A DNA stretch of 64,000 bases from Engelhardtia mirabilis (lineage in GTDB: Bacteria > Planctomycetota > UBA1135 > GCA-002686595). The notes beneath the pieces were generated by a model. The model saw only the letters and a program-made list of their open reading frames with translations, made no database searches and was not told the origin of the DNA. Shown in pieces: positions 1 through 64,000 of the stretch. Every line of letters starts with the position of its first letter. Within the stretch, counting starts at the first letter, position 1. The stretch spans positions 6,634,001 through 6,698,000 of the forward strand of contig CP036296.1 in the NCBI GenBank assembly GCA_007751255.1. The letters are read 5' to 3'. The translations under genes and the position numbers were made by a program.

Positions 1-1299
1 GGCATGTACCGGGTGCAGATCTTCGGCCCCGACACCACGGGCCTGCACATGCAGATCGGCAAGGGCGGCGGCTTCCACCTGGCCGAGGCCGAGCGACTGG
101 GTCGCCCGCTGCCGGTGGTGATCAACGTCGGTGGGCCGCCGGCCGCGATCCTGGCGGCGATCGCGCCCCTGCCCGAGAACGTGCCCGAGCTGCTGCTCGG
201 CAGCCTCGTGCTCGGCAGGCGGCTGAAGCTGGCGCGCAACCCCGTGGCCGACGTGCCGCTCTTGGCCGACGCCGAGTTCGCGATCCTGGGCGAGGTGCGA
301 CCGGGCGAGCGCCATCCGGAGGGTCCCTTCGGCGACCACTACGGCTACTACTCCGAGGTGCACGACTATCCCCTGGTGCGGGTCAAGGCCCTGGCGCGCC
401 GGCGCGATCCGATCTGGCCCGCGACGGTGGTCGGCAAGCCGCGCCAGGAGGACTTCTACATCGGCGACTTCCTGCAGGAGCTGCTCTCGCCCCTGTTCCC
501 TGTGGTCATGCCGGCGGTGCGCGACCTGTGGTCCTACGGCGAGACCGGCTACCACTCCCTGTCGGCGGCGGTGGTCGAGGAGCGCTATCGGCGCGAGTCC
601 ATGGCCAGCGCCTTCCGCATCCTCGGCGAGGGACAACTCTCGCTGACCAAGTTCCTGCTGGTCACCGATCGCCCGGTGGACCTGCGCGACTTCCGCGCGA
701 CCTTGACCTGCATCCTCGAGCGGGCCGACTTCCGCACCGACCTGTTCCTGTTCGCGAACCTGTCGATGGACTCGCTGGACTACGCGGGGCCACGGGTCAA
801 CGAGGGCGGCAAGGGCGTGCTCTTGGGGACCGGCGAGAAGATCCGCGACCTGCGGTCGGAGTTCACGGGAGCGCCCGCCCAGCCCGTGCGGCGGGTGGAG
901 GTCTTCTGCCCGGGCGCCCTGTGCGTCGAGGTGCCGCCACACGTTGAGGCGCCCGAGATCTCCGAGCGCATCGCGCGCGATCCGGCGTTCGCCGATTGGC
1001 CGCTGTTGGTCCTGACCGACGACGCGCGCCGCGCGGCGCGCTCGGCGGTGAACTTCCTGTGGACCACCTTCACACGCTTCAACCCGAGTGCCGACATTCG
1101 CGCGGCCGGGGTCGAGTTGGTTCACAACCACCCGGCGATGACGCCGCCGATCGTGATCGACGCGCGCATGAAGGCCTGGTACCCCGAAGAGCTGTTCTGC
1201 GACCCGGACACGGCGGCCCTGGTCGACCGGCGCTGGAGCGAGTATTTCCCCGCGGGCGGGGTCGAGATGGGCGATTCGGACCGCGGGCACTTGGACTGA
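1..1299 (+). CDS. UbiD-family prenylated-FMN decarboxylase, 5' end cut off
   Basis: UbiD enzymes use prenylated FMN to (de)carboxylate unsaturated or aromatic acids, as UbiD does in ubiquinone synthesis. The reading frame is open to base 1, and the first visible residues (GMYRVQIFG) match the middle of UbiD proteins, so the N-terminal third lies outside the window; the ATG at base 4 is internal. The family motif PEGPFGDHYGYY (about residue 107) carries the catalytic Glu of PEGP and an acidic residue (Asp, as in E. coli UbiD) five positions later. The C-terminal region continues with the expected YTKF-like segment (SLTKFLLVTD). The substrate cannot be decided: quinone biosynthesis and other aromatic acids are both possible. 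No UbiX is visible. Confidence 0.85.
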   Translation, partial: GMYRVQIFGPDTTGLHMQIGKGGGFHLAEAERLGRPLPVVINVGGPPAAILAAIAPLPENVPELLLGSLVLGRRLKLARNPVADVPLLADAEFAILGEVRPGERHPEGPFGDHYGYYSEVHDYPLVRVKALARRRDPIWPATVVGKPRQEDFYIGDFLQELLSPLFPVVMPAVRDLWSYGETGYHSLSAAVVEERYRRESMASAFRILGEGQLSLTKFLLVTDRPVDLRDFRATLTCILERADFRTDLFLFANLSMDSLDYAGPRVNEGGKGVLLGTGEKIRDLRSEFTGAPAQPVRRVEVFCPGALCVEVPPHVEAPEISERIARDPAFADWPLLVLTDDARRAARSAVNFLWTTFTRFNPSADIRAAGVELVHNHPAMTPPIVIDARMKAWYPEELFCDPDTAALVDRRWSEYFPAGGVEMGDSDRGHLD

Positions 1300-1362
1300 A
1301 GCAATCGTCACGGGAGAGGCTTCGCGGCCGTACGCACGTGGGCAACCGCAAAGACATCGACC

Positions 1363-2304
1363 ATGACCACACTCGCCCGACGTCCCCTTCGCGGTGCCCT
1401 GAGCGCCGCCCTCGCCGCCACGGCCTTCGCAAGTGCTGTTCTCTCGAGCTCCGGCCTCGCAAGTGCGGGCTCCGATCGAGCCGAACTCGCTAGCGTCACC
1501 TGGGCGCTATCCGGCTCCGTTGCGACCGCGGCGGCGCGGCAGCAGGAGACGGGGACCCAAGAGCCCCAAGCGCAGAGCTTCGACCTGACCCACCGGGCCT
1601 GGACGGAGATCCTCGCCGAGCATCTGCGCGGGGACCGCTTCGACTACCGCGCCGTGACGAAGGACCCGAGCGCCTTGAACGCCTACCTGGCGAGCCTGGC
1701 TGCGGTGACGCCGAAGGAGCTGGCCCAGTGGAAGGAGTCCGACCGCTTCGCCTTCTTCATCAACGCCTACAACGCCTACACCGTCTCGTTGGTCGCGAGC
1801 AACCTGCCCCTCGAGAGCATCGAAGACCTCTCGACCGAAGAGCTGCCGGTCTGGAAGCGCGCCTTCATTCCCCTCGGGCGACACCTGGAGGGCGCCGGTG
1901 AGCTGCTCTCCCTCGACCAACTGGAACACCAGATCCTGCGCCCGCGCTTCGAGGACGCGCGGGTACACGTGGCCGTCAACTGCGCCTCGGTGAGCTGCCC
2001 GCCCCTGCGCGCGGAGGCCTTCCGCGGCAGCGAGCTGGACGAGCAGCTCGACGACCAGATGGCCAGGTTCCTCGCCGACGAGAGTCGCAATCGCTTCGAC
2101 GCGATCACGCACACCGCGCGCCTGTCGAAGATCTTCGAGTGGTTCGCGGCGGACTTCGAACGCGAGGCCGGCTCGGTCAACGCCTGGCTGGCGCTGCACG
2201 GACCGCCCCAGCACCGCGCCTGGGTGGCGGCCGCCACGATCGTGTACCTGGACTACGACTGGTCGTTGAACGCAGTGCCGCGCGAGGACGGGACCCAGCG
2301 CTGA
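1363..2304 (+). CDS. Exported DUF547-domain protein
   Basis: A 313-residue protein with an N-terminal hydrophobic, alanine-rich segment (about residues 10-36) that looks like a signal peptide, then a low-complexity stretch and a DUF547 domain from about residue 75 to the end. The family hallmarks are visible: FFINAYNAYT, the cysteine motif NCASVSCPPLR and the C-terminal YLDYDWSLN. DUF547 proteins are related to papain-like/transglutaminase folds, but their function is unknown, so I do not assign an activity. The gene follows the UbiD-type gene by 63 bases and is followed by a long palindrome. No strong ribosome binding site precedes the ATG, so the start is tentative. Confidence 0.8.
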   Translation: MTTLARRPLRGALSAALAATAFASAVLSSSGLASAGSDRAELASVTWALSGSVATAAARQQETGTQEPQAQSFDLTHRAWTEILAEHLRGDRFDYRAVTKDPSALNAYLASLAAVTPKELAQWKESDRFAFFINAYNAYTVSLVASNLPLESIEDLSTEELPVWKRAFIPLGRHLEGAGELLSLDQLEHQILRPRFEDARVHVAVNCASVSCPPLRAEAFRGSELDEQLDDQMARFLADESRNRFDAITHTARLSKIFEWFAADFEREAGSVNAWLALHGPPQHRAWVAAATIVYLDYDWSLNAVPREDGTQR

Positions 2305-2344
2305 CTCGGTAGAGGAACGCTGGCGGGACGTGCGGTGGCGCGGG

Positions 2345-2493
2345 GCGTACGGTGGCGGGATCATTGGGCGTACGGTGGCGGGATCATTTGTCCCACGGGC
2401 GGGGGGCCATCGCCGGCAAAGCCGGCGATGGCCCCCCCCCGTGGGACAAATGATCCCGCCACCGTACGCCCAATGATCCCGCCACCGGACGTC
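2345..2493. repeat. Long palindromic element, family A, copy 1
   Basis: A near-perfect inverted repeat centred on AAA at 2418-2420. Arms from about 2346-2417 and 2421-2492 contain CGTACGGTGGCGGGATCAT twice on the left and its complement on the right, the outermost right copy being slightly degenerate (GGACG for GTACG). The inner stem includes TTTGTCCCACGGG and CCATCGCCGGC. The only internal irregularity is a one-base length difference in the G/C run. It could fold into a stem of about 70 bp. No ORF inside encodes a recognisable protein. Copy 2 lies at 5150-5277. Confidence 0.9.
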
Positions 2494-2590
2494 CCGCCGC
2501 CCTACGCCCATGCCACCCCGTAGCTCCAGATTCCCGCGAGAATCCTGAGTCGCTCTCGAGCTCCCCGGAGAGGTCCATTCGAGAGCAGCC

Positions 2591-5113
2591 ATGGATACCA
2601 CCGCACGCACGATCGACCCGTCCGAACTCCTGGAGCACGCAGACTGGATGCGAGCCCTGGCCAAGCGCCTGGTGCTCGACTCCGACTTCGCCGATGACGT
2701 GGTTCAGGAGGCCTGGGCTGCGGCCCTTGCGCGGCCGCCGCGCCAGGGGGTCCCGTTGGGAGCCTGGCTGGCGACGGTCGTGCGCAACAAGGCGTTGGTC
2801 GGACGGCGCACCGCTGGGCGCAGGTCCGCGCGCGAGCGCGACGCTGCGCGGGGCGAGGCGATCCCCTCGACCGCGGAGTTGAGCGAGCGCGCGGAGCTGC
2901 AGGGCTTGCTCGCGGAGCGCATCGGGCGACTGCCCGAGCCCTACCGCGAGGTCGTGCTGCTGCGCTACTTCGAGGACCTGAAGCCGGCCGCCATCGCGGA
3001 GCACCTGGGGGTGCCCGTGAACACCGTGAACACCCGCCACGCGCGGGCCATGGATCGGATGCGCCGCGACCTGGACGCGCTGCACGGGGGCGACCGTCGA
3101 CGTTGGTGCCTGGGACTGATCCCGCTCGCCGCGATGGATCGCGGCGGGGCGACGCTGCTCTCGAGCTTGAAGACCACCGTCATGGGAGCCTTGATCGTGT
3201 CGCATCCGCTGAAAGCCGCCGTCGCCTCCGCCCTCCTCGTCGTCGTCGCTGGAGGCGGGTTGTACGCCTGGAATCCGACACCACCGGTCGAAGTCCCCGG
3301 CGCAGGCGAGGAGCTGGGTCCGGTGACATTGTCGACATCGTCGGGCGTCGCTCCGTCGGCGGCGGTGGCGGTCGCGAGCTCTGCGCCCACCGCTCGCGAA
3401 GAGGTCGCTGCACTCGATCGCGTCGTTCGCGGCCGGGTGACGGACCTGGACGGCGCCACGGTCGCCGGGGTCGCGATCCGCTCGTTCCACGAGGTCCAGG
3501 GCGGCACGGTCTCCGAGCTCTCGGCCACGAGCGGTGCGGACGGGACGTTCGAATGGCCCCTGGCAGCCGACGACGACTGGCCGACGCTGCGCGCCCAGGC
3601 CGACGGCTACATCGGGTTGCGGATGCGCGCGCCCACCGGGCCGGACGAACCGACGCAGCTGCGGGTGACGCCCCTGCACCGGGCGCCGATCGAGATCAGG
3701 GTGACGAACCTGTCCAGTGGCGAGACGGTGCCGCGCTTCACGCTGCGCTGCTCGACCAACTTCGGGGCCCTGCCGGACGCGGACCAGTACCTGGAGGGGT
3801 TACGAATGGAGACCCTCGACGGCCTCGCGGCCGGTGAGGTGGAGTTCGCCGCGGGTCTGCCGATGGTCGTGCGGGTGGAGCTGCTCGCCGGCGCCGTGCG
3901 AACCGTCGAGCTCGAGCAGGTTGTCACGCCGATGCAGGGGCAGCCGATCCAACTACAGTTCGAGGTCGACCTCGACGGCCCAGAACGCGCGCCGGGCGCG
4001 GTGCTGGCCACGGGCCGGGTGATCGACGCGCAGACTCTGCAGCCGGTGGCCGGGGCGCGAATCGAGCTGCTCGGCCTTGTCGACGAGTCCGAAGCGATCC
4101 AGACCGAGCGCCAGGTCCAGTCGATGCTCGACGGGCACTTTCGCATCGCCTTCGACGAGGGAGGCCCGCGCGGCGTGGTGATCGCGAACCACCCCCATTA
4201 CGAGCCCGCGAGCCTGTCCTTCGATGGATCGGGACCGATCGAGGTGCCGATGGTCCGCCGCGCTTCCCTCCGCGTAAGACTGGTCGATGGCGCGGGCAAC
4301 AACGTGGCGGGCGGGCACTTGCTGCTGCGCTCGAGTTCGAACGCCTACGTGGACTACGACGGTCCCTTGGACGAACGCGCGACGACAGGCCCCGACGGCG
4401 TCGCGGTGTTCGAGCATCTCCGCCCTGGCGGCTACATGATCCACGCTTTGAGAGACCGCAACGACGCCGACGAGAACGCCGTCGTCCGCCGCTCGTTGGA
4501 GATCGAGGCCGGGGTCCCGCTGGAGCTCGAGCTCGCCCTGGGGAACTCGGACCAAGTGACGGTCACCGGCACCGTCACAGGCGTGGTCGACCCGCCCGGG
4601 GCCGTGGTGCCCTACTTCCTCTCCCACGGAGCCGACGGTACTTGGGTGCGTGGGGCTCCGGAGGGGCTGCAGTACCGCGCCACCGACCTGCGGGCAGGCA
4701 GGTACGTGGTGCTGCTCGGGCCGGCCATCGACGACCACATGGACGAGGTACTGATGGCGATCCTGCCCGCCGTCGAGCTGAGCGGGGAGGCGTCCCAAGC
4801 GATGGACTTGCGCTACCCCGCCCTGCGCTTCTCGGGGAGGTTGAGCGGTGTCGACGATCCGCGCAGCTTGACCGTCATCGCGATGCCGGTGCTGCCCCCG
4901 GGGCTGGCCGCTGACCTGCTCGGCAGCGACGGCCGACGGATGCTCGAGGCCGCCGTGGACGACGCGGGGGCCTTCACCCTGCCGCCCCTCGGTGCGGGAG
5001 AGTTCGAGCTGCGCGTGGAGCGGCCTTGGGGCGAGCGGCTCGCTGCGCGGCCGCTGACGGTCTCCGCCGCGACGCCCGTCGAGCTGCCCGCCTGGGACTT
5101 GGGTGCTCGGTAG
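2591..5113 (+). CDS. Membrane-tethered ECF sigma factor with carboxypeptidase-regulatory-like repeats
   Basis: An 840-residue fusion. Residues 1-170 are an ECF sigma-70 factor: region 2 contains SDFADDVVQEAWAAAL and region 4 contains LPEPYREVVLLRYFEDLKP followed by a helix-turn-helix (AAIAEHLGVPVNTVNTRHAR). A single hydrophobic segment lies at about 205-226 (VSHPLKAAVASALLVVVAGG). The remaining 600 residues should be periplasmic and contain beta-sandwich segments of the carboxypeptidase-regulatory type, for example VVRGRVTDLDGATVAGV near 277 and ATGRVIDAQTLQPVAGARI near 475. Sigma and putative sensor are therefore one polypeptide, and no separate anti-sigma gene is adjacent. Release by proteolysis would be a plausible mode of action but is inference. 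The ATG at 2591 follows GAGAGCAGCC. Long palindromes flank the gene on both sides. Confidence 0.88.
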   Translation: MDTTARTIDPSELLEHADWMRALAKRLVLDSDFADDVVQEAWAAALARPPRQGVPLGAWLATVVRNKALVGRRTAGRRSARERDAARGEAIPSTAELSERAELQGLLAERIGRLPEPYREVVLLRYFEDLKPAAIAEHLGVPVNTVNTRHARAMDRMRRDLDALHGGDRRRWCLGLIPLAAMDRGGATLLSSLKTTVMGALIVSHPLKAAVASALLVVVAGGGLYAWNPTPPVEVPGAGEELGPVTLSTSSGVAPSAAVAVASSAPTAREEVAALDRVVRGRVTDLDGATVAGVAIRSFHEVQGGTVSELSATSGADGTFEWPLAADDDWPTLRAQADGYIGLRMRAPTGPDEPTQLRVTPLHRAPIEIRVTNLSSGETVPRFTLRCSTNFGALPDADQYLEGLRMETLDGLAAGEVEFAAGLPMVVRVELLAGAVRTVELEQVVTPMQGQPIQLQFEVDLDGPERAPGAVLATGRVIDAQTLQPVAGARIELLGLVDESEAIQTERQVQSMLDGHFRIAFDEGGPRGVVIANHPHYEPASLSFDGSGPIEVPMVRRASLRVRLVDGAGNNVAGGHLLLRSSSNAYVDYDGPLDERATTGPDGVAVFEHLRPGGYMIHALRDRNDADENAVVRRSLEIEAGVPLELELALGNSDQVTVTGTVTGVVDPPGAVVPYFLSHGADGTWVRGAPEGLQYRATDLRAGRYVVLLGPAIDDHMDEVLMAILPAVELSGEASQAMDLRYPALRFSGRLSGVDDPRSLTVIAMPVLPPGLAADLLGSDGRRMLEAAVDDAGAFTLPPLGAGEFELRVERPWGERLAARPLTVSAATPVELPAWDLGAR

Positions 5114-5149
5114 TCCCGCCGGTGAATGCCGTTCGAACCGGCATCACCG

Positions 5150-5277
5150 GGGCGTACGGTGGCGGGATCATTTGTCCCACGGGAGGGGGGCCATCGCCGG
5201 CAAAGCCGGCGATGGCCCCTCCCGTGGGACAAATGATCCCGCCACCGTACGCCCAATGATCCCGCCACCGTACGCCC
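5150..5277. repeat. Long palindromic element, family A, copy 2
   Basis: Same family as the element at 2345-2493, centred on AAA at 5202-5204. The left arm (about 5151-5201) and right arm (5205-5254) are complementary except for a two-base length difference in the G/C run. An extra copy of the outer unit (CCCAATGATCCCGCCACCGTACGCCCC) follows on the right side only, to about 5277. It fills the space between the stop of the tethered sigma gene and the convergent phoU gene, where it could also act as a bidirectional transcription barrier. Confidence 0.9.
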
Positions 5278-5295
5278 CGCGCCAGCGTGCGTCCC

Positions 5296-5964
5296 TCAGA
5301 CCGGATCGACGCCCAGACCGTGTCGGATGATCGCGCCGTCGACCATGTAGACCACGTCCTCGGCGATGTTGGTGGCGTGGTCGGCGATGCGCTCGAGGGC
5401 CTTGGAGACCGAGAAGAGCTGCATCCCGGGCTCGACCGACTCGGAGTTGCTCTCCATGGCGGCGATGACCTCGCGACCGATCTCCTTGTGGAGCTTGTCG
5501 ATGGCGTCGTCGGCCTCGAGCACTTCCTGGGCCTTGACCACGTCGCCGCCCACGAAGGCGTCGAGGGACTTGCGCAGCATGTCCACCGCCTGCTCCATCA
5601 TGGCCTTCATCTGGTGCGGCACCGGGAAGGGCGGTGCGGTGGTCAGGAAGGCGGCGCGCTTGGCGATCGAGACGGCCAGGTCGCCGATGCGCTCCAGGTC
5701 GTTGTCGATCTTGAGCACCGCCGCGATGAAGCGCAGGTCCGTGGCCACCGGCTGGTGCAGGGCCAGGAGCTTGAGGCAGTCCTCCTCCAGCTCGACCTCG
5801 CGCTCGTCGATCTCGCGGTCACCCGCCACCACGTCCAGGGCCAGGTCCTGCTTGCGCTCGAGCAGGGCCGTGATCGCCTTGCGGACGGAATCCTCGACCT
5901 GGGCCGCGAGGTAGAGCAGCCGCTTCTCGAGCTTCTCGAGGTCGGCGTGGAGGTGGTTGGACAT
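5296..5964 (-). CDS. phoU: PhoU phosphate-signalling regulator
   Basis: PhoU is a cytoplasmic helical-bundle protein that links the Pst phosphate transporter to the PhoR/PhoB system and restrains phosphate uptake. The 222-residue product has the family length and two PhoU repeats. The metal-binding E/DxxxD-type motif is visible in the first repeat (KIDNDLERIGDLAVSIAKR) and the second repeat has a matching segment (SKALERIADHATNIAEDVVY). It is the last gene of the minus-strand pst cluster, 99 bases downstream of the repeat lipoprotein gene, and may have its own promoter there. Confidence 0.95.
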   Translation of the reverse strand: MSNHLHADLEKLEKRLLYLAAQVEDSVRKAITALLERKQDLALDVVAGDREIDEREVELEEDCLKLLALHQPVATDLRFIAAVLKIDNDLERIGDLAVSIAKRAAFLTTAPPFPVPHQMKAMMEQAVDMLRKSLDAFVGGDVVKAQEVLEADDAIDKLHKEIGREVIAAMESNSESVEPGMQLFSVSKALERIADHATNIAEDVVYMVDGAIIRHGLGVDPV

Positions 5965-6000
5965 GGTGGTTGTACGCCGCGGGAGGCCTTATCGGGGGCG

Positions 6001-6006
6001 ACTATA
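6001..6006 (-). promoter_or_regulatory. Candidate -10 element upstream of phoU
   Basis: On the minus strand the hexamer TATAGT lies 36 bases ahead of the phoU ATG, in the short gap between the lipoprotein gene and phoU. It matches the sigma-70 -10 consensus at five of six positions; no clear -35 is visible. It may allow phoU to be transcribed separately from pstSCAB. Confidence 0.35.
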
Positions 6007-6063
6007 GCCCATACCGGCCGGCGACCCGAGGGGCGACCGGATCAGGCCGGGCCGGCGTCCCGA

Positions 6064-6768
6064 TCAGTTGCGGGCCGCCTGGTAGGCGCGCAGGTCGTCC
6101 AGCTCCGCCGAACGGTAGCCCTTCCCGTTGATGAAGAGCGTGGAGTTCTCGGCGGGTACATCACCTCCGTCAAAGGCCGCCAACTCCGGCGAACCCGCCC
6201 GGAAGACCCAGGTGAAGCCGTCCTCGCCCTCGCGCACGACGAAGCCCGTGGCCGTCTGCTCGTAGGCCCGCAGGGTCTCCAGGTGGGTGGAGCGGAAGGG
6301 TTTGCCGCCCAGGTACATGGTCGCCTGCTCGTTCGGCTCGCCGTCGCGGTCGAAGGCCGCCAGGTCCGCCGAGCCGGCGGGGAAGATCCAAGTGAAGTCG
6401 CCGGCGATGCGGGCGACGTAGCCCTCGCGGGTGGCGGCGTAGGCCCGGATCGTCGACTTCTCGGTCGAGCGCACGCCCACTCCGCCCACGAACACGGTCA
6501 CGTTCTCGCCAGGCTCGTCGCCCGCGTCGAAGGCATGCAGCTCGTCGCTGCCCGCGAAGAAGACCCAGGGGAAGCCGCTCTCTCCCTCGCGGATGGCGAA
6601 GCCCGGCTTGATCGGGATGCCGGCGACGACCTCGGCCGCCGGAGCCGAGGAGCCGTGCTCGCTGTGAGCGGTGTGAGCGCCGTCGGCCGGAGTCGAGGAG
6701 CAGGCCGCCGCGCCGGCCAGGACCAGGGCGGCGAGCGAGAGACGAAGGGCTGCGGAGTTGTTCTGCAC
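6064..6768 (-). CDS. Lipoprotein with three tandem repeats, in the pst cluster
   Basis: The product (234 residues from a GTG at 6768) begins with a lipoprotein-type signal: a hydrophobic stretch LSLAALVLAGAAAC followed by a Ser/Thr-rich region. The rest is three tandem repeats of about 58 residues with the shared pattern GFxWVFxAGSxELxAFDxG, then P-E, a beta segment ending in a G-rich turn, RS, and LRAY (for example FTWVFRAGSPELAAFDGGD in the last one). The frame is open upstream to 6957, but that would overlap pstB and place the signal sequence internally, so I prefer the GTG. I do not recognise the family. Its position between pstB and phoU suggests a role in phosphate acquisition, which is inference only. 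Confidence 0.7.
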   Translation of the reverse strand: MQNNSAALRLSLAALVLAGAAACSSTPADGAHTAHSEHGSSAPAAEVVAGIPIKPGFAIREGESGFPWVFFAGSDELHAFDAGDEPGENVTVFVGGVGVRSTEKSTIRAYAATREGYVARIAGDFTWIFPAGSADLAAFDRDGEPNEQATMYLGGKPFRSTHLETLRAYEQTATGFVVREGEDGFTWVFRAGSPELAAFDGGDVPAENSTLFINGKGYRSAELDDLRAYQAARN

Positions 6769-6934
6769 GGGATTCTGGGTGCTGAGAATTCGCGATGTAA
6801 GGCTTGCCCGACCGAGCCGGTCGGGATGGTTCAGGTCTGCCGGCGAGATGGTCGGTTCTACGTTTGCTGAAGCGGGCGCTGTCAGGCCCGATCCCAAGTC
6901 CGTCGAAGCGGCCGGTGACGCGCTCGATTCGGCG

Positions 6935-7840
6935 TCAGCCGAAGCGGCCAGTAACATAGTCCTCGGTCTCCTTCAGCCGCGGCTGCAAGAAGATCTGTTC
7001 GGTGGGGCCGTACTCGACCAGTCGGCCGAGGTACATGAATGCGGTGAAGTCGCTGGTGCGCGACGCCTGCTGCATGTTGTGAGTCACGATCAGGATCGAG
7101 TAGGAGCCCTTGAGCTCGTCGATCAGCTCTTCGATGCGCCCGGTGGCGATCGGGTCGAGGGCGGAGCAGGGCTCGTCGAGCAACAGCACTTCCGGCTCGG
7201 CCGCGATGGCCCGCGCGATGCATAGGCGCTGTTGCTGACCGCCGGACATGGCCAGGGCGCTCTGGTCCAGCCGATCCTTGGCCTCTTCCCACAGCCCGGC
7301 GCCGCGCAGGGAGCGCTCGCACACCTCTTCTAGCACTCCGCGATTGCGTTCGCCGTCGATCCGCAGGGGGTAGACGACGTTCTCGAAAATGCTCATCGGG
7401 AAGGGGTTGGGCTTCTGGAAGACCATCCCGATGCGCTTGCGGAGCTCGATCACGTCGACCTCGGCGCCGTAGATCGGATCACCGTTGAGGGTCATCTCGC
7501 CGTCGACCCGAACCGAGTCGATCAGGTCGTTCATGCGGTTGACGCAACGCAGGAGCGTCGACTTGCCGCAGCCCGAGGGACCGATCAGCGAAGTCACCTT
7601 GCCGCGCGGGATCTTCATCGACACGTCCCACAGGGCCTGGGCGGTCCCGTACCACAACTTGAACTTGTCGATGCCGAGGACGATCTCCTCGCGCTGGATC
7701 GCCGGGTGCGTCTCGGTTGCGAAGGCGTCCCCGCGCTTGATCGCCTCGAAGACACCCTCTCGCTGAACTCTCGAAGACATGACTCCGGCTCCACCCGCGG
7801 TGTACGCGGAGTGTTTGACGTCGGTTCGGATCTGACTCAT
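6935..7840 (-). CDS. pstB: PstB, phosphate ABC transporter ATPase
   Basis: ATP-binding subunit of the high-affinity phosphate importer. All ABC motifs are present: Walker [10 protein letters not shown], the Q-loop in [11 protein letters not shown] (characteristic of PstB), the signature MSGGQQQRL, Walker [14 protein letters not shown] and the switch His in IVTHNMQQA. The 301-residue protein is about 40 residues longer than typical PstB because of an N-terminal extension; an internal ATG at residue 21 gives a shorter alternative. It follows pstA by 18 bases in the same operon. Confidence 0.97.
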
Positions 7841-7858
7841 GGACGCGGCCCTTCCCTA

Positions 7859-9682
7859 TCAGATGTGGCCGGAAACGAACTTGCGGCGCAGGTGGGACCG
7901 AATCCAGATCGCCACGACATTGAGCATGACGACGATGCCGATCAGCAGCAGGGTAGTCGTGAAGACCATCGGCTTGGCCGCCTCGCTGTTCTGGCTCTGG
8001 AAGCCCAGATCGAAGATGTGGAACCCCAGGTGCATGAAACTGCGCTCGGGGTGGACGTAGGGGAAGACGCCGTCGAGGGGCAGCTCGGGGGCCAACTTGA
8101 CCGCCCCGACCAGCATCAGGGGCGCGACCTCACCGGCGCCGCGGGCGATGGCCAGGATCATGCCGGTCATGATGCCCGGCAGGGCCCGCGGCAGGACGAT
8201 GCGAGAGATGGTCTGCCACTTGGTGGCACCACAGGCGTAGGAGCCCTCGCGCATGGAGCCCGGGACCGCCGCGACCGCTTCCTCGGTGGCGACGATCACC
8301 ACCGGCAGGGTCAACAGAGCCAGGGTCAGCGAGGCCCACAGGATGCCGCCGGTGCCGTAGGTCGGGTTGGGCAGGCGCTCGGCGAAGAAGAGCTGGTCGA
8401 TCGAGGCGCCGAAGATGTAGCAGAAGAAGCCCAGGCCGAAGACTCCGAAGACGATGCTGGGCACACCGGCCAGGTTGTTGACGGCGATACGGACGGTGCT
8501 GACCAGGGGACCGGGCTTGGCGTATTCGCGCAGGTACAGGGCGGCGAGCACGCCGAAGGGCACCACGGCGATGGACATGATCAGGGTCATGATCACCGTG
8601 CCGAAGATCGCCGGGAACACGCCGCCCTCGCTGTTGGCCTCGCGCGGGTCACCGCGCAGGAACTCGTTCCAGCGCGAGAGGTAGATGCCGAGCTTGTCCG
8701 CGAAGCCGATGCGGTTGGCAGGAAAGGCCCGCACGATGTCCCACAGCACCAGGGTGCGCGGGGTTCCGTAGGCGGTGTCGAAGCGGACCTGGTAGCGGGT
8801 GCCGAGGTCCTCGATTCGCTGGCGCTCCTCGGTCAGCTCGGCGATCTCGCCTTCCATGACCAGCAGCTCGGACTCGTAGCGCTGCCAAGCGGCGGCGGTC
8901 TCGGGCGACTCGACACCGCGTTCGAGCTCCACGGACTTGGCCTCGAGGCGCGCGCGTTCGATGCGGCGGTTGACGGCGCCGATGCCCTCCTTCTCGACCT
9001 CGCGCTTCTCGGCGAAGAGGTCGCGCACCTCGTCGTGGTGCTGCTCGAAGAGCCCCCAGATCTCGGCCGGGTCGGTGGCCAGGACCTGGTCGCCCTCGAG
9101 GAAAGCCGCCGGAATGCCGTAGAAGCGCCCCTTCTCGATGCGCTCGACGACGACGGCCCACTCCGGGAACGTGACCGCGCTCTCGAAGTCGGCCAGGGCC
9201 GTGCGCTCGTCGCTCTCGGCGCCGGCGGGGAGGATCGAGAGCTGACTGATCCAGTCGAAGTGGGTGTCGGTGTCCTCGTAGTTGCCGGTGCGCAGTTGCC
9301 AGCGTGAGACCTCGCCACCCCGCGTGTTGGCCTCGGCGTGGGCCACATCCGCGAGCGCCCCGGGCAGATTCGCGAACTCGTACTCCTGGGGCTCGTAGAG
9401 GTCGAATTCGGCGACCTGGCCCATGAACGTCTCGCCGCGGGCGGTGGTCAGCTCCACCACCGACCTGGGCCAGAAGGTGCTCAGCCCCTGGAACAGCACC
9501 AGCCCCAGGAGGCCGATGATCATGATCAGGCCGATGGCCAGGGCGCCGCCGCTGAGCCAGATCATCGGCTGGCCGTCGGCCACGACCGAGTGGGCGCGGC
9601 CACGCCGAGCGCCGGGGGCTTTGGAGCCGCGCTTGGCGGCGCCCGAGGACAGGCCAGGATCGACCGGGGTTCCGACGCTCAC
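7859..9682 (-). CDS. pstA: PstA, phosphate permease subunit with large periplasmic insert
   Basis: Inner-membrane permease of the Pst importer. The C-terminal half (about residues 350-600) has the permease helices, including NNLAGVPSIVFGVFGLGFF, and the EAA loop that contacts PstB (about VPGSMREGSYACGATKWQ). At 607 residues it is about twice the E. coli length. After the first membrane segment (about 45-70) a region of some 280 residues includes a charged coiled-coil stretch near 215-300 (for example EVEKEGIGAVNRRIERARLE). Enlarged PstA proteins of this general type are known in some proteobacteria. The start is a GTG overlapping the pstC stop by four bases (GTGA), implying translational coupling. 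Confidence 0.93.
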   Translation of the reverse strand: MSVGTPVDPGLSSGAAKRGSKAPGARRGRAHSVVADGQPMIWLSGGALAIGLIMIIGLLGLVLFQGLSTFWPRSVVELTTARGETFMGQVAEFDLYEPQEYEFANLPGALADVAHAEANTRGGEVSRWQLRTGNYEDTDTHFDWISQLSILPAGAESDERTALADFESAVTFPEWAVVVERIEKGRFYGIPAAFLEGDQVLATDPAEIWGLFEQHHDEVRDLFAEKREVEKEGIGAVNRRIERARLEAKSVELERGVESPETAAAWQRYESELLVMEGEIAELTEERQRIEDLGTRYQVRFDTAYGTPRTLVLWDIVRAFPANRIGFADKLGIYLSRWNEFLRGDPREANSEGGVFPAIFGTVIMTLIMSIAVVPFGVLAALYLREYAKPGPLVSTVRIAVNNLAGVPSIVFGVFGLGFFCYIFGASIDQLFFAERLPNPTYGTGGILWASLTLALLTLPVVIVATEEAVAAVPGSMREGSYACGATKWQTISRIVLPRALPGIMTGMILAIARGAGEVAPLMLVGAVKLAPELPLDGVFPYVHPERSFMHLGFHIFDLGFQSQNSEAAKPMVFTTTLLLIGIVVMLNVVAIWIRSHLRRKFVSGHI

Positions 9683-12588
9683 AGTTCGAAGGCCCTCTTG
9701 CGGTAACGGAGGCGCACGACCTCGGCGAAGGTGTTCAGCACGAAGGTCATCACGAAGAGCGTGAAGGCCGCCAGGAACAGCACCCGGTAGTGGGTCGTGT
9801 CACGGGCGGCTTCGGGCAGCTCGACGGCGATGTTGGCGGAGAGCGTCCGGAAGCCGTTGAAGATGTTCCAGTCCATGACCGCCGTGTTGCCCGCGGCCAT
9901 GAGCACGATCATGGTCTCGCCCACCGCGCGTCCCAGACCGATCATGACCGCCGAGAAGAGGCCCGACATGGCCGTGGGGACGATCACGCGCACGGCAGTC
10001 TGCCACTGGGTCGCTCCCGCGCCCAGGGAGGCCAGGCGCAGGTGCGAGGGCACGCTCGAGAGGGCGTCCTCCGCCAGGGTGTAGATGATCGGGATGACCG
10101 CGAAGCCCATCACGAAGCCAACCACCAGGGCGTTGCGCTGGACATAGGTGTCCACGTAACCGCCGCGGGGGTCGAAACCGGCCCCACTCACCGCGAAGGA
10201 CAGGCCGAAGGTCAGAAGCAGCGTCACCACCGCCGCGGCGAGGAACTTGCCCAGCTCCGCACGGGTGACGGCGCCGTGACCCCAGTCCCGACTGCGACCG
10301 CGCAACCAGGGGTTGACCCAGCGGCCCATGGAGAAGGCCACGATCAGAGCCGAGACGGGCAGGAACAGCAGCAGCCAGCCACCCATGCCGCTCTCGCCGA
10401 CCTGGCCGTCGAGCCACAGCTGCATGTCGCCTGCGAAGAAGATCCCCTCGAGCGCCGGACCGATCACGCCGGCGGCCCACACGGCCACGGGGATCGCGAC
10501 GAAGATGGCCGTGAAGCGCTGCCAACCGCTCCACAGGATCGCGCGGCGACGGGGCAGGAGCTGCCAGATGTTCGCGCCCAGAACGAGCGCGAAGGGTAGG
10601 GCGAAGAAGAAGCCCAGCACGCCGGGCAGCACCTCTTGCACGTAGGGCGCGATCACCAGAGCGGCCAGGAAGCCGAGCACGACGCTGGGCAGGCTGGCCA
10701 TCAGCTCGATGATCGACTTGAGCGTGGCGCGCAGGCGCGGCTTGAGGAACTCGCTCGAATAGAGGGCGGCGAGCAGCGCCAGGGGCGCGCCGAAGATCAT
10801 CGAGTAGATCGTCGCCTTGATCGTGCCGAAGATCAGCGGCATCAGGCCCAGCTTGGGCTCGAAGGCGTCGGTGCCACCGGTGGACTGCCAGGTGTGCTCG
10901 GGACCCGGGGCGCTTTCGTACCAGATCGGGGCGAAGAGCGTGGCCAGGCTGACTGCGGGGTGGCCGGGGTCGATGTCGACCCGGAAGGTCCGCGAGTCGG
11001 CGACGCCGAACAGCACGCTCTCCTTGGGGCTGATCGTGAGCACCGTGACGGGCCCGTTGGAGACCTTGACCGACCCGAGCAGGCGACCGCTTGTGACCTG
11101 GATCAGGCCCACCTGTCCGGTCTGGGTCCCCACAGCAGTCAGGCGCGACTTGGGTGAAGAGACGATCACGCTGGGCGCCGCGCCGCCCGGGCTGTCGAGC
11201 AGGTGGCCGCGCACGAAGGCCTGGCGGTCAGCGGCCATCAGGGCCTGGCGCGCGGCGCCGATGGGCGGGCTCAGCTCGCGCAGCAGGGCGAGCTCGTCCT
11301 CGGCCCAAGCCAACTCGTCCGCGTCCAGGTGCGCGCGGATCTCGGGCGGCAGCTCCTCCTCCTCGACGCCGCCGAAGGGCAGCTCGTGGGGCGGCACGCC
11401 GGCCCGCTCCAGGCGGTCGCGCAGCTCGTAGATCGCCGTTTGGTAGGCGCGCTGGGCCGCGGCCAGGTCACGCTTCTGGGCCTTGGCGTCGCCCCGCGCG
11501 GCGAACCAGGCGCCGACGCGGCCCAGGCTGTCGCCGACCATGAGCGTGTTCTTGCCGATCAGCGGTGCGCTGGCCGTGACCGTCGCGCCGGGCTTCTCCA
11601 CCAGGTCCAGGCGCTCCTCGAGGGCCAGGCTGCCGTCGCGGTCCAGATAGTGCAGCGCCGTGCCGTCGGCCCACACCACGAGGACGTGGTCGCCGAGGTC
11701 GGTCAGGAACAGGTCGACCGCGCGACCCTGGCCCTCGGGGACGATGCCCGGCGCGGTGCGTGCAGCGGTGACGATGGAGGTCTCGCCGGTGAGGAAGCTG
11801 GTCTTCTCCTCGAGCCCGCCGACGATCAGGTCGCCCGCGGCGGTGAGCGCGGCGAACTTGAACTCGAGCCGCCACTGGCCATCGTCGTAGGCGAGGTGAC
11901 CGGAGGCGTCGATCTGGACGATCGGCGAGCCGCCGCTGACCTCCACCGGCGGGTCGAGCACGCGGACGTCGAGGACCTGGTAGCGGATCTTGACCGGGTC
12001 GAGTCGGTTCGCGACGCCGTCGCGGTAGGCGCGCAGCGAGCCCACGGGAAGGTCGCGCAGGTCGTCGGGCATGGGCTCGACGCCCTCACCCAGCTCGTCG
12101 GCGTCGATGTCCTCGCGATCCGTCTCAGTGAAGATCGTGGTGCGGAAGCCGATCAGGGCGAAGCGCGCGCGTCCGTCCGGGTAACCGAGGGCGACCATCT
12201 CCGAGCCCGGAACGACCGCCACCGCCGTCGGCGCGGCCCCGTCCAACAAGAGCACATCGGCGGTGGCCAGCAGGCTCCCGTCGTCGGCGCGCTCGGAACG
12301 CAACTGTCCGTTCTCGCCCAGGCTCCAGCGGATCGCCTGGCTCTCGTCCAGGCCCATGGCGAGGGGGGCCTCGAAGGCCGCCGGGGCCGTCTCGCTCGCC
12401 GCCTCGATCTCGGCCGGCATCCACAGCGGGAAGACGACCCAGAGCAGGAAGAAGAAGATCAGCGAAACCGCCAGGATCGTTCCGATCCCCCCGATCGAGA
12501 TCAGGAGCCGCGCGATGCGCTCGGCGACGATCACGCCACGGCGGGTCTGTCGGCGGGGGCCGCGACCGGTGAACGAGTCGGACGACAT
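9679..12588 (-). CDS. pstC: PstC, phosphate permease subunit with beta-propeller-like insert
   Basis: Second permease subunit of the Pst importer. The first membrane helix is at about residues 27-53 (GTILAVSLIFFFLLWVVFPL). A region of roughly 500 residues follows that is rich in beta strands and looks propeller-like, with segments such as VVPGSEMVALGYPDGRARFA and LTAVGTQTGQVGLIQVTSG. The permease core starts near 585 (LIFGTIKATIYSMIFGAPLA) and includes LPSVVLGFLAAL and an EAA loop (VPSHLRLASLGAGATQWQ). At 969 residues it is about three times the E. coli length. If the N-terminus is cytoplasmic, the insert faces the periplasm, where it could meet PstS or cell-wall material. It lies downstream of pstS after a hairpin. 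Confidence 0.92.
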   Translation of the reverse strand: MSSDSFTGRGPRRQTRRGVIVAERIARLLISIGGIGTILAVSLIFFFLLWVVFPLWMPAEIEAASETAPAAFEAPLAMGLDESQAIRWSLGENGQLRSERADDGSLLATADVLLLDGAAPTAVAVVPGSEMVALGYPDGRARFALIGFRTTIFTETDREDIDADELGEGVEPMPDDLRDLPVGSLRAYRDGVANRLDPVKIRYQVLDVRVLDPPVEVSGGSPIVQIDASGHLAYDDGQWRLEFKFAALTAAGDLIVGGLEEKTSFLTGETSIVTAARTAPGIVPEGQGRAVDLFLTDLGDHVLVVWADGTALHYLDRDGSLALEERLDLVEKPGATVTASAPLIGKNTLMVGDSLGRVGAWFAARGDAKAQKRDLAAAQRAYQTAIYELRDRLERAGVPPHELPFGGVEEEELPPEIRAHLDADELAWAEDELALLRELSPPIGAARQALMAADRQAFVRGHLLDSPGGAAPSVIVSSPKSRLTAVGTQTGQVGLIQVTSGRLLGSVKVSNGPVTVLTISPKESVLFGVADSRTFRVDIDPGHPAVSLATLFAPIWYESAPGPEHTWQSTGGTDAFEPKLGLMPLIFGTIKATIYSMIFGAPLALLAALYSSEFLKPRLRATLKSIIELMASLPSVVLGFLAALVIAPYVQEVLPGVLGFFFALPFALVLGANIWQLLPRRRAILWSGWQRFTAIFVAIPVAVWAAGVIGPALEGIFFAGDMQLWLDGQVGESGMGGWLLLFLPVSALIVAFSMGRWVNPWLRGRSRDWGHGAVTRAELGKFLAAAVVTLLLTFGLSFAVSGAGFDPRGGYVDTYVQRNALVVGFVMGFAVIPIIYTLAEDALSSVPSHLRLASLGAGATQWQTAVRVIVPTAMSGLFSAVMIGLGRAVGETMIVLMAAGNTAVMDWNIFNGFRTLSANIAVELPEAARDTTHYRVLFLAAFTLFVMTFVLNTFAEVVRLRYRKRAFEL

Positions 12589-12654
12589 GGTCTGGGGGGT
12601 GACCTCGGTGGATGGCAGAGGGGGGAGTCTGCGGTCGGCCGCTGGAACGCCTCA

Positions 12655-12683
12655 GGCGCCGACGTCCAGGGAACGTCGGCGCC
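12655..12683 (-). promoter_or_regulatory. Hairpin between pstS and pstC
   Basis: An 11-bp perfect inverted repeat, GGCGCCGACGT at 12655-12665 and its complement at 12673-12683, with a 7-base loop. It sits in the 149-base gap after the pstS stop and before pstC, with no T-run on the minus strand. Such intercistronic hairpins commonly protect or partially terminate the binding-protein transcript so that PstS is made in excess over the permeases. That role is inferred from position. Confidence 0.55.
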
Positions 12684-12737
12684 CGAAGAATAACCGCGCG
12701 AGCCAGTCCGGGTGGCTCGCCCTGCGCGGCAGTGCCG

Positions 12738-13745
12738 TCAGCGAGGCGCGCTGGCCTCGGTTACTGCGGGCAGCTCCACGTTGACCTTGGCCAGCTCGCG
12801 GCGGGCGATCGGCGCGGGGACCGGCAGGTAGCCGTCCTTGAGCACGATTTCCTGGCCCTGGCGGCTGAAGATGAACTTGGCGAACTCGCGCCGCAGGGGG
12901 TCGAGCTGCGTGCCGGGCTCGTAGTTGATGTAGGTGTAGAGGAAGCGGGCCAGGGGGTAGCTGTCCGTGTTCTCCGGCGTGGCCGCGACGAAGGACGAGG
13001 CGGCGTCCTTGGCCAGGGGCACGGTGCGCACGTCGGCGGTCTTGTAGCCGATGCCGCTGTAACCGATCGCGTAGGGGTCGCCGGCTACGGCCGAGACCAC
13101 CGACGAGCTGCCCGGCTGCTCCTTGACGCTGTCCTTGAAGTCACCCTTGAAGAGGGCGTGCTGCTTGAAGTAGCCGTAGGTACCCGAGGCGGAGTTACGG
13201 CCGTAGAGCTCGATGCGCTTGTTGGACCACTCGCCGGTCAGGCCGAGCTGACCCCAAGTGGTGATGTCCTCGGCGTAGCCGCCGGTGCGGCGCTTGGAGA
13301 AGATCGCGTCGACCTGGGCCAGGGTCAGACCGCGGATCGGGTTGTCCTTGTGGACGTACACGGCGAGCATGTCGATCGAGGTCGCCAGCGCCGTGGCCTT
13401 GTACCCGAACTTCTTCTCGAACTCGTCCATCTCCGCATCCTTCATGGTGCGGCTCATGGGACCGAAGTTGGAGGTGCCCTCGGTCAGGGCCGGCGGGGCC
13501 GTGCCCGAGCCCTTGCCCTCGATCTCGACCTGGACGCTGGGGTAGTGGGCCAGGAAGCCCCCGGCCCAGAGCGCCATCAGGTTGTTCATGGTGTCCGAGC
13601 CGACGCTCTTGATCGCTCCGGAGACGCCCTCGACCGGACGGTAGTTCGGGAGGTTCTGGTCGACGCGCTGCTGGGCGTTCACGGTCGGCGCGGCGAGGGC
13701 GCCCGCGAGGAGCGCGAGGCCGAGGCTCTTGGTGAAAGTGCTCAT
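12738..13745 (-). CDS. pstS: PstS, periplasmic phosphate-binding protein
   Basis: Binds phosphate in the periplasm and delivers it to PstCA. The 335-residue product has a signal peptide (KSLGLALLAGALAAPTVNA) and the PstS-type phosphate-site segments: KSVGSDTMNNLMALWAGGF, GSGTAPPALTEGTSNFGPMS and GRNSASGTYGYF. I chose the ATG at 13745 because GGAAGGAAAG lies about eight bases upstream; a GTG directly before it is an alternative. It is the first gene of the minus-strand pst operon and is divergent from the phosphate-selective porin gene. Confidence 0.95.
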   Translation of the reverse strand: MSTFTKSLGLALLAGALAAPTVNAQQRVDQNLPNYRPVEGVSGAIKSVGSDTMNNLMALWAGGFLAHYPSVQVEIEGKGSGTAPPALTEGTSNFGPMSRTMKDAEMDEFEKKFGYKATALATSIDMLAVYVHKDNPIRGLTLAQVDAIFSKRRTGGYAEDITTWGQLGLTGEWSNKRIELYGRNSASGTYGYFKQHALFKGDFKDSVKEQPGSSSVVSAVAGDPYAIGYSGIGYKTADVRTVPLAKDAASSFVAATPENTDSYPLARFLYTYINYEPGTQLDPLRREFAKFIFSRQGQEIVLKDGYLPVPAPIARRELAKVNVELPAVTEASAPR

Positions 13746-14330
13746 CACTGGGGCTTTCCTTCCAGGGGTGGGTCCGGGCGGTTCGGCAGGGACCTCCTGC
13801 CTCGTGGCGAGGCCGGATCAGACTCGGGTGGGGTGAACTCGATATCAGCGCCACGCGAACGATTCGTTAAGAACCGTTTGGGCTTCAGCAGCGCCCACGG
13901 GAGGACGACGTCGCGCCCTCGGCCGCCCAATCGCCCCGAATTCGGTTCGAATCTCGACCTGCCCTGACGGGGGCCTGTCCCAGGGCTGGTGACGGCTCCG
14001 CCCGCCGCCGGATGCAGCCCATAAGGAGCGCCGATACAGCCCCTTTGATTCACCTTTAGAGCCTTCTTGGAGGTCACCAGAAACTTCCGGCTGTCGGGGC
14101 GCAAGGCCTCTGCCACGGCCGCAAGGCACCGCGACCGCAAAGGTTACGGGCAAGGACCCCCCCTACCCCGCCGAAGTAACCAGCGGGGGACCCGCCGTGC
14201 GGGGAGGACCGGGGTCTGTCCCGGCACGTCGCCACTCGACTCTCGGGTGGCGGCAACCGCGCACGACGCAGGGCGGCATCGGCCGCTCGTGGTCTCTCAT
14301 CTCACTGCATCTCAGGAGGGCAGAAACCCC
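13746..14330. promoter_or_regulatory. Divergent control region between pstS and the porin gene
   Basis: A 585-base gap without a convincing gene, between two divergent phosphate-acquisition genes. It must hold the pstS promoter (minus) and the porin promoter (plus). It contains GTTCACC-like heptamers in both orientations (GGTGAAC near 13831, ATTCACC near 14047) and the AT-richer stretch GATTCGTTAAGAACCG near 13861, but no clean tandem Pho box could be defined by eye. Control by the nearby PhoB-type regulator is expected but not shown. Confidence 0.4.
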
Positions 14331-15611
14331 ATGAACCGCTACACAGCTCTGGCCGGCCTCGGAATCGTGGCCGCCGCGAGCGCGGCCCACGCCGACCCCA
14401 CTGGTGGGGCCGACGACACCGCACTCGCTGCGACCTCGGCCCAGCCCGCCATCACCATCCCTGTCGTCGCCGACGGCGACCGGGTCTTCTGGAAGAACGA
14501 TCTGCGCTTCACCTCGGGTGACGGGCAGACCACCTACCGCATCGGCGGCCGTATTCACTACGACGGCAGCTGGATCGGCCAAGACGACGCCATCCAGGCG
14601 GCCGGCTTCAACGAAGACGACTCGTGGCGCTTCCGGCGCGCGCGTCTCTACGTGAAGGGCCAGCTCTACGGCAACATCGGCTTCAACGCGCAGTACGACT
14701 TCGCAGGCACCGACGTCGCCGACTTCACGGACGTCTACATGACGATCGACAACTTCCTCGTTGGGGAGTTGCGGGTCGGTCAGATGAAGGAGCCCTTCTC
14801 GCTCGAGTGGCAGACCTCGTCGAACGACATCACGTTCCTCGAGCGTTCGCTGGCCTACAACCTGTCGCCGATGCGTAGCGTCGGCTTCATGCTGTCGGAC
14901 TGGAACGAGGAGAACGCCCTGGGTTGGGCGGCCGGTATCTTCGGATCGATGCCCGACACCAGCGTGGGCGACGCCAACGTCGGCCGTGACGGCTACGCCG
15001 GCACCGGTCGCGTGACCTGGGCTCCCACCTACGACCCCGACAACGACCAGATCGTCCACGTCGGCGCTTCGGTCTCGATCCGCGGTGCGGGTCAGGTCGA
15101 CTTCGGTGGCATCAGCTACGAGATCTCCGGCTTCGGCGGCGGCGCCGGCGCGGCGATCCCGCTCGAGGATTCGACCCACCTCGGCGTCGAAGCCGCGGGC
15201 GTTTTCGGTCCCTTCTCGGTCCAGGCTGAGTTCAACTCGGCCACCCAGAACGGAACGGGTTCCGTCGACCCCGACGCCACGGGCTTCTACCTGCAGGGCA
15301 GCTACTTCCTGACGGGCGAGTCCCGCCCCTACACCCACGGACACTTCGGTCGCGTGACCCCTGAGTCCAACTGGCGCGGTTTCGGCGAAGACGGAACCGG
15401 CGCTTGGGAGTTGGCGGCCCGGTACTCGATGCTCGACGTCGACAACGTCGCTGAGGCCTCCGGCCTCAGCGCGGGCGTCAACTGGTACCTGAACCCGAAC
15501 GCCCGCATCATGCTCAACTACGTGATGCAGTCGATCGACGACTCGAACGGCGGCGGCGGTCTCGACGCCGATGCCGACGCCATCTCGGCACGCTTCCAGG
15601 TCACCTTCTGA
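14331..15611 (+). CDS. Phosphate-selective porin of the OprO/OprP family
   Basis: Outer-membrane beta-barrel of the porin O/P family, which passes phosphate or polyphosphate. The 426-residue product has a signal peptide ending in AAASAAHA, then the family pattern: YRIGGRIHYDGSWIG, the RFRRARLYVKGQLYGNIGF segment, FTDVYMTIDNF and GELRVGQMKEPFSLEW. It ends in phenylalanine (ARFQVTF), the usual signal for barrel insertion. The frame is open back to 14067, but the signal peptide and AGGAGGG about ten bases upstream fix the start at 14331. It is divergent from pstS and probably co-regulated with it. Confidence 0.93.
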   Translation: MNRYTALAGLGIVAAASAAHADPTGGADDTALAATSAQPAITIPVVADGDRVFWKNDLRFTSGDGQTTYRIGGRIHYDGSWIGQDDAIQAAGFNEDDSWRFRRARLYVKGQLYGNIGFNAQYDFAGTDVADFTDVYMTIDNFLVGELRVGQMKEPFSLEWQTSSNDITFLERSLAYNLSPMRSVGFMLSDWNEENALGWAAGIFGSMPDTSVGDANVGRDGYAGTGRVTWAPTYDPDNDQIVHVGASVSIRGAGQVDFGGISYEISGFGGGAGAAIPLEDSTHLGVEAAGVFGPFSVQAEFNSATQNGTGSVDPDATGFYLQGSYFLTGESRPYTHGHFGRVTPESNWRGFGEDGTGAWELAARYSMLDVDNVAEASGLSAGVNWYLNPNARIMLNYVMQSIDDSNGGGGLDADADAISARFQVTF

Positions 15612-15668
15612 GCCAGTGACCGCCGCGGGCCAGAGGGGCGCGTCCCCTCGAACCCGCGGCTCCTTCAA

Positions 15669-15701
15669 CCGCCCCCCTCGGACGCGTTCCGGGGGGGGCG
15701 G
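15669..15701 (+). terminator. Terminator-like hairpin after the porin gene
   Basis: A 13-bp stem, 15669-15681 paired with 15689-15701, containing one G-T wobble and a 7-base loop (ACGCGTT). It lies 57 bases after the porin stop and before the convergent phoB stop. No T-run follows, so it is a GC-type hairpin that may serve both genes. Confidence 0.5.
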
Positions 15702-15801
15702 CTGGCGTTCGGGACGCCCCATTCGCGGCGCGGCCGGAGCCGGGTCGCATTGATTCGGGCGCGCCAGGCGAAGAACACGCCGGTTCGCGGACCCCGCGGG
15801 C

Positions 15802-16521
15802 TCAGTCGCGGCACTTGTAGCCGACGCCGCGCACGGTCTGCACGAGGTCGCCCTGGTCGCCGAGCTTCTTGCGGATCGCGCTCACGTGCACGTCGACGTT
15901 GCGGTCGAGGATGTAGCTCTCGCCCGCGGTGATGTTGTCGACCAGCTCGTTGCGGGTGAAGACTCGACCCGGCTGGGAGACCAGCGCCCACAACAACCGG
16001 AACTCGGCGCGGGTGAAGTAGACCGGCTCGCCGTCGACCACGATCTCGTGGCGTTCGGAGTCGAGCACCACCGTGCCGACCTCCATGCGCGTGGGCTTGC
16101 CGCCTGCCTGACGGCGCTTGGCACGCCGTAGGACTGCCCGGACGCGGGCCACCAGCTCCTTGGGGCTGAAGGGCTTGGTGACGTAGTCGTCGGCGCCCAG
16201 CTCCAGGCCCAGGACCACGTCGCTCTCTTCGCCCTTGGCCGTGAGCATGATGACGGAGGTCTGCTGGGTCTCCGCCTGGCTCTTGAGCAGTCGGCAGACC
16301 TCGAGCCCGTCGATCCCGGGGAGCATCAGATCGAGCAGCACCACCGCCGGCTTGCGCAGGGTGGCCTCGCGCAGGCCCACCTCGCCGTCGCCGGCGGCGT
16401 GGACCCGATAGCCTTCGCGTTCGAGGCTGCGCTTGAGGAGCTCCCGAATGTCGGGCTCGTCCTCGATGATCAGGATGGTGTCCTTCGTCGCGACCCGCTC
16501 CATTTGCACGGCGGCCTGCAT
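15802..16521 (-). CDS. phoB: PhoB-type response regulator
   Basis: OmpR/PhoB-class transcription regulator. The receiver domain (about 15-130) has the acidic pair in IIEDEPDIRE, the phospho-accepting Asp in VVLLDLMLPGIDG and the conserved Lys in DDYVTKPFSPKEL. The winged-helix domain (about 150-236) has FRLLWALVSQPGRVFTR and a C-terminal VQTVRGVGYKC. The 239-residue length is normal. The location beside the porin and pst genes supports control of the phosphate-starvation response. No PhoR histidine kinase is present in the window, so its partner is elsewhere. An internal ATG at residue 7 is an alternative start. Confidence 0.88.
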   Translation of the reverse strand: MQAAVQMERVATKDTILIIEDEPDIRELLKRSLEREGYRVHAAGDGEVGLREATLRKPAVVLLDLMLPGIDGLEVCRLLKSQAETQQTSVIMLTAKGEESDVVLGLELGADDYVTKPFSPKELVARVRAVLRRAKRRQAGGKPTRMEVGTVVLDSERHEIVVDGEPVYFTRAEFRLLWALVSQPGRVFTRNELVDNITAGESYILDRNVDVHVSAIRKKLGDQGDLVQTVRGVGYKCRD

Positions 16522-16627
16522 GTCTTTACGTCGTCGAATCCCGGGCGCGGTTGCGGAATGCCTGCCGCGTGAGTCGGGGCCGGGACGGTAGGGGCGACCG
16601 ACGAAGATTCGGTCAACGCACTGCGAA

Positions 16628-17779
16628 TCAGCCGTTCAGGGTCGCAGAAGGGGACTGACCGCTGTCGGCGCGGAAGCCGTAGAAGGCGGCCCGTTCGAGA
16701 CTTGGGGCCGCCTCGGGTCGGATCTGGTAGGTGCGCACGGCCCACAGGTCCTTGAAGATGCGGTAGCGCAGGGCAGTCTGATCCAGGTAGTCGACGCCGC
16801 TCGACCCACCGGTGCCGGTGCGCCGACCGATCACGCGCTCGACCATGCGGGCGTGGCGCTGGCGGAAGATCAACAGGGCCTGCTCCATCTCGATCACGGC
16901 CTCGACCAGAGCGCCGGGCCAGGAGAGCAGGGGCAGGTCCTGGTAAGTGAGGATGAAGAGCGTCGCCGCGCGGCGACGGCGGGTGGCGGGGCCGTCCTCG
17001 CCCTGGGGGCTCAGGAAGTCGCGCAGGGCCCGCTTCTCGGCCGAATAGCGCTCGTCGAGGGTCGCGCGGTCGATTGCGCCCATGGTGCGCTCGAGGGCGC
17101 TGGCGTGGGACCGGTCGATCTCACGGCCATGGGCGGCGCTGTAGGCCTCCACGAAGCAGTCGAGGACCTCGACGTCACCCTCGTCACCCAGGGCGACCCC
17201 GTCGATCGGGGTGCGCTCGAGCCAGGCGTGGAAGACCTCGAGGAAGGAGGGCCGGTCGGCGAGCTGGGCCTGCACCCGCTCGAATGCGGTGGAGTTGCCG
17301 CCGGCGTGGTCCTTCAGGGCGGCCAGGTAGTCGCCCTCGGCCCCGAGCGGAATGCGGTCGGTCGCCTCGAGGCCCAACAGGATCTCGATCTGGCGGAGTT
17401 GAGCGCTCTGGAAGCCGCTGGCGGGCATCAGCTTGTCCCGGAAGCTGAGGTAGCCGGCGGTGGGCAGGGTCTCGATCACCTCGAAGTGATCGACGCAGCG
17501 GCGCAGGATGGTCGTGATCCGCTGGCAGCCGTGGACCGCGCCGGCCAGGGCGGTCTCGGCCACGTGATCGGCCCGGAAGAGGTCGCGAACGACACCGAGC
17601 TCGCGCAGGACGAGCTTGAACCACAGCTCGTAAACCTGGTGCACGGAAATGAACAGGACCTCGTCGTTGGAGAGGCCGGTCTCGTCGGAGGCCAGGCCGC
17701 CCTGGAGGGCGAGGAGCTCTTCGACGCGGATGTAGTCCCAGTAGTTCGGGCGCCGGACGGGGGTGGCCGAGGGGGTCAT
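16628..17779 (-). CDS. kynA: Tryptophan 2,3-dioxygenase
   Basis: Heme enzyme that opens the indole ring of L-tryptophan to N-formylkynurenine, the first step of the kynurenine pathway. Family motifs are clear: FISVHQVYELWFK (distal-pocket His), the substrate-site segment FRDKLMPASGFQSAQLRQIE, and RHARMVERVIGRRTGTGGSS, whose first His aligns with the proximal heme ligand. The start at 17779 gives 383 residues and begins just before the conserved NYWDYI; the frame is open to 17887 with a proline-rich extension that I judge untranslated. No kynureninase or formamidase gene is adjacent. It is divergent from bioB. Confidence 0.88.
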   Translation of the reverse strand: MTPSATPVRRPNYWDYIRVEELLALQGGLASDETGLSNDEVLFISVHQVYELWFKLVLRELGVVRDLFRADHVAETALAGAVHGCQRITTILRRCVDHFEVIETLPTAGYLSFRDKLMPASGFQSAQLRQIEILLGLEATDRIPLGAEGDYLAALKDHAGGNSTAFERVQAQLADRPSFLEVFHAWLERTPIDGVALGDEGDVEVLDCFVEAYSAAHGREIDRSHASALERTMGAIDRATLDERYSAEKRALRDFLSPQGEDGPATRRRRAATLFILTYQDLPLLSWPGALVEAVIEMEQALLIFRQRHARMVERVIGRRTGTGGSSGVDYLDQTALRYRIFKDLWAVRTYQIRPEAAPSLERAAFYGFRADSGQSPSATLNG

Positions 17780-17913
17780 AGGCAGGGGGGGGGCGCGCGG
17801 GGTGGGAAGGTTCCGAGAGCCGATCGGGGTTCGGTCCGGGCTCGACGGCGGGGGCGGGGTTCCTCCGGTCGTCGGCGCCGATAGCATAGGGGGCTCGCCG
17901 GAAGAGCCCCAAG

Positions 17914-18957
17914 ATGTCCCAGACCCTCAAGCCCACCGCCCTCGCCCCCTCCCTGGCCGAGGTCGAGGAACTCCTCGCGCGGCCCCTCCTGGACCTGGTC
18001 TTCGCCGCAGCGGGGGTCCATCGGGAGCACCACGACCCGCGCGCGATCCAGTGCTCGCAGCTCTTGAGCATCAAGACCGGCGGCTGCCCGGAGGACTGCG
18101 GCTACTGCTCCCAGAGCGCCCACTACGAGACGCCGGTCGAGCGCAGCCCCCTGGCCCAGGTGGACGAGGTGGTCAGCGCGGCCGAGCGGGCCCGCGAGGG
18201 CGGGGCCGACCGGTTCTGCATGGGCGCGGCCTGGCGATCGGTTCGTGACGGCGCCGAGTTCGACGCGGTGATCGAGATGGTGCGGCGGGTCAAGGGCCTC
18301 GGCCTGGAGACCTGCGTGACCCTCGGCATGCTCGACGCGGCCCAGGCCGGGCGACTCGCGGAGGCCGGTCTGGACTACTACAACCACAACCTCGACACCG
18401 GGCGGAGCCACTACGACTCGGTCGTGAGCACCCGCACCTACGACGATCGGCTCGAGACCCTGGAGCGGGTGCGAGCGGCGGGGATCCACGTGTGCTCGGG
18501 CGGCATCCTCGGTCTGGGCGAGTCGACGGTCGCGCGCGCGGAGCTTCTGTGCGAGCTCGCCGGGCTCGATCCCCAGCCGGAGAGCGTCCCCATCAACCAG
18601 CTCGTCCAGGTCGAGGGCACTCCCCTGGGTGAGGGTCAAGTGGTTGATTGGACCGATGTGGTGCGCGTGGTCGCGGCGGCGCGGGTGCTGATGCCCAAGA
18701 CGGTGATCCGGCTCTCCGCGGGTCGCACTGAGATGGACGAGGCGACCCAGGCCATGTGCTTCCTGGCGGGCGCGAACTCGATCTTTGTGGGCGACGAGCT
18801 GCTCACGACCCCCAACCCCGGCGAGGCGAGCGACGCGCGCTTGTTCGACAAGCTGGGGCTCGCGCCCCTGCGCCGGGCGGGCGGGAGCTGCGGCACGCGG
18901 CCGAGTGCGGATCATTCGTCGAGCGCCGGCGCGAACGAAGGCGGCGGCTGCCGCTGA
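17914..18957 (+). CDS. bioB: Biotin synthase BioB
   Basis: Radical-SAM enzyme that inserts sulfur into dethiobiotin in the last step of biotin synthesis. The radical-SAM cluster motif is in GGCPEDCGYCSQSA (CxxxCxxC). Other BioB segments are present: RFCMGAAWR, YNHNLDTG, GGILGLGES and the C-terminal FLAGANSIFVGDELLTT. The length of 347 residues is normal. GGAAG precedes the ATG by about ten bases. It is the first gene of an operon followed by the bioF-bioD fusion (21-base gap) and bioA. Confidence 0.97.
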   Translation: MSQTLKPTALAPSLAEVEELLARPLLDLVFAAAGVHREHHDPRAIQCSQLLSIKTGGCPEDCGYCSQSAHYETPVERSPLAQVDEVVSAAERAREGGADRFCMGAAWRSVRDGAEFDAVIEMVRRVKGLGLETCVTLGMLDAAQAGRLAEAGLDYYNHNLDTGRSHYDSVVSTRTYDDRLETLERVRAAGIHVCSGGILGLGESTVARAELLCELAGLDPQPESVPINQLVQVEGTPLGEGQVVDWTDVVRVVAAARVLMPKTVIRLSAGRTEMDEATQAMCFLAGANSIFVGDELLTTPNPGEASDARLFDKLGLAPLRRAGGSCGTRPSADHSSSAGANEGGGCR

Positions 18958-18978
18958 TTCGCGGCGAGTCGGTCCGAC

Positions 18979-21141
18979 ATGACGGCACCGCGCGACGATC
19001 GAGGCCGGTCACAAGGGCCGCTCGAGGGGGAGCTGCGCGCGGAGCTCGAACGGCTCGAGCAACGGGGATTGCGGCGCAGCACGGAACGGGTGTCGGTGGG
19101 GATCGACTTCACCTCGAACGACTACCTCGGCCTGGCCCGCGATCCGGTGGTGATCGCCGCGGCGCGTGCGGCGCTGGAGAACGAGGGGGCGGGTTCCCGC
19201 GCGGCTCGCCTGCTGTCGGAACGCTTGCCGTCCCACGAGTTGGCCGAGCGCAGAGTGGCCGAATGGGTCGGATCCGAGGCGGGGCTGCTGTTTCCGACCG
19301 GCTACCAGGCGAACCTCGGCGTGGTCGGCGCCCTGGCCGGCGCGGGGGACCTGATCGTGTCCGACGCCTTGAACCACGCCTCGCTGATCGACGCGGCGCG
19401 ACTGTCGAGGGCCACCACCAAGGTGCATCGCCACCTGGACCTCGAGCACGTCGAGCAGCTCTTGGTCGCGGGTCGCGGCGCGCGCCGGCGGCTGGTGTTG
19501 ACCGAGGGCGTCTTCAGCATGGATGGGGACCTCGCGCCACTGGCTGAGCTGCACGAGCTGTGCGAGCGCCACAACGCGTACCTGGTCGTCGACGAAGCCC
19601 ACTCCGCAGGCTTGCTGGGCCCGCGGGGAGCCGGCGCCTTCGCCGAGGCCATGGAGCGAGGCTGTGGATCGGAGCGGGTGGCGGCGCGCATCGTCACGGG
19701 TGGCAAGGCCCTGGGCTCGGCGGCAGCGGTGGTCGCCTGCGGATCGGCCCTGCGCGAGGTCCTGGTCCAGCGGGCGCGGACGTTCGTCTTCACCACGGCC
19801 TCACCGCCAGCGGTCGCCGCGGCCTTCGCCGCTGCCGTCGAGCGCGCGGCGGCGGCGGAGGACTTGCGCGAGCGGTGCTTGGCGATGGCCCGGGACCTGG
19901 CGCACCGGCTCGGCTTGCGCGTTCCAGCGGCGGCGATCGTGCCGCTGGTGGTTGGGCACGAGGGGTCGGCGTTGGCCTTGGCGGAGGTCGCTGAGCGAGG
20001 AGGGTTCGCCGTGCGGGCGGTGCGGCCGCCGACGGTGCCGGATGGAACGTCGCGGTTGAGGTTGGTGGCCCACGCCCACAACAGCGTGGACGAGACTCGG
20101 GAGTTGTCAGAGCTCTTGGCCCGAGGCTGGAAGGACCTGGCTGGGGTGCAGAGCTCCCCCGGGCCCCCCCCCACCCCCCCCCCGCCCCCCACCCCCCCTC
20201 CTCTCGTCGACATCGACGTTGCAGGCACCGCCATCACCGGCGGGACCCTCTCGGGCCAGTTCGACAACTCGATCCCACTCAACCTCTCGATCGCGACCAA
20301 GGCCTCGGCCGAGACCACAGAGCCCAGCCCGGCCCGACCGTCCGCACCCTGCTTCGTCATCGCCGGAACCGACACCGACGTCGGCAAGACAGTGGTCAGT
20401 GCCATGGCACTTCACGCCGCCGCCGGGACGGGGCCGGCCGGCTATTGGAAACCGGTGCAGACCGGCGTCGATCCGACGAGCGCCGAAGCGCACGCCGGAT
20501 CGAGCCGAAGACAGAGCGCGACGGACGCGGACGACACCTTCGAGGTGATGCGGTTGGCGGGCGCGCCGGGCTCGGTGTTCGAGAATCCCCTGCGTCGGTA
20601 CCCGCTGCCCGCATCGCCCCATGAGGCGGCGACCCACGCCGGCGACGTGCTGCCGGTGGAAGAACTCGCACCCAAGCTGGCCGAGATCCGCTCACGCTCC
20701 GCGGAGCGCCTGTGGATCGTCGAACTGGCAGGGGGCTTGCTCGTTCCCTACCGGATGGACTGGCTCCAGATCGATTGGTTACAGCAAATCCGGGTTCCTT
20801 TGGTGCTGGTGGCTCGCAGTGGGCTGGGGACCCTGAACCACACCCTGCTCTCGGTCGAGGCGGCCCGCGCCCGTGGGCTCGAGCTCGCCGCCCTGTTTCT
20901 GGTCGGTGAGCGCCATCCCTCCAACGAGCGGACATTGATCGAGACCACCGGCATCCCGCACGTCTTCGTCCTCGAACCTCTCGCCCCGCTCGACCAGGCA
21001 TCGGTTGCAAAGTGGGTCGCAGTTGCTCGCAGCCATCGCGGCGCTAGCCTGGGCCAGGTACTCGTCAGACCGCCCCGTCCCCATCCTCCGTCCGCCGCGC
21101 GCCAAGATTCGAACCCGTCGGCGGCGACCCCGGTGCGATGA
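18979..21141 (+). CDS. bioF-bioD: Fused BioF (KAPA synthase) and BioD (dethiobiotin synthetase)
   Basis: One 720-residue ORF joins two steps of biotin synthesis. Residues 1-375 are 8-amino-7-oxononanoate synthase, a PLP enzyme: FTSNDYLGLA, VFSMDGDLAPL, VDEAHSAGLLGPRGAG and the PLP lysine in VTGGKALGSAA (about 243). Residues 393-409 are a proline tract coded by C-runs, continuing as a disordered linker to about 455. Residues 458-700 are ATP-dependent dethiobiotin synthetase: P-loop GTDTDVGKTV and GYWKPVQTGVD. The stop overlaps the bioA start by four bases. An indel in the C-runs could create or break the fusion, so the reads there deserve attention, but both halves look intact and in one frame. 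Confidence 0.9.
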   Translation: MTAPRDDRGRSQGPLEGELRAELERLEQRGLRRSTERVSVGIDFTSNDYLGLARDPVVIAAARAALENEGAGSRAARLLSERLPSHELAERRVAEWVGSEAGLLFPTGYQANLGVVGALAGAGDLIVSDALNHASLIDAARLSRATTKVHRHLDLEHVEQLLVAGRGARRRLVLTEGVFSMDGDLAPLAELHELCERHNAYLVVDEAHSAGLLGPRGAGAFAEAMERGCGSERVAARIVTGGKALGSAAAVVACGSALREVLVQRARTFVFTTASPPAVAAAFAAAVERAAAAEDLRERCLAMARDLAHRLGLRVPAAAIVPLVVGHEGSALALAEVAERGGFAVRAVRPPTVPDGTSRLRLVAHAHNSVDETRELSELLARGWKDLAGVQSSPGPPPTPPPPPTPPPLVDIDVAGTAITGGTLSGQFDNSIPLNLSIATKASAETTEPSPARPSAPCFVIAGTDTDVGKTVVSAMALHAAAGTGPAGYWKPVQTGVDPTSAEAHAGSSRRQSATDADDTFEVMRLAGAPGSVFENPLRRYPLPASPHEAATHAGDVLPVEELAPKLAEIRSRSAERLWIVELAGGLLVPYRMDWLQIDWLQQIRVPLVLVARSGLGTLNHTLLSVEAARARGLELAALFLVGERHPSNERTLIETTGIPHVFVLEPLAPLDQASVAKWVAVARSHRGASLGQVLVRPPRPHPPSAARQDSNPSAATPVR

Positions 21142-22418
21142 GCGATCCCTCCGAGTCGTTCCTCGCCCGCGATCGGCGGACCCAGTGGCACCCCTACACC
21201 CAACACGCGGTCGATCGTGAGCGCCTGGCCGTCGTGGGCGCCCGCGGTGCGCTCTTGGATTTGGCCGACGGGCGGCAACTGATCGACGCCATCTCGTCCT
21301 GGTGGGTCTGCCTGCACGGGCACGGCGAGCCGCAGCTGATCGAGGCCATGCGTGCCCAGGCTTTGCGGCTCGACCACGTGCTGTTCGCCGGCACCACCCA
21401 CGCTCCAGCTCTGGACCTGGCCGACGCGTTGCTGCCCCTGGCGCCCCGGGGGCTGACGCGCCTGTTCTTCTCCGACAACGGCAGCAGTGCGGTCGAGGTG
21501 GCCTTGAAGATGGCCTACCAGCGCCATGCCCTGGGCGGCGAGCCCCAGCGCAGCGTGTTCGTGGCGCTCGAGGGCTCGTACCACGGGGACACCTTCGGCG
21601 CCATGTCCGTCGGCGACCCCGACCCCTTCTTCCACACCTTCGCCTCGATGTTGTTCGAGGTGCGCCGCGTTCGTCCCGAGCTGGGCGCCTTCGCGGCGGC
21701 CCTCGACGAACTGGGCGAGCGCGCCGCGGGCGTCATCGTCGAGCCCCTGGTCCAGGGGGCCGGCGGCATGCGGATGCACGGCCACGACGTCCTGCGCGAC
21801 GCGCGGGCGGCCACGGCGGCGCGCGGCCTGCCGCTGATCGCCGACGAGGTCATGACCGGATTCGGGCGCACCGGCAGCCTCTTCGCCTGCGGTCAGGCCG
21901 GCGTGGAGCCGGACCTCATGTGCCTGGCCAAGGGCCTGACCGGGGGCTTCATGCCGATGGCCGCGACCCTCGCGCGCGAGGAGTACTTCGAGGCCTTTCT
22001 CTCCGAGGATCGCACGCGCACCTTCTTCCACGGCCACTCCTTCACCGCCCACCCGATCGGCTGCGCCGTGGCGCTCGCGTCCCTCGCACTGGTTCAGGAG
22101 CGCGACACGCCCGGCCTGCTGGACGCCGCCGGGGCGCGCATCGAAGCGCGGCTGCGCGAGCGCCTCGGCGACGACCCGCGCGCGCGCGATCTACGCCGAA
22201 CCGGCGGAATCGTCGCGGTTGACGTGGTGCCGGCCGACGGCGCGCCGGAGGGCTACCTGGCCAGTCTCGGCCCGCGGCTGCGCGCGGCGGCGATCGAGCG
22301 TGGGGTTCTGCTGCGCCCCCTGGGCGACGTGCTGTACGCCATGCCGCCCGCCTGCATCGACGCGGCCCAAGCCGACCAGATCGCCGAGACGATGGCTCAG
22401 TTGGTCGAGCTGGCCTGA
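21138..22418 (+). CDS. bioA: BioA, adenosylmethionine-8-amino-7-oxononanoate aminotransferase
   Basis: PLP transaminase that converts KAPA to DAPA using S-adenosylmethionine as amino donor. BioA-specific motifs are visible: WHPYTQH at the N-terminus, SSWWVCLHGHGEPQL, FFSDNGSSAVEVALKMAYQ, GSYHGDTFGAMSVGD, DEVMTGFGRTG and the PLP lysine in CLAKGLTGGFMPMAAT. The length of 426 residues is normal. ATGA overlap with the preceding fusion gene implies coupling. With bioB and bioF-bioD it covers every step from pimeloyl thioester to biotin; the pimeloyl-forming genes (such as bioC and bioH) are not in the window. Its last 22 bases overlap the convergent gene at 22397. Confidence 0.97.
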   Translation: MSDPSESFLARDRRTQWHPYTQHAVDRERLAVVGARGALLDLADGRQLIDAISSWWVCLHGHGEPQLIEAMRAQALRLDHVLFAGTTHAPALDLADALLPLAPRGLTRLFFSDNGSSAVEVALKMAYQRHALGGEPQRSVFVALEGSYHGDTFGAMSVGDPDPFFHTFASMLFEVRRVRPELGAFAAALDELGERAAGVIVEPLVQGAGGMRMHGHDVLRDARAATAARGLPLIADEVMTGFGRTGSLFACGQAGVEPDLMCLAKGLTGGFMPMAATLAREEYFEAFLSEDRTRTFFHGHSFTAHPIGCAVALASLALVQERDTPGLLDAAGARIEARLRERLGDDPRARDLRRTGGIVAVDVVPADGAPEGYLASLGPRLRAAAIERGVLLRPLGDVLYAMPPACIDAAQADQIAETMAQLVELA

Positions 22419-22987
22419 GCGCCGACTCCGCCCAGACGCTCGACCTGGTCGCGCACCAGCTTCTCGGGCGCGCCGGGCTTCATCCCCGCCGAGCGGGCTT
22501 GTTCGAGCGCGATCTCGACCGGCACAGCATCGACGACGCTGCGATAGATCGCGAAGAAGATCGCACTGCGGCTCCCGGTCTGACAGGTGAGCAACAACAG
22601 GCCGTCGCGCTCGAGGGCGATCTCCGCCAGGACCCTGTCGACCTGCGCGTCGGTCGGCAGCTCCTGGTCGACCGGCAGGGAGACGGGACGCAAGCCGAGC
22701 TGCAGGGCTCGGATCAGCAGGGGCTCGATCACGTCGGCCGGGCGCAGGTCGATCAGCGTCACCACGCCCCGGCGCTCGAGCACGTCGAGGTTGTCGGGCG
22801 TGAGGTTCGCGGCGAGGTACAGGTCGCCACACAGGAAGCAGCGCACGTCCCCTGGCAGCGGCTCGGCGGTCACCGCGTCGTAGAGCTCGGGTTGCGGCTC
22901 GTCCGAGCGCCCGAAGCCGAACAGGCCACAGCCCCCGAGGGCCAGGCACAAGAGCGGCAGTAGGTACCGTCGCGCGTGCAGCTTCAT
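22397..22987 (-). CDS. Lipoprotein with DUF442-like phosphatase domain
   Basis: A 196-residue product with a lipoprotein signal (LPLLCLALGGCGLFG) and a phosphatase-like fold of the beta-lactamase-hydrolase-like (DUF442) type: VTLIDLRPADV, then the C-x4-R loop TCQTGSRSAIFFA typical of that family. The true substrate of such proteins is usually unknown. The frame extends upstream to 23614, but the lipoprotein signal and the four-base ATGA overlap with the preceding DUF423 gene place the start at 22987. Confidence 0.72.
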   Translation of the reverse strand: MKLHARRYLLPLLCLALGGCGLFGFGRSDEPQPELYDAVTAEPLPGDVRCFLCGDLYLAANLTPDNLDVLERRGVVTLIDLRPADVIEPLLIRALQLGLRPVSLPVDQELPTDAQVDRVLAEIALERDGLLLLTCQTGSRSAIFFAIYRSVVDAVPVEIALEQARSAGMKPGAPEKLVRDQVERLGGVGAQASSTN

Positions 22988-23376
22988 GGGCGAGGGGTCG
23001 GATCGGTCGAGCGCAGCGCAGAGCTCCCCAGGAGCGCCCAGCCGACGATCATCAACAGGCCGCCCATGGGGGTGATCGGGCCAAGGATCGCGCCCGGGCC
23101 GCCAAGGGCCAGGCCGTAGATCGATCCCGAGAAGAGCAGGGCCCCGACTCCGAAGCAGATTCCGACCGCTCGACCCAGGGGCAGCCGCGGCACGAGTGCG
23201 CCGCACAGGATCAGGGCCAGCCCGTGCCAAACCTGGTAGCGCACGGCGGTGTGCCAGTTCTCGAGCTGACCCGCGCCATCGAGGCTGTCCTTCAGGGCGT
23301 GGGCGCCGAAGGCTCCGAGGATCACGGCCACCCCACAGAGGGTCGCGCCCAGGGCTACGAAGGTCTGAGATCGCAT
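22984..23376 (-). CDS. DUF423 small membrane protein
   Basis: A 130-residue membrane protein with about four hydrophobic helices. The DUF423 signature is at the N-terminus, with LGAFGAHALKD after the first helix and YQVWHGLALILCG at the second. The family (YwdK/YgdD-like) has no established function. The start at the MRSQTF methionine is chosen over upstream ones because it places the first helix at the N-terminus. It overlaps the phosphatase-like lipoprotein gene by four bases and is divergent from the ligase gene at 23486. Confidence 0.85.
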   Translation of the reverse strand: MRSQTFVALGATLCGVAVILGAFGAHALKDSLDGAGQLENWHTAVRYQVWHGLALILCGALVPRLPLGRAVGICFGVGALLFSGSIYGLALGGPGAILGPITPMGGLLMIVGWALLGSSALRSTDPTPRP

Positions 23377-23485
23377 GGAGGGAGGGTCGCCGCCAGGCGG
23401 GGTCGCGAGCGAGCGAACCGCGGGGCCCGCTAAGGTAGGCGGCACCCGCCCGCGCGGCCACGCCCGAACTCGACAGGAAGCCACG

Positions 23486-25336
23486 ATGACCCCCCCCAAC
23501 GAGACGCCGACCCTCGCGCCGGCCGCCGTCGACGTCGAGCGACGCTCCGACGGCAGCCTGGTCCTGCGCTCGCCCCAGGAGCTCGGCCCCTACGCCGCCC
23601 AGCTCGGGATCCACCTACGCGCCTGGGCCGACCGCGCCGGCTCGCGGACCTTCCTGGCCGAGCGCGCCGCCGGCGCCCGCGGCTGGCGCGAGGTGACCTA
23701 CGCCAGCGCCCGACGCGGCGTCGACGCCCTCTCGGCCCGGCTGCTCGAGCTCGGCCTGGGCCCCGCGCGCCCCCTGGCGATCCTCTCGGACAACTCGGTG
23801 GACCACGGCCTCTTGGCCCTGGCCGCCATGCAGGTGGGCGTGCCCGTGGCGCCCATCTCGCCGGCCTACTCCCTGCTCACTGCCGACCGCACCAGGCTGC
23901 GCGGGATGCTCGAGCTGCTGGAGCCCGGCGCGGTCTTCGCGGAGAACGGTGAGCTCTTCGCGACCGCTATCGCCGACGCCGCCCCGGCCGACGCCGCGCG
24001 GCTCTGGTCGACCTCGCCCCTGCCTTCGTCCGGTGCCGCGCCCTCGTTCTGCGTGCGGGAGCTGCTGGAGAGCGAGTCGGGCCCCGCGGTCGAGACCGCC
24101 TTCGCCGCGGTCGGTCCGGACAGCGTGGCCAAGATCCTGTTCACCAGCGGCTCCACCGGCCTGCCCAAGGGCGTGATCAACACCCAGGCGATGCTGTGCT
24201 CCAGCGTCCAGGCCCAAGCCCAGGTCTGGCCCTTTCTGGCCGAGCGCCCGCCCGTGATCGTCGACTGGCTGCCCTGGAGCCACACCTTCGGCGGCAACCA
24301 CAACTTCGACATGGTCCTTCGAAACGGCGGCAGCCTCTACGTCGACGCAGGCAAGCCCGCCCCCGGCCGACTGCAGCCGACCCTCGACAACTTGGCTGAC
24401 GTCGCGCCGACCCACTACTTCAACGTGCCGCGCGGCTACGCGATGCTGATCGGCGAGTTCGAGCGCGACGAGGCCCTGGCGGCGAACTTCTTCTCGCGCC
24501 TCGAGATGGTCTTCTACGCCGCCGCCGCCCTGCCCCAGGACCTGTGGGAGCGCATGGAGGCCCTGGCCCTGAAGCACGCCGGACACCGCGTCTTCATGGC
24601 CTCGGCCTGGGGCTCCACCGAGACGTCGCCCCTCGCGACAGCCGTGCACTTTCCCATCCCGCGCGCCGGCGTGATCGGCCTGCCGGTGCCGGGCACCGAG
24701 ATCGCCATGGTGCCCAGCGGCTCGAAGCTCGAGCTGCGCGTCAAGGGGCCGAACGTCACTCCGGGCTATTGGAAGCGCCCGGACCTCACGCGCGAGGCGT
24801 TCGACGAGGATGGCTTCTACCGCATCGGCGACGCGGGCGTCCTCGCGGATCCGGAGCGTCCGGAGCTGGGCATCGTCTTCGACGGCCGCGTGGTCGAGGA
24901 CTTCAAGCTCTCGTCGGGGACCTGGGTCAACGTGGGGATCCTGCGGCCGACGTTCCTCGCGAGTTGCGAGGGTCTGGTCAGCGACGCGGTGCTGTGCGGG
25001 CACGACACCGATGGAATCGGCGCGCTGGTCTGGCCGGATCCCGGGGTTGTGGAGCGCTTGACGGCGGACCTGCCGGCGGGGACCGGGCTCGCCGAGCGTT
25101 GCGCGGATCCGCGCGTGCGCGGGGCCCTGGGGCAAGCGCTGGCGCGGCACAACGAGGCCCATTGCGGCAATGCGCTGCGGATCGAGGCGGCCCTGTTCCT
25201 GGAGGCGCCGCCGAGCATCGACGCTGGCGAGATCACCGACAAGGGGTATGTGAACCAACGCGCGGTGCTCGAGGGGCGCGCGGAGAAGGTAGCGCAGCTG
25301 CTCGCGCGGGGTGACGGAGTGGTGATGGCGGAGTGA
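23486..25336 (+). CDS. Feruloyl-CoA-synthase-like AMP-forming acyl-CoA ligase
   Basis: An ANL-superfamily enzyme that should activate a carboxylic acid to its CoA thioester through an acyl-adenylate. The phosphate-binding loop is ILFTSGSTGLPKGVIN (about residue 216). WLPWSHTFGGNHNFDMVL and SAWGSTETSPLAT (the A5-type motif) resemble feruloyl-CoA synthases, as does FKLSSGTWVNVGILRP near the C-terminal hinge. The 616-residue length fits that group. No enoyl-CoA hydratase/aldolase or vanillin dehydrogenase gene is nearby, so ferulate as substrate is a guess. GGAAG lies about eight bases before the ATG. Confidence 0.82.
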   Translation: MTPPNETPTLAPAAVDVERRSDGSLVLRSPQELGPYAAQLGIHLRAWADRAGSRTFLAERAAGARGWREVTYASARRGVDALSARLLELGLGPARPLAILSDNSVDHGLLALAAMQVGVPVAPISPAYSLLTADRTRLRGMLELLEPGAVFAENGELFATAIADAAPADAARLWSTSPLPSSGAAPSFCVRELLESESGPAVETAFAAVGPDSVAKILFTSGSTGLPKGVINTQAMLCSSVQAQAQVWPFLAERPPVIVDWLPWSHTFGGNHNFDMVLRNGGSLYVDAGKPAPGRLQPTLDNLADVAPTHYFNVPRGYAMLIGEFERDEALAANFFSRLEMVFYAAAALPQDLWERMEALALKHAGHRVFMASAWGSTETSPLATAVHFPIPRAGVIGLPVPGTEIAMVPSGSKLELRVKGPNVTPGYWKRPDLTREAFDEDGFYRIGDAGVLADPERPELGIVFDGRVVEDFKLSSGTWVNVGILRPTFLASCEGLVSDAVLCGHDTDGIGALVWPDPGVVERLTADLPAGTGLAERCADPRVRGALGQALARHNEAHCGNALRIEAALFLEAPPSIDAGEITDKGYVNQRAVLEGRAEKVAQLLARGDGVVMAE

Positions 25337-25342
25337 GGATGT

Positions 25343-25473
25343 CGGTAGGCGTTCGTACGGTGCCAGGCACAAAACCGCCGCCTACGCGGACCGGCCCTCT
25401 GCCGCCGTTGGCGGCAGAGGGCCGGTCCGCGTAGGCGGCGGTTTTGTGCCTGGCACCGTACGAACGCCTACCG
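25343..25473. repeat. Perfect 64-bp-stem palindrome, family B
   Basis: The 64 bases 25343-25406 are exactly complementary to 25410-25473, separated only by GTT. The outer part contains GTAGGCGTTCGTACGGTGCC, then GGCACAAAACCGCC toward the centre. It occupies nearly all of the gap between the convergent ligase and vWA genes, so it can also act as a bidirectional terminator. It shares the core CGTACGGTG with the family A palindromes. A 25-base end of it recurs at 52145-52169. Confidence 0.95.
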
Positions 25474-25481
25474 CCAGTGCC

Positions 25482-28400
25482 TCAGCGCTCCTCGGCGAGT
25501 GACACGCCGAGGTACGCCGCGCGCAGCTCCTCCTCGAGCTCGGCGATCTGCCCTTCGAGGCTGGCCACCACATTCGCGTCCGCCGAGCCGCTCGCCTCGC
25601 GCTCCCGCTCCAGCTCGTAGCGCAGGTACTTCAGTCGATCGACGGTCGCCTGAGGTCCCTCGGCCGGGGGCAGGTTCGCTTCGATCGCGGCGCGGTTCGC
25701 GGCGACGATCGCCGCGAGCTCGCGGAAGGACTCGTCCGAGCCCCGATCCGCCACCTCGAGGCAGCGTTCCGACAGCTCCTCCACCGAGTCGCCCCGGGCG
25801 TAACCCGAGCGGCGCAGGACCTCGGCCACCTGGGCGGCGCAGATCGCCCGTTGGAAGCCCACCGGGCTGGCCTCGAAGGCCCAGGTCGCCGCGCTCCCGC
25901 TCACCTGCGCCTCGATCTCCCGGGCGACGTCGTCGGCCGGGGGCTCGTAGGCGTCGGCGGTGCGGTCCACCCCTGACTCGAAGGGCGGCTTGAAGCGCAC
26001 CCGCACCGTGGCCAGGGCCCCGCCGTCGTCCGACAGCCGCACCCCGTCCAGCTCGTACAGCGCGACCACCACGTGCCCCGCACCCACCTCGCCGGCGTCC
26101 ACGTCGTCCTGGCGGAACTCGCGGTTCGCCAGGGCGCGGTTCTCGTAGCCGAGCAAGCGATAGCTCGCCACTCGCGTCGGGTCGAACTCGACCTGGATCT
26201 TCACGTCCCGGGCGATGGTCTCGAAGGCGCCGGTGAAGTTCTCCACCAGGGCCTTGCGGGCCTCGAGCGGCGTGTCGACGTAGTTGCAGATGCCGTCGCC
26301 GCGGTCGGCGAGTTGCTCCAGGAACACGTCGTTGTGGTTGCCCATGCCGACGCCGATGGTGTTGAGGTACACGCCGGTCGCGCGCGCCCCGGCCACCTGC
26401 TCCAGCAGGGCGTTCTGGTCGGTCTCGCCGATGTTGCCGACGCCGTCGGAGAGCAGCACGACGCGGTGGTTCGTCTGCGAACCGGCGCCAGCCGCTGCCA
26501 CGCCTTCCGCCGCCAGGCGATAGCCGTCCAAGAGTCCCGCCTGCACGTTGGTGCCGCCGTCGGCCGCCATCGAGAGGATCGCCGCCTCGATCACGCCGCG
26601 GTTGGCCGCAGAAGTCCGCGGCAGGATCACCCGCGACACGTTGGCGAAGCCCACGATCGTGACCGCGTCGCGCGAGTCGAGCTTGGTCAGAAGCTGCCGC
26701 AGGGTGTCCTTGACCAGGCCGAGCCGGTCCTCGCGCTTCATCGAGCCCGAGGTGTCGATCACGAAGGTCAGGTTCAGCGGCTTGCGCTCGCTGTCGGCCA
26801 CCTCGCGCCCAGCCACGGCCACGCGCAGCATCCACTTGCCGCCGTCGCCACTATCCAGAGCCGAGCCGCCGAAGATCGAGGGCCCCAGGTCCGTGTGGAT
26901 CGCGAAGACGTCCTCGGTCGGCGCCGGCACGTCCGCGTCGAAGTAGTTGACGAACTCCTCGGTGCGCACCTGCGCGCGGGTCGGCAGGGTGCCGTTCATC
27001 AGCATCTTGCGCGCCAGGGCGTAGCTGGCCGTGTCCACGTCGACGCTGAAGGTCGACAGGGGGTCGGCAGAGGTCTCCATGAAGGGCCGCTCGCCCCAGT
27101 GGCGGAAGTACATCAGATCCAGGGACTCGCCCATCCGCCGACGGCAGTCGAGGAGCAGCCTCTCGAGCTGCGCCTCGGCCTCGGCACGCAGGATCTCCGC
27201 GCGCTTGGTCTCGACGAAGCGCTCCACGGCCGCGCGGCCGACGTCGTCCGCCAGGTCACCCGAGTAGCCCGAGTTCAGGTAGCCCAGGGCCTCGAGCACG
27301 TCGGGCAGGGCCGAGCGCTCGATGCCGAGCTGGCCCAGGATCTGATCGACGAAGTCCCTGCCGAGGCCTCGCGTCAGCGTGACCCCGAAGGCCGCCTCGC
27401 CGTCGTCCTCGGCGTAGCCCAGGAAACCGAGTTCCCGGCGTCTGGCGCGTTCCTCGACGGGAGCGCTCTCGCCAGTGCCGAGAAAGAAATCACCCGAGCC
27501 CGTCGTCGTCGCGGGGGCGAAGCTGCCGCCCGTCGTGCCGGTAGGCCCCGGCGACGTCGGCCCCGCAGGACCGCCGCTGGCCGGACCCTTGGGCGCCGGA
27601 GTCGTCGACGGCGCGCGCGTGTCGCTGGCTCCGCGGTAGGCGCCCGTGGCCGACCGCTCGAGTTCGAGCGAATCGCGACCCGGCGCGGCGATTTCGGCGG
27701 GCGCCGCACCGCCTGCACCGCCGCCCACGCCGATCACATCGTTGAAGGAGCCGGAATCGAATGGGCTCCTCGCATCGCCCTGGGCCGACTCGCGGTCGCT
27801 CCCGGTGACGATGTAGCCAGACTTCGCCGCGGGGGTGCGACCCGCCTTCGGGGACTCGTCCAGATAGCCGAGGCTCCTGAGCTGCTCCGCGGCTTGCGGC
27901 GTGACCTCGAAGGAGGCCTCCGGCTCGGCCGACACGGACCCGACGAAGGCCCCTCCCGCTCCGCCGCCGTTCTCCACGTAGAGGCGCGCAACGTCCTCGA
28001 TCGTCAACGACTCCGACGAAGAGACGCTCCAGAGGATCGTTCCCTGTGCCCCCTCCGTTCCCAGGAAGCTCTCGCCGCCCTTGATCTGCTGCGCGTCGAG
28101 CGCCCCTTCGGACTGGCGGGGCTCAGCGGGCGCCATGCCAGCACCCTGCTCCGCATAGCCCAGCGCTTCGGTCAACTGCTCGACCAGCTTCAACGCCGCT
28201 TCGGCCTGGGCCTGATCCTCGACCAGGACTCCGCCGATGGCGCGGAACGCCGCCTCGGACTCCTCGGGGGACAGGGCCTGCCCCCTGCCGTAGCCGAGCC
28301 CCGGCAACTGCCCCGCCCTGTGCACCGAGTCGCGCGAGCCGATCGGAGCTCCGTCCTCGACGACTCGGCGGAGGTCCTCCATCGAGTCCAAGACCACCGC

Positions 28401-29084
28401 GCCATCGGCCCGCAACTCCGCCAGCCGCGCATCGATCAGCGCTTCGCGATCGGCGGCGCTCGGGTCGACCCCGGCCGCGACCTGCTCGCGGAAGGCCAGG
28501 CGCGCGCCGCCCTCGGAGGCCTCGGATCGAACCGGTGGCCGCGCCGTCGAGGCCGGGGCCATGTCGGCGCTGGCCAGGCGGTCCGAGAGGTTCGCGATCA
28601 TCGGCCGCGTGGCGAAGCCGACCCAGGTGGCGCCGCCCAGGAACAGCAGCGCGGCTGCGGCCGAGAGCCAAGGTTGGCGGGCCACGAAGGAGCCGCTTCC
28701 GGGCGAACTCCCACCGCCGCTGCCACGGTTGCTACCGCCGCCGCGCGCCGCGTCGAGTGAGTGGACGGTCGCTCCACTCTCCAGTCCGCCGCTCGCTGCG
28801 CCCGGTTCCGCGGAGGCCGCGGCCACCGCCGTCGCGGCCACCTCGGCCGCGGTTCGCGTCGCCGCGCCCGTGGCGCTCGCTCCACCGAGCGGCAGGTGCT
28901 CGCGCAACAGGCCCAGGGTCGCCGCCAGGCGATCGCGCTCGGCGCGCAGGGCCTCGTCGCCCTCGAGCTCGCGCTCGAGGGCCGCCTTGTCGGCGCCCTC
29001 CAACTCGCCGAGCAGGAGCGCGCACAGGCGCTCGTGCTGCTCGTCGTGCTCGGTCGGCTCGTTCACTTCGTCGAATCGTTCCAT
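25482..29084 (-). CDS. Membrane-anchored von Willebrand A (YfbK-like) protein, partner of an ECF sigma factor
   Basis: A 1200-residue protein encoded directly after an ECF sigma factor. Residues 1-80 are charged and helical, as in an anti-sigma domain, with no HxxxCxxC zinc motif. A single membrane helix lies at about 139-158 (WLSAAAALLFLGGATWVGFA). A long Gly/Ala/Pro-rich periplasmic region follows. From about 700 the YfbK-type module begins (PLSTFSVDVDTASYALARK), with a vWA domain whose MIDAS motif is VIDTSGSM near 776 and a C-terminal coiled coil. The ATG at 29084 has GGAG six bases upstream; a GTG at 29171 overlapping the sigma stop is an alternative. An anti-sigma role is inferred from gene order and topology. 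Confidence 0.8.
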   Translation of the reverse strand: MERFDEVNEPTEHDEQHERLCALLLGELEGADKAALERELEGDEALRAERDRLAATLGLLREHLPLGGASATGAATRTAAEVAATAVAAASAEPGAASGGLESGATVHSLDAARGGGSNRGSGGGSSPGSGSFVARQPWLSAAAALLFLGGATWVGFATRPMIANLSDRLASADMAPASTARPPVRSEASEGGARLAFREQVAAGVDPSAADREALIDARLAELRADGAVVLDSMEDLRRVVEDGAPIGSRDSVHRAGQLPGLGYGRGQALSPEESEAAFRAIGGVLVEDQAQAEAALKLVEQLTEALGYAEQGAGMAPAEPRQSEGALDAQQIKGGESFLGTEGAQGTILWSVSSSESLTIEDVARLYVENGGGAGGAFVGSVSAEPEASFEVTPQAAEQLRSLGYLDESPKAGRTPAAKSGYIVTGSDRESAQGDARSPFDSGSFNDVIGVGGGAGGAAPAEIAAPGRDSLELERSATGAYRGASDTRAPSTTPAPKGPASGGPAGPTSPGPTGTTGGSFAPATTTGSGDFFLGTGESAPVEERARRRELGFLGYAEDDGEAAFGVTLTRGLGRDFVDQILGQLGIERSALPDVLEALGYLNSGYSGDLADDVGRAAVERFVETKRAEILRAEAEAQLERLLLDCRRRMGESLDLMYFRHWGERPFMETSADPLSTFSVDVDTASYALARKMLMNGTLPTRAQVRTEEFVNYFDADVPAPTEDVFAIHTDLGPSIFGGSALDSGDGGKWMLRVAVAGREVADSERKPLNLTFVIDTSGSMKREDRLGLVKDTLRQLLTKLDSRDAVTIVGFANVSRVILPRTSAANRGVIEAAILSMAADGGTNVQAGLLDGYRLAAEGVAAAGAGSQTNHRVVLLSDGVGNIGETDQNALLEQVAGARATGVYLNTIGVGMGNHNDVFLEQLADRGDGICNYVDTPLEARKALVENFTGAFETIARDVKIQVEFDPTRVASYRLLGYENRALANREFRQDDVDAGEVGAGHVVVALYELDGVRLSDDGGALATVRVRFKPPFESGVDRTADAYEPPADDVAREIEAQVSGSAATWAFEASPVGFQRAICAAQVAEVLRRSGYARGDSVEELSERCLEVADRGSDESFRELAAIVAANRAAIEANLPPAEGPQATVDRLKYLRYELEREREASGSADANVVASLEGQIAELEEELRAAYLGVSLAEER

Positions 29085-29167
29085 CGCGTCTCCGGCACCT
29101 TCGCGGTGCAGTTGTTCGTTCCCGCCGTTTCGCGGCTCGTCCCGCGGCTCGTCCCGTCGCTTCCCGC

Positions 29168-29767
29168 TCACAGCGCACCCCCTTCGCCGCCGGCCGTGGC
29201 CGGGCAGAGGTGCGCGAGCTCGTTCGACAGGGCCTTCAACCCCTCCGAAATCAGCCAGCCGACCGTGCCCGTCTTGCGGCCGGTGATCTCGGCGATCTCG
29301 CGGTAGCTGCGCTCGCCGACGAGCCGCAGCACCAGCACCTCGCGCTGGGCCGGCGGCAGGCGGTCGAGGCCGCGCTCCACGGCCTCGCGGGTGTCTTCGG
29401 CCTCGACGCCGTCGAGCCCCCCGCCGGTGGCCTCCTCGGGCGCCACCTCGCTCTCGCGGCGTGTCCGCCGCGCGTCGCTTCGCATCATGTCCATGGCTGC
29501 ATTCCTCGTGACCGTGTGGAGCCAGCCGCGCAGCTGCGCGGTCTCGCGTTCCCCATCGCCCACCGAGTCCGCCGCGAGGGCCGGAGGTCGCCGCGCCAGG
29601 CGCACGAAGGCCTCCTGGACCACGTCCTCGGCGGCGCCGCCAGGACCCAACAGGGCCCGCGCGTGCCGCAGGAGCACCGTCTGATGTCGCTCGACCAGGG
29701 TCGTGAAGGCTCCTTGGTCGCCCTTGACCCAAGCGGTCAGGAGTTCGCCGTCGGTTCGCTCGTCCAT
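29168..29767 (-). CDS. ECF RNA polymerase sigma factor
   Basis: A 199-residue ECF sigma-70 factor. Region 2 contains GGAAEDVVQEAFVRLARR and LRGWLHTVTRNAAMDMMR. Region 4 contains LPPAQREVLVLRLVGERSY followed by a helix-turn-helix (REIAEITGRKTGTVGWLISE). The start at MDERTDGELL is preferred over an upstream methionine at 29818. The neighbouring vWA protein gene follows closely (83 bases, or overlapping by four if its GTG start is used), so the two probably form a sigma/regulator pair. Confidence 0.93.
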   Translation of the reverse strand: MDERTDGELLTAWVKGDQGAFTTLVERHQTVLLRHARALLGPGGAAEDVVQEAFVRLARRPPALAADSVGDGERETAQLRGWLHTVTRNAAMDMMRSDARRTRRESEVAPEEATGGGLDGVEAEDTREAVERGLDRLPPAQREVLVLRLVGERSYREIAEITGRKTGTVGWLISEGLKALSNELAHLCPATAGGEGGAL

Positions 29768-29950
29768 GCGGTTCTCGGACTCAGCCCGCGGCGCCCGAAC
29801 AGGGGCTCGGCGGGGCAATCGGTGTGGCAGAGCGCGCGGGAGGCTTCCCGCCCGGGCTCCGACCTGGGAACGGCGCCATGGCTCGAACTCTTGGGTTCGA
29901 GGTCAGATCCGCCACAATCAGCGTGCCAGAGCGGCCTTGCGGGCCCCAGG

Positions 29951-31015
29951 ATGCACCTGCCCATGAGAACCGAGAGCTTCGACCCCAACGCCGCCGCCGA
30001 TCCCGATGCGGGTCTCTTCGGCCTCGGCAGCGACCCCGAGCAGGCCGCGGTCCACGTCATCCCGGTGGGCTTCGACGCCACGACCTCCTTCCGCCCGGGG
30101 GCCGCCGCCGGCCCCGAGGCGGTCGCGACCGCCAGCCTGCAGGTCGACCTCTTCGACCGCCTGTTCGGCGCTCCCTGGCGCTCCGGGATCGTGATGCGCG
30201 AGGCCGACCCGCGGGTCGCGGCCCTGCAGGCGGCGGCCTTCGAGCCCGCCCGGCGGGTGATCGCTGCGGGCGGCGTGGTCGAGGGCAACGCGGCCCTCGA
30301 GGCGGACCTGGCCGGGGTCAACGAGGCCGGGGCGGAGCTCAACCGCGTGGTCCACGCCCACACCGCGGCGCTCCTGGCCGAGGGCCGGCTGCCCGTGATC
30401 CTCGGCGGCGACCACGCCGTGCCCTTCGGTGCCATCGGCGCCGCCGCCCGCGCCCACCCGGGGCTCGGGATCCTGCACTTCGACGCCCACGCGGACCTGC
30501 GCCTGGCCTACGAGGGCTTCGAGTGGAGCCACGCCTCGATCCTCCGCAACGTGGTCGAGCACCTGGACGGGATCGGCCACGTGGTCCAGGTCGGCGTCCG
30601 CGACCTGTGCGACGAGGAGGCCGAGTGGATCGGCGCCCACCCCGAGCGCATCACGACCCTGTTCGACGACCGCTGGGCGGCCACCCGCATGTCCGGCGCG
30701 GACCTGCGGCCGGTGGTCGACGAGCACCTGGCGCGCCTGCCCGAGCACGTCTGGATCACCTTCGACGTGGACGGCTTGGACCCCTCCCTGTGCCCCCAGA
30801 CGGGCACCCCGGTCCCCGGCGGCCTGTCCTGGAACGAGACCATGCTGTGGCTGGTGCGCCTGGCGGCCGCCGGCAAGAAGGTCGTGGGCTGCGACCTGGT
30901 GGAGGTGGCCGAGCACCCCGAGGTCACCGGCGAGGCGCCGGGTGCCAGTTGGGACGCCAACGTGGGCGCCCGGCTGCTCTACCGCCTGATCGGCTGCGCC
31001 CTGAGCACGCGCTGA
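29951..31015 (+). CDS. Agmatinase/arginase-family ureohydrolase
   Basis: A binuclear-manganese ureohydrolase. The metal-binding motifs are all present: LPVILGGDHAVPFG, LGILHFDAHADLRLAY and ITFDVDGLDPSLCPQTGTP, plus a GGLSW substrate-side segment and DLVEVAEHPE near the end. The 354-residue protein resembles bacterial agmatinases, which make putrescine and urea from agmatine, more than arginases, but related guanidino substrates cannot be excluded. No arginine decarboxylase gene is nearby. A second ATG at 29963 with an AGG about twelve bases upstream is an equally good start. It is divergent from the sigma gene. Confidence 0.85.
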   Translation: MHLPMRTESFDPNAAADPDAGLFGLGSDPEQAAVHVIPVGFDATTSFRPGAAAGPEAVATASLQVDLFDRLFGAPWRSGIVMREADPRVAALQAAAFEPARRVIAAGGVVEGNAALEADLAGVNEAGAELNRVVHAHTAALLAEGRLPVILGGDHAVPFGAIGAAARAHPGLGILHFDAHADLRLAYEGFEWSHASILRNVVEHLDGIGHVVQVGVRDLCDEEAEWIGAHPERITTLFDDRWAATRMSGADLRPVVDEHLARLPEHVWITFDVDGLDPSLCPQTGTPVPGGLSWNETMLWLVRLAAAGKKVVGCDLVEVAEHPEVTGEAPGASWDANVGARLLYRLIGCALSTR

Positions 31016-31126
31016 CGGTCGGTACCGCGGCCTCGGCAGCCACGCCGTTCGAGATTCGCGCGCCGATTGGATCGATCGGGGCCGCGATTCCGTTTCCCTA
31101 GGGGGGAGTCCCGCCCGGAGAGATCG

Positions 31127-34100
31127 ATGGCCAGCGAGCAGAACGAACCCCGAGACCCCTCCCGCGAGGATTCAGTCCGCGAGGACTCGGTCCGCGATCA
31201 GGCCTTCGAGCGCTGGTTCGAGGAGCTGATGCACCTCGACACCGAGGAACGCTCGGCGCGCCTGGAGAGCGAGACCGTCCTGTCGGACCGCGACCTCGAC
31301 GACTTCCTGGACGCCCTCGAGGAGGGCGACCAGGGGCGGGCGCGCCAGCACCTCTCGGCCCTGTTGCGCTTCGCCCTGGACGAGGAGATCCAGGCCAGCA
31401 ACGAGCTGCGCGCACGGATCGAGGAGCTGCGCCGGCTGGGACCGAACTCCGACCGCTTCCACCGCGGCCGCAAGATCGGCCAGGGCGGCATGGGCGTGAT
31501 CCACCGGGTCACCGACCGCTCCCTGCGGCGCGAGCTGGCGCTCAAGAGCCTGCGCCCGGACCGCATGCGCGGCGGGCGGCCGGACCCCTCGCTGGTGCGG
31601 CGCTTCATCGACGAGGCCCAGGTCACGGCCCAGCTCGAGCACCCGGGCGTGGTGCCGGTCTACGACGTGGGCGTGGAGCCGGACGGGCGCCCCTTCTTCG
31701 CCATGCAGCTCGTGCACGGCGTGTGCTTCGGCGACGCGATCCGCGCCCTGCACGCCAGCGGCGACAACCCCGCGGCCAAGGTCGCCGGCGGCATCACCTG
31801 GAACCGCGAACGCGCCATCGAGACGTTGGTGCGCGCCTCCGAGTCGGTGGCCTACGCCCACAGCCGCGGCGTGGTGCACCGCGACCTGAAGCCCGACAAC
31901 ATCATGGTCGGGGCGTTCGGCGCCGTGTACGTGATGGACTGGGGCCTGGCGCGGCTGGTCGGCGAGGAGGAGGAGGTCGTCGCGGAGGTCGACGCCTACG
32001 CGAGCCCGACCGTCGAGCCGGCGTCCGTCGTGACCGACGGTCGCGACCGCTCGCAATCGGACCACGCCGACCCGACCACCACCCGCGAGGGCACGGTCCT
32101 TGGAACCCTGGCGTACATGTCGCCGGAGCAGGCCCAGGGTCGCCACGGTGACGTGGGTCCGGCGTCGGACGAATACGCCCTGGGCGCGATCCTCTACCAC
32201 GTGCTGGCCGGGCACGCTCCCTACGGCGAGCTCGGGCGAGCGGCGGACGACTTCGACACCCTCTACGACCGGGTGCGCCAGACGCGCCCCCTGTCCATCG
32301 ACGAGGCCGCGCCCCAAGCGCCGGCCGAGCTGCGCGCCATCTGCCGGCGAGCCATGGCGGCCGAGCCCGCGGACCGCTACCCCGACGTCGGCGACTTCGT
32401 CGACGACCTGCGCGCCTACCTCGAGCGGCGCGTGGTGCGCGCCCACCGCACCGGCGTGCTCGTCTCCGCGGCCAAGTGGATCGAACGCAACCGAGCCCTG
32501 TCCGGCGCGGTTGCGGCCGGGCTGCTCCTGGCCTGCCTGTCGGGCGCCGGATGGCTCGCCAGCGAGGCGCGGGCCGCCGAGAAGGCGCTCGAGGCCCAGA
32601 GCCTGGAGAGCGCACGGGACAACTACGCGTCGATCGCGCGGCTGGACGAGCTGGAGCGCTCGGCGTCCGAGCTGCAGTCGATCGATCCATCGCTGATCGA
32701 GGCCTACGAAGCCTGGATCGCCGAGGCCGACGCGGTGCTCGAGTTGGCGCGCACCGAGTTCGGCGCCGGCACCATCGGTGCTTGGTACGACAGCCGCGTG
32801 GTCAAGTCCTCCGCCGCCCTGCCGCGCCGGGGACCCGAGAGCCAACAGCGCGCGCAGGCCCTGGACGAGGCCCGCCGCATCGAGCGCACAGCCGCCGTGT
32901 TGGAGCGCAGCGGCTTCCCGCAAGAGATCGTGATCGACCTGCGCGCCATGGCGGGCGAGGCCGCGGCCGCCGCGGACAGCCTGCGTTCGGGGAGCGTTTC
33001 CGCCGCGGATGCTCTGGGCTTGGGCGGCGTGCCCTTTGCCGCCGCCCTGGCCTCTGCGGGCAGTCCCGAGCGCGACTCGATCGAGCGCCGCCTGGACGCC
33101 CTGGCGGGCCTGGTGCCCGGGCCGCGGCGCGGAACGACCCCGGAATTCGGCCTGGGCGTCGAGGACCGGCTCGAGTCAGCGCGGGCGATGGTCGCCTGGC
33201 AGGCGGGTGACGAGGCCCGCGCCGCCTGGCGCGACGCCGCCGCGGTGGCCGCTGACCCCGCGGGCCCCTACGGCGGCATCGCCCTGGTCCCCGACCGGCG
33301 CCTCGCGCCCTTGGGTGTCGATCCACTCTCTGGGCTGCTCGAGTTCGCTCACCTGGCCACCGGCGCAGCACCACGGCGCGGCGCGGACGGACGGTTGGAG
33401 CTGGGCGCCGGGTCCGCCGTAGTGCTGGTGTTGGTGCCCGGCGGCGACGACCTGCTCGGGAACGGCGCCGAGCCGGGCGACGAGCTCTACGACCCCCTGG
33501 CCCGGGACGACGAACGGCGACTGCACACCGTCTACCTCGATCCGTGGCTGATGGCCAAGCACGAGCTGACCCAGGCGCAGTGGGAGCGCCTGGCCGGTGC
33601 CAACCCCAGCGCCTACCGCTACGAGGACTCGGGCGACGACTCGATCACGATCACGCCGCTGAACCCCGTCGAGAACGTGCGCTGGTCGGAGGCCGTGGCG
33701 GTGCTCGCCACGGTCGGGCTGGAGCTGCCCACCGAGGCCCAGTTCGAGGTCGCGGCCTCGGCTCGCAGCGACGATCGTTGGCCCACCGGCGACGACCCCG
33801 CGTCCCTGCGCGACGCCGCCAACCTGGTCGACGGCGTCGCCGCGGCGATCCCCGGCGCGCCCTCGCAGTGGGCGATCTACCTGGCCAAGAACCCCGAGCA
33901 CACCGACCCCTTCGTGGTGCACGGTCCCGTGGGCAGCTTCCCCGCGAACGCCTACGGCCTTCACGACGTGGCGGGCAACGTCTACGAGTGGTGCGCCGAC
34001 GCCTTCGGGCCCTACCCGGCGGAGGACGACCCCGGGGCCCCACCCCTGTGGTTCGGGCGCGGGGAACGCGTCGCGCCCGGCGAACCGGCGCTCGACCCGG

Positions 34101-34252
34101 ACGCGGACCACGTGGCCCGCGGCGGAGCCTTCACCAGCTCGCACCAGGAGGCGCGGGTGACCTTCCGCGAACGCCACGCCGCGCGCAGCAGCTTCTCCAA
34201 TCTCGGCCTGCGCGCCGCCATGCGCGCTCCACTGGGATCCGAAGGGGAGTAG
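31127..34252 (+). CDS. Transmembrane Ser/Thr protein kinase fused to an FGE-like domain
   Basis: A 1041-residue fusion. After a charged N-terminal region, residues 112-440 are a Hanks-type kinase: GRKIGQGGMGVIHRV (glycine loop), VVHRDLKPDNIMV (catalytic loop, about 250), MDWGLAR in place of the usual DFG, and TLAYMSPEQAQG. A single membrane helix follows at about 457-478. The extracytoplasmic part has a helical region and, from about 765, an FGE-sulfatase-type domain: YLDPWLMAKHELTQAQWERL, NPVENVRWSEA and YGLHDVAGNVYEWCADA. The cysteine pair of true formylglycine-generating enzymes is missing, so this domain is probably a sensor or binding module. GGAG stands seven bases before the ATG. Confidence 0.92.
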   Translation: MASEQNEPRDPSREDSVREDSVRDQAFERWFEELMHLDTEERSARLESETVLSDRDLDDFLDALEEGDQGRARQHLSALLRFALDEEIQASNELRARIEELRRLGPNSDRFHRGRKIGQGGMGVIHRVTDRSLRRELALKSLRPDRMRGGRPDPSLVRRFIDEAQVTAQLEHPGVVPVYDVGVEPDGRPFFAMQLVHGVCFGDAIRALHASGDNPAAKVAGGITWNRERAIETLVRASESVAYAHSRGVVHRDLKPDNIMVGAFGAVYVMDWGLARLVGEEEEVVAEVDAYASPTVEPASVVTDGRDRSQSDHADPTTTREGTVLGTLAYMSPEQAQGRHGDVGPASDEYALGAILYHVLAGHAPYGELGRAADDFDTLYDRVRQTRPLSIDEAAPQAPAELRAICRRAMAAEPADRYPDVGDFVDDLRAYLERRVVRAHRTGVLVSAAKWIERNRALSGAVAAGLLLACLSGAGWLASEARAAEKALEAQSLESARDNYASIARLDELERSASELQSIDPSLIEAYEAWIAEADAVLELARTEFGAGTIGAWYDSRVVKSSAALPRRGPESQQRAQALDEARRIERTAAVLERSGFPQEIVIDLRAMAGEAAAAADSLRSGSVSAADALGLGGVPFAAALASAGSPERDSIERRLDALAGLVPGPRRGTTPEFGLGVEDRLESARAMVAWQAGDEARAAWRDAAAVAADPAGPYGGIALVPDRRLAPLGVDPLSGLLEFAHLATGAAPRRGADGRLELGAGSAVVLVLVPGGDDLLGNGAEPGDELYDPLARDDERRLHTVYLDPWLMAKHELTQAQWERLAGANPSAYRYEDSGDDSITITPLNPVENVRWSEAVAVLATVGLELPTEAQFEVAASARSDDRWPTGDDPASLRDAANLVDGVAAAIPGAPSQWAIYLAKNPEHTDPFVVHGPVGSFPANAYGLHDVAGNVYEWCADAFGPYPAEDDPGAPPLWFGRGERVAPGEPALDPDADHVARGGAFTSSHQEARVTFRERHAARSSFSNLGLRAAMRAPLGSEGE

Positions 34253-34254
34253 TC

Positions 34255-34350
34255 AGCCCGGATCGACTCGGATCCCAGTGCGGCCGCGCGCTGCGCTGCG
34301 CGAGTCAGGCCGCCGCCGGCGATCGCCGGCGGAAGGGATCGATCCGGGCT
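34255..34350. terminator. Nested inverted repeats between convergent genes
   Basis: A perfect 12-bp inverted repeat (AGCCCGGATCGA at 34255-34266 and its complement at 34339-34350) encloses a 20-base palindrome, CCGCCGGCGATCGCCGGCGG at 34313-34332. It lies between the stop of the kinase gene and the stop of the convergent gene at 34349. A bidirectional transcription end is the likely role. Confidence 0.5.
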
Positions 34351-34711
34351 AGCAGCCGGGGCTCTCGCCCACGGCCACGAAGGAGAAACCGTGGTGGCCG
34401 CCGGCGGGCTTGCCGTGTGGAGGCCGGGTGTACCCGGAGACGACGACGAAGCTCTTCTTCGGCGGGTCGATCTTCTCGATCGTCGGCCGCGCCTTGAACT
34501 CCAGGCCGGCCGCGGGATCGCCCGCGTCCGTGGCACGTTTGGACGTCGACTTGACGCTCTCCACCGAGGCGAGCAGCTCGATCGACTCGATCTTGACGCG
34601 GAAGCGCTTCCAGCCACTCGCGTGGCGGCCGAGTTCCACGACCTTGAAGCCCTCACCGGCCGCGACCTGGCCGTTGGGGGACACGGTGCCCTTGATCTTC
34701 ACTTCAACCAT
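34349..34711 (-). CDS. Small conserved-looking hypothetical protein
   Basis: A 120-residue protein with no signal peptide and no membrane segment. It is rich in Lys and Val, with alternating beta-type segments (VEVKIKGTVSPNGQVAAGEG, GWKRFRVKIESIELLASVES, KKSFVVVSGYTRPPHGKP) and a C-terminal Gly/His stretch. I do not recognise a family. The composition is less arginine-rich than out-of-frame ORFs here and the ATG is well placed in the divergent gap before the DUF4870 gene, so it is probably real. Confidence 0.6.
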   Translation of the reverse strand: MVEVKIKGTVSPNGQVAAGEGFKVVELGRHASGWKRFRVKIESIELLASVESVKSTSKRATDAGDPAAGLEFKARPTIEKIDPPKKSFVVVSGYTRPPHGKPAGGHHGFSFVAVGESPGC

Positions 34712-34945
34712 GGTCGATTGCCGGGGCCGATGGGGCCTGCTCCGCGCAGACCCCGCACGGGAGCCCACCAGGATCCACGAACGGGGACTGGACGCCCAGG
34801 GGAACCTCGGGAGCGGCGAAATTCCTCGGTCCAGGTCCGTGCCTCCCAATGGGCGGTGGTGGAAGGGCCTGGCGGCAGATCCCAACAAGGACTGTCCCGG
34901 CGCCCTGGAGCCCCGCGGGGCACCCCGGCCACCCGCCAGCCGCCC

Positions 34946-35419
34946 ATGGAACGACCCCAAGAACCCCTCCGCGCCCGGCGTCCCTCCACCCCGGTGGACG
35001 CGGCCGAAGCCGTGACGCCCGGCCCGACGACCTGGCGCGTGCTCTCCCACCTGGGCGCCTACGGTTTCTACGTCCTGCCGATCTTGGGGGACCTGATTCC
35101 GATCTTCGTGATCTGGATCACCAAGGGCCGCGAGGACCCGGAGGTCGAGCGCCACGCCCGGGCGAGCCTCAACTTCCAGCTCTCGATCTGGATCATGAAG
35201 CTGGTCACGATCCCGCTCTGCCTGATCCTGATCGGCTTCCCGGCCCTGGCGGTGCTGATCCTGATCGACCTCGCCCTGCCCCTGGTCGCGGCGATCCGCG
35301 CCGGCAACGGCAAGTTCTTCGAGTACCCCTTGGCCTTCGAGTTGATCGGGCCGCCGGTCCAAGACGGTCGCGAGGCCGGGGCGGACGAGGGCGACGCCCG
35401 CCCGGCCATGGGCGCTTGA
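34946..35419 (+). CDS. DUF4870 membrane protein
   Basis: A 157-residue membrane protein of the DUF4870 type. Three hydrophobic segments are visible, with the family pattern SHLGAYGFYVLPILGDLIP, then WITKGREDPEVERHARASLN, then NFQLSIWIMKLVTIPLCLIL and a C-terminal helix. Function is unknown for the family. The ATG at 34946 is chosen because the frame upstream is proline- and arginine-rich. It is divergent from the small hypothetical gene; the 234-base gap between them holds no recognisable gene. Confidence 0.78.
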   Translation: MERPQEPLRARRPSTPVDAAEAVTPGPTTWRVLSHLGAYGFYVLPILGDLIPIFVIWITKGREDPEVERHARASLNFQLSIWIMKLVTIPLCLILIGFPALAVLILIDLALPLVAAIRAGNGKFFEYPLAFELIGPPVQDGREAGADEGDARPAMGA

Positions 35420-35485
35420 GCGCCGGGTCGCGACGAGCAGCGAAGCGTCCATCCGGTGCTCGGCGGTCGGTCGGCTGGTCGCCCC

Positions 35486-36478
35486 TCAGCCCTGGAACAG
35501 CGTCCAGGTGTAGATCGAGTAGGCCCCGAGCAACGCCGCGCCCTTCACGCGCCCCAGGCGCGCGCCGCCGATGGCGGGAAGGACGATCGCGGCCACGCTG
35601 AAGGCCAGCACGATCCACAGGTCGGTGGAGAGGGCGCCCTCGAAGGCCGCCGCGAGCTCGGCACGGCTGGCGTCGTCGCCCATCGCCTCCGCCGTCAGGG
35701 GCCGCACGACGCCGACGATGCCGAGTACGGCGAGCAGGTTGAACACGTTGCTGCCGACCACGTTGCCGATGCTGATCTCGGCCTCGCCCTTGAAGGCGCT
35801 TCCGAGGCCCGCGGCCAGCTCGGGCAGCGACGTGCCGACCGCGACCACCGTCAGGCCCACGATGCGCTCGTCCACCTCGAGCTTCACGGCGCCGGCCTTG
35901 GCGCCCTCGACCATGGCCCAGGCGCCGACCGCGACACCGACCATGCCCGAGACCGTCAGCAGGATCGAATTGCGGTTCGCGGTTCCCTCGACCTCGCCCT
36001 CGCCGCCCCGCTCCCGCGCGGTGATCCACAACACGCCGTTGTAGATCGCGAACAGCACCAAGAGCGCGATGGCGTCCAGGCGCGTCAACGCTCCGTCGGC
36101 ACAGACCAGCCACAGGCCGGCCAGGGAACCGAACAGCCAGACCGTGTCGCGGCGACCCAGGCGATGCTCCAGGACCCGCGGCATGACCATCGCGCAGGCG
36201 CCGAGCACCAGGCCGATGTTGGCGATGTTGCTGCCCAGGACGTTACCCAGGCTGATCGCGCTGGCGCCCTGCAGCGCGGCCATGGAGGAGACCACCACCT
36301 CCGGTGCCGAGGTGCCCCAGGCCACCACCGTCAGGCCGATCGCGAGGCTGCTGACGCCGATGCGGCGCGCGAGGGCGCTGGAACCCGTCACGAGCCAATC
36401 CGCGCCCTTGGCCAGGAGCATGAAGCCCGCGACGAGGAGCAGACTGACGGTCAACCAGGTGGGATCTTCGAAGGGCAC
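35486..36478 (-). CDS. Na+/Ca2+ exchanger-type cation antiporter (YrbG-like)
   Basis: A 330-residue inner-membrane antiporter of the Ca2+:cation family with about ten hydrophobic segments. Both alpha repeats are visible. The first is SSLAIGLTVVAWGTSAPEVV with GNVLGSNIANIGLVLG, and the second is VDERIVGLTVVAVGTSLPEL with GNVVGSNVFNLLAVLG; the Glu in each GTSxPE and the Asn/Ser in GNxxGSN form the ion site. No ATG precedes the first helix. A GTG at 36478 fits, seven bases after a TATCAT hexamer, which suggests a leaderless transcript. It follows the sulfatase gene by 20 bases on the same strand. Confidence 0.9.
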   Translation of the reverse strand: MPFEDPTWLTVSLLLVAGFMLLAKGADWLVTGSSALARRIGVSSLAIGLTVVAWGTSAPEVVVSSMAALQGASAISLGNVLGSNIANIGLVLGACAMVMPRVLEHRLGRRDTVWLFGSLAGLWLVCADGALTRLDAIALLVLFAIYNGVLWITARERGGEGEVEGTANRNSILLTVSGMVGVAVGAWAMVEGAKAGAVKLEVDERIVGLTVVAVGTSLPELAAGLGSAFKGEAEISIGNVVGSNVFNLLAVLGIVGVVRPLTAEAMGDDASRAELAAAFEGALSTDLWIVLAFSVAAIVLPAIGGARLGRVKGAALLGAYSIYTWTLFQG

Positions 36479-36485
36479 GGGCGGG

Positions 36486-36491
36486 ATGATA
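36486..36491 (-). promoter_or_regulatory. Candidate -10 element for a leaderless exchanger transcript
   Basis: On the minus strand TATCAT is followed after exactly seven bases by the GTG that best starts the exchanger. The same geometry is seen at 38004-38017 for the amidotransferase gene. A -10 box this close to the start codon implies an mRNA that begins at or next to the codon. Confidence 0.4.
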
Positions 36492-36498
36492 GCCGCCC

Positions 36499-37914
36499 TC
36501 AGCGGCCGACCACCCACGGCCACGGATCCAGACCCAAGCTGCCCGCGGGATCGCGCGGCGCCAGACCCGCGAACCACTCGAGGGCCGCGGCGCGCAGGGC
36601 TTCGAGCCGCTCGGCCTCGGCCTCCGCCAGGTTGCGCAGCTCGACCGGATCGCGGACCAGGTTGAAGAGCTCGGTGCGACCGCCGTCGGGCTCGAGCAGC
36701 AGCATCCACTCGCCGTCGCGCAGACCCAGGGAGGGGCTGCGATCGATGTAGCGACCCTGCTGGACCACGCGCGACTCGTAGAACAGCGGCGTGCCGCGCG
36801 GCCGCGAGGCGCCGAAGAACACGTCGCTGACATCCTCGCCGTCGAGCTCCGTCTCCGGCGTCAGCTCCGCGCGCCCCATCCGGGCCAGGGTCGGCAGGAA
36901 GTCGACCCCCGAGACCACGGCCTCGCGCTCGATCCGCCCGGCCGGCACGCGACCGGGCCAGCGCACGATCAAGGGCACCCGCAGGCCGCCCTCGTACAGG
37001 CTGCGCTTGGTGCCGCGGAAGGGCCCGGAGCTGCCGGCCGCGGAGTAGCTCGCGTTGCGGATGTCCTGCACCTCGGGCCCGTTGTCGGAGGCGAAGATCA
37101 CGATCGTGTTGCGGTTCAGTCGACGCTTGGAGAGGGCGTTCATCAACCGCCCGAGCTGCACGTCGAGCTCGCCCACGTGGGCCGCGTAGAGGGCCTTGGC
37201 CCCGGGCGGATTGCCGGAGGGCGGCCCGAAGACGGCGTAGTTCTCGAGCCGCGGGATCTCGGTCGAGAGGGGTGCGTGGGGGTCGAGCAGCCAGAGCTGG
37301 GCGTAGAAGGGCCGCTCGTCCTCGGCGTCGATGAAGTCCAGGGCCTCGTCGACGATCTGACGCGAGGAGCCCGCGCGGTCGGTGCGCCACAGGCTGCGCT
37401 CGCCGTCCCAGCGCTTGGCGATCCGGGCCCGGTCGAAGCCGTATTCCTCGAGGGTCGGCGCGCCCTCGGCCGGCGCGCCCAGGTGCCACTTGCCGAAGTG
37501 CGCCGTGCGGTAGCCGGCGCTGGCCAGGACGTTCGCCACGTTGGGCAGCCGCGCGTCGAGCCACTCGACCCCGTCGTCCTCCTGGTCCACGTGCAGGGGC
37601 CCGTGGATCGCGAGTTCGGCCGGGAAGCGCCCGGACATGAAGGCGGCGCGGCTGGGGCTGCACGTCGGCGCGGCCGCGTAGAAGTTCGTGAACAGGCTGC
37701 CCTGGGCGGCGAGCTGATCGATGTTGGGGGTGTCGTAGTCCGGGTTCCCGTAGCAGGAGGGATCGCCCCAACCCAGGTCGTCGGCCAGCACGAAGAGGAT
37801 GTTCGGGGCCGGGCGCGCGGCGCGCTCGCCGTCCTGGGACGGTTCGGCCGCGGGGAGAGCGACGCCGGTCGGCGCGGCCAGGATCACGGTCAGGAGGGCG
37901 GAAGTTCGCAGCAT
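36499..37914 (-). CDS. Exported Cys-type arylsulfatase
   Basis: A 471-residue sulfatase that should hydrolyse sulfate esters outside the cytoplasm. It has a signal peptide (LLTVILAAPTGVALPAAE), the metal-site start NILFVLADDLGWGDPSCYG and the active-site motif CSPSRAAFMSGRFP, whose Cys must be converted to formylglycine. Further sulfatase segments are GKWHLGAP and VIFASDNGPEVQD. The substrate is unknown; sulfated algal polysaccharides are typical for planctomycetes. No true formylglycine-generating enzyme is present in the window. The start at MLRTSALL is chosen because the signal peptide follows it directly. Confidence 0.93.
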   Translation of the reverse strand: MLRTSALLTVILAAPTGVALPAAEPSQDGERAARPAPNILFVLADDLGWGDPSCYGNPDYDTPNIDQLAAQGSLFTNFYAAAPTCSPSRAAFMSGRFPAELAIHGPLHVDQEDDGVEWLDARLPNVANVLASAGYRTAHFGKWHLGAPAEGAPTLEEYGFDRARIAKRWDGERSLWRTDRAGSSRQIVDEALDFIDAEDERPFYAQLWLLDPHAPLSTEIPRLENYAVFGPPSGNPPGAKALYAAHVGELDVQLGRLMNALSKRRLNRNTIVIFASDNGPEVQDIRNASYSAAGSSGPFRGTKRSLYEGGLRVPLIVRWPGRVPAGRIEREAVVSGVDFLPTLARMGRAELTPETELDGEDVSDVFFGASRPRGTPLFYESRVVQQGRYIDRSPSLGLRDGEWMLLLEPDGGRTELFNLVRDPVELRNLAEAEAERLEALRAAALEWFAGLAPRDPAGSLGLDPWPWVVGR

Positions 37915-38003
37915 GGCGATCGCGGCGCGCGGGGTCCCGGGTACCGGAGTGGACCCGATGGAGAGCGCGCCCACCGAGGGTACGGCGCCCTTCGCGGCGG
38001 GCG

Positions 38004-38009
38004 TAAGAT
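38004..38009 (+). promoter_or_regulatory. Candidate -10 element for a leaderless amidotransferase transcript
   Basis: TAAGAT ends seven bases before the GTG at 38017. No ribosome binding site is visible. The arrangement mirrors the one upstream of the exchanger gene. Confidence 0.4.
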
Positions 38010-38016
38010 CACGGCC

Positions 38017-38832
38017 GTGCAACCCACGATCGGACTCATCGGGGGGCTGGAGGAGCGGCGCGTCTGGCGCGTCGACCTGCCCCTGCGCTACGGCGAGGCG
38101 GTGCGGCGCGCGGGCGCCGTGCCCGTGGGCCTCTACCCCACCACCGACGCGGGGGAGCTCGCCGCCCAACTCGAGGCCCTCGACGGCCTGGTCCTGACCG
38201 GGGGCGACGACTTCGACACCGAGCGGCTCGGTCTGGGGCCCACCCACCCGTCCGCCACGCCGGTGCCAACCCTGAAGCAGGACGCCGATCTGGAGCTGGT
38301 CCGGGCCGCCCTCGAGCTGGGGCTGCCGCTGCTCGGGATCTGCTACGGCATGCAGCTGATGGCCCTGGCGGGCGGGGGCGAGCTCTTCCAACACCTGCCG
38401 GAGGACCGTCCGGGCTGCGCCCAACACTCCGGGGACACGGTCCACGGGATCGTCGCCCGAGGCGGAACGAAACTGGCTCGGATCGTGGGCGTAGAGCCCC
38501 TGGCAGTCGTTTCTCGGCACCACCAGGCCATCTCGGGTCTGGGCGGGGCCTGGCGCGTGGCCGCCACCGACGACGAGGGTCTGATCGAGGCCGTCGAGCT
38601 GGACGGCGATCGATTCGTCCTCGGCACCCAGTGGCACCCCGAGCTTTCGACGACTACAGGAGCCTTGGTCGAACCCCACGATCGGAACGCACGGCTGTTC
38701 GAAGCCCTGGTGAGCGCGGCGCGCGATTGGCGCGCCCAGCGCTCGGCTCGAGTGCGCGCGAGTGCTGCTCCGCCGACCTGCGTTGCGAGCGCAGCGTCCG
38801 CCCTGCCCGGGGCGGGTCCGACCGCGCGCTGA
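38017..38832 (+). CDS. Class I glutamine amidotransferase (gamma-glutamyl-GABA hydrolase type)
   Basis: A 271-residue peptidase C26 protein, probably hydrolysing a gamma-glutamyl amide. The nucleophile elbow is LLGICYGMQLMALAGGG and the His-Glu part of the triad is in LGTQWHPEL. The N-terminus (IGLIGGLEERRVWRVDLPL) and LDGLVLTGGDDFDTERLG match PuuD-like enzymes. The C-terminal 30 residues are low-complexity. The GTG start is supported by alignment with the usual N-terminus and by the -10-like TAAGAT just upstream; no putrescine-degradation partners are adjacent. It is divergent from the sulfatase gene. Confidence 0.85.
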   Translation: MQPTIGLIGGLEERRVWRVDLPLRYGEAVRRAGAVPVGLYPTTDAGELAAQLEALDGLVLTGGDDFDTERLGLGPTHPSATPVPTLKQDADLELVRAALELGLPLLGICYGMQLMALAGGGELFQHLPEDRPGCAQHSGDTVHGIVARGGTKLARIVGVEPLAVVSRHHQAISGLGGAWRVAATDDEGLIEAVELDGDRFVLGTQWHPELSTTTGALVEPHDRNARLFEALVSAARDWRAQRSARVRASAAPPTCVASAASALPGAGPTAR

Positions 38833-38877
38833 ACGCGCGCGTCCTCCAGATCACCCCAGCGACGGAAGCCGAAGACC

Positions 38878-40218
38878 ATGCGAAAGTACAAGGGAGCCGA
38901 GATACCGGCGGCAGCGGCCGGCGGCAACGGCGAGAAGATCAAGCTGATCGCGATGTCCGTCGCGCTCCTGTTGGTGATCGGGGCCTACGCCTTCAACCAA
39001 CTGCGCCGCGACGGCCTCGACGAGGCTGCCGAAGCGGACCTGCCGGTCGTCGGAGAGGCCACGATCGAGGTCCCCGCGCCCCCGCCGGGCCTCTTCGAGG
39101 GCGTGAGCGACGCGACGGATGAAGAGCGCGTGCTGATCGAGCACGACGAGCTCGAGGTCCTGCTGGCCCACGTCCGCAGCCTCACGCCGACCCACTACGA
39201 GACGGCCGACACCCAGCGCATGGACGCCGCGGCCGTGGCCGCGATCCGCGCCGACCCGGCGGCGCACCGGGGGGACTTCTACTCCGTGCGCGGCGAAGTG
39301 CTCGACCTCCGCGAGCGGGTCGCTCCCTCCGGAACGAAGCACTGGGCCGCGCTGCTGCGCACCTCCGAGGGCGACGTCGTCCACGTGCGCTCGCCGCGCC
39401 TGGTCGATCGCGACCTGGCCGCCGGACAGTGGGCACGCCTGGACGGGCTGTTCTTCAAGTTGCTCTCCGACCAGGACAAGGACGGTGCCTGGGTCACCGG
39501 CCCGATGGTGGTCGGCAGCAGGATCGTGCGCTCCTACGAGGACTTCGGGCAGGTGGCGCAGATCGAGCGCGAGCTGCTGCTGGGCATCGCCGACGACGGA
39601 CTCGACGCCCCCGGCTCCTTTCCGGACCTCGTGCGTTGGCGCGTCCTGGCCTGGATGCGCGACATGCCCGCCGACGCGATCGACTGGGAACAGGCGCCGG
39701 AGCTGAACGGCGAGTTGATGGACCGCATCGTCGAGAACGGTGACGAGTACCGCGGTCAAGCCTTCGTGCTGCCGGCCAGTCGCGTGCAGTCGATGAGCCG
39801 CAAGGCCGCCGGCGAGAACCCGGCGCGCCTGGACTACGTCTACGAGTCCTGGATCGGCAACTCCACCTGGACGCGGCACTCGCCGATGCTGTTCACGATC
39901 TCGTCGGCCGGTACCGACGAGCTGGCCATGAAGGACCTGGTCGAGGGGCAGCTCGTGTTCATCAAGAACATGGCCTACGACACGGTCGACAACGTGCGGC
40001 GGCTGGTGCCGGTCTTCGCCGCCCGCGAGCTGCGCACCTTCAACCCGGGCAACGACATCACGCTGAGGGTCTTCGGCGCCGCGTTCCTCGGTTTCTTGGT
40101 GTTGATGACCCTGACCATCGCGATCCTGTGGCAGCGCAGCCAGGCGCGTTCGAAGGCGCTACAACTCAAGCTCATCGAGCGGCGGCGCGCCCGGCGGGCG
40201 GCGACGGTCGAGGCGTGA
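38878..40218 (+). CDS. Membrane protein of unknown function with two terminal helices
   Basis: A 446-residue protein I do not recognise. One membrane helix lies near the N-terminus (about 23-41, LIAMSVALLLVIGAYAF) and one near the C-terminus (about 395-417, FGAAFLGFLVLMTLTIAILW), followed by a strongly basic tail. Between them is a domain of about 350 residues, predicted periplasmic from the short basic ends. It includes a possible OB-fold segment (DFYSVRGEVLDLRERVAPSG) and no cysteine motif. The ATG follows GGAAG at about eight bases. Its stop overlaps the aroB start (GTGA), so the two are probably co-transcribed, although no functional link is evident. Confidence 0.75.
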   Translation: MRKYKGAEIPAAAAGGNGEKIKLIAMSVALLLVIGAYAFNQLRRDGLDEAAEADLPVVGEATIEVPAPPPGLFEGVSDATDEERVLIEHDELEVLLAHVRSLTPTHYETADTQRMDAAAVAAIRADPAAHRGDFYSVRGEVLDLRERVAPSGTKHWAALLRTSEGDVVHVRSPRLVDRDLAAGQWARLDGLFFKLLSDQDKDGAWVTGPMVVGSRIVRSYEDFGQVAQIERELLLGIADDGLDAPGSFPDLVRWRVLAWMRDMPADAIDWEQAPELNGELMDRIVENGDEYRGQAFVLPASRVQSMSRKAAGENPARLDYVYESWIGNSTWTRHSPMLFTISSAGTDELAMKDLVEGQLVFIKNMAYDTVDNVRRLVPVFAARELRTFNPGNDITLRVFGAAFLGFLVLMTLTIAILWQRSQARSKALQLKLIERRRARRAATVEA

Positions 40219-41321
40219 GCGCGGCCGACCCCGGGCCGGGTGCAGGTGAGCTGATCGACATTCGCCTCGACCTGCCCGGGGGCCGACGGACGACGATCAC
40301 CGTCGGGCCAGGGGCCCTGGCCCTCGCGGACGGCGAACCCGTCGCGGCCCTGGTGGCCGACGCCCGCGCCCTGGCCTTGCACGGCCAGCGGCTGCCGACC
40401 GCTTGGCGCGAGCGGACCCTCGAGCTGCCCCCCGGCGAAGAGGCCAAGACGTGGGCCGGTCTGGGCGAGCTGCTCGAGTCCCTGGCGGAGGCGGGGCTCG
40501 AGCGCGGCTGTCGCCTGGGCCTGTTCGGCGGCGGGGCGACCGGCGACGTGGGCGGCCTGGCGGCGGCCCTGTACCTGCGCGGCGTGCCCTTCGTGAGCTG
40601 CCCCACCACCCTCCTGGCCCAGGTCGACGCCTCCGTGGGCGGCAAGACGGCGGTCAACCTGCCGCGGGCCAAGAACCTGGTCGGTGCCTTCCACCAGCCG
40701 CAGCGCGTCCTGGCCGACACCCTGGTCCTGGCCACCCTGCCCAGGGACGAGCTGGCCTCGGGCCTGGGCGAGGTGGTCAAGACGGCCCTGATCGCCGGCC
40801 CGCAGCTCCTGGCCCGGGTCGAGGCCCTGGCGCCGGCCCTGCTCGAGGGCGACCCCGACGCGTTGGCCCTGGTTGTCGCAGACTGCGTGCGTACCAAGGC
40901 GCGGGTGGTAGCCGAGGACGAGCGCGAGGCCGGGCGCCGGGCGGTACTCAACCTGGGCCACACCTTCGGCCACGCGATCGAGGCGGTCGCCGGCTACGGC
41001 ATCGTCCCCCACGGGGTCTGCGTCGCCGTCGGGCTGGGCTGCGCCACGGACCTGGCCGCGCGCTGCGGGACGCTCGAGGACCTCGCCCTGCCAGAACGCC
41101 TCGCGCGGCTGTTGCGCTCCCTGGGCCTGCCCGCGGGCCTGGCCCAACTGCGCTCGGCGCGCGACCTGACCCTTCACCCGGCGGAACTGCGTCGGGCCAT
41201 GGATGGCGACAAGAAGCGCTCGGGCGGACGGCTGCGCTTCGTCCTGCCGCGCGCCGCGGGAGCGATCGACCACGGCGTCGCGGTCGACGAGGCGGACCTG
41301 TCGGTGGTGCTGGCCGACTAG
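40215..41321 (+). CDS. aroB: 3-dehydroquinate synthase AroB
   Basis: NAD- and metal-dependent enzyme of the shikimate pathway that converts DAHP to 3-dehydroquinate. The 368-residue product contains the NAD-site and active-site segments [57 protein letters not shown] and the metal-binding [13 protein letters not shown]. The GTG at 40215 overlaps the stop of the preceding membrane-protein gene by four bases and is chosen for that reason. No other aro genes are in the window. Confidence 0.95.
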
Positions 41322-41357
41322 CCCGCCGCCGAGGCCGGCCCGCCGCCCTCGGCGGGC
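41321..41357 (+). terminator. GC-rich hairpin at the aroB stop
   Basis: GCCCGCCGCCGAGG (41321-41334) can pair with CCTCGGCGGGC (41347-41357) with a three-base bulge. It starts at the last base of aroB and precedes the candidate carB promoter. There is no T-run. Confidence 0.35.
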
Positions 41358-41363
41358 TATACT
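41358..41363 (+). promoter_or_regulatory. Candidate -10 element upstream of carB
   Basis: TATACT matches the sigma-70 -10 consensus at five of six positions and lies 165 bases before the carB ATG, in an otherwise very GC-rich gap. No -35 is obvious. The long leader could hold regulation, but I see no clear attenuator. Confidence 0.35.
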
Positions 41364-41527
41364 GCGGCGCTAGCCAGGCTCCGCCGATCGCTCCGCGGAC
41401 GGTCCCAGGCCGGCCCCATCACCGTCCCCCTCGCCGCCGACGCGCCCCGCACCCCGGGGGTTCGCGGTGGACCCGAGGACCCCGCCATCCGCGCCTCCCC
41501 CCACCGCGTTCCGACGCAAGACCGTCC

Positions 41528-44773
<3,246 letters not shown>

Positions 44774-44910
44774 GTCGGCCGCGGCCGGCTCGATGGTGCG
44801 ACCTCGTACACGCCTCGGCGCGTTGCGGGGAAGGACGTCGCTTCTGTAGGGAAGCCCAGGGTTGGGCCTGGACGCAGATAACGCCCAGAGGGTCGGTTGG
44901 CGGATCCTCG

Positions 44911-44932
44911 CCTTCGTGATAACGAAGGGAGG
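44911..44932 (+). promoter_or_regulatory. Hairpin overlapping the ribosome binding site of the epimerase gene
   Basis: CCTTCGT (44911-44917) pairs perfectly with ACGAAGG (44922-44928) across a GATA loop. Its right arm includes the AAGG that would serve as ribosome binding site for the ATG at 44933, and GGGAGG runs directly into the start codon. Folding would hide this site, so translation may be restrained in the mRNA. Confidence 0.45.
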
Positions 44933-45967
44933 ATGAAGATCTTGATTCTCGGCGGGACGCGCTTCGTCGGACGCCACTTGGCGACCGAAGCGCTGTTGCG
45001 CGGGCACGAGCTGACGCTCTTCAACCGCGGCCGATCCGGGCCGGGTCTCTTCCCCAACGCCGAGCACCGACGCGGCGATCGCGACGGTGGCTTGGACGCG
45101 CTCGCCGAGGGCGAGTGGGACGCCTGCTTCGACACCTCCGGTCAGACCCCGCGTCAGGTCGAGGCGAGCACGGACCTGCTGGCCGAGCGCGTCGGCCACT
45201 ACGGCTTCATCTCGAGCGCGAGCGCCTACGCCGATCGCGACCGTGCGCCGCTGAGCGAGGACGCGCCCCTGGCTAGCGCGGACTCGCCGGACGACCTGGA
45301 CCGCCGCGTCGCGACGACCTACGGCGCGCGCAAGGCCGCCTGCGAAGAGGTTGTCCGCAAGCGCTTCGGAGCGCGCGCTAGCATCCTGCGACCGAGCCTC
45401 GTGGCCGGCCCCTACGACGACAGCGGGCGCTTCGACTACTGGCTGCGGCGCGCCCTCTCGGGCGGCGAGCTGTTGGCCCCCGGGCCCGCCCACGACCCGG
45501 TGCAACTGCTCGACGCCCGCGACCTGGCGACCTTCGCCCTCGACCTGGCCGAGCGCGAGATCGGCGGCACCTACAACGTCGCCGGGCCCGCCGACGACGT
45601 GACCTTCATGGGCCTCGTGCGCGGCGCCGTGAACGCCGCGGGAAGCGCGGCGCGGGTGACCTGGGTCGACCCCGGCTTCCTGCTCGAGCGCGGCGCAGAA
45701 CCCTGGACCGAGATCCCCCTGTGGATCCCCGAGGACGGCCCCCGCGGCCTGCACGGTCTGGACGTGAGCGCGGCCCGCGCCCGGGGCTTTGCCCCGCGTC
45801 AGGTCGGCGAGACCCTGCGCGACACGCTGGTCTGGATCGAGAATTCCGCGACCGAGCCCGTCGCGGGCATCGGACTCGACCCCCAGCGCGAGCGCGAGCT
45901 CCTGCGGGAGTGGCACCGCAGCCAGGCGATGTCGCGCACGCTGCTGGCCGCCGGCCACGAGATCTGA
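44933..45967 (+). CDS. NAD-dependent epimerase/dehydratase-like protein
   Basis: An extended short-chain dehydrogenase of 344 residues. The nucleotide-binding motif is at the N-terminus (MKILILGGTRFVGRHLA, GxxxFxG). SSASAYAD takes the place of the catalytic Ser region, with YGARKAACE as the YxxxK-type motif. ILRPSLVAGPYD and VQLLDARDLATFALDL fit isoflavone-reductase-like or chloroplast CSP41/RmlD-like epimerases. The exact substrate is unknown. The ATG at 44933 gives the canonical N-terminus; an upstream TTG at 44897 with GAGGG before it would add 12 residues. Confidence 0.82.
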   Translation: MKILILGGTRFVGRHLATEALLRGHELTLFNRGRSGPGLFPNAEHRRGDRDGGLDALAEGEWDACFDTSGQTPRQVEASTDLLAERVGHYGFISSASAYADRDRAPLSEDAPLASADSPDDLDRRVATTYGARKAACEEVVRKRFGARASILRPSLVAGPYDDSGRFDYWLRRALSGGELLAPGPAHDPVQLLDARDLATFALDLAEREIGGTYNVAGPADDVTFMGLVRGAVNAAGSAARVTWVDPGFLLERGAEPWTEIPLWIPEDGPRGLHGLDVSAARARGFAPRQVGETLRDTLVWIENSATEPVAGIGLDPQRERELLREWHRSQAMSRTLLAAGHEI

Positions 45968-45974
45968 GTTCAGC

Positions 45975-47234
45975 TCAGGGATCGAAGCGCTCGCGCAGCT
46001 CCGCGGTGAGCACGGGACAGGCTTCGTCGGGCGTGGCGAACAGGCGGTGGCGTTGGGCGGCGATGAAGTCGTAGATCGAATCGCGCAGGGCCAGGGGCAC
46101 GGCTTCGCCCGCGAGGGCCAGGGCTCTCCACAGACCGCCTGCGCGACGCGCCAGCCGCAGCACGGCGCGACTGCGATCGAGCAGCTCGCCGTCGGGCGTC
46201 AGCACCAGCACCGAATCGGGCAGTCCGAGCCGCAGGCCGGCGGGGACCGACGCGGCGAAGGCCTCCCCGTCAATGGGAGCGAAGCGCAGGCTGGATCCGC
46301 GGGGGTCCTCGGCGATCGCGGCGCGCACGACGCGGTGGCACAGGCCACAGGAGCCGTCGTAGAAGACGCGATCGATCGTCCCCGGACCCTGGCGTGGAAT
46401 CCAACGCGGATCGAAGCACAGGCCGAGCAACGCCAGCCGCCCCAGGCTCGCGTCGGGCGAGTCGAAGGCCAGGGCGACGACCAGGGTGGCGGCGAACATC
46501 GCGGACCAGATCCAGACCCGCGCGGGACGCCACAGGGCCAGGGGTACGAAGGCGAGTTGCAGGGCGAGGACGCCGAAGGTGCCGGCGGCCAGGACCCACG
46601 GCGGCAGGCCCAGGAAGGCGTCCCGTAGGAGGCCGTCGTGGGACAGGGGCCCGGCGAACAGTCCTCCCACCGCTTCGCCGGAGCGCCAGGCGGACGAGGC
46701 CAACTTGGAAGCGCCGCTGTAGGCGGTCGTCAGGGCGAGCATGGTCCAGGCGGCGATCCGCAGGGCTCGCGGATAGCTCCACAGGCCACGCGGATCCAGG
46801 CGGCCCCGGGCGTCGATCGATCCGAAGGGCGCCTGGGGCAGGGCCGCGTGGAACAGCAGCACCCAGCCGACGAAGGGTGCCCCCGAATCGGCCACCAGCG
46901 GGTTGCGGCCGTGGGTCAGGCTCCAGACCACGAACAGACCCAGGGCGGCCCAGCGCGTACGCAGTCCGGCGGCGAACAGCAGGGCCAGGACCACGCCGAC
47001 GCCCACCACCGCCTGGGCCGAACCCGGGTCGTAGAAGCTCTGCAGCCCATCGCGCCCGTAGCTGCCGCCGATCACGCCGCGGTAGGTGAACAGCTCCTCC
47101 GCCCAGGGCAGGAGGCGAACGAGGTACAGGGCCAGGGCGAGCCCCAGCGAGAAGCGCAGCAGGCTGTACTGGCCGCCGGTCCAACCGCCGCTTTGCGCGA
47201 AGGCTTCGTCCGAGCCGTTGACGTCGGACCTCAT
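45975..47234 (-). CDS. HTTM membrane domain fused to a DCC thiol oxidoreductase domain
   Basis: A 419-residue fusion. Residues 1-290 are a multi-helix membrane domain of the HTTM (vitamin-K-dependent-carboxylase-like) type, beginning with GQYSLLRFSLGLALALYLVR and continuing with LPPWVLAAGTFGVLALQLAF. Residues 300-415 are a DCC (DUF393) domain with the motif VFYDGSCGLCHRVVR, a CxxC thiol site. Each domain is known beside the other in several bacteria; their joint function is unsettled. The start at 47234 overlaps the stop of the upstream gene by four bases (ATGA), so the two are translationally coupled. Confidence 0.85.
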   Translation of the reverse strand: MRSDVNGSDEAFAQSGGWTGGQYSLLRFSLGLALALYLVRLLPWAEELFTYRGVIGGSYGRDGLQSFYDPGSAQAVVGVGVVLALLFAAGLRTRWAALGLFVVWSLTHGRNPLVADSGAPFVGWVLLFHAALPQAPFGSIDARGRLDPRGLWSYPRALRIAAWTMLALTTAYSGASKLASSAWRSGEAVGGLFAGPLSHDGLLRDAFLGLPPWVLAAGTFGVLALQLAFVPLALWRPARVWIWSAMFAATLVVALAFDSPDASLGRLALLGLCFDPRWIPRQGPGTIDRVFYDGSCGLCHRVVRAAIAEDPRGSSLRFAPIDGEAFAASVPAGLRLGLPDSVLVLTPDGELLDRSRAVLRLARRAGGLWRALALAGEAVPLALRDSIYDFIAAQRHRLFATPDEACPVLTAELRERFDP

Positions 47235-47743
47235 GGACAGGGCGCCTCGATCACGATCGGTCCCCCGTCGTCCTCGCGCTCGACCACCCGCTGGTACTGC
47301 AGGCTGACCTCGCCCGCGACCGACGCGGGATCGATGCCGAGCTCGGCCAAGAGCGGCCGCTCGCCGCACAGGGCGTACTCGAGCAGCGCGCGAAACTCGT
47401 CGCGGCGGCTGGGATCGGAGACGAGCTCAGGTCCCCGGGCCAGGGCCAGTCGGTAGAGGGCGCGCCGCGGCGCCGGCCCGCGCAGGCGCGCGAGGCGCTC
47501 GGCGTCGAGTTCGACCGCCTCGTACTCCCCGTCCTGGCCGCGCCACTGCAGGAAGATCTGACTGACGGTGATCGGAATGCGCTGGTCCCCGAGCCCTGGC
47601 GACCAGCCCGGCGCCGGCGAGGCCCACAGCATGCGGGACCCGTCACCGAACGGCCGCGAGCCGACGAGACTCGCCGCCATCTGCACCACGCCCAGCAGGA
47701 CGAGCAGGACGGCGATGGCGGCGGGTTCGATGGGGCGCTTCAC
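47231..47743 (-). CDS. Anchored hypothetical protein coupled to the HTTM-DCC gene
   Basis: A 170-residue protein with one N-terminal hydrophobic segment (about 8-28, IAVLLVLLGVVQMAASLVG), probably a membrane anchor, and a soluble domain of about 130 residues facing outside. The soluble part has ITVSQIFLQWRGQDGEYEAV and a C-terminal VSLQYQRVVERED. I do not recognise a family. Its four-base ATGA overlap with the HTTM-DCC gene suggests a partner role. Confidence 0.7.
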   Translation of the reverse strand: MKRPIEPAAIAVLLVLLGVVQMAASLVGSRPFGDGSRMLWASPAPGWSPGLGDQRIPITVSQIFLQWRGQDGEYEAVELDAERLARLRGPAPRRALYRLALARGPELVSDPSRRDEFRALLEYALCGERPLLAELGIDPASVAGEVSLQYQRVVEREDDGGPIVIEAPCP

Positions 47744-47950
47744 AGCTCGGATCCCTCGATGGGAGGGGCGACCGCGAGGCTACCCGATGGCGGCCGGGCC
47801 CAGCGGACGGACAGCGAAAGGGAACCCGACGACGGTCCACGTCTCTTGCTTGGCGGGCGTTGGCCCTGCCAGGCCGTTGAGCTGGAGTTCGGCCGCGTCC
47901 ATCGAGCCCAGGACGAGCTGCGCTTCGCGGCGGCGCAGGCGTACCCGAAC

Positions 47951-47992
47951 GGCAGCGGCCCGGCCGCGATCGCTCGTGGCCGGGCCGCTGCC
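47951..47992 (-). terminator. Hairpin after the PilO/GspM-like gene
   Basis: A perfect 15-bp stem, GGCAGCGGCCCGGCC (47951-47965) and its complement (47978-47992), with a 12-base loop. It lies 22 bases after the stop of the minus-strand gene at 48015. No T-run follows, but position and strength fit a transcript end. Confidence 0.55.
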
Positions 47993-48014
47993 CCGCGGGC
48001 CGCGCTCGCGAGGC

Positions 48015-48563
48015 TCAGGCCCCTTCGCGCTCGCGGGTCGTGATCTGCAGCTCGAAGGTCCAGGCGTCCGGCAGCACCTCGTGGGGCTTCAGACGGCGGG
48101 TCGACTCGGGCTTGATGTCGACGTTGGTGACGCGAACCCGGCGGCTGCTCGACTCGAGCAGGTACATGAAGTTCGCGATCTGATCGAGGCTGTAGCTCTT
48201 GTTGGCGGCCCGCGCCGGCTCGATCTTGTAGCGCTTGTCGACGATGCCCTTGGCCGGCTCGAAGTTGGAGAGGGGGTCGATGTCGACCTGGCCCACCCGC
48301 ACGTTGCTGTTGCCGGCGGCACCGCGGATGTATTCCTCCGGGTCCGATTGCCCACCGAGGCCATCACTGGCCACCTGGCGTTCGAGCTCCTTGAGCTGCA
48401 GGGCCTTCTCCTGCAGACCGAGGACCGACTTGGGCGTGATCCGAAGCACCTCCTGCACCTCGGACAAGCGACCTTGCTGCTCGTAGACGAGGTAGCCGAG
48501 CACGGCGCTGCCCACGAAGCTGAGCAGGATCACGATGCGCGAAAAATTCAGTTGGGCGAACAT
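48015..48563 (-). CDS. PilO/GspM-like membrane protein
   Basis: A 182-residue bitopic protein: short cytoplasmic N-terminus, one helix at about 9-27 (IVILLSFVGSAVLGYLVYEQ), a coiled-coil segment (SVLGLQEKALQLKELERQVA) and a periplasmic domain with the ferredoxin-like beta pattern of PilO/GspM proteins (SYSLDQIANFMYLLESSSRR, VRVTNVDIKPES). It directly follows the GspL/PilM-like gene (three-base gap). Together they resemble the inner-membrane assembly platform of a type IV pilus or type II secretion system. The other platform genes are not in the window. Confidence 0.65.
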   Translation of the reverse strand: MFAQLNFSRIVILLSFVGSAVLGYLVYEQQGRLSEVQEVLRITPKSVLGLQEKALQLKELERQVASDGLGGQSDPEEYIRGAAGNSNVRVGQVDIDPLSNFEPAKGIVDKRYKIEPARAANKSYSLDQIANFMYLLESSSRRVRVTNVDIKPESTRRLKPHEVLPDAWTFELQITTREREGA

Positions 48564-48566
48564 GGC

Positions 48567-50315
48567 TCAGTTCTCCAGTGCGGCCTTGGTGGTGTCGACG
48601 AAAATGGTCAGGCCGTTGGCGAAGATGCCGTTGCCCGTGTCGAGCACCGTCGTGGAAGGCCGCTCCAGCTCTTCCTGCAGCCAGACGGAGTTCTCGAGCT
48701 CACGCACGAGGGCCGAGTAGCTGGAGTTGCCGGTCGTGGCCCCGTCGTCGAAGAAGGTCATGTCGAGCACGACCTTGACCCGGTCATCGCGTCCGCCGCG
48801 TCCGGCCAGGTACTCGGACGACGCGCCGCGGATCGAGAAGCGGCCCAGGGTGCCGTCCGCCTCCAGGGCGGAGATCACGTCCAGCACCATGTTGAGGCCA
48901 CTCATGGCGCTCATCGGCTGGGTGATGTCGCGCGACGAGCCGAGCTCTTCCTGCAGGTCCGCCATCTGCTTGTCGAGCAGGCTGCCCAGGCGCAGCAGTT
49001 GGCTGCGATAGTCCCGCCCCTCGAGGTCGCCGGTCTCGGCGAGCTCCTGGACGTACTGGTAAAGCTTGACGTCCTTGAGTTCCTGCTCGCTCGGGCGCAG
49101 GTGCCCCACGTACTCGGTGCCTGGCACGCCGATCATGTAGTTGCGGTTGGCGACCAGCCACAGCTTCACGTCGGCCTCGCGCTTGTCGAGCACGCGGCCG
49201 TTGGTGATGTAGAGCGAGGCCAGGAGCGTCAGGATCAAGAGGCCGAGCACGCCCAGGGGCAGCTCCAGACGCTCGAACTTGCTGGCGTAGGCCAGCTCCT
49301 CGCGCCGCAGGTGCGGCCGGATGTCGCCAGCGCCCAGGCGCCCCAGGGCCGCGCCGTAGGCGATCACCAGCCGCGAGCGGTCGGCGGCCGGCAGGTCGAC
49401 CTGGCCTTCGAGCGGATCGAGCCGGGTCACGGCCACGCCAGCCACGTCGCTGCCGACCAGGCCCGGTACTTCGATGCCGCAGACCAACACCGCGGAGACG
49501 TCGCGGTCGCCCTTCAGCGACGTCATCGTGCGACCGAGTTCCCGGCGCACGCGCTGCAGGATGGCGTCGGCGCGGGCCGCCGGATCCCCCGGCAGCGCGG
49601 CCTCGACGGCGGCGGTCGCATCGCCGCTCGAAGCCGACTCGTCATCCGCGTCACTGACGACGGCGATCGCGGCGGTGGATTGATCGAACTCGCGCAGGTC
49701 GAGGGTCAGGGCCCGCGCGCCCGCCATGCGACCGCCGTCGGCGGTGACCAGGGTCGTGGTACGCGGCCCGAAGTGCACCAGCAGTTGTGCGCCCTCGGCG
49801 TCCAGGACCTCGGCCTGCTCGGCGGCGCGGAACAGGGCGGTGCAGTCGAGCTCCACGTCGAGGGGCTCGAGGCCTGCGCGGGTGGCCAACTCCAGGCGCG
49901 CGGAGATCTCGTCCTTGGGCACCGCGGTGACCAACAGGTGCGACTCGACCGGCGTCGCGTCGAGCACGATGAAGTCGCACACGACCTCGTCGATGTCCCA
50001 CTGCGGAAGCTGATTCTCGACCTCGAACTTCAGGACCTCCTCGATCTTGTCCTTGTCCGCGAAGGGCAGGGAAAGGAAGCGATAGGTCGCCAGGGACGAG
50101 TCCAGGGACAGTCCGACCTCGTCGATCGAGAGCTGCTTGCGGTGGGCCTTGGCCGCGCCTCGCAGGGCGTCACCGACGGCCTCGAGCGAGTCCTCGGCGT
50201 CGGACGGCGCCATGCCGGACAGGCACAGGCGCACCTTGGGCTTCTTGGCGTTGCCGTCGAGCGCGACGAGCTCGAAGCGCCGCTCGGTGAGGTGGATTCC
50301 GCAGGTCTTGGCCAT
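48567..50315 (-). CDS. GspL/PilM-PilN-like inner-membrane assembly protein
   Basis: A 582-residue protein. The N-terminal 330 residues resemble the actin-like cytoplasmic domain of PilM/GspL (GIHLTERRFELVALDG, LATYRFLSLPFADKDKIEEV, VLKFEVENQLPQW). One membrane helix lies at about 353-372 (PLGVLGLLILTLLASLYITN). The rest is a periplasmic PilN/GspL-type domain with a helical stretch around 440-480. It thus corresponds to PilM and PilN joined in one chain, as in GspL. It recruits the assembly ATPase in known systems. With the next gene it forms a two-gene platform unit that ends at a terminator. The start MAKTCG is the first methionine before the domain. Confidence 0.72.
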   Translation of the reverse strand: MAKTCGIHLTERRFELVALDGNAKKPKVRLCLSGMAPSDAEDSLEAVGDALRGAAKAHRKQLSIDEVGLSLDSSLATYRFLSLPFADKDKIEEVLKFEVENQLPQWDIDEVVCDFIVLDATPVESHLLVTAVPKDEISARLELATRAGLEPLDVELDCTALFRAAEQAEVLDAEGAQLLVHFGPRTTTLVTADGGRMAGARALTLDLREFDQSTAAIAVVSDADDESASSGDATAAVEAALPGDPAARADAILQRVRRELGRTMTSLKGDRDVSAVLVCGIEVPGLVGSDVAGVAVTRLDPLEGQVDLPAADRSRLVIAYGAALGRLGAGDIRPHLRREELAYASKFERLELPLGVLGLLILTLLASLYITNGRVLDKREADVKLWLVANRNYMIGVPGTEYVGHLRPSEQELKDVKLYQYVQELAETGDLEGRDYRSQLLRLGSLLDKQMADLQEELGSSRDITQPMSAMSGLNMVLDVISALEADGTLGRFSIRGASSEYLAGRGGRDDRVKVVLDMTFFDDGATTGNSSYSALVRELENSVWLQEELERPSTTVLDTGNGIFANGLTIFVDTTKAALEN

Positions 50316-50353
50316 CGGGAGACGGGTCGGTGTATTGAGTTCGGCCGGCCCTC

Positions 50354-50719
50354 TTAGAGAGCGGCGAAGGGACCCACGAGGGCGTCGAAGCGCTCGCGGT
50401 CGGAGTCTTGGGGCAAGAGGCCGTTGCGGATGCGGTCGTGGCACAGGCGCCCGAGGCGCACGATCTCGTCCTCGAAGGCCCCCAACTGGCGGGAGCGGAC
50501 CTCGTCGAGGGAGCGCTCGTAGTCGATCAGCACGGCGCGCAGGACCAGCACCTGCTCGGCCGAGAGGTCGAACTCACGCTCGAGCCGCACAGCGTAATCG
50601 GAGAAGGGCCCTTCCGGCGCGGCCGGGGGCCGCAGTCCATCGGCGACCAGCACCCCGGCGGGAACGCCGGCCAGGAAGGACACGCCCATGGCGAGCAGGA
50701 TCCACAGCCGCAGGGCCAT
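50354..50719 (-). CDS. Periplasmic CpxP/Spy- or CnrX-like protein
   Basis: A 121-residue protein with an N-terminal membrane anchor or signal (about 4-27, LWILLAMGVSFLAGVPAGVL) and a helical periplasmic domain. The pattern EREFDLSAEQVLVLRAVLID, then a basic helix, then PQDSDRERFDALV resembles the metal-resistance/Spy/CpxP/CnrX group of sensors. It lies directly downstream of an anti-sigma factor gene with a one-base overlap (TGATG). By analogy with CnrYXH it may modulate the sigma/anti-sigma pair in response to an envelope signal; this is inference. Confidence 0.6.
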   Translation of the reverse strand: MALRLWILLAMGVSFLAGVPAGVLVADGLRPPAAPEGPFSDYAVRLEREFDLSAEQVLVLRAVLIDYERSLDEVRSRQLGAFEDEIVRLGRLCHDRIRNGLLPQDSDRERFDALVGPFAAL

Positions 50720-51303
50720 CAGCGACCGCGCTCCGGCCCTTCGATCGGGCTCGCCGCGCCCCCGATCGGAGACGTGCCGTCAGTGGTCGCAGCCGCCGGC
50801 GCGACGTTCGAGTCGAGCATCTTGAGCAGCTCGGGAATCTCGGTCGCCGAGAGGGTCTCGCCGCTCGGCCGGTCACGCAGTCCGATGGCCACCGAGAGGG
50901 CGAAGAGGGCCACGGCGGCCGCCGCGGTCACCAGCAGCAGGAAGTCGCGCAGGCCGAGACCGACCTCTAGCGGGGCCGCATCCTGATCGGGCACGGCCCG
51001 CAGTCGGTGGTCCCAGGCGCCGCCGGCAGGCTCTGGCTCACGCTGGGGCTCACGCTGGGCCTGGGCTCCCTCGAAGGCCATCGCAGCCACCCGCTCGGCG
51101 AAGCCGGGCGGAACCGCAACGGGCGCGACCGCCTCGAACCAGCGGCCCAGGCCCCGCTGACGCGACGCCACCGCCCGGCAGGCCGGGCAGTCCAAGAGGT
51201 GCTGGCGCAGGGGCGCCGCCTGTCCCTCGGTCAGCTCGCCGTCCGCATAACGCGGCAGGAGCTCGAGGGCCCTCTCGCAGTGCAGGTCCATTCGTTCGTT
51301 CAA
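50719..51303 (-). CDS. Zinc-finger anti-sigma factor
   Basis: A 194-residue membrane protein. The N-terminal ZAS-type zinc motif is LRQHLLDCPACRA (HxxxCxxC), and the helix at about 114-136 is FLLLVTAAAAVALFALSVAI, with about 58 residues outside. It should hold the upstream sigma factor at the membrane until signalled. I chose the TTG at 51303, which overlaps the sigma stop (TTGA) and has GAGGAG eight to nine bases upstream; the ATG at 51291 lacks a site at the right distance. Confidence 0.88.
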   Translation of the reverse strand: MNERMDLHCERALELLPRYADGELTEGQAAPLRQHLLDCPACRAVASRQRGLGRWFEAVAPVAVPPGFAERVAAMAFEGAQAQREPQREPEPAGGAWDHRLRAVPDQDAAPLEVGLGLRDFLLLVTAAAAVALFALSVAIGLRDRPSGETLSATEIPELLKMLDSNVAPAAATTDGTSPIGGAASPIEGPERGR

Positions 51304-51983
51304 CTGACGTTCTCCTCGGGCGCCTCGCCGTACTCGGGGTACAGGCGCAGCAGGGCGTCCTTGAAGCGCGCCCTGGCCCGGAACAGACGTGATTCGACGG
51401 TGCCGATGGAGATATCGAGCACCTCGGCGATCTCCAGGTAGCTCTGCTCCTCGAACTCGCGCAGGACCAGGACCGTGCGGAAGATCTCGGGCAGCTCCTC
51501 CAGCACCCGGTGGGTCACCTGGGCGATCTCCTCGCGCGCCATGGCCGCGTCCGGGGCCGGAAGGTTGCCGCCGCCGGCGGGCGCGGCCAGCTCGGGGTCC
51601 TCGACCGCCGTGACCGGGCTGCGACCGCGGCGCTTGAGCATGTCGAGCGCCGTGTTGACAGCGATGCGGTGGATCCAGGTCGAGAAGGACGACTGGAGCT
51701 GGAAGGTCTCCAGCTTGGAGAAGGCCTTCAGGAAGGTCTCCTGGACCACGTCCTCGATCTCCGCGGCGCTCTTGGTGTAGTGCCGCACGAGCGAGAAGAG
51801 CCGCTCGGAATGGCGCTGCACCAGCTCCTGGAAGGCGAGCTGGTCGCCGTCCAGGGTCCGGGTCACGAGGTGGGCGTCGTCGTTCTGCGGCCGGTGCATG
51901 GCTCCGTGGGACCCGTCCGGCCCCCCGGTGAGGGGCGGATACGGTCCCGCAGGGGCGGGTACGAGTCGAAGGGCTGCATTCAC
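51300..51983 (-). CDS. RpoE-type ECF sigma factor
   Basis: An ECF sigma-70 factor of up to 228 residues. Region 2 contains IEDVVQETFLKAFSKLETFQ and FSTWIHRIAVNTALDMLKRR; region 4 contains LPEIFRTVLVLREFEEQSYL with the helix-turn-helix EIAEVLDISIGTVESRLFRA. The GTG at 51983 has GAGG about seven bases upstream; an internal ATG at 51899 gives a 200-residue protein of the usual ECF length, so the N-terminus is open. It heads a three-gene operon with an anti-sigma factor and a periplasmic protein. Confidence 0.93.
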   Translation of the reverse strand: MNAALRLVPAPAGPYPPLTGGPDGSHGAMHRPQNDDAHLVTRTLDGDQLAFQELVQRHSERLFSLVRHYTKSAAEIEDVVQETFLKAFSKLETFQLQSSFSTWIHRIAVNTALDMLKRRGRSPVTAVEDPELAAPAGGGNLPAPDAAMAREEIAQVTHRVLEELPEIFRTVLVLREFEEQSYLEIAEVLDISIGTVESRLFRARARFKDALLRLYPEYGEAPEENVS

Positions 51984-52144
51984 GGCCCACCTCGGACGCC
52001 CGGGGCCCGAGCCTATTCCCGATCGGTCCCCGGTTCGATGGCGGGGGGAGTGGGGAGCCCTTCGGCGGGAAGGCGTGCGGGGCAGGTGGGGGGCCTAAGG
52101 GACTGCGGAGTCATTGCTTAGAGCTCAGGCGTCGAGGCGTCCCT

Positions 52145-52169
52145 GGTAGGCGTTCGTACGGTGCCAGGC
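52145..52169. repeat. Orphan end of the family B palindrome
   Basis: Twenty-five bases identical to the left end of the palindrome at 25343-25473 (its 25344-25368), including GTAGGCGTTCGTACGGTGCC. The rest of the arm and the complementary arm are absent. It lies between the divergent sigma and ParB-like genes. It looks like a truncated element or an attachment/target end. Confidence 0.85.
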
Positions 52170-52244
52170 TCGGGTTGGATTCCCGCCCCTGGCCGACACA
52201 ATGCGGGGCTCCCCATCGCCCACTCGAACCCGGATCACCCCCCC

Positions 52245-53135
52245 GTGCACGTCACCACCGCCAAGCTCGCCGAGATCAAGCTCACCAGCCAGTACCTGCG
52301 CCTCGACACGGACGTCAGCGCGCTCAAGAAGAGCGTCGAGAGCGTGGGCCTGATCCACCCGGTGACGGTCAACCAGGACCGCGAGCTGCTGGCCGGGGCG
52401 CGCCGCTTCCAGGCCGTCCGCGAGCTGGGCTGGGAGGAGCTCCCGGTCCAGGTGGTCGACCGGGACTCCTTGGCCCAGGAGCTGATCTCGATCGACGAGA
52501 ACCTGGTCCGCTCGCCCCTGGGCCCGATCGAGCTGGAGCGCTACCTCAACCGCGGCCGCGAGATCTACGAGGCCCTGCACCCGGACGCGAACAAGGTCGA
52601 CCTGTCCGCCGACGAGCCCACGGCCGAGCAGAAGCTCGAGCGCAGGGAGCAGGAGGCCCAGGACGAGGACTCCTTCGCCGCCGTCACCGCCCAGAAGACC
52701 GGCCTCTCCAAGGCGGTCATCCAGGGCGCGATCAAGCGCGACGCCCTGGCCTCCGACGAGGTCAAGCGCGCGCGCAGCGAGGGCGAGCTGAACGCCACCG
52801 CGACCAACGAGGTGATCAAGCTCGACCGCGAAACCCAGGCCAAGGTCCTGCCCCTGATCGCCGGCAAGACCGCCGCCGAGACGCGCCGCATCGTCGCCGC
52901 CGCGCGGGCGGGCGGCCTCGACGCCGCCGTCGAGGAGAGCGAGCAGGTCGTGCCCTTGCCGCGCGAGTACCGCGAGATGCTCGCGCCCGTGAAGCGCGTC
53001 AACAAATCGATCAGCCGCATCCTGATCGAAGAGCTGCGCTACGAGGGCCCGCAGCAGCGCAAGATCAACAACGAGTTGATGACCTTGAAGAACAATCTCG
53101 TGCAATACTTTCGGATGGTCGGGATCGAGAAGTGA
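52245..53135 (+). CDS. Solitary ParB-like nuclease-domain protein
   Basis: A 296-residue protein with an N-terminal ParB/Srx domain (about 1-90): VTTAKLAEIKLTSQYLRLD, IHPVTVNQDRELLAGARRFQ and AVRELGWEELPVQVVDRDSL, where GARRFQAV corresponds to the GERRxRA box. A helical central part follows, with a KQ-rich C-terminus ending LVQYFRMVGIEK. No ParA ATPase and no parS-like cluster are visible nearby, so it is not an obvious chromosome-partition pair; such lone ParB proteins can bind CTP or act in mobile elements. The frame opens at a GTG inside the repeat at 52161, but the GTG at 52245 immediately before the domain is the likelier start. Confidence 0.78.
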   Translation: MHVTTAKLAEIKLTSQYLRLDTDVSALKKSVESVGLIHPVTVNQDRELLAGARRFQAVRELGWEELPVQVVDRDSLAQELISIDENLVRSPLGPIELERYLNRGREIYEALHPDANKVDLSADEPTAEQKLERREQEAQDEDSFAAVTAQKTGLSKAVIQGAIKRDALASDEVKRARSEGELNATATNEVIKLDRETQAKVLPLIAGKTAAETRRIVAAARAGGLDAAVEESEQVVPLPREYREMLAPVKRVNKSISRILIEELRYEGPQQRKINNELMTLKNNLVQYFRMVGIEK

Positions 53136-53147
53136 GCATCCCAATCG

Positions 53148-53483
53148 ATGCGGCTGGGCGTGCTCGAGAGCCAGAAGCATCCACTTCATCGAATCGGCGG
53201 CGAGGCGACGGCAGTGGCCGGCGCCGCCCTCCTGGATTGCGTCCTCACGGACCAGAATGGCGGCACCGTTTGCGTTACCACGACCCAAGGGGTGGGTAAC
53301 GCGTTCGTTCAGGTTGGACCCTGCGGAGGCAACTCGACGGCAACGATCGTGCCCAGTGGGAGCACGCGGCGAGCCGCAAGCGATTGCCTCGACAACCAGT
53401 ATTGGCTCGTGAAGCCAGTGAATGGGAAGACATGGGGCGATGCAGGCTGCTCCGACCTGGAGGCCTCCGTCTTCGACTGTTAG
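53148..53483 (+). CDS. Small cysteine-rich hypothetical ORF
   Basis: A 111-residue ORF that begins 12 bases after the ParB-like gene. It has seven cysteines, with VCVTTTQGVGNAFVQVGPCG and a C-terminal CSDLEASVFDC. There is no clear signal peptide or ribosome binding site. Local base composition is less GC-rich than the conserved genes. It could be a real secreted peptide or the remnant of a larger gene. I do not recognise it. Confidence 0.35.
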   Translation: MRLGVLESQKHPLHRIGGEATAVAGAALLDCVLTDQNGGTVCVTTTQGVGNAFVQVGPCGGNSTATIVPSGSTRRAASDCLDNQYWLVKPVNGKTWGDAGCSDLEASVFDC

Positions 53484-53523
53484 CACCGACACGCAAGCCA
53501 GATCGCTGCCTGCTGGAACCCGC

Positions 53524-53555
53524 GCCGAACGGCTGGATCGGCCCAGCCGTTCGGC
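53524..53555 (+). terminator. Terminator-like hairpin
   Basis: A perfect 12-bp stem, GCCGAACGGCTG (53524-53535) and its complement (53544-53555), with an 8-base loop and TTCT following. It lies downstream of the ParB-like gene and the small ORF and may end their transcript. Confidence 0.55.
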
Positions 53556-53687
53556 TTCTGCGGCGCACCAACTCGGGCCGTATCGATCCTCCGAGTCTGC
53601 GAGCACTCGATACGGTGGCCGTCAACCGGACCCCGCGCGGTCTCCAAGACCGCTCTGCCTTCATCCCTGCCAATCCGTGACAGCTCG

Positions 53688-54668
53688 ATGAACTCTTCCA
53701 AGCGCCGGCTTGCCACCAGTCTCCTCGCCGTCTCGGCCCCCTGGTCGGCGCTTTGCATCGCAGCCGGTGAGACCTTGCCGACTTCGCCGACGTGGAGGGC
53801 GCCCTACTCCACGGCACAGTCCGCCAACGAACCAGCAGCTTCCGAGCGCGGCGAGCCGCGACTTCCATGGGCCGAAGTCCTCAGGGTGGATCCCGACCCG
53901 GAGGTCGTGACGGACGAAGGCGCACGCGCGCGGATGGTGGCGACCGGTTGGCCTTGGAGGGTGCGCCACCGTGAGAGCGGGGCCGAGCTCTTGCTGGTGC
54001 CGCCGGGCGAGTTCATGCGCGGGTCGCTCGAGGAGAGCGACGAGTACATGCCGGACGAGTACCCGCCGCAGCACATGATCGTCGATCGGCCCTACTACCT
54101 CGCAAGGACGGAGCTGACCCGGGCCCAATGGCTCGCGGTGATGGAGCCCGGCCCGGAGAGTTGGGGTGAGAACGACGGCGACAAGCCAGCCACCGACGTG
54201 ACGTTCGACCAGATCCAGGAGTTCCTCGGCCAGAGCGGGCTAGGACTGCCCAGGAACTCGGAGTGGGAGTACGCCTGCCGCGCAGGGACGACCGGGCAGC
54301 GCTATGGCCCGATCGACGAGATCGCTTGGTACAGCGACAACTCGACGGAGCCCATGCCAGTAGGCCTCCTGAAGCCCAACGCTTGGGGCTTCTACGACAC
54401 CATCGGAAATGTCTGGGAGTTCACCAGCACCTTCCAACAAGACCTACGCCGCTATTGGACGAAAGAGCCGCAGACGGTCATCGCTGAAGACGAGATTCAG
54501 AGCCTGAAGCGCAGCATTCGGGGCGGGGGGGGAGGCTTGCAGCCGATCGACATGCGGGCGCCCTACTGTCTGGGACAGTTCCCCGACCGGGCGAGGAACT
54601 CCGTCGGACTTCGTGCAGCCTTCCACCTTCCGAATGCGACCGTTACAGGCGGCGAGTCGGACGGTTGA
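53688..54668 (+). CDS. Exported FGE-sulfatase-domain protein
   Basis: A 326-residue protein with a signal-like N-terminus (RRLATSLLAVSAPWSALCIA) and an FGE/SUMF1-type domain from about 85: LLLVPPGEFMRGSLEESDEY, YYLARTELTRAQWLAVM, LPRNSEWEYACRAGTTGQRY and WGFYDTIGNVWEFTS. The C-terminal Arg-Gly motif is altered to RGGGGGLQPIDMRAPYC. It has one cysteine there, not the pair that active formylglycine-generating enzymes need, so sulfatase maturation is unlikely. It may bind a partner or polysaccharide. The next 250 bases contain no gene I can support. Confidence 0.8.
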   Translation: MNSSKRRLATSLLAVSAPWSALCIAAGETLPTSPTWRAPYSTAQSANEPAASERGEPRLPWAEVLRVDPDPEVVTDEGARARMVATGWPWRVRHRESGAELLLVPPGEFMRGSLEESDEYMPDEYPPQHMIVDRPYYLARTELTRAQWLAVMEPGPESWGENDGDKPATDVTFDQIQEFLGQSGLGLPRNSEWEYACRAGTTGQRYGPIDEIAWYSDNSTEPMPVGLLKPNAWGFYDTIGNVWEFTSTFQQDLRRYWTKEPQTVIAEDEIQSLKRSIRGGGGGLQPIDMRAPYCLGQFPDRARNSVGLRAAFHLPNATVTGGESDG

Positions 54669-54920
54669 GGCTCGCCTCCGTGGGCGCCTCACCCTGAGAA
54701 CTGGCGGCTGCTCGGAAGACGAAGCATGCCCTTGCTCTTGGCTCGTCGGCAAACCGCGACGCGCGCGGACTGGCTCGGGTTGGCCGCTACTCGGCTCGAG
54801 CACCATGTTTCCCCACCCGCGGCTGTCGCGTGCCAACGATCAGGTCACGTGCCAACCATCCGAAGGTGAAGGCCTTGCCTCCCGTGTTCGTGCTGCGCGT
54901 CTGGATGGCCGCACTCGTAG

Positions 54921-55523
54921 ATGATCTCGAACAGACCTCGTCCCACCGTGTTGCTGGCTCTGATCACCCTGTGCGCCGTCGCGGTGATCTGGGCTCTGCG
55001 CTCGCAGTTCGCCGAGTCCCCTGCGGCTTTTCGGACCGCTGATCCGGGCCACGCGGAATTGGCGGACGAGTTGGCTCGCGGGGCTCCGCTACCGGATCCG
55101 ATCGACGGGGTGGATCGCCGCGAGGCCCGCCAGGCGCCGGCCAAGGCGGAGGCCACGGGTTTGATGGCCGCAGAGGTGCAGCTCCGCTCCTCCCACGACC
55201 TCCCCATCGACTTGGCGATGTGGTGGCCGGGAACGACCGACGATCGCGAAGCCGGGCGGTGGATCGCCGGGCCCGGGATCCGCCGGGCGGCGGGCCCGCC
55301 GAGCGCGGGCTCGCGGTTCGTCGTCAGCGAGCGCCCCTCCTGCCAGGAGGCTGTGGGTCACTTGCCGGTTCAGGTCGGCGTCGGCGACCGCGACCTCGAG
55401 GCCACGGTGGACCAACTCCTCGAGTGCATCTCGGCCGGTGCGCGCTACCGCGTGGTCGGATGCCACCACAACCTCCCGGCGCCCCTTCGAGAGGTGGTCG
55501 AGCGCGAGCTCTGCTCGGCCTAG
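54921..55523 (+). CDS. Anchored protein, N-terminal part, ended by an in-frame TAG
   Basis: A 200-residue ORF with a membrane anchor near the N-terminus (about 8-27, TVLLALITLCAVAVIWALRS) and an extracytoplasmic region (for example DRDLEATVDQLLECISAGAR). It stops at TAG 55521-55523, but the same frame continues open for a further 476 codons with normal coding composition. It is therefore probably the first third of a 676-residue gene broken by one nonsense base, unless the amber codon is read through. The intact region shows distant likeness to the anchored protein at 61479-63185. I do not recognise a function. Confidence 0.6.
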   Translation: MISNRPRPTVLLALITLCAVAVIWALRSQFAESPAAFRTADPGHAELADELARGAPLPDPIDGVDRREARQAPAKAEATGLMAAEVQLRSSHDLPIDLAMWWPGTTDDREAGRWIAGPGIRRAAGPPSAGSRFVVSERPSCQEAVGHLPVQVGVGDRDLEATVDQLLECISAGARYRVVGCHHNLPAPLREVVERELCSA

Positions 55524-56951
55524 GTCGGCGATCGGCTGCGAATCGCCATCGGCGCCACGGCCCTGACCGCACTCGGTTTCCGGGAGCTGACGCTGGCGCT
55601 CGAGAGCCCGGCGGGGCCACCGGTTTCCGTCGCGCTGACCCTGGAGCCCGGCGCTCGGGACGTGCTCGACCTCGGCGCAGGTACCCAGCCCCTCGCCGAG
55701 CTCGCGCCGATCGAGGTTCAAGTGCTGGCGCCAGCCTGCGGCGGCCCCTCCGGCGCGGCCACGGACATGGCCCGCGTCGCGAACACCCGCGCCGAGTCGA
55801 TCGAGGCCGCCGGTGGGAGGGCTGGTGCCCTGGTGGGTTTCGATCAGGTCATGGCCCTGGGCCCGGACGGGGACGGACGCCTGGTCGGGCCGAGCGCGCC
55901 GATCGGTTCCGAACTCGTGGTGCGGGTCACCCTCGAAGGGAGCCGCGATGCAGCCGCCTTGCGTGTCCATCACACCGGAGATCCGATCCCGATCCGACCC
56001 GCCGGCGGCATCGAGGTCCGTGGAAGCACCCTCTCCCCCTCCCAGTCAGCCCCCCCGGCCCTGTCCGTGCGCTGGCTGCTGTCGCGGGTCGAGGGCGACG
56101 TGCCGATCCCTTTGGGTTTCGGCTCGACCGCCGCGCTCGTCGACGACGAGGGAGCCTTCCGATTCGCGGTGGGTCCCACCTGGGCCTCCTTGCAACCGGG
56201 CGTCGAGACGACCGGACCTCGTCGATTGATGCTCACGATCTCGACCCCCGGAGCGGCGCCGCAGGTGGTCTCGGTCGATGTCGCTCCTGACGCGTGCCAG
56301 GCGTGGCTCGGCGCGGTCGACCTGGGGACTCCGAAGTCGTTCGAGGTTCGCTTGACCACACCCGTGCCCGAGCTGCTGGCCGGTGAGCTCGACACGAGCC
56401 AACCCGTTCGTGTCATCGTCAACGGCGGCGAGCCCCTGGTCCTCGATCTGTTCCACGCCCGCGCCATCGCACGGGACGAGGCCCTACTGGTGCTGACGCC
56501 ATCGGCCGCAGACGGCTCGCCGGTGGTCGACGAATCGGGCTGGTCGCGCACCGTCGACCTGCTGACGGCCCCCGGCCCGGCGCTCCTGGTGGCGGCGTGC
56601 CAACCAACGGTGGGCAGCGCACGGGCGAACCTCCTGGTCGCCGACCGTGGCGAGAACGGCCGCTGGACACCGCGCGCCCTGGTCGCGCACGTCGCGGAGT
56701 TGAAGGGGCTACCCGGCCAGCCGGAGGCCTACGCCCTCGCCTGGCGCAGCGGCGGCGCCCTGGTTCCGGTGGCTCACGGCTTCATCCTGCCCGAGGCACC
56801 GAACCCGACGTCGATCCCCTTCTTCGCTCCAGCGCAGATCGACGGGCTGACCCTCGACTTCCCCTCTCGCACTGCGCTCGGCACCTTCGAATACCCACCT
56901 GGCGCGGGGCGGCGCCACGCGCTCGAGCTCCCAGCAGCCCTCGGTCCCTGA
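55524..56951 (+). CDS. Anchored protein, C-terminal part beyond the in-frame TAG
   Basis: This continues the frame of the preceding ORF directly after its TAG, so it belongs to the same ancestral gene. If it is translated on its own, the first usable codon is a GTG at 55662. It encodes beta-rich segments without a signal peptide, for example FRELTLALESPAGPPVSVAL and VVSVDVAPDACQAWLGAVDL. The stretch SFEVRLTTPVPELLAGELDT resembles TLSVSIPVPGELLNGSQDS in the protein at 61479-63185, suggesting distant paralogues. Without the anchor it would not be exported, which argues for a decayed or read-through gene. Confidence 0.55.
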   Translation, partial: VGDRLRIAIGATALTALGFRELTLALESPAGPPVSVALTLEPGARDVLDLGAGTQPLAELAPIEVQVLAPACGGPSGAATDMARVANTRAESIEAAGGRAGALVGFDQVMALGPDGDGRLVGPSAPIGSELVVRVTLEGSRDAAALRVHHTGDPIPIRPAGGIEVRGSTLSPSQSAPPALSVRWLLSRVEGDVPIPLGFGSTAALVDDEGAFRFAVGPTWASLQPGVETTGPRRLMLTISTPGAAPQVVSVDVAPDACQAWLGAVDLGTPKSFEVRLTTPVPELLAGELDTSQPVRVIVNGGEPLVLDLFHARAIARDEALLVLTPSAADGSPVVDESGWSRTVDLLTAPGPALLVAACQPTVGSARANLLVADRGENGRWTPRALVAHVAELKGLPGQPEAYALAWRSGGALVPVAHGFILPEAPNPTSIPFFAPAQIDGLTLDFPSRTALGTFEYPPGAGRRHALELPAALGP

Positions 56952-57331
56952 CCCACCGCAGCCCGGTTGCGCTGGCACGGCGTCGTGCGCCGGCGCCCGA
57001 GTCCGTCGATCGGCTCTCCCTGCGGGTGCCCCCCGCGTTCTCCGGCGACGGCGCGCTCGAGATTGGCGTCGAGAAGGGCGACGGACACGGCGGCGACCAA
57101 GAGTCGAGACAGAACCAGCTCCTCCACTGGTGCATCCGCGCCCCCGACTGCAGCCTGCGAAATCGATCCACCCTGACTCGACGGCTCTATAGCCGAGCAC
57201 ATGGAGGGGGCAGTAACCTCTCCCCCAAGATCGAACGATGTCTGCCCCTCGCTGGCGTTCTTCCTGGCCTAACGGGTCCGTCGCGTTGAGCCTTCGCGAT
57301 CTCTCGTCTTTCGAGACCATCTACGATCCCG
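56952..57331. other. Gap without a recognisable gene
   Basis: About 380 bases between two exported-protein genes. Overlapping ORFs here are arginine/proline-rich and look out of frame. A TCTATAGCC stretch near 57187 could be a -10 element for the gene at 57332. Nothing else is recognisable. Confidence 0.4.
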
Positions 57332-58768
57332 ATGGGTCACCCGATGTATTTGAAGCCCGTCTTCTTGTTCGCAATCGTCACCCCAACCCTCGCCAGCGCC
57401 CAGGTGGACAGCCCCGTGCCCTGCCCGAATCAAGGGGAGACAGAAAAGGCCGCTGCGGGGCGCCATCACGACACGATTACATGTGGAAGCCAGGTCGAGT
57501 GGAAGTTCTGGGGCAAGGTTGATGCAAGCGGGACCATCATCGCGGTCGAGGCTGGGACCGAGGGCGCTTTCGAAATCAAGGCGACGAGCCCGGCCGATTG
57601 CCCCTACCAGGGGTCGTTCTTCAGCGACACTCTATCGAAGTGTGAAGGCAACCCGGTCAATGGCGATTGGTGCAAATCGGACGCCTACACGGTCACAGAA
57701 CGGCGATTTGAAACCCCAGATTTCAATCCGTGCCCAGCGGTGACGGTGGATCAAGCAGTCGCATTCTTTCTTGACAACCAGGCTTGGCCCACGTGCGCGG
57801 ATCTCGTCGAAGTAGAGCCCATCACCCACAAGTCGGCCCAACAACACGCCTGCGCCTTCGTCGACCCAGACCAACCCGGCGGTGGCGGGGGCCTATTGCT
57901 GGTCGAGGGCGACCCTCGCTCCCACCTCGATTTCCCCCTCGACGTTGAACCAGACCATCCGCTTCGCGTCGCTCTCGCAACCGACGACCCCGACGCTCAC
58001 CCTGCCGAGCTCTTCGAGATTCGTAGTGGGTTTGCGCCGATCGAAGGGGAGATCGACTTTTCACTTCGAAGCCAAACCAAGACCTTCGACCCTGTCAGTG
58101 GAGCTGAGCTGCGCTCTGCCGACCGCATCCTGACCGGGACGATCCGCTCTGGAGAGGAATACCGCTTCCTGTGCTCTGAGGCGGGTCGGGATGCCGATTC
58201 GGGAGAGCCGACATCGATCTTGGAAGAGTGGGTTCGAGATCAAGTGGGCCTCTACCAGCGAACCCATGGCGGTTGGCGTGGCCTCGCGACCTCGACCGCC
58301 GGCGGCCTCGCCAACAGTGCGGAGCGCCTGCAGTTCCCGGAGATCAAGACCCTGTCAACGTGGATGGAACGCCCATTCAACGTGAGTCTCTCGCGGAGCA
58401 TGGCGTATGAGATGGTCGAAGAGGTCGGGGCGACGGTCTATCGAGGTGCCATGAAGGCTAGTTGGCCTTTGAATCAGCTCGTTTCGACCATCTCACTCTC
58501 CCCCACGACCGGCCGACCAGTGGGCATCGAGTACAGCTTCGGAGATTCGCACCCCCAGGTTCGTCTCGCATTCTCGGCCTATCGCGAGTTGGCACCTGGC
58601 ATCTGGCGGCCCCTCTCGATCACCGAGGAGCAACTCGACAGCACCAGCGGCCTGGTCGTTGTCACTCGAAGGTCAACGATTACCGTCCACGCCTATCGGG
58701 AAGATCACGGCCTTGCCTTCAGCCTGCCGACGCCGAGCAGCAACGAATGGTTCGTCGAGAAGCCCTAG
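57332..58768 (+). CDS. Secreted hypothetical protein of lower GC
   Basis: A 478-residue protein with a signal peptide (YLKPVFLFAIVTPTLASAQV) and a mature part with several cysteines in its first 160 residues (PVPCPNQGE, DTITCGSQVEW, SADCPYQ-like ADCPYQGS). The later part has long beta segments (FSAYRELAPGIWRPLSITEE). I do not recognise a family. Codon use is visibly less GC-biased at third positions than in the phosphate or biotin genes, which fits recent acquisition or a fast-evolving gene. The ATG at 57344 is an alternative start. No partner gene is evident. Confidence 0.65.
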   Translation: MGHPMYLKPVFLFAIVTPTLASAQVDSPVPCPNQGETEKAAAGRHHDTITCGSQVEWKFWGKVDASGTIIAVEAGTEGAFEIKATSPADCPYQGSFFSDTLSKCEGNPVNGDWCKSDAYTVTERRFETPDFNPCPAVTVDQAVAFFLDNQAWPTCADLVEVEPITHKSAQQHACAFVDPDQPGGGGGLLLVEGDPRSHLDFPLDVEPDHPLRVALATDDPDAHPAELFEIRSGFAPIEGEIDFSLRSQTKTFDPVSGAELRSADRILTGTIRSGEEYRFLCSEAGRDADSGEPTSILEEWVRDQVGLYQRTHGGWRGLATSTAGGLANSAERLQFPEIKTLSTWMERPFNVSLSRSMAYEMVEEVGATVYRGAMKASWPLNQLVSTISLSPTTGRPVGIEYSFGDSHPQVRLAFSAYRELAPGIWRPLSITEEQLDSTSGLVVVTRRSTITVHAYREDHGLAFSLPTPSSNEWFVEKP

Positions 58769-58783
58769 TGTCCTAGATCGGGA

Positions 58784-58912
58784 ACTCGGCGTCACTTCCC
58801 GGGCTCCGACCGCCGCTGGCGTCGCCAGCGCCTCCTCCGAGTATCGCAGCAGATACTCGTCGTCGGCGCGCCTTGCCAGCATCGATCGGACCTCCGGGAA
58901 GTGACGCCGAGT
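58784..58912. mobile_element. 129-bp element with perfect 19-bp inverted ends
   Basis: ACTCGGCGTCACTTCCCGG at 58784-58802 is exactly complementary to 58894-58912. Inside is a second perfect hairpin, CGAGTATC/GATACTCG at 58838-58845 and 58852-58859. It encodes no credible protein. It resembles a miniature inverted-repeat element or the fused ends of a lost insertion. It begins 16 bases after the stop of the preceding gene. Confidence 0.6.
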
Positions 58913-59033
58913 CCACCGGTGCTCCGATGCAGATCGGCGCAGGTGAGGGTCGAAGGCGTCCGACGCCGAAGTCCGACAGGCCGTTGCCGGCGACCGAGCC
59001 GGCAGCTGCGACGGTGGCATGACGAAAAGATGA

Positions 59034-59363
59034 GCGAGATCGCGTGGCCGAACGGTCCTGGCGGAGCACCACCGGGAGCGGCTTGGGGAGCAGGCGGAGA
59101 GCGAGCTGAGCAGGACCGAGTTCGACGAGGAGGTCGGCGTCTCGGCCACGACGCTCGACGGGTGGCGTAGGCGATCGGCGGACTCGGCCGAGGGGCGCGA
59201 GGCCGGCGAGTTCGTGGAGGTGCAGATGGCCGACGACGGGGTCGGGACGAGGCAGCGGACTCCAATCGTGCTGACGATCGACGATTCCCGCGATCCCGAA
59301 CGAGCGCCCCGGGCACGATCCACGAACCTCTCTTGCCGGCCACGCGGAGATCGAGCCCCCTGA
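59034..59363 (+). pseudogene. Degraded IS66-family TnpA (accessory transposition protein)
   Basis: The open frame 59034-59363 (no start codon, preceded by a stop) encodes the helix-turn-helix characteristic of IS66 TnpA: SRTEFDEEVGVSATTLDGWR, followed by EFVEVQMADD, the usual FVEV segment, and a decayed tail. The N-terminal part (TVLAEHHRERLGEQA) matches the pattern of intact relatives, which read like W-RALLAEHR. No TnpB or TnpC follows, since the FG-GAP gene begins at 59488. The remnant is non-functional. Confidence 0.55.
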
Positions 59364-59487
59364 GCCGACGTCCGACGTGGGCTCGCGCGGCGATTGCCCC
59401 CATCGCGTCTTCCTCCGAGGTTCTGCTGCTAGGGTCGACCCTCGCGGTCCTCGTTCCTTTCACGACGCCACCGAACCGGAGTGCCCC

Positions 59488-61446
59488 TTGCCTTCCACTC
59501 TCGCCCTGCCCGTCGTCCGTCACGCCGCCGCCTGTACCCTCGCGGCGTCGCTGCTCACCTGCCCCACCTTCGCCCAGGTCAACGACTTCGCCGACCTCGA
59601 CTGGACCTTCTCGGGGCCGAACTCGGCCTCCGGTTCGATCGACGACGAAGTGATGGTGATCGTCGGGCCCGACCACACCTGTGACGGCGAGCTCGTGGCC
59701 TGGTACACCTGCGTCGCGCCGGTCAGCGGGACCGTCCGCGCGACGCTCTACTGGACCAACTTCGACAGCTGGGCGCTCAGTGCCCATCCGATCTTCGACT
59801 GGCCGCTCTACCAAGTCGACGGGGTCGCCGAGAAGCTCGGCACCACCGGTACGTTCACCGAGTACTGGTTCACCGGCGTGTACGACGTGAACTTCGACGT
59901 TCAGCGGGGACAAGTCTTCGGCTTCGGCGTCGAGACCAAGGACTGCGCGGAGGGGCCCGGCTCCGCCACGTTCTTCGACATCGAACTGCAACCCGCGGCG
60001 TGGATCGACCTGGGCCAGGGTCTCGATCCGAGCGTGGACCTGGTCGTTCCCGCGCCGGCCAGCCCGACCCAGTTCGAGGCAGGGCTCGTCGCCCTCGGTG
60101 ACGTGAACGGGGACGGCATCGGCGACTTCGCGACCGCGGCGCCGATCGCCGTCCTGTCGGGAGCCGACGGCGCCTTCCTCTGGTCCGAGAGCACCGCCGG
60201 CCCCGACCTGCCCCTGCTTCGCAACGCAGGCGACGTGGATGGCGATGGCGTTGCGGACCTGGCCATGGGCCAGTTCGCCGCACCGATGGTGCGCCTGCTC
60301 TCGGGAGCGAGCGGCTCGTCCTTGTGGTCGTGGACCGCGCCGGCCGGCGAGCCCTACGGGGTGTCCCTCGCCTGCTTCGGCGACCTGGACGGCGACGGCG
60401 TCCTCGACGTCGCGGTCGGTGCGGACGAGTACACCAGTCTCGCCGTCCAAGTGCTCTCGGGGGCGACCGGGACGGTGCTCGCGCCGATCCTGCCGCCGAC
60501 CGGCGCGAAGTTCTTCGGCGCCGTGCTGGGAAACGTCGGTGACCTCGACCAGGACGGTCTCAGCGACCTGGGCGTCGTCGCGAGCCCCTTGCCCCTGCAG
60601 ATCCACTCGGGAGCCACCGGCCAGCTGGACCGTCAGCTGGGGCCCTACTGGAACGACCGGCCCACCAACCTGCAGTCCGCCGGCGACTGGAACGGCGACG
60701 GTCAGCCCGACGTCGCACTCGGCTTGGTCCCTATCAGCGAGGCCTTCGAACTGCTGCCCGGGAGGGTCGAGGTCTGGTCGGGCTCGGACGGCGCGGTACT
60801 GCTCGAGCGGGAGGGGGACTTTCCCCACTCGCGCTTCGGCAGCGTCCTGACCGGGGACTTCGACCTAGACGGCGACGGTAGCCCGGAGCTGGTGGTGGCC
60901 GCCGGCGGGCAGACTGCCCAGTCGCAGGTCGTGCCGGGCCACGTCGTCGTCCTGCGCGCGCCGCAGGGCGACGTGCTTTGCGAGTTCATGGGCGAGGAAG
61001 CGCTCGAAGTGCGCGGTATCGCGTGGGACCCCACGCCGGGGCAGGCGCGCCTGGCCGTGGCGGTCGACTCCGTGCTCGCCGGGCGAGAGCTGCGGCTGTT
61101 CTCCGACTTCGCGCAGGAGGGCACGCCGCACCTCGAGCTGGCCGGCCCGCCGAGCCCCGGCGGCCCGCTGACCATCTCGATCGAGGCCGGCAACCCGGGC
61201 CGTCCGGCCCTGGTGTTCGTCGGACTCTCTTCCATCGACTTGCCCCTGGCCGGCGGCGTCCTGGTGCCCAGCCCGGACTTGATCCAGACCCTGCAGCTCG
61301 ACGGCGACGGGCGTGCGGACCTGATCACCACCTGGCCCGACGCCGTGCCGGCCGGGACGAAGCTCTGGGCCCAGGCCTGGATCCCCGACGTCGACGGTCC
61401 CTTCGGGCAGACGGCGACCAACGCGGTCGTGACGCCGCTGCCCTGA
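59488..61446 (+). CDS. Exported FG-GAP repeat protein with C-terminal planctomycete-type module
   Basis: A 652-residue surface or secreted protein. A signal peptide (AAACTLAASLLTCPTFAQ) is followed by an N-terminal beta domain and at least five FG-GAP/VCBS-type repeats carrying calcium-loop motifs (GDVNGDGIGDFA, GDVDGDGVADLA, GDLDGDGVLDVAVG, GDLDQDGLSDLG, GDFDLDGDGSPELV). The C-terminal module includes GPPSPGGPLTISIEAGNPG and ends with a typical QAWIPDVDGPFG segment, as in many marine planctomycete secreted proteins. The TTG at 59488 is chosen because GGAG lies seven bases upstream and the signal peptide follows. Its binding target is unknown. Confidence 0.82.
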   Translation: MPSTLALPVVRHAAACTLAASLLTCPTFAQVNDFADLDWTFSGPNSASGSIDDEVMVIVGPDHTCDGELVAWYTCVAPVSGTVRATLYWTNFDSWALSAHPIFDWPLYQVDGVAEKLGTTGTFTEYWFTGVYDVNFDVQRGQVFGFGVETKDCAEGPGSATFFDIELQPAAWIDLGQGLDPSVDLVVPAPASPTQFEAGLVALGDVNGDGIGDFATAAPIAVLSGADGAFLWSESTAGPDLPLLRNAGDVDGDGVADLAMGQFAAPMVRLLSGASGSSLWSWTAPAGEPYGVSLACFGDLDGDGVLDVAVGADEYTSLAVQVLSGATGTVLAPILPPTGAKFFGAVLGNVGDLDQDGLSDLGVVASPLPLQIHSGATGQLDRQLGPYWNDRPTNLQSAGDWNGDGQPDVALGLVPISEAFELLPGRVEVWSGSDGAVLLEREGDFPHSRFGSVLTGDFDLDGDGSPELVVAAGGQTAQSQVVPGHVVVLRAPQGDVLCEFMGEEALEVRGIAWDPTPGQARLAVAVDSVLAGRELRLFSDFAQEGTPHLELAGPPSPGGPLTISIEAGNPGRPALVFVGLSSIDLPLAGGVLVPSPDLIQTLQLDGDGRADLITTWPDAVPAGTKLWAQAWIPDVDGPFGQTATNAVVTPLP

Positions 61447-61478
61447 AGGCGGCGCACGCGACAGCATCCAGGCCCTGG

Positions 61479-63185
61479 ATGAACCGCAAGATCGACGACC
61501 CCTCGTCGCGCGCGGCGCACTTGTGGGCCTGGATGGGCGGCGCGGTGATCGTCGTGCTGCTCACGGTGCGGGTCTTGGCCGTCGGCGGCGACGGCAGCGC
61601 GCTGCCGGCCGACGAGCCGGTCGTCGCGGTGACCGAGGCGGAGCTTGCGCCGATCGCGGCGCCGGTCGTCCGGCCTGCGGACACCGCGACGCCGAGGAGC
61701 GTCGTTCTGCCGCGCGGGCTGGTCATCACCGTCGAGGCCGAGGGGCCCTGTGTAGAGCAGTCCTTCGAGGTCTTGGCGCGTGCCGACGGCGCACGCTGGA
61801 TCCGGGTCGGGACCTGCGGCGCCGGCGGTACGGTCGCGTGGGCGGAGCCGCGCTTCCCCTGCGAACTGGTCGCCCAGTCCGCGTCGTGCTGGGGGAGGAC
61901 TTGCCTCGCCCAGGCTTCCGCGGTCGGGCTCGCGGCCGAGCCGGTGGTGATCTCGGCCAGCGGAGGTGCCGCCGTCGTCGGCCGGCTCGTCGCACTTGAC
62001 AGAGCGAGCGACGACTGCCACACCGCTCGCATCTTCTACGTCGCCAGCGTGCTGGACGACCTGCCGGAGTCGAGCGCCGCGCTGGTGTCGATGCCGCGTT
62101 CGATGGCGGGCGCGGTCGAGGCGAATGACTCCGGCGAGTTCAGGATTGACGGGCTGGTGCCGACAACGGAGTACCGACTCTGGGGTGTGTCCGAGGCGGG
62201 CGTCAGCCTCGGCCAGGGGGTTGATGCCGTAGCCGGCGGGCCACCGGTCACGGTCGAGCTGTACCGCTTGGTCGGCGCGCGCGTCGTGCCCCGCGTGGCC
62301 GATCCGTCGCTGCTCGGGCCTTGCTTCCACCCCGGCCGCTGGAGCTACGGCCTGGGCACGAGCGACGGCGGCGGGACCGTGTCCTGGCGACACCCGCCCC
62401 TGCGCTGGATCGGCCAGGGCTTCGACTTCGAGGGGGCGGCGAGCCGCTTCGAGCTGCCGATCCTCGTCATGACGACTGCTGACAGTGCAGCGGTGACGAC
62501 GATCCCCCTCACCGGGGGACCGCCCGGATTCGAGCCGGTCTCCGTCGACGTCGAGCTCACCGACGTGAGGCCGGGGGCGCCGCCTCCCCTGCGCTACGTC
62601 GACTTCGATCCCCTCCGGGACGGCGTCGGAACCCTGTCGGTGTCGATCCCCGTCCCGGGGGAGCTGCTCAACGGATCCCAGGACTCGAGCCTGGGGCGCT
62701 TGCATCTGATGCCGCTCGACTCGCGGATCCAGGGGTCGATCGTCGAACTGACCGTGGCCGATCTACCCCGCCTCGAGCTTGGCTGCGTTCCGGTGGGGAC
62801 CTATCGAGTCCTGTTCCAAGCTGCCGGAAGCCGCCTGTCCAGTCGCGGGCGCGAGCTTCCGATCGCCGTCGTCGAACGCGGTCAGCTCGGCGAGGTGCGG
62901 ATCGACCTCGAGCCCTGGGGCTCCCTCGAGCTGGTCCGCACCGACGCAGCGGGGATCTCGCACACGGGCCAATCGAAGCTGGTGCTCGAACGCTCGCTCG
63001 CACTCGATGACGCCGGCGCCGCCGAACGCATCAGGGCCATCTGCGACGGACCGCCGCACGTCTTCCATCTGATCCCCTGTGGCACTTGGCACGTGCTGAG
63101 CGCCGATCGACGGGGAAACATCGTCGAGCAGCTCGGCGAGGTCACGATCGTCGAAGGCCAGACGGTCACCCTGCGCGTTCCGTAG
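61479..63185 (+). CDS. Membrane-anchored beta-rich hypothetical protein
   Basis: A 568-residue protein with an N-terminal membrane anchor (about 16-34, LWAWMGGAVIVVLLTVRVLA) and a large extracytoplasmic region of beta-type segments with paired cysteines (for example VGTCGAGGTVAWAEPRFPCE). Repeats of the type GEFRIDGLVPTTEYRLWGVS and VTIVEGQTVTLRVP are carboxypeptidase-regulatory- or Ig-like. It is distantly similar to the amber-interrupted gene at 54921-56951. Function is unknown. It follows the FG-GAP gene by 32 bases and its end overlaps the convergent dehydrogenase gene by 20 bases. Confidence 0.7.
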   Translation: MNRKIDDPSSRAAHLWAWMGGAVIVVLLTVRVLAVGGDGSALPADEPVVAVTEAELAPIAAPVVRPADTATPRSVVLPRGLVITVEAEGPCVEQSFEVLARADGARWIRVGTCGAGGTVAWAEPRFPCELVAQSASCWGRTCLAQASAVGLAAEPVVISASGGAAVVGRLVALDRASDDCHTARIFYVASVLDDLPESSAALVSMPRSMAGAVEANDSGEFRIDGLVPTTEYRLWGVSEAGVSLGQGVDAVAGGPPVTVELYRLVGARVVPRVADPSLLGPCFHPGRWSYGLGTSDGGGTVSWRHPPLRWIGQGFDFEGAASRFELPILVMTTADSAAVTTIPLTGGPPGFEPVSVDVELTDVRPGAPPPLRYVDFDPLRDGVGTLSVSIPVPGELLNGSQDSSLGRLHLMPLDSRIQGSIVELTVADLPRLELGCVPVGTYRVLFQAAGSRLSSRGRELPIAVVERGQLGEVRIDLEPWGSLELVRTDAAGISHTGQSKLVLERSLALDDAGAAERIRAICDGPPHVFHLIPCGTWHVLSADRRGNIVEQLGEVTIVEGQTVTLRVP

Positions 63186-64000
63186 CGCGCCGCGATCGCG
63201 AGTCGCCCTCGGCCGAGATCACGATCCGCGCGCTGCGTCGGTAGGTGAAGTAAGCGCGAATCCAGTCGATCAGCACGACGACCCGGTTGCGGAAGCTGAC
63301 CAGGGTCATGAGGTGCACGGTCATCCACAGGAACCAGGCGGGGAAGCCGGTGAACTGGCGGCCGAAGACCGTGCCCACGGCCGCGGAGCGACCGATCGTG
63401 GCCAGGGATCCGCGGTCCACGTACTCGAAGGGCGCGCGCGGCTGGCCGGCCAGGTCCCGGGCGATGTTGCGGGCCGCGGTGCGCCCGGCCTGGATCGCGG
63501 CGGGGGCGACGCCGGGCACGGGGCCGCCCAGGCCGACGATCGAGGCGGCGTCGCCGCAGACGAAGACCTCGGGGTGGGCGGCCACGGACAGGTCCGGTTG
63601 AACCGCCGCGCGCCCCTGGCGGTCGACGGGCGCGCCGAGGGAGGCGACCACCGGGGATGCCGCGACCCCTGCGGCCCACACGACGGTGCGCGCCGGGATG
63701 CGCTCGCCGGCAATGTCGACGCCCTCGGCGTCCACGTCGCGCAGGGGACTGGACAGGCGCACCTCGACGCCCAGGCGCTCCAGTTGGCGCTGGCCCGCCG
63801 CGGCCAGCTCAGGCGGCAGGGCCAGGAGGATGCGGTCCGCGGCCTCGACCAGCAGGATGCGCGAGTCGTCGGGGCCGAAGTTGCGGAAGTCCTCGGCGAC
63901 GGTGACGCGCGTCAGCTCGGCCAGTGCTCCGGCCAACTCGACGCCGGTGGGCCCGGCCCCGACCACGACGAAGGTCAGCCAGGCGCGTCGGCGTTCGGGG
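63166..64000 (-). CDS. Type II NADH dehydrogenase-like flavoprotein, N-terminal part outside the window
   Basis: FAD-dependent NADH:quinone oxidoreductase (NDH-2 family) that passes electrons to quinone without pumping protons. The visible part starts inside the second Rossmann motif (LTFVVVGAGPTGVELAGALA), continues with RIPARTVVWAAGVAASPVV and the FAD-contacting VFVCGDAASI, and has the C-terminal amphipathic/hydrophobic segment (FPAWFLWMTVHLMTLVSFRN) that anchors NDH-2 to the membrane. The frame is open through base 64000, so roughly the first third is missing. Confidence 0.9.
   Translation of the reverse strand, partial: PERRRAWLTFVVVGAGPTGVELAGALAELTRVTVAEDFRNFGPDDSRILLVEAADRILLALPPELAAAGQRQLERLGVEVRLSSPLRDVDAEGVDIAGERIPARTVVWAAGVAASPVVASLGAPVDRQGRAAVQPDLSVAAHPEVFVCGDAASIVGLGGPVPGVAPAAIQAGRTAARNIARDLAGQPRAPFEYVDRGSLATIGRSAAVGTVFGRQFTGFPAWFLWMTVHLMTLVSFRNRVVVLIDWIRAYFTYRRSARIVISAEGDSRSRRATERAG

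Follow-up and report, generated by a model that had tools for sequence, protein, structure and literature searches.

In the window, the 64-kb stretch of Engelhardtia mirabilis DNA that was analysed as a whole, repeat search and folding recovered what the sequence-only reading had described, an ECF sigma factor gene (2591-5113) framed by two near-identical hairpins (2343-2493 and 5150-5277). The features of this locus, together with one further palindrome of the window, were as follows:

1363-2304, forward strand: left neighbour, DUF547 protein (Pfam PF04784), convergent with phoU in three relatives
2325-2341, forward strand: degenerate outer REP layer to the left of palindrome 1, partner of 5278-5295 by arm matching
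2343-2493, no strand: palindrome 1, REP doublet of family A in which each side has two layers of 23 bp (repeat search, core count, fold)
2591-5113, forward strand: ECF sigma factor of 840 aa that carries a carboxypeptidase regulatory-like domain (open reading frame; Pfam and NCBIfam matches)
5119-5150, forward strand: small separate hairpin directly 3' of the sigma stop codon (read by eye)
5150-5277, no strand: palindrome 2, REP doublet of family A with a single left layer and two right layers (repeat search, core count, fold)
5278-5295, reverse strand: degenerate outer REP layer on the right side of palindrome 2, running up to the stop codon of phoU, partner of 2325-2341
5296-5964, reverse strand: right neighbour, PhoU (Pfam PF01895), convergent
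25343-25473, no strand: palindrome of family B (REP doublet of the GTAG type) with a convergent gene on each side (pattern search, fold)

Palindrome 1 had 66-nt arms (2340-2405 and 2432-2497; 95% complementary) and palindrome 2 had 39-nt arms (5150-5188 and 5216-5254; 100% complementary), and the two shared 97% identity across 74-nt copies in the repeat search. Folded as single-stranded DNA, palindrome 1 reached -104.2 kcal/mol (2343-2490; z = -21.8) and palindrome 2 reached -74.7 kcal/mol (5150-5277; z = -16.7), with none of 200 shuffles as stable in either case; the B palindrome reached -101.7 kcal/mol (z = -21.8). The 19-nt core of the arms occurred seven times in the window with up to three mismatches versus 0.01 occurrences expected, and was thus not a chance match. 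Inspection by eye revealed no target duplication at 2325 and 5295, the outer ends. The small hairpin at 5119-5150 is perhaps the terminator stem of the sigma gene itself; the pattern scan of 2280-5320 returned no U-tract after it and no U-tract terminator anywhere in that interval, and no sigma-70-like promoter was returned by pattern scan at the sigma locus. A structured RNA of a described kind was rejected, as the window had no Rfam match that reached the gathering threshold.

The sigma protein matched Pfam Sigma70_r2 and r4_2 and the carboxypeptidase regulatory-like domain, and a putative membrane helix at about residues 205-227 was read by eye rather than predicted by a tool. The composition of the gene was ordinary (GC 0.71, GC3 0.88). 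Sigma paralogues were many in the same genome (133 first-look candidates, 16 of them scored), and no close relative was present among the matches listed there (best 36% over residues 7-501), nor a close orthologue among the matches listed from 60 relatives, of which the top-scoring one reached 45% over residues 6-321.

A whole-genome search for the palindromes, as proposed in the sequence-only reading, returned many further copies, mostly intergenic. The arm core occurred 47 times forward and 49 times in reverse with up to three mismatches, versus 0 for a reversed control, and a second family (B) had the GTACGGTG motif in common. At least 84 palindromes were catalogued from the fetched loci, at least 47 of the family of the sigma locus (A) and 37 of B. 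The catalogue was reduced from 114 raw pairs by collapsing places found by both patterns and by dropping a spurious short pair (L144), and the B palindrome of the window was added by hand. The A list combines copies that differ from the core at up to three positions with further listed matches, and is a lower bound which misses more diverged copies. Gene contexts, called with an own codon-bias gene caller trained on 16 window ORFs, were convergent for 37 palindromes, co-oriented for 35, divergent for 11 and inside a called gene for 1. All but that one (83/84) lay outside called genes or at their ends: 79 were intergenic, and 4 extended over the end of a called gene. A single A-like motif pair and a single B palindrome were located inside or over called genes. 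The A family was denser at 5.3-6.7 Mb (24/47 copies versus 9.5 expected; KS p = 7e-4), and enrichment of the B family there was not clear (15/37 versus 7.5 expected; KS p = 0.11). A DnaA match was located at position 1474 of the same contig. A GTAG foot within 12 nt outside the core was found in 1/94 arms of the A family; in the B family, 35/74 arms had a GTAG foot and 10/14 GTAG singlets had GTAG..CTAC ends.

Among the 168 neighbour entries of the 84 catalogued palindromes, only the window gene matched the sigma protein. A special link between palindromes and sigma factors was rejected on this count (1/168 entries, despite the many paralogues in the genome).

A REP-associated tyrosine transposase, which the earlier reading had recommended looking for elsewhere in the genome, was present as a single Y1 transposase-like (RAYT-like) gene (genome positions 4713646-4714662; 339 aa), bracketed by A palindromes at 4713441-4713537 and 4714702-4714798 with near-identical centres. 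The protein scored 19 bits against Pfam Y1_Tnp, below the curated cut-off of 23, and 53.9 bits against NCBIfam REP_Tyr_transpos (E = 1.7e-14), under the curated cut-off of 80. It carried the motifs HFH (residues 60-62) and YIDANP (residues 119-124); in the alignment with four homologues, H60, H62, Y119 and N123 were invariant, and P was found in 3/5 sequences. A PDB sequence search with the protein gave no meaningful match. The predicted structure of the homologue L165 (mean pLDDT 73, pTM 0.50) gave 4er8, the structure of TnpA-REP bound to a REP hairpin, as its best PDB match (TM-score by target 0.64, E = 1.5e-7). Seven loci homologous to RAYT were found, all in metagenome-assembled genomes and four of them in Planctomycetota. 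Inverted ends GTACGG[A/T]GCC, or nearly so, were present at three of the seven (L163, L164 and L165, all in Planctomycetota), other repeats were present at L166-L168, and L169 gave a weak match only. Recognition of the palindromes by a specific protein, earlier proposed from their conservation, was therefore supported by the RAYT-like gene, by the same-family palindromes around it and by the related ends at 3/7 homologous loci, and the RAYT-like protein is likely to be that recognition protein.

Around the RAYT palindromes, to a distance of about 100-160 bp, neither strand had the GGGGWSAS motif. Gene ends were also duplicated around the RAYT gene, as judged by eye, and a fragment of a second RAYT, next to a partial copy of a neighbouring gene, was seen close to a B palindrome. 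A literature search joining REP-associated tyrosine transposase with terminator and hairpin found nothing.

The two arms of the palindromes changed together. Across 28 of the 30 equal-length A copies (two near-identical twin copies were left out), 99.6% of 1315 cells were standard pairs, versus 81.1% after shuffling. Changes on both sides were found in 230 cells, versus changes on one side in 3, with 5 cells unpaired, and two-sided changes occurred in 29/47 pairs; G-U cells numbered 6/1315 (manual count from the table). The two arms of a centre agreed 97% on average in 81 palindromes (three with short interiors were left out), and half-centres of different palindromes agreed 63% in the better of two orientations. 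From these patterns we infer DNA-level copying between the arms of each palindrome. Gene conversion, which the sequence-only reading had raised, was upheld in another sense, as the arms within one palindrome look like copies of one another; the conservation of the loop held for the sigma-locus pair but not for the family, in which centres mostly differed from locus to locus. Compensatory changes are carried by REPIN spacers as well, according to the portion of PMC3116915 consulted.

Beyond the family-conserved end the palindromic reading continued, in sequence that was locus-specific. Flank symmetry averaged 7.0 bp in 28 B copies versus 1.7 for mismatched partners (28/37 copies, those without intact ends left out, and the TA common next to the B end counted), 14.5 bp in 47 A copies versus 2.0 for mismatched partners (nested end layers included), and 5.5 versus 0.9 in 10 B singlets with GTAG..CTAC ends (10/14, singlets without the CTAC end left out). 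In 8/10 of these singlets the own arms were imperfect, yet the flanking repeats measured 4-8 bp, except at L133 (2 bp). With imperfect arms and symmetric flanks, arm copying alone would not be enough, and insertion into existing hairpins would explain the symmetry. Mean flank runs were 16.8 at convergent, 19.1 at co-oriented and 14.0 at divergent sites for A (5 divergent), and 11.4, 12.3 and 14.3, respectively, for B (6 divergent). Leftover terminators as the only source of flank symmetry were weakened as an explanation, since the few divergent sites show similar runs. Fifteen empty convergent junctions had a slight excess in mean best stem (5.2 versus 4.1 shuffled), and one empty junction (L130) was a 9-bp stop-to-stop palindrome. 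At 38 convergent junctions without a catalogued palindrome, some of which hold B singlets, the stretch shared near the stops was 6.6 versus 5.2 for mismatched partners. Both pre-existing hairpins and later symmetrisation were considered as sources of the flank symmetry.

Copies close to each other were alike. Centres were at least about 93% alike in 5/6 same-family pairs within 3 kb, all five of the A family, and in 1 of 1631 pairs at least 10 kb apart. By the own gene calls, the sigma gene and the RAYT gene were each enclosed by one of the five twin pairs, and the other three pairs enclosed a lone small gene, a set of three genes and the duplicated end of a gene, respectively. The centres were inverted relative to each other in the pairs 343266/343960 and 2601887/2602341, and the latter pair bracketed a 94-residue duplicate (98.9%) of the end of the neighbouring transporter gene.

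At the sigma locus, the two outermost arms, left in palindrome 1 and right in palindrome 2, were each other's best match (score 36, versus 24 and 4 with their own partners). No other of the 4324 comparisons between palindromes of family A scored as high; two unlinked loci came next with 33. The argument from the outer arms is weakened because a foreign arm outscored the own partner in 58/168 arms, and the match is no more than suggestive. The inner stretches beside the two palindromes matched other fetched loci over 16-19 nt only, and plain tandem duplication at the sigma locus was rejected on that ground.

PhoU and DUF547 were searched in 60 genomes of relatives, all of other genera, and eight PhoU regions were examined. 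DUF547 and PhoU were convergent in G030, with about 10 bp between them; two genes lay between them in G027 and one gene in G034, and UbiD directly faced PhoU in G029. PhoU had different neighbours in G015, G020 and G023, and the contig ended in G009. No match to the sigma protein and no hairpin over threshold were found in the eight PhoU regions. The comparison of loci with and without the gene, suggested in the earlier reading, could thus be made in part: four of the eight regions shared the DUF547/UbiD-PhoU junction, and these lacked the sigma gene and the palindromes alike. That reading had counted scattered copies at gene ends, with no tie to mobility, and relatives with the sigma gene and no palindromes as evidence against its proposal; copies were indeed scattered at gene ends, but a transposase was associated with them and the junction in relatives was without the sigma gene. 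The sigma gene was concluded to be an addition at a variable junction. Both palindromes probably descend from one older palindrome at that junction, and insertion into, or local copying of, that older palindrome is likely.

The explanation that best accounted for these results is that the palindromes are REPIN-like REP doublets, that is, non-autonomous hairpins which would be spread by the RAYT/TnpA-REP-like single-strand transposase encoded at 4713646-4714662. The hairpins would settle mainly in intergenic sites, after which arm-to-arm DNA copying through the hairpin would keep both arms identical; end units would duplicate into nested layers, and a twin would arise near an existing copy by local duplication. 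One palindrome would first have occupied the convergent DUF547/phoU junction, and the sigma gene would then have entered that palindrome with a second copy, or the palindrome would have been copied across the sigma gene. The sigma gene would most likely be a passenger, not a partner, of the palindromes. Taken as a whole, from RAYT-driven spread and arm copying to local twins and a passenger sigma gene, this explanation is judged probable, with some reserve; the odds given to it and to its rivals overlap and do not add to 1. The RAYT scores below the curated cut-offs and the near absence of a GTAG foot from family A count against it.

Independent insertions, by which an old accessory sigma gene acquired palindromes later at both ends, the second being a short-range copy of the first, appear possible rather than probable. 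Other genes fill the junction in two relatives, the palindromes are intergenic or at gene ends in 83/84 cases and twins are local, all of which agrees with this course of events; however, both inner arms would have to lose an outer layer separately to explain the best-matching outer arms.

A broader and more doubtful proposal holds that elements prefer to insert into existing hairpins (gene-end stems or each other), that nested arms co-evolve by DNA copying, and that palindromes act as portals bracketing the sigma factor and RAYT genes.

It is possible that the sigma gene and the palindromes moved together, and a composite mobile unit, with the palindromes as ends that carried the gene to the junction, could have moved by RAYT acting on the outermost ends or by a palindrome-bearing circle recombining with a resident palindrome. 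The match of the outer arms across the sigma gene, the absence of this gene from the four relatives sharing the junction and the same bracketed layout of the RAYT gene fit such a unit, but near copies of the sigma gene were missing among the matches listed in the own genome and the 60 relatives, inspection of the outer ends by eye showed no target duplication, neither a second copy nor an excised form was seen, and the composition of the gene was ordinary; the composite unit is considered unlikely.

An RNA function, in which bidirectional terminators or mRNA-stabilising hairpins are kept perfect by selection and insulate the sigma gene, agreed with the position of 37/84 palindromes between convergent and 35/84 between co-oriented genes, and with the great stability of all three window hairpins folded. 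Against this, 11/84 lay between divergent genes by the own gene calls, 2280-5320 held no U-tract terminator, G-U occurred in 6/1315 cells although selection at the RNA level should tolerate G-U, and the symmetry ran into the flanks past a stem of about 50 bp; this function is thought very improbable. A tandem segmental duplication with its breakpoint in a palindrome, for which the duplicated transporter gene end within the pair 2601887/2602341 and the gene ends duplicated around RAYT (by eye) speak, is a poor candidate for the origin of the pair, given inner stretches that match other fetched loci over 16-19 nt only.

The preferred explanation, REPIN-like hairpins spread by a RAYT, places the palindromes in a REPIN/TIRtron-like family that is new in detail. 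With REPINs and RAYTs, as far as described in the consulted parts of PMC3116915 and PMC2817692, they have in common inverted REP doublets with conserved ends, a variable but pairing spacer and compensatory changes, as well as an intergenic position, many copies and a RAYT gene flanked by cognate copies. Unlike REPINs, the arms here were about 50 bp long and nearly perfect, ends were nested, flanks were palindromic and twins clustered within 3 kb, and unlike classical REPs the A family was without the GTAG foot (1/94 arms). With TIRtrons and TIRYTs (PMC3733652, consulted in part) the palindromes have in common that a RAYT-like gene lies between long inverted repeats, of which some are self-complementary and some come from moderately abundant families. 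The GGGGWSAS motif of the majority of TIRs described in that part was absent around the RAYT palindromes, and GT pairing, stressed there as frequent in REP stems, was rare in the A palindromes.

The pattern Y---NP is the signature of TnpA-Y1 class 2, which includes TnpA-REP (PMC6006769, consulted in part). From its length and motif, rather than from a tree, RAYT may be placed in subclass 2.1, with which it has in common Y---NP and HuH motifs and a long protein with a C-terminal extension, and which takes in 20/26 TIRYTs according to the same source. Subclass 2.1 genes have inverted repeats but no REP-like sequences nearby in the part of PMC6006769 seen, whereas A palindromes adjoin RAYT here. 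Homogenisation of inverted-repeat arms by template switching in yeast (PMC8604942, consulted in part) likewise yields identical arms and inverted spacers; the yeast case concerns short repeats in genes, and the present one a mobile family.

The spreading of REPs is called unresolved in the consulted part of PMC8266576. Singlets between locus-specific inverted repeats, together with paired arm changes that pass almost without G-U intermediates, would make insertion into hairpins and arm copying directly testable. This genome also connects families of long palindromes with a C-terminally extended RAYT; near genes of that group, one survey found inverted repeats but no typical REPs (PMC6006769, as far as consulted).

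In the relative G034, one gene of 369 aa was located between two related palindromes (locus L152):

2377-2501, palindrome flanking the gene
3631-3737, palindrome flanking the gene

The centres of this pair were alike, as were the centres of the remaining copies observed in G034, so that the pair was uninformative about twins (same-family pairs within 3 kb with near-identical centres).

A 1141-bp stretch of a gene labelled by eye as radical-SAM-like was duplicated with 98.8% identity next to a palindrome of the B family and a fragment of a RAYT transposase gene:

L054 2221-3361, radical-SAM-like gene stretch
L091 517-1655, radical-SAM-like gene stretch

Among the fetched loci, an unrelated repeat, about 165 bp long, occurred in five copies with 97-99% identity (genome contig C1):

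3135335 (L067)
3292412 (L107)
4962489 (L115)
5435161 (L137)
5992205 (L120)

A REP-free convergent junction in the window, at 34253-34348, contained an inverted repeat about 10-12 bp long, with both stop codons close to its outer edges.

Outside the core of the L078 palindrome (5638617), the right flank carried TGGGACGTAC as three full tandem copies and the left flank carried fewer. These uneven tandem copies are possibly an intermediate of growth of the layers, the nested REP end units outside the core.
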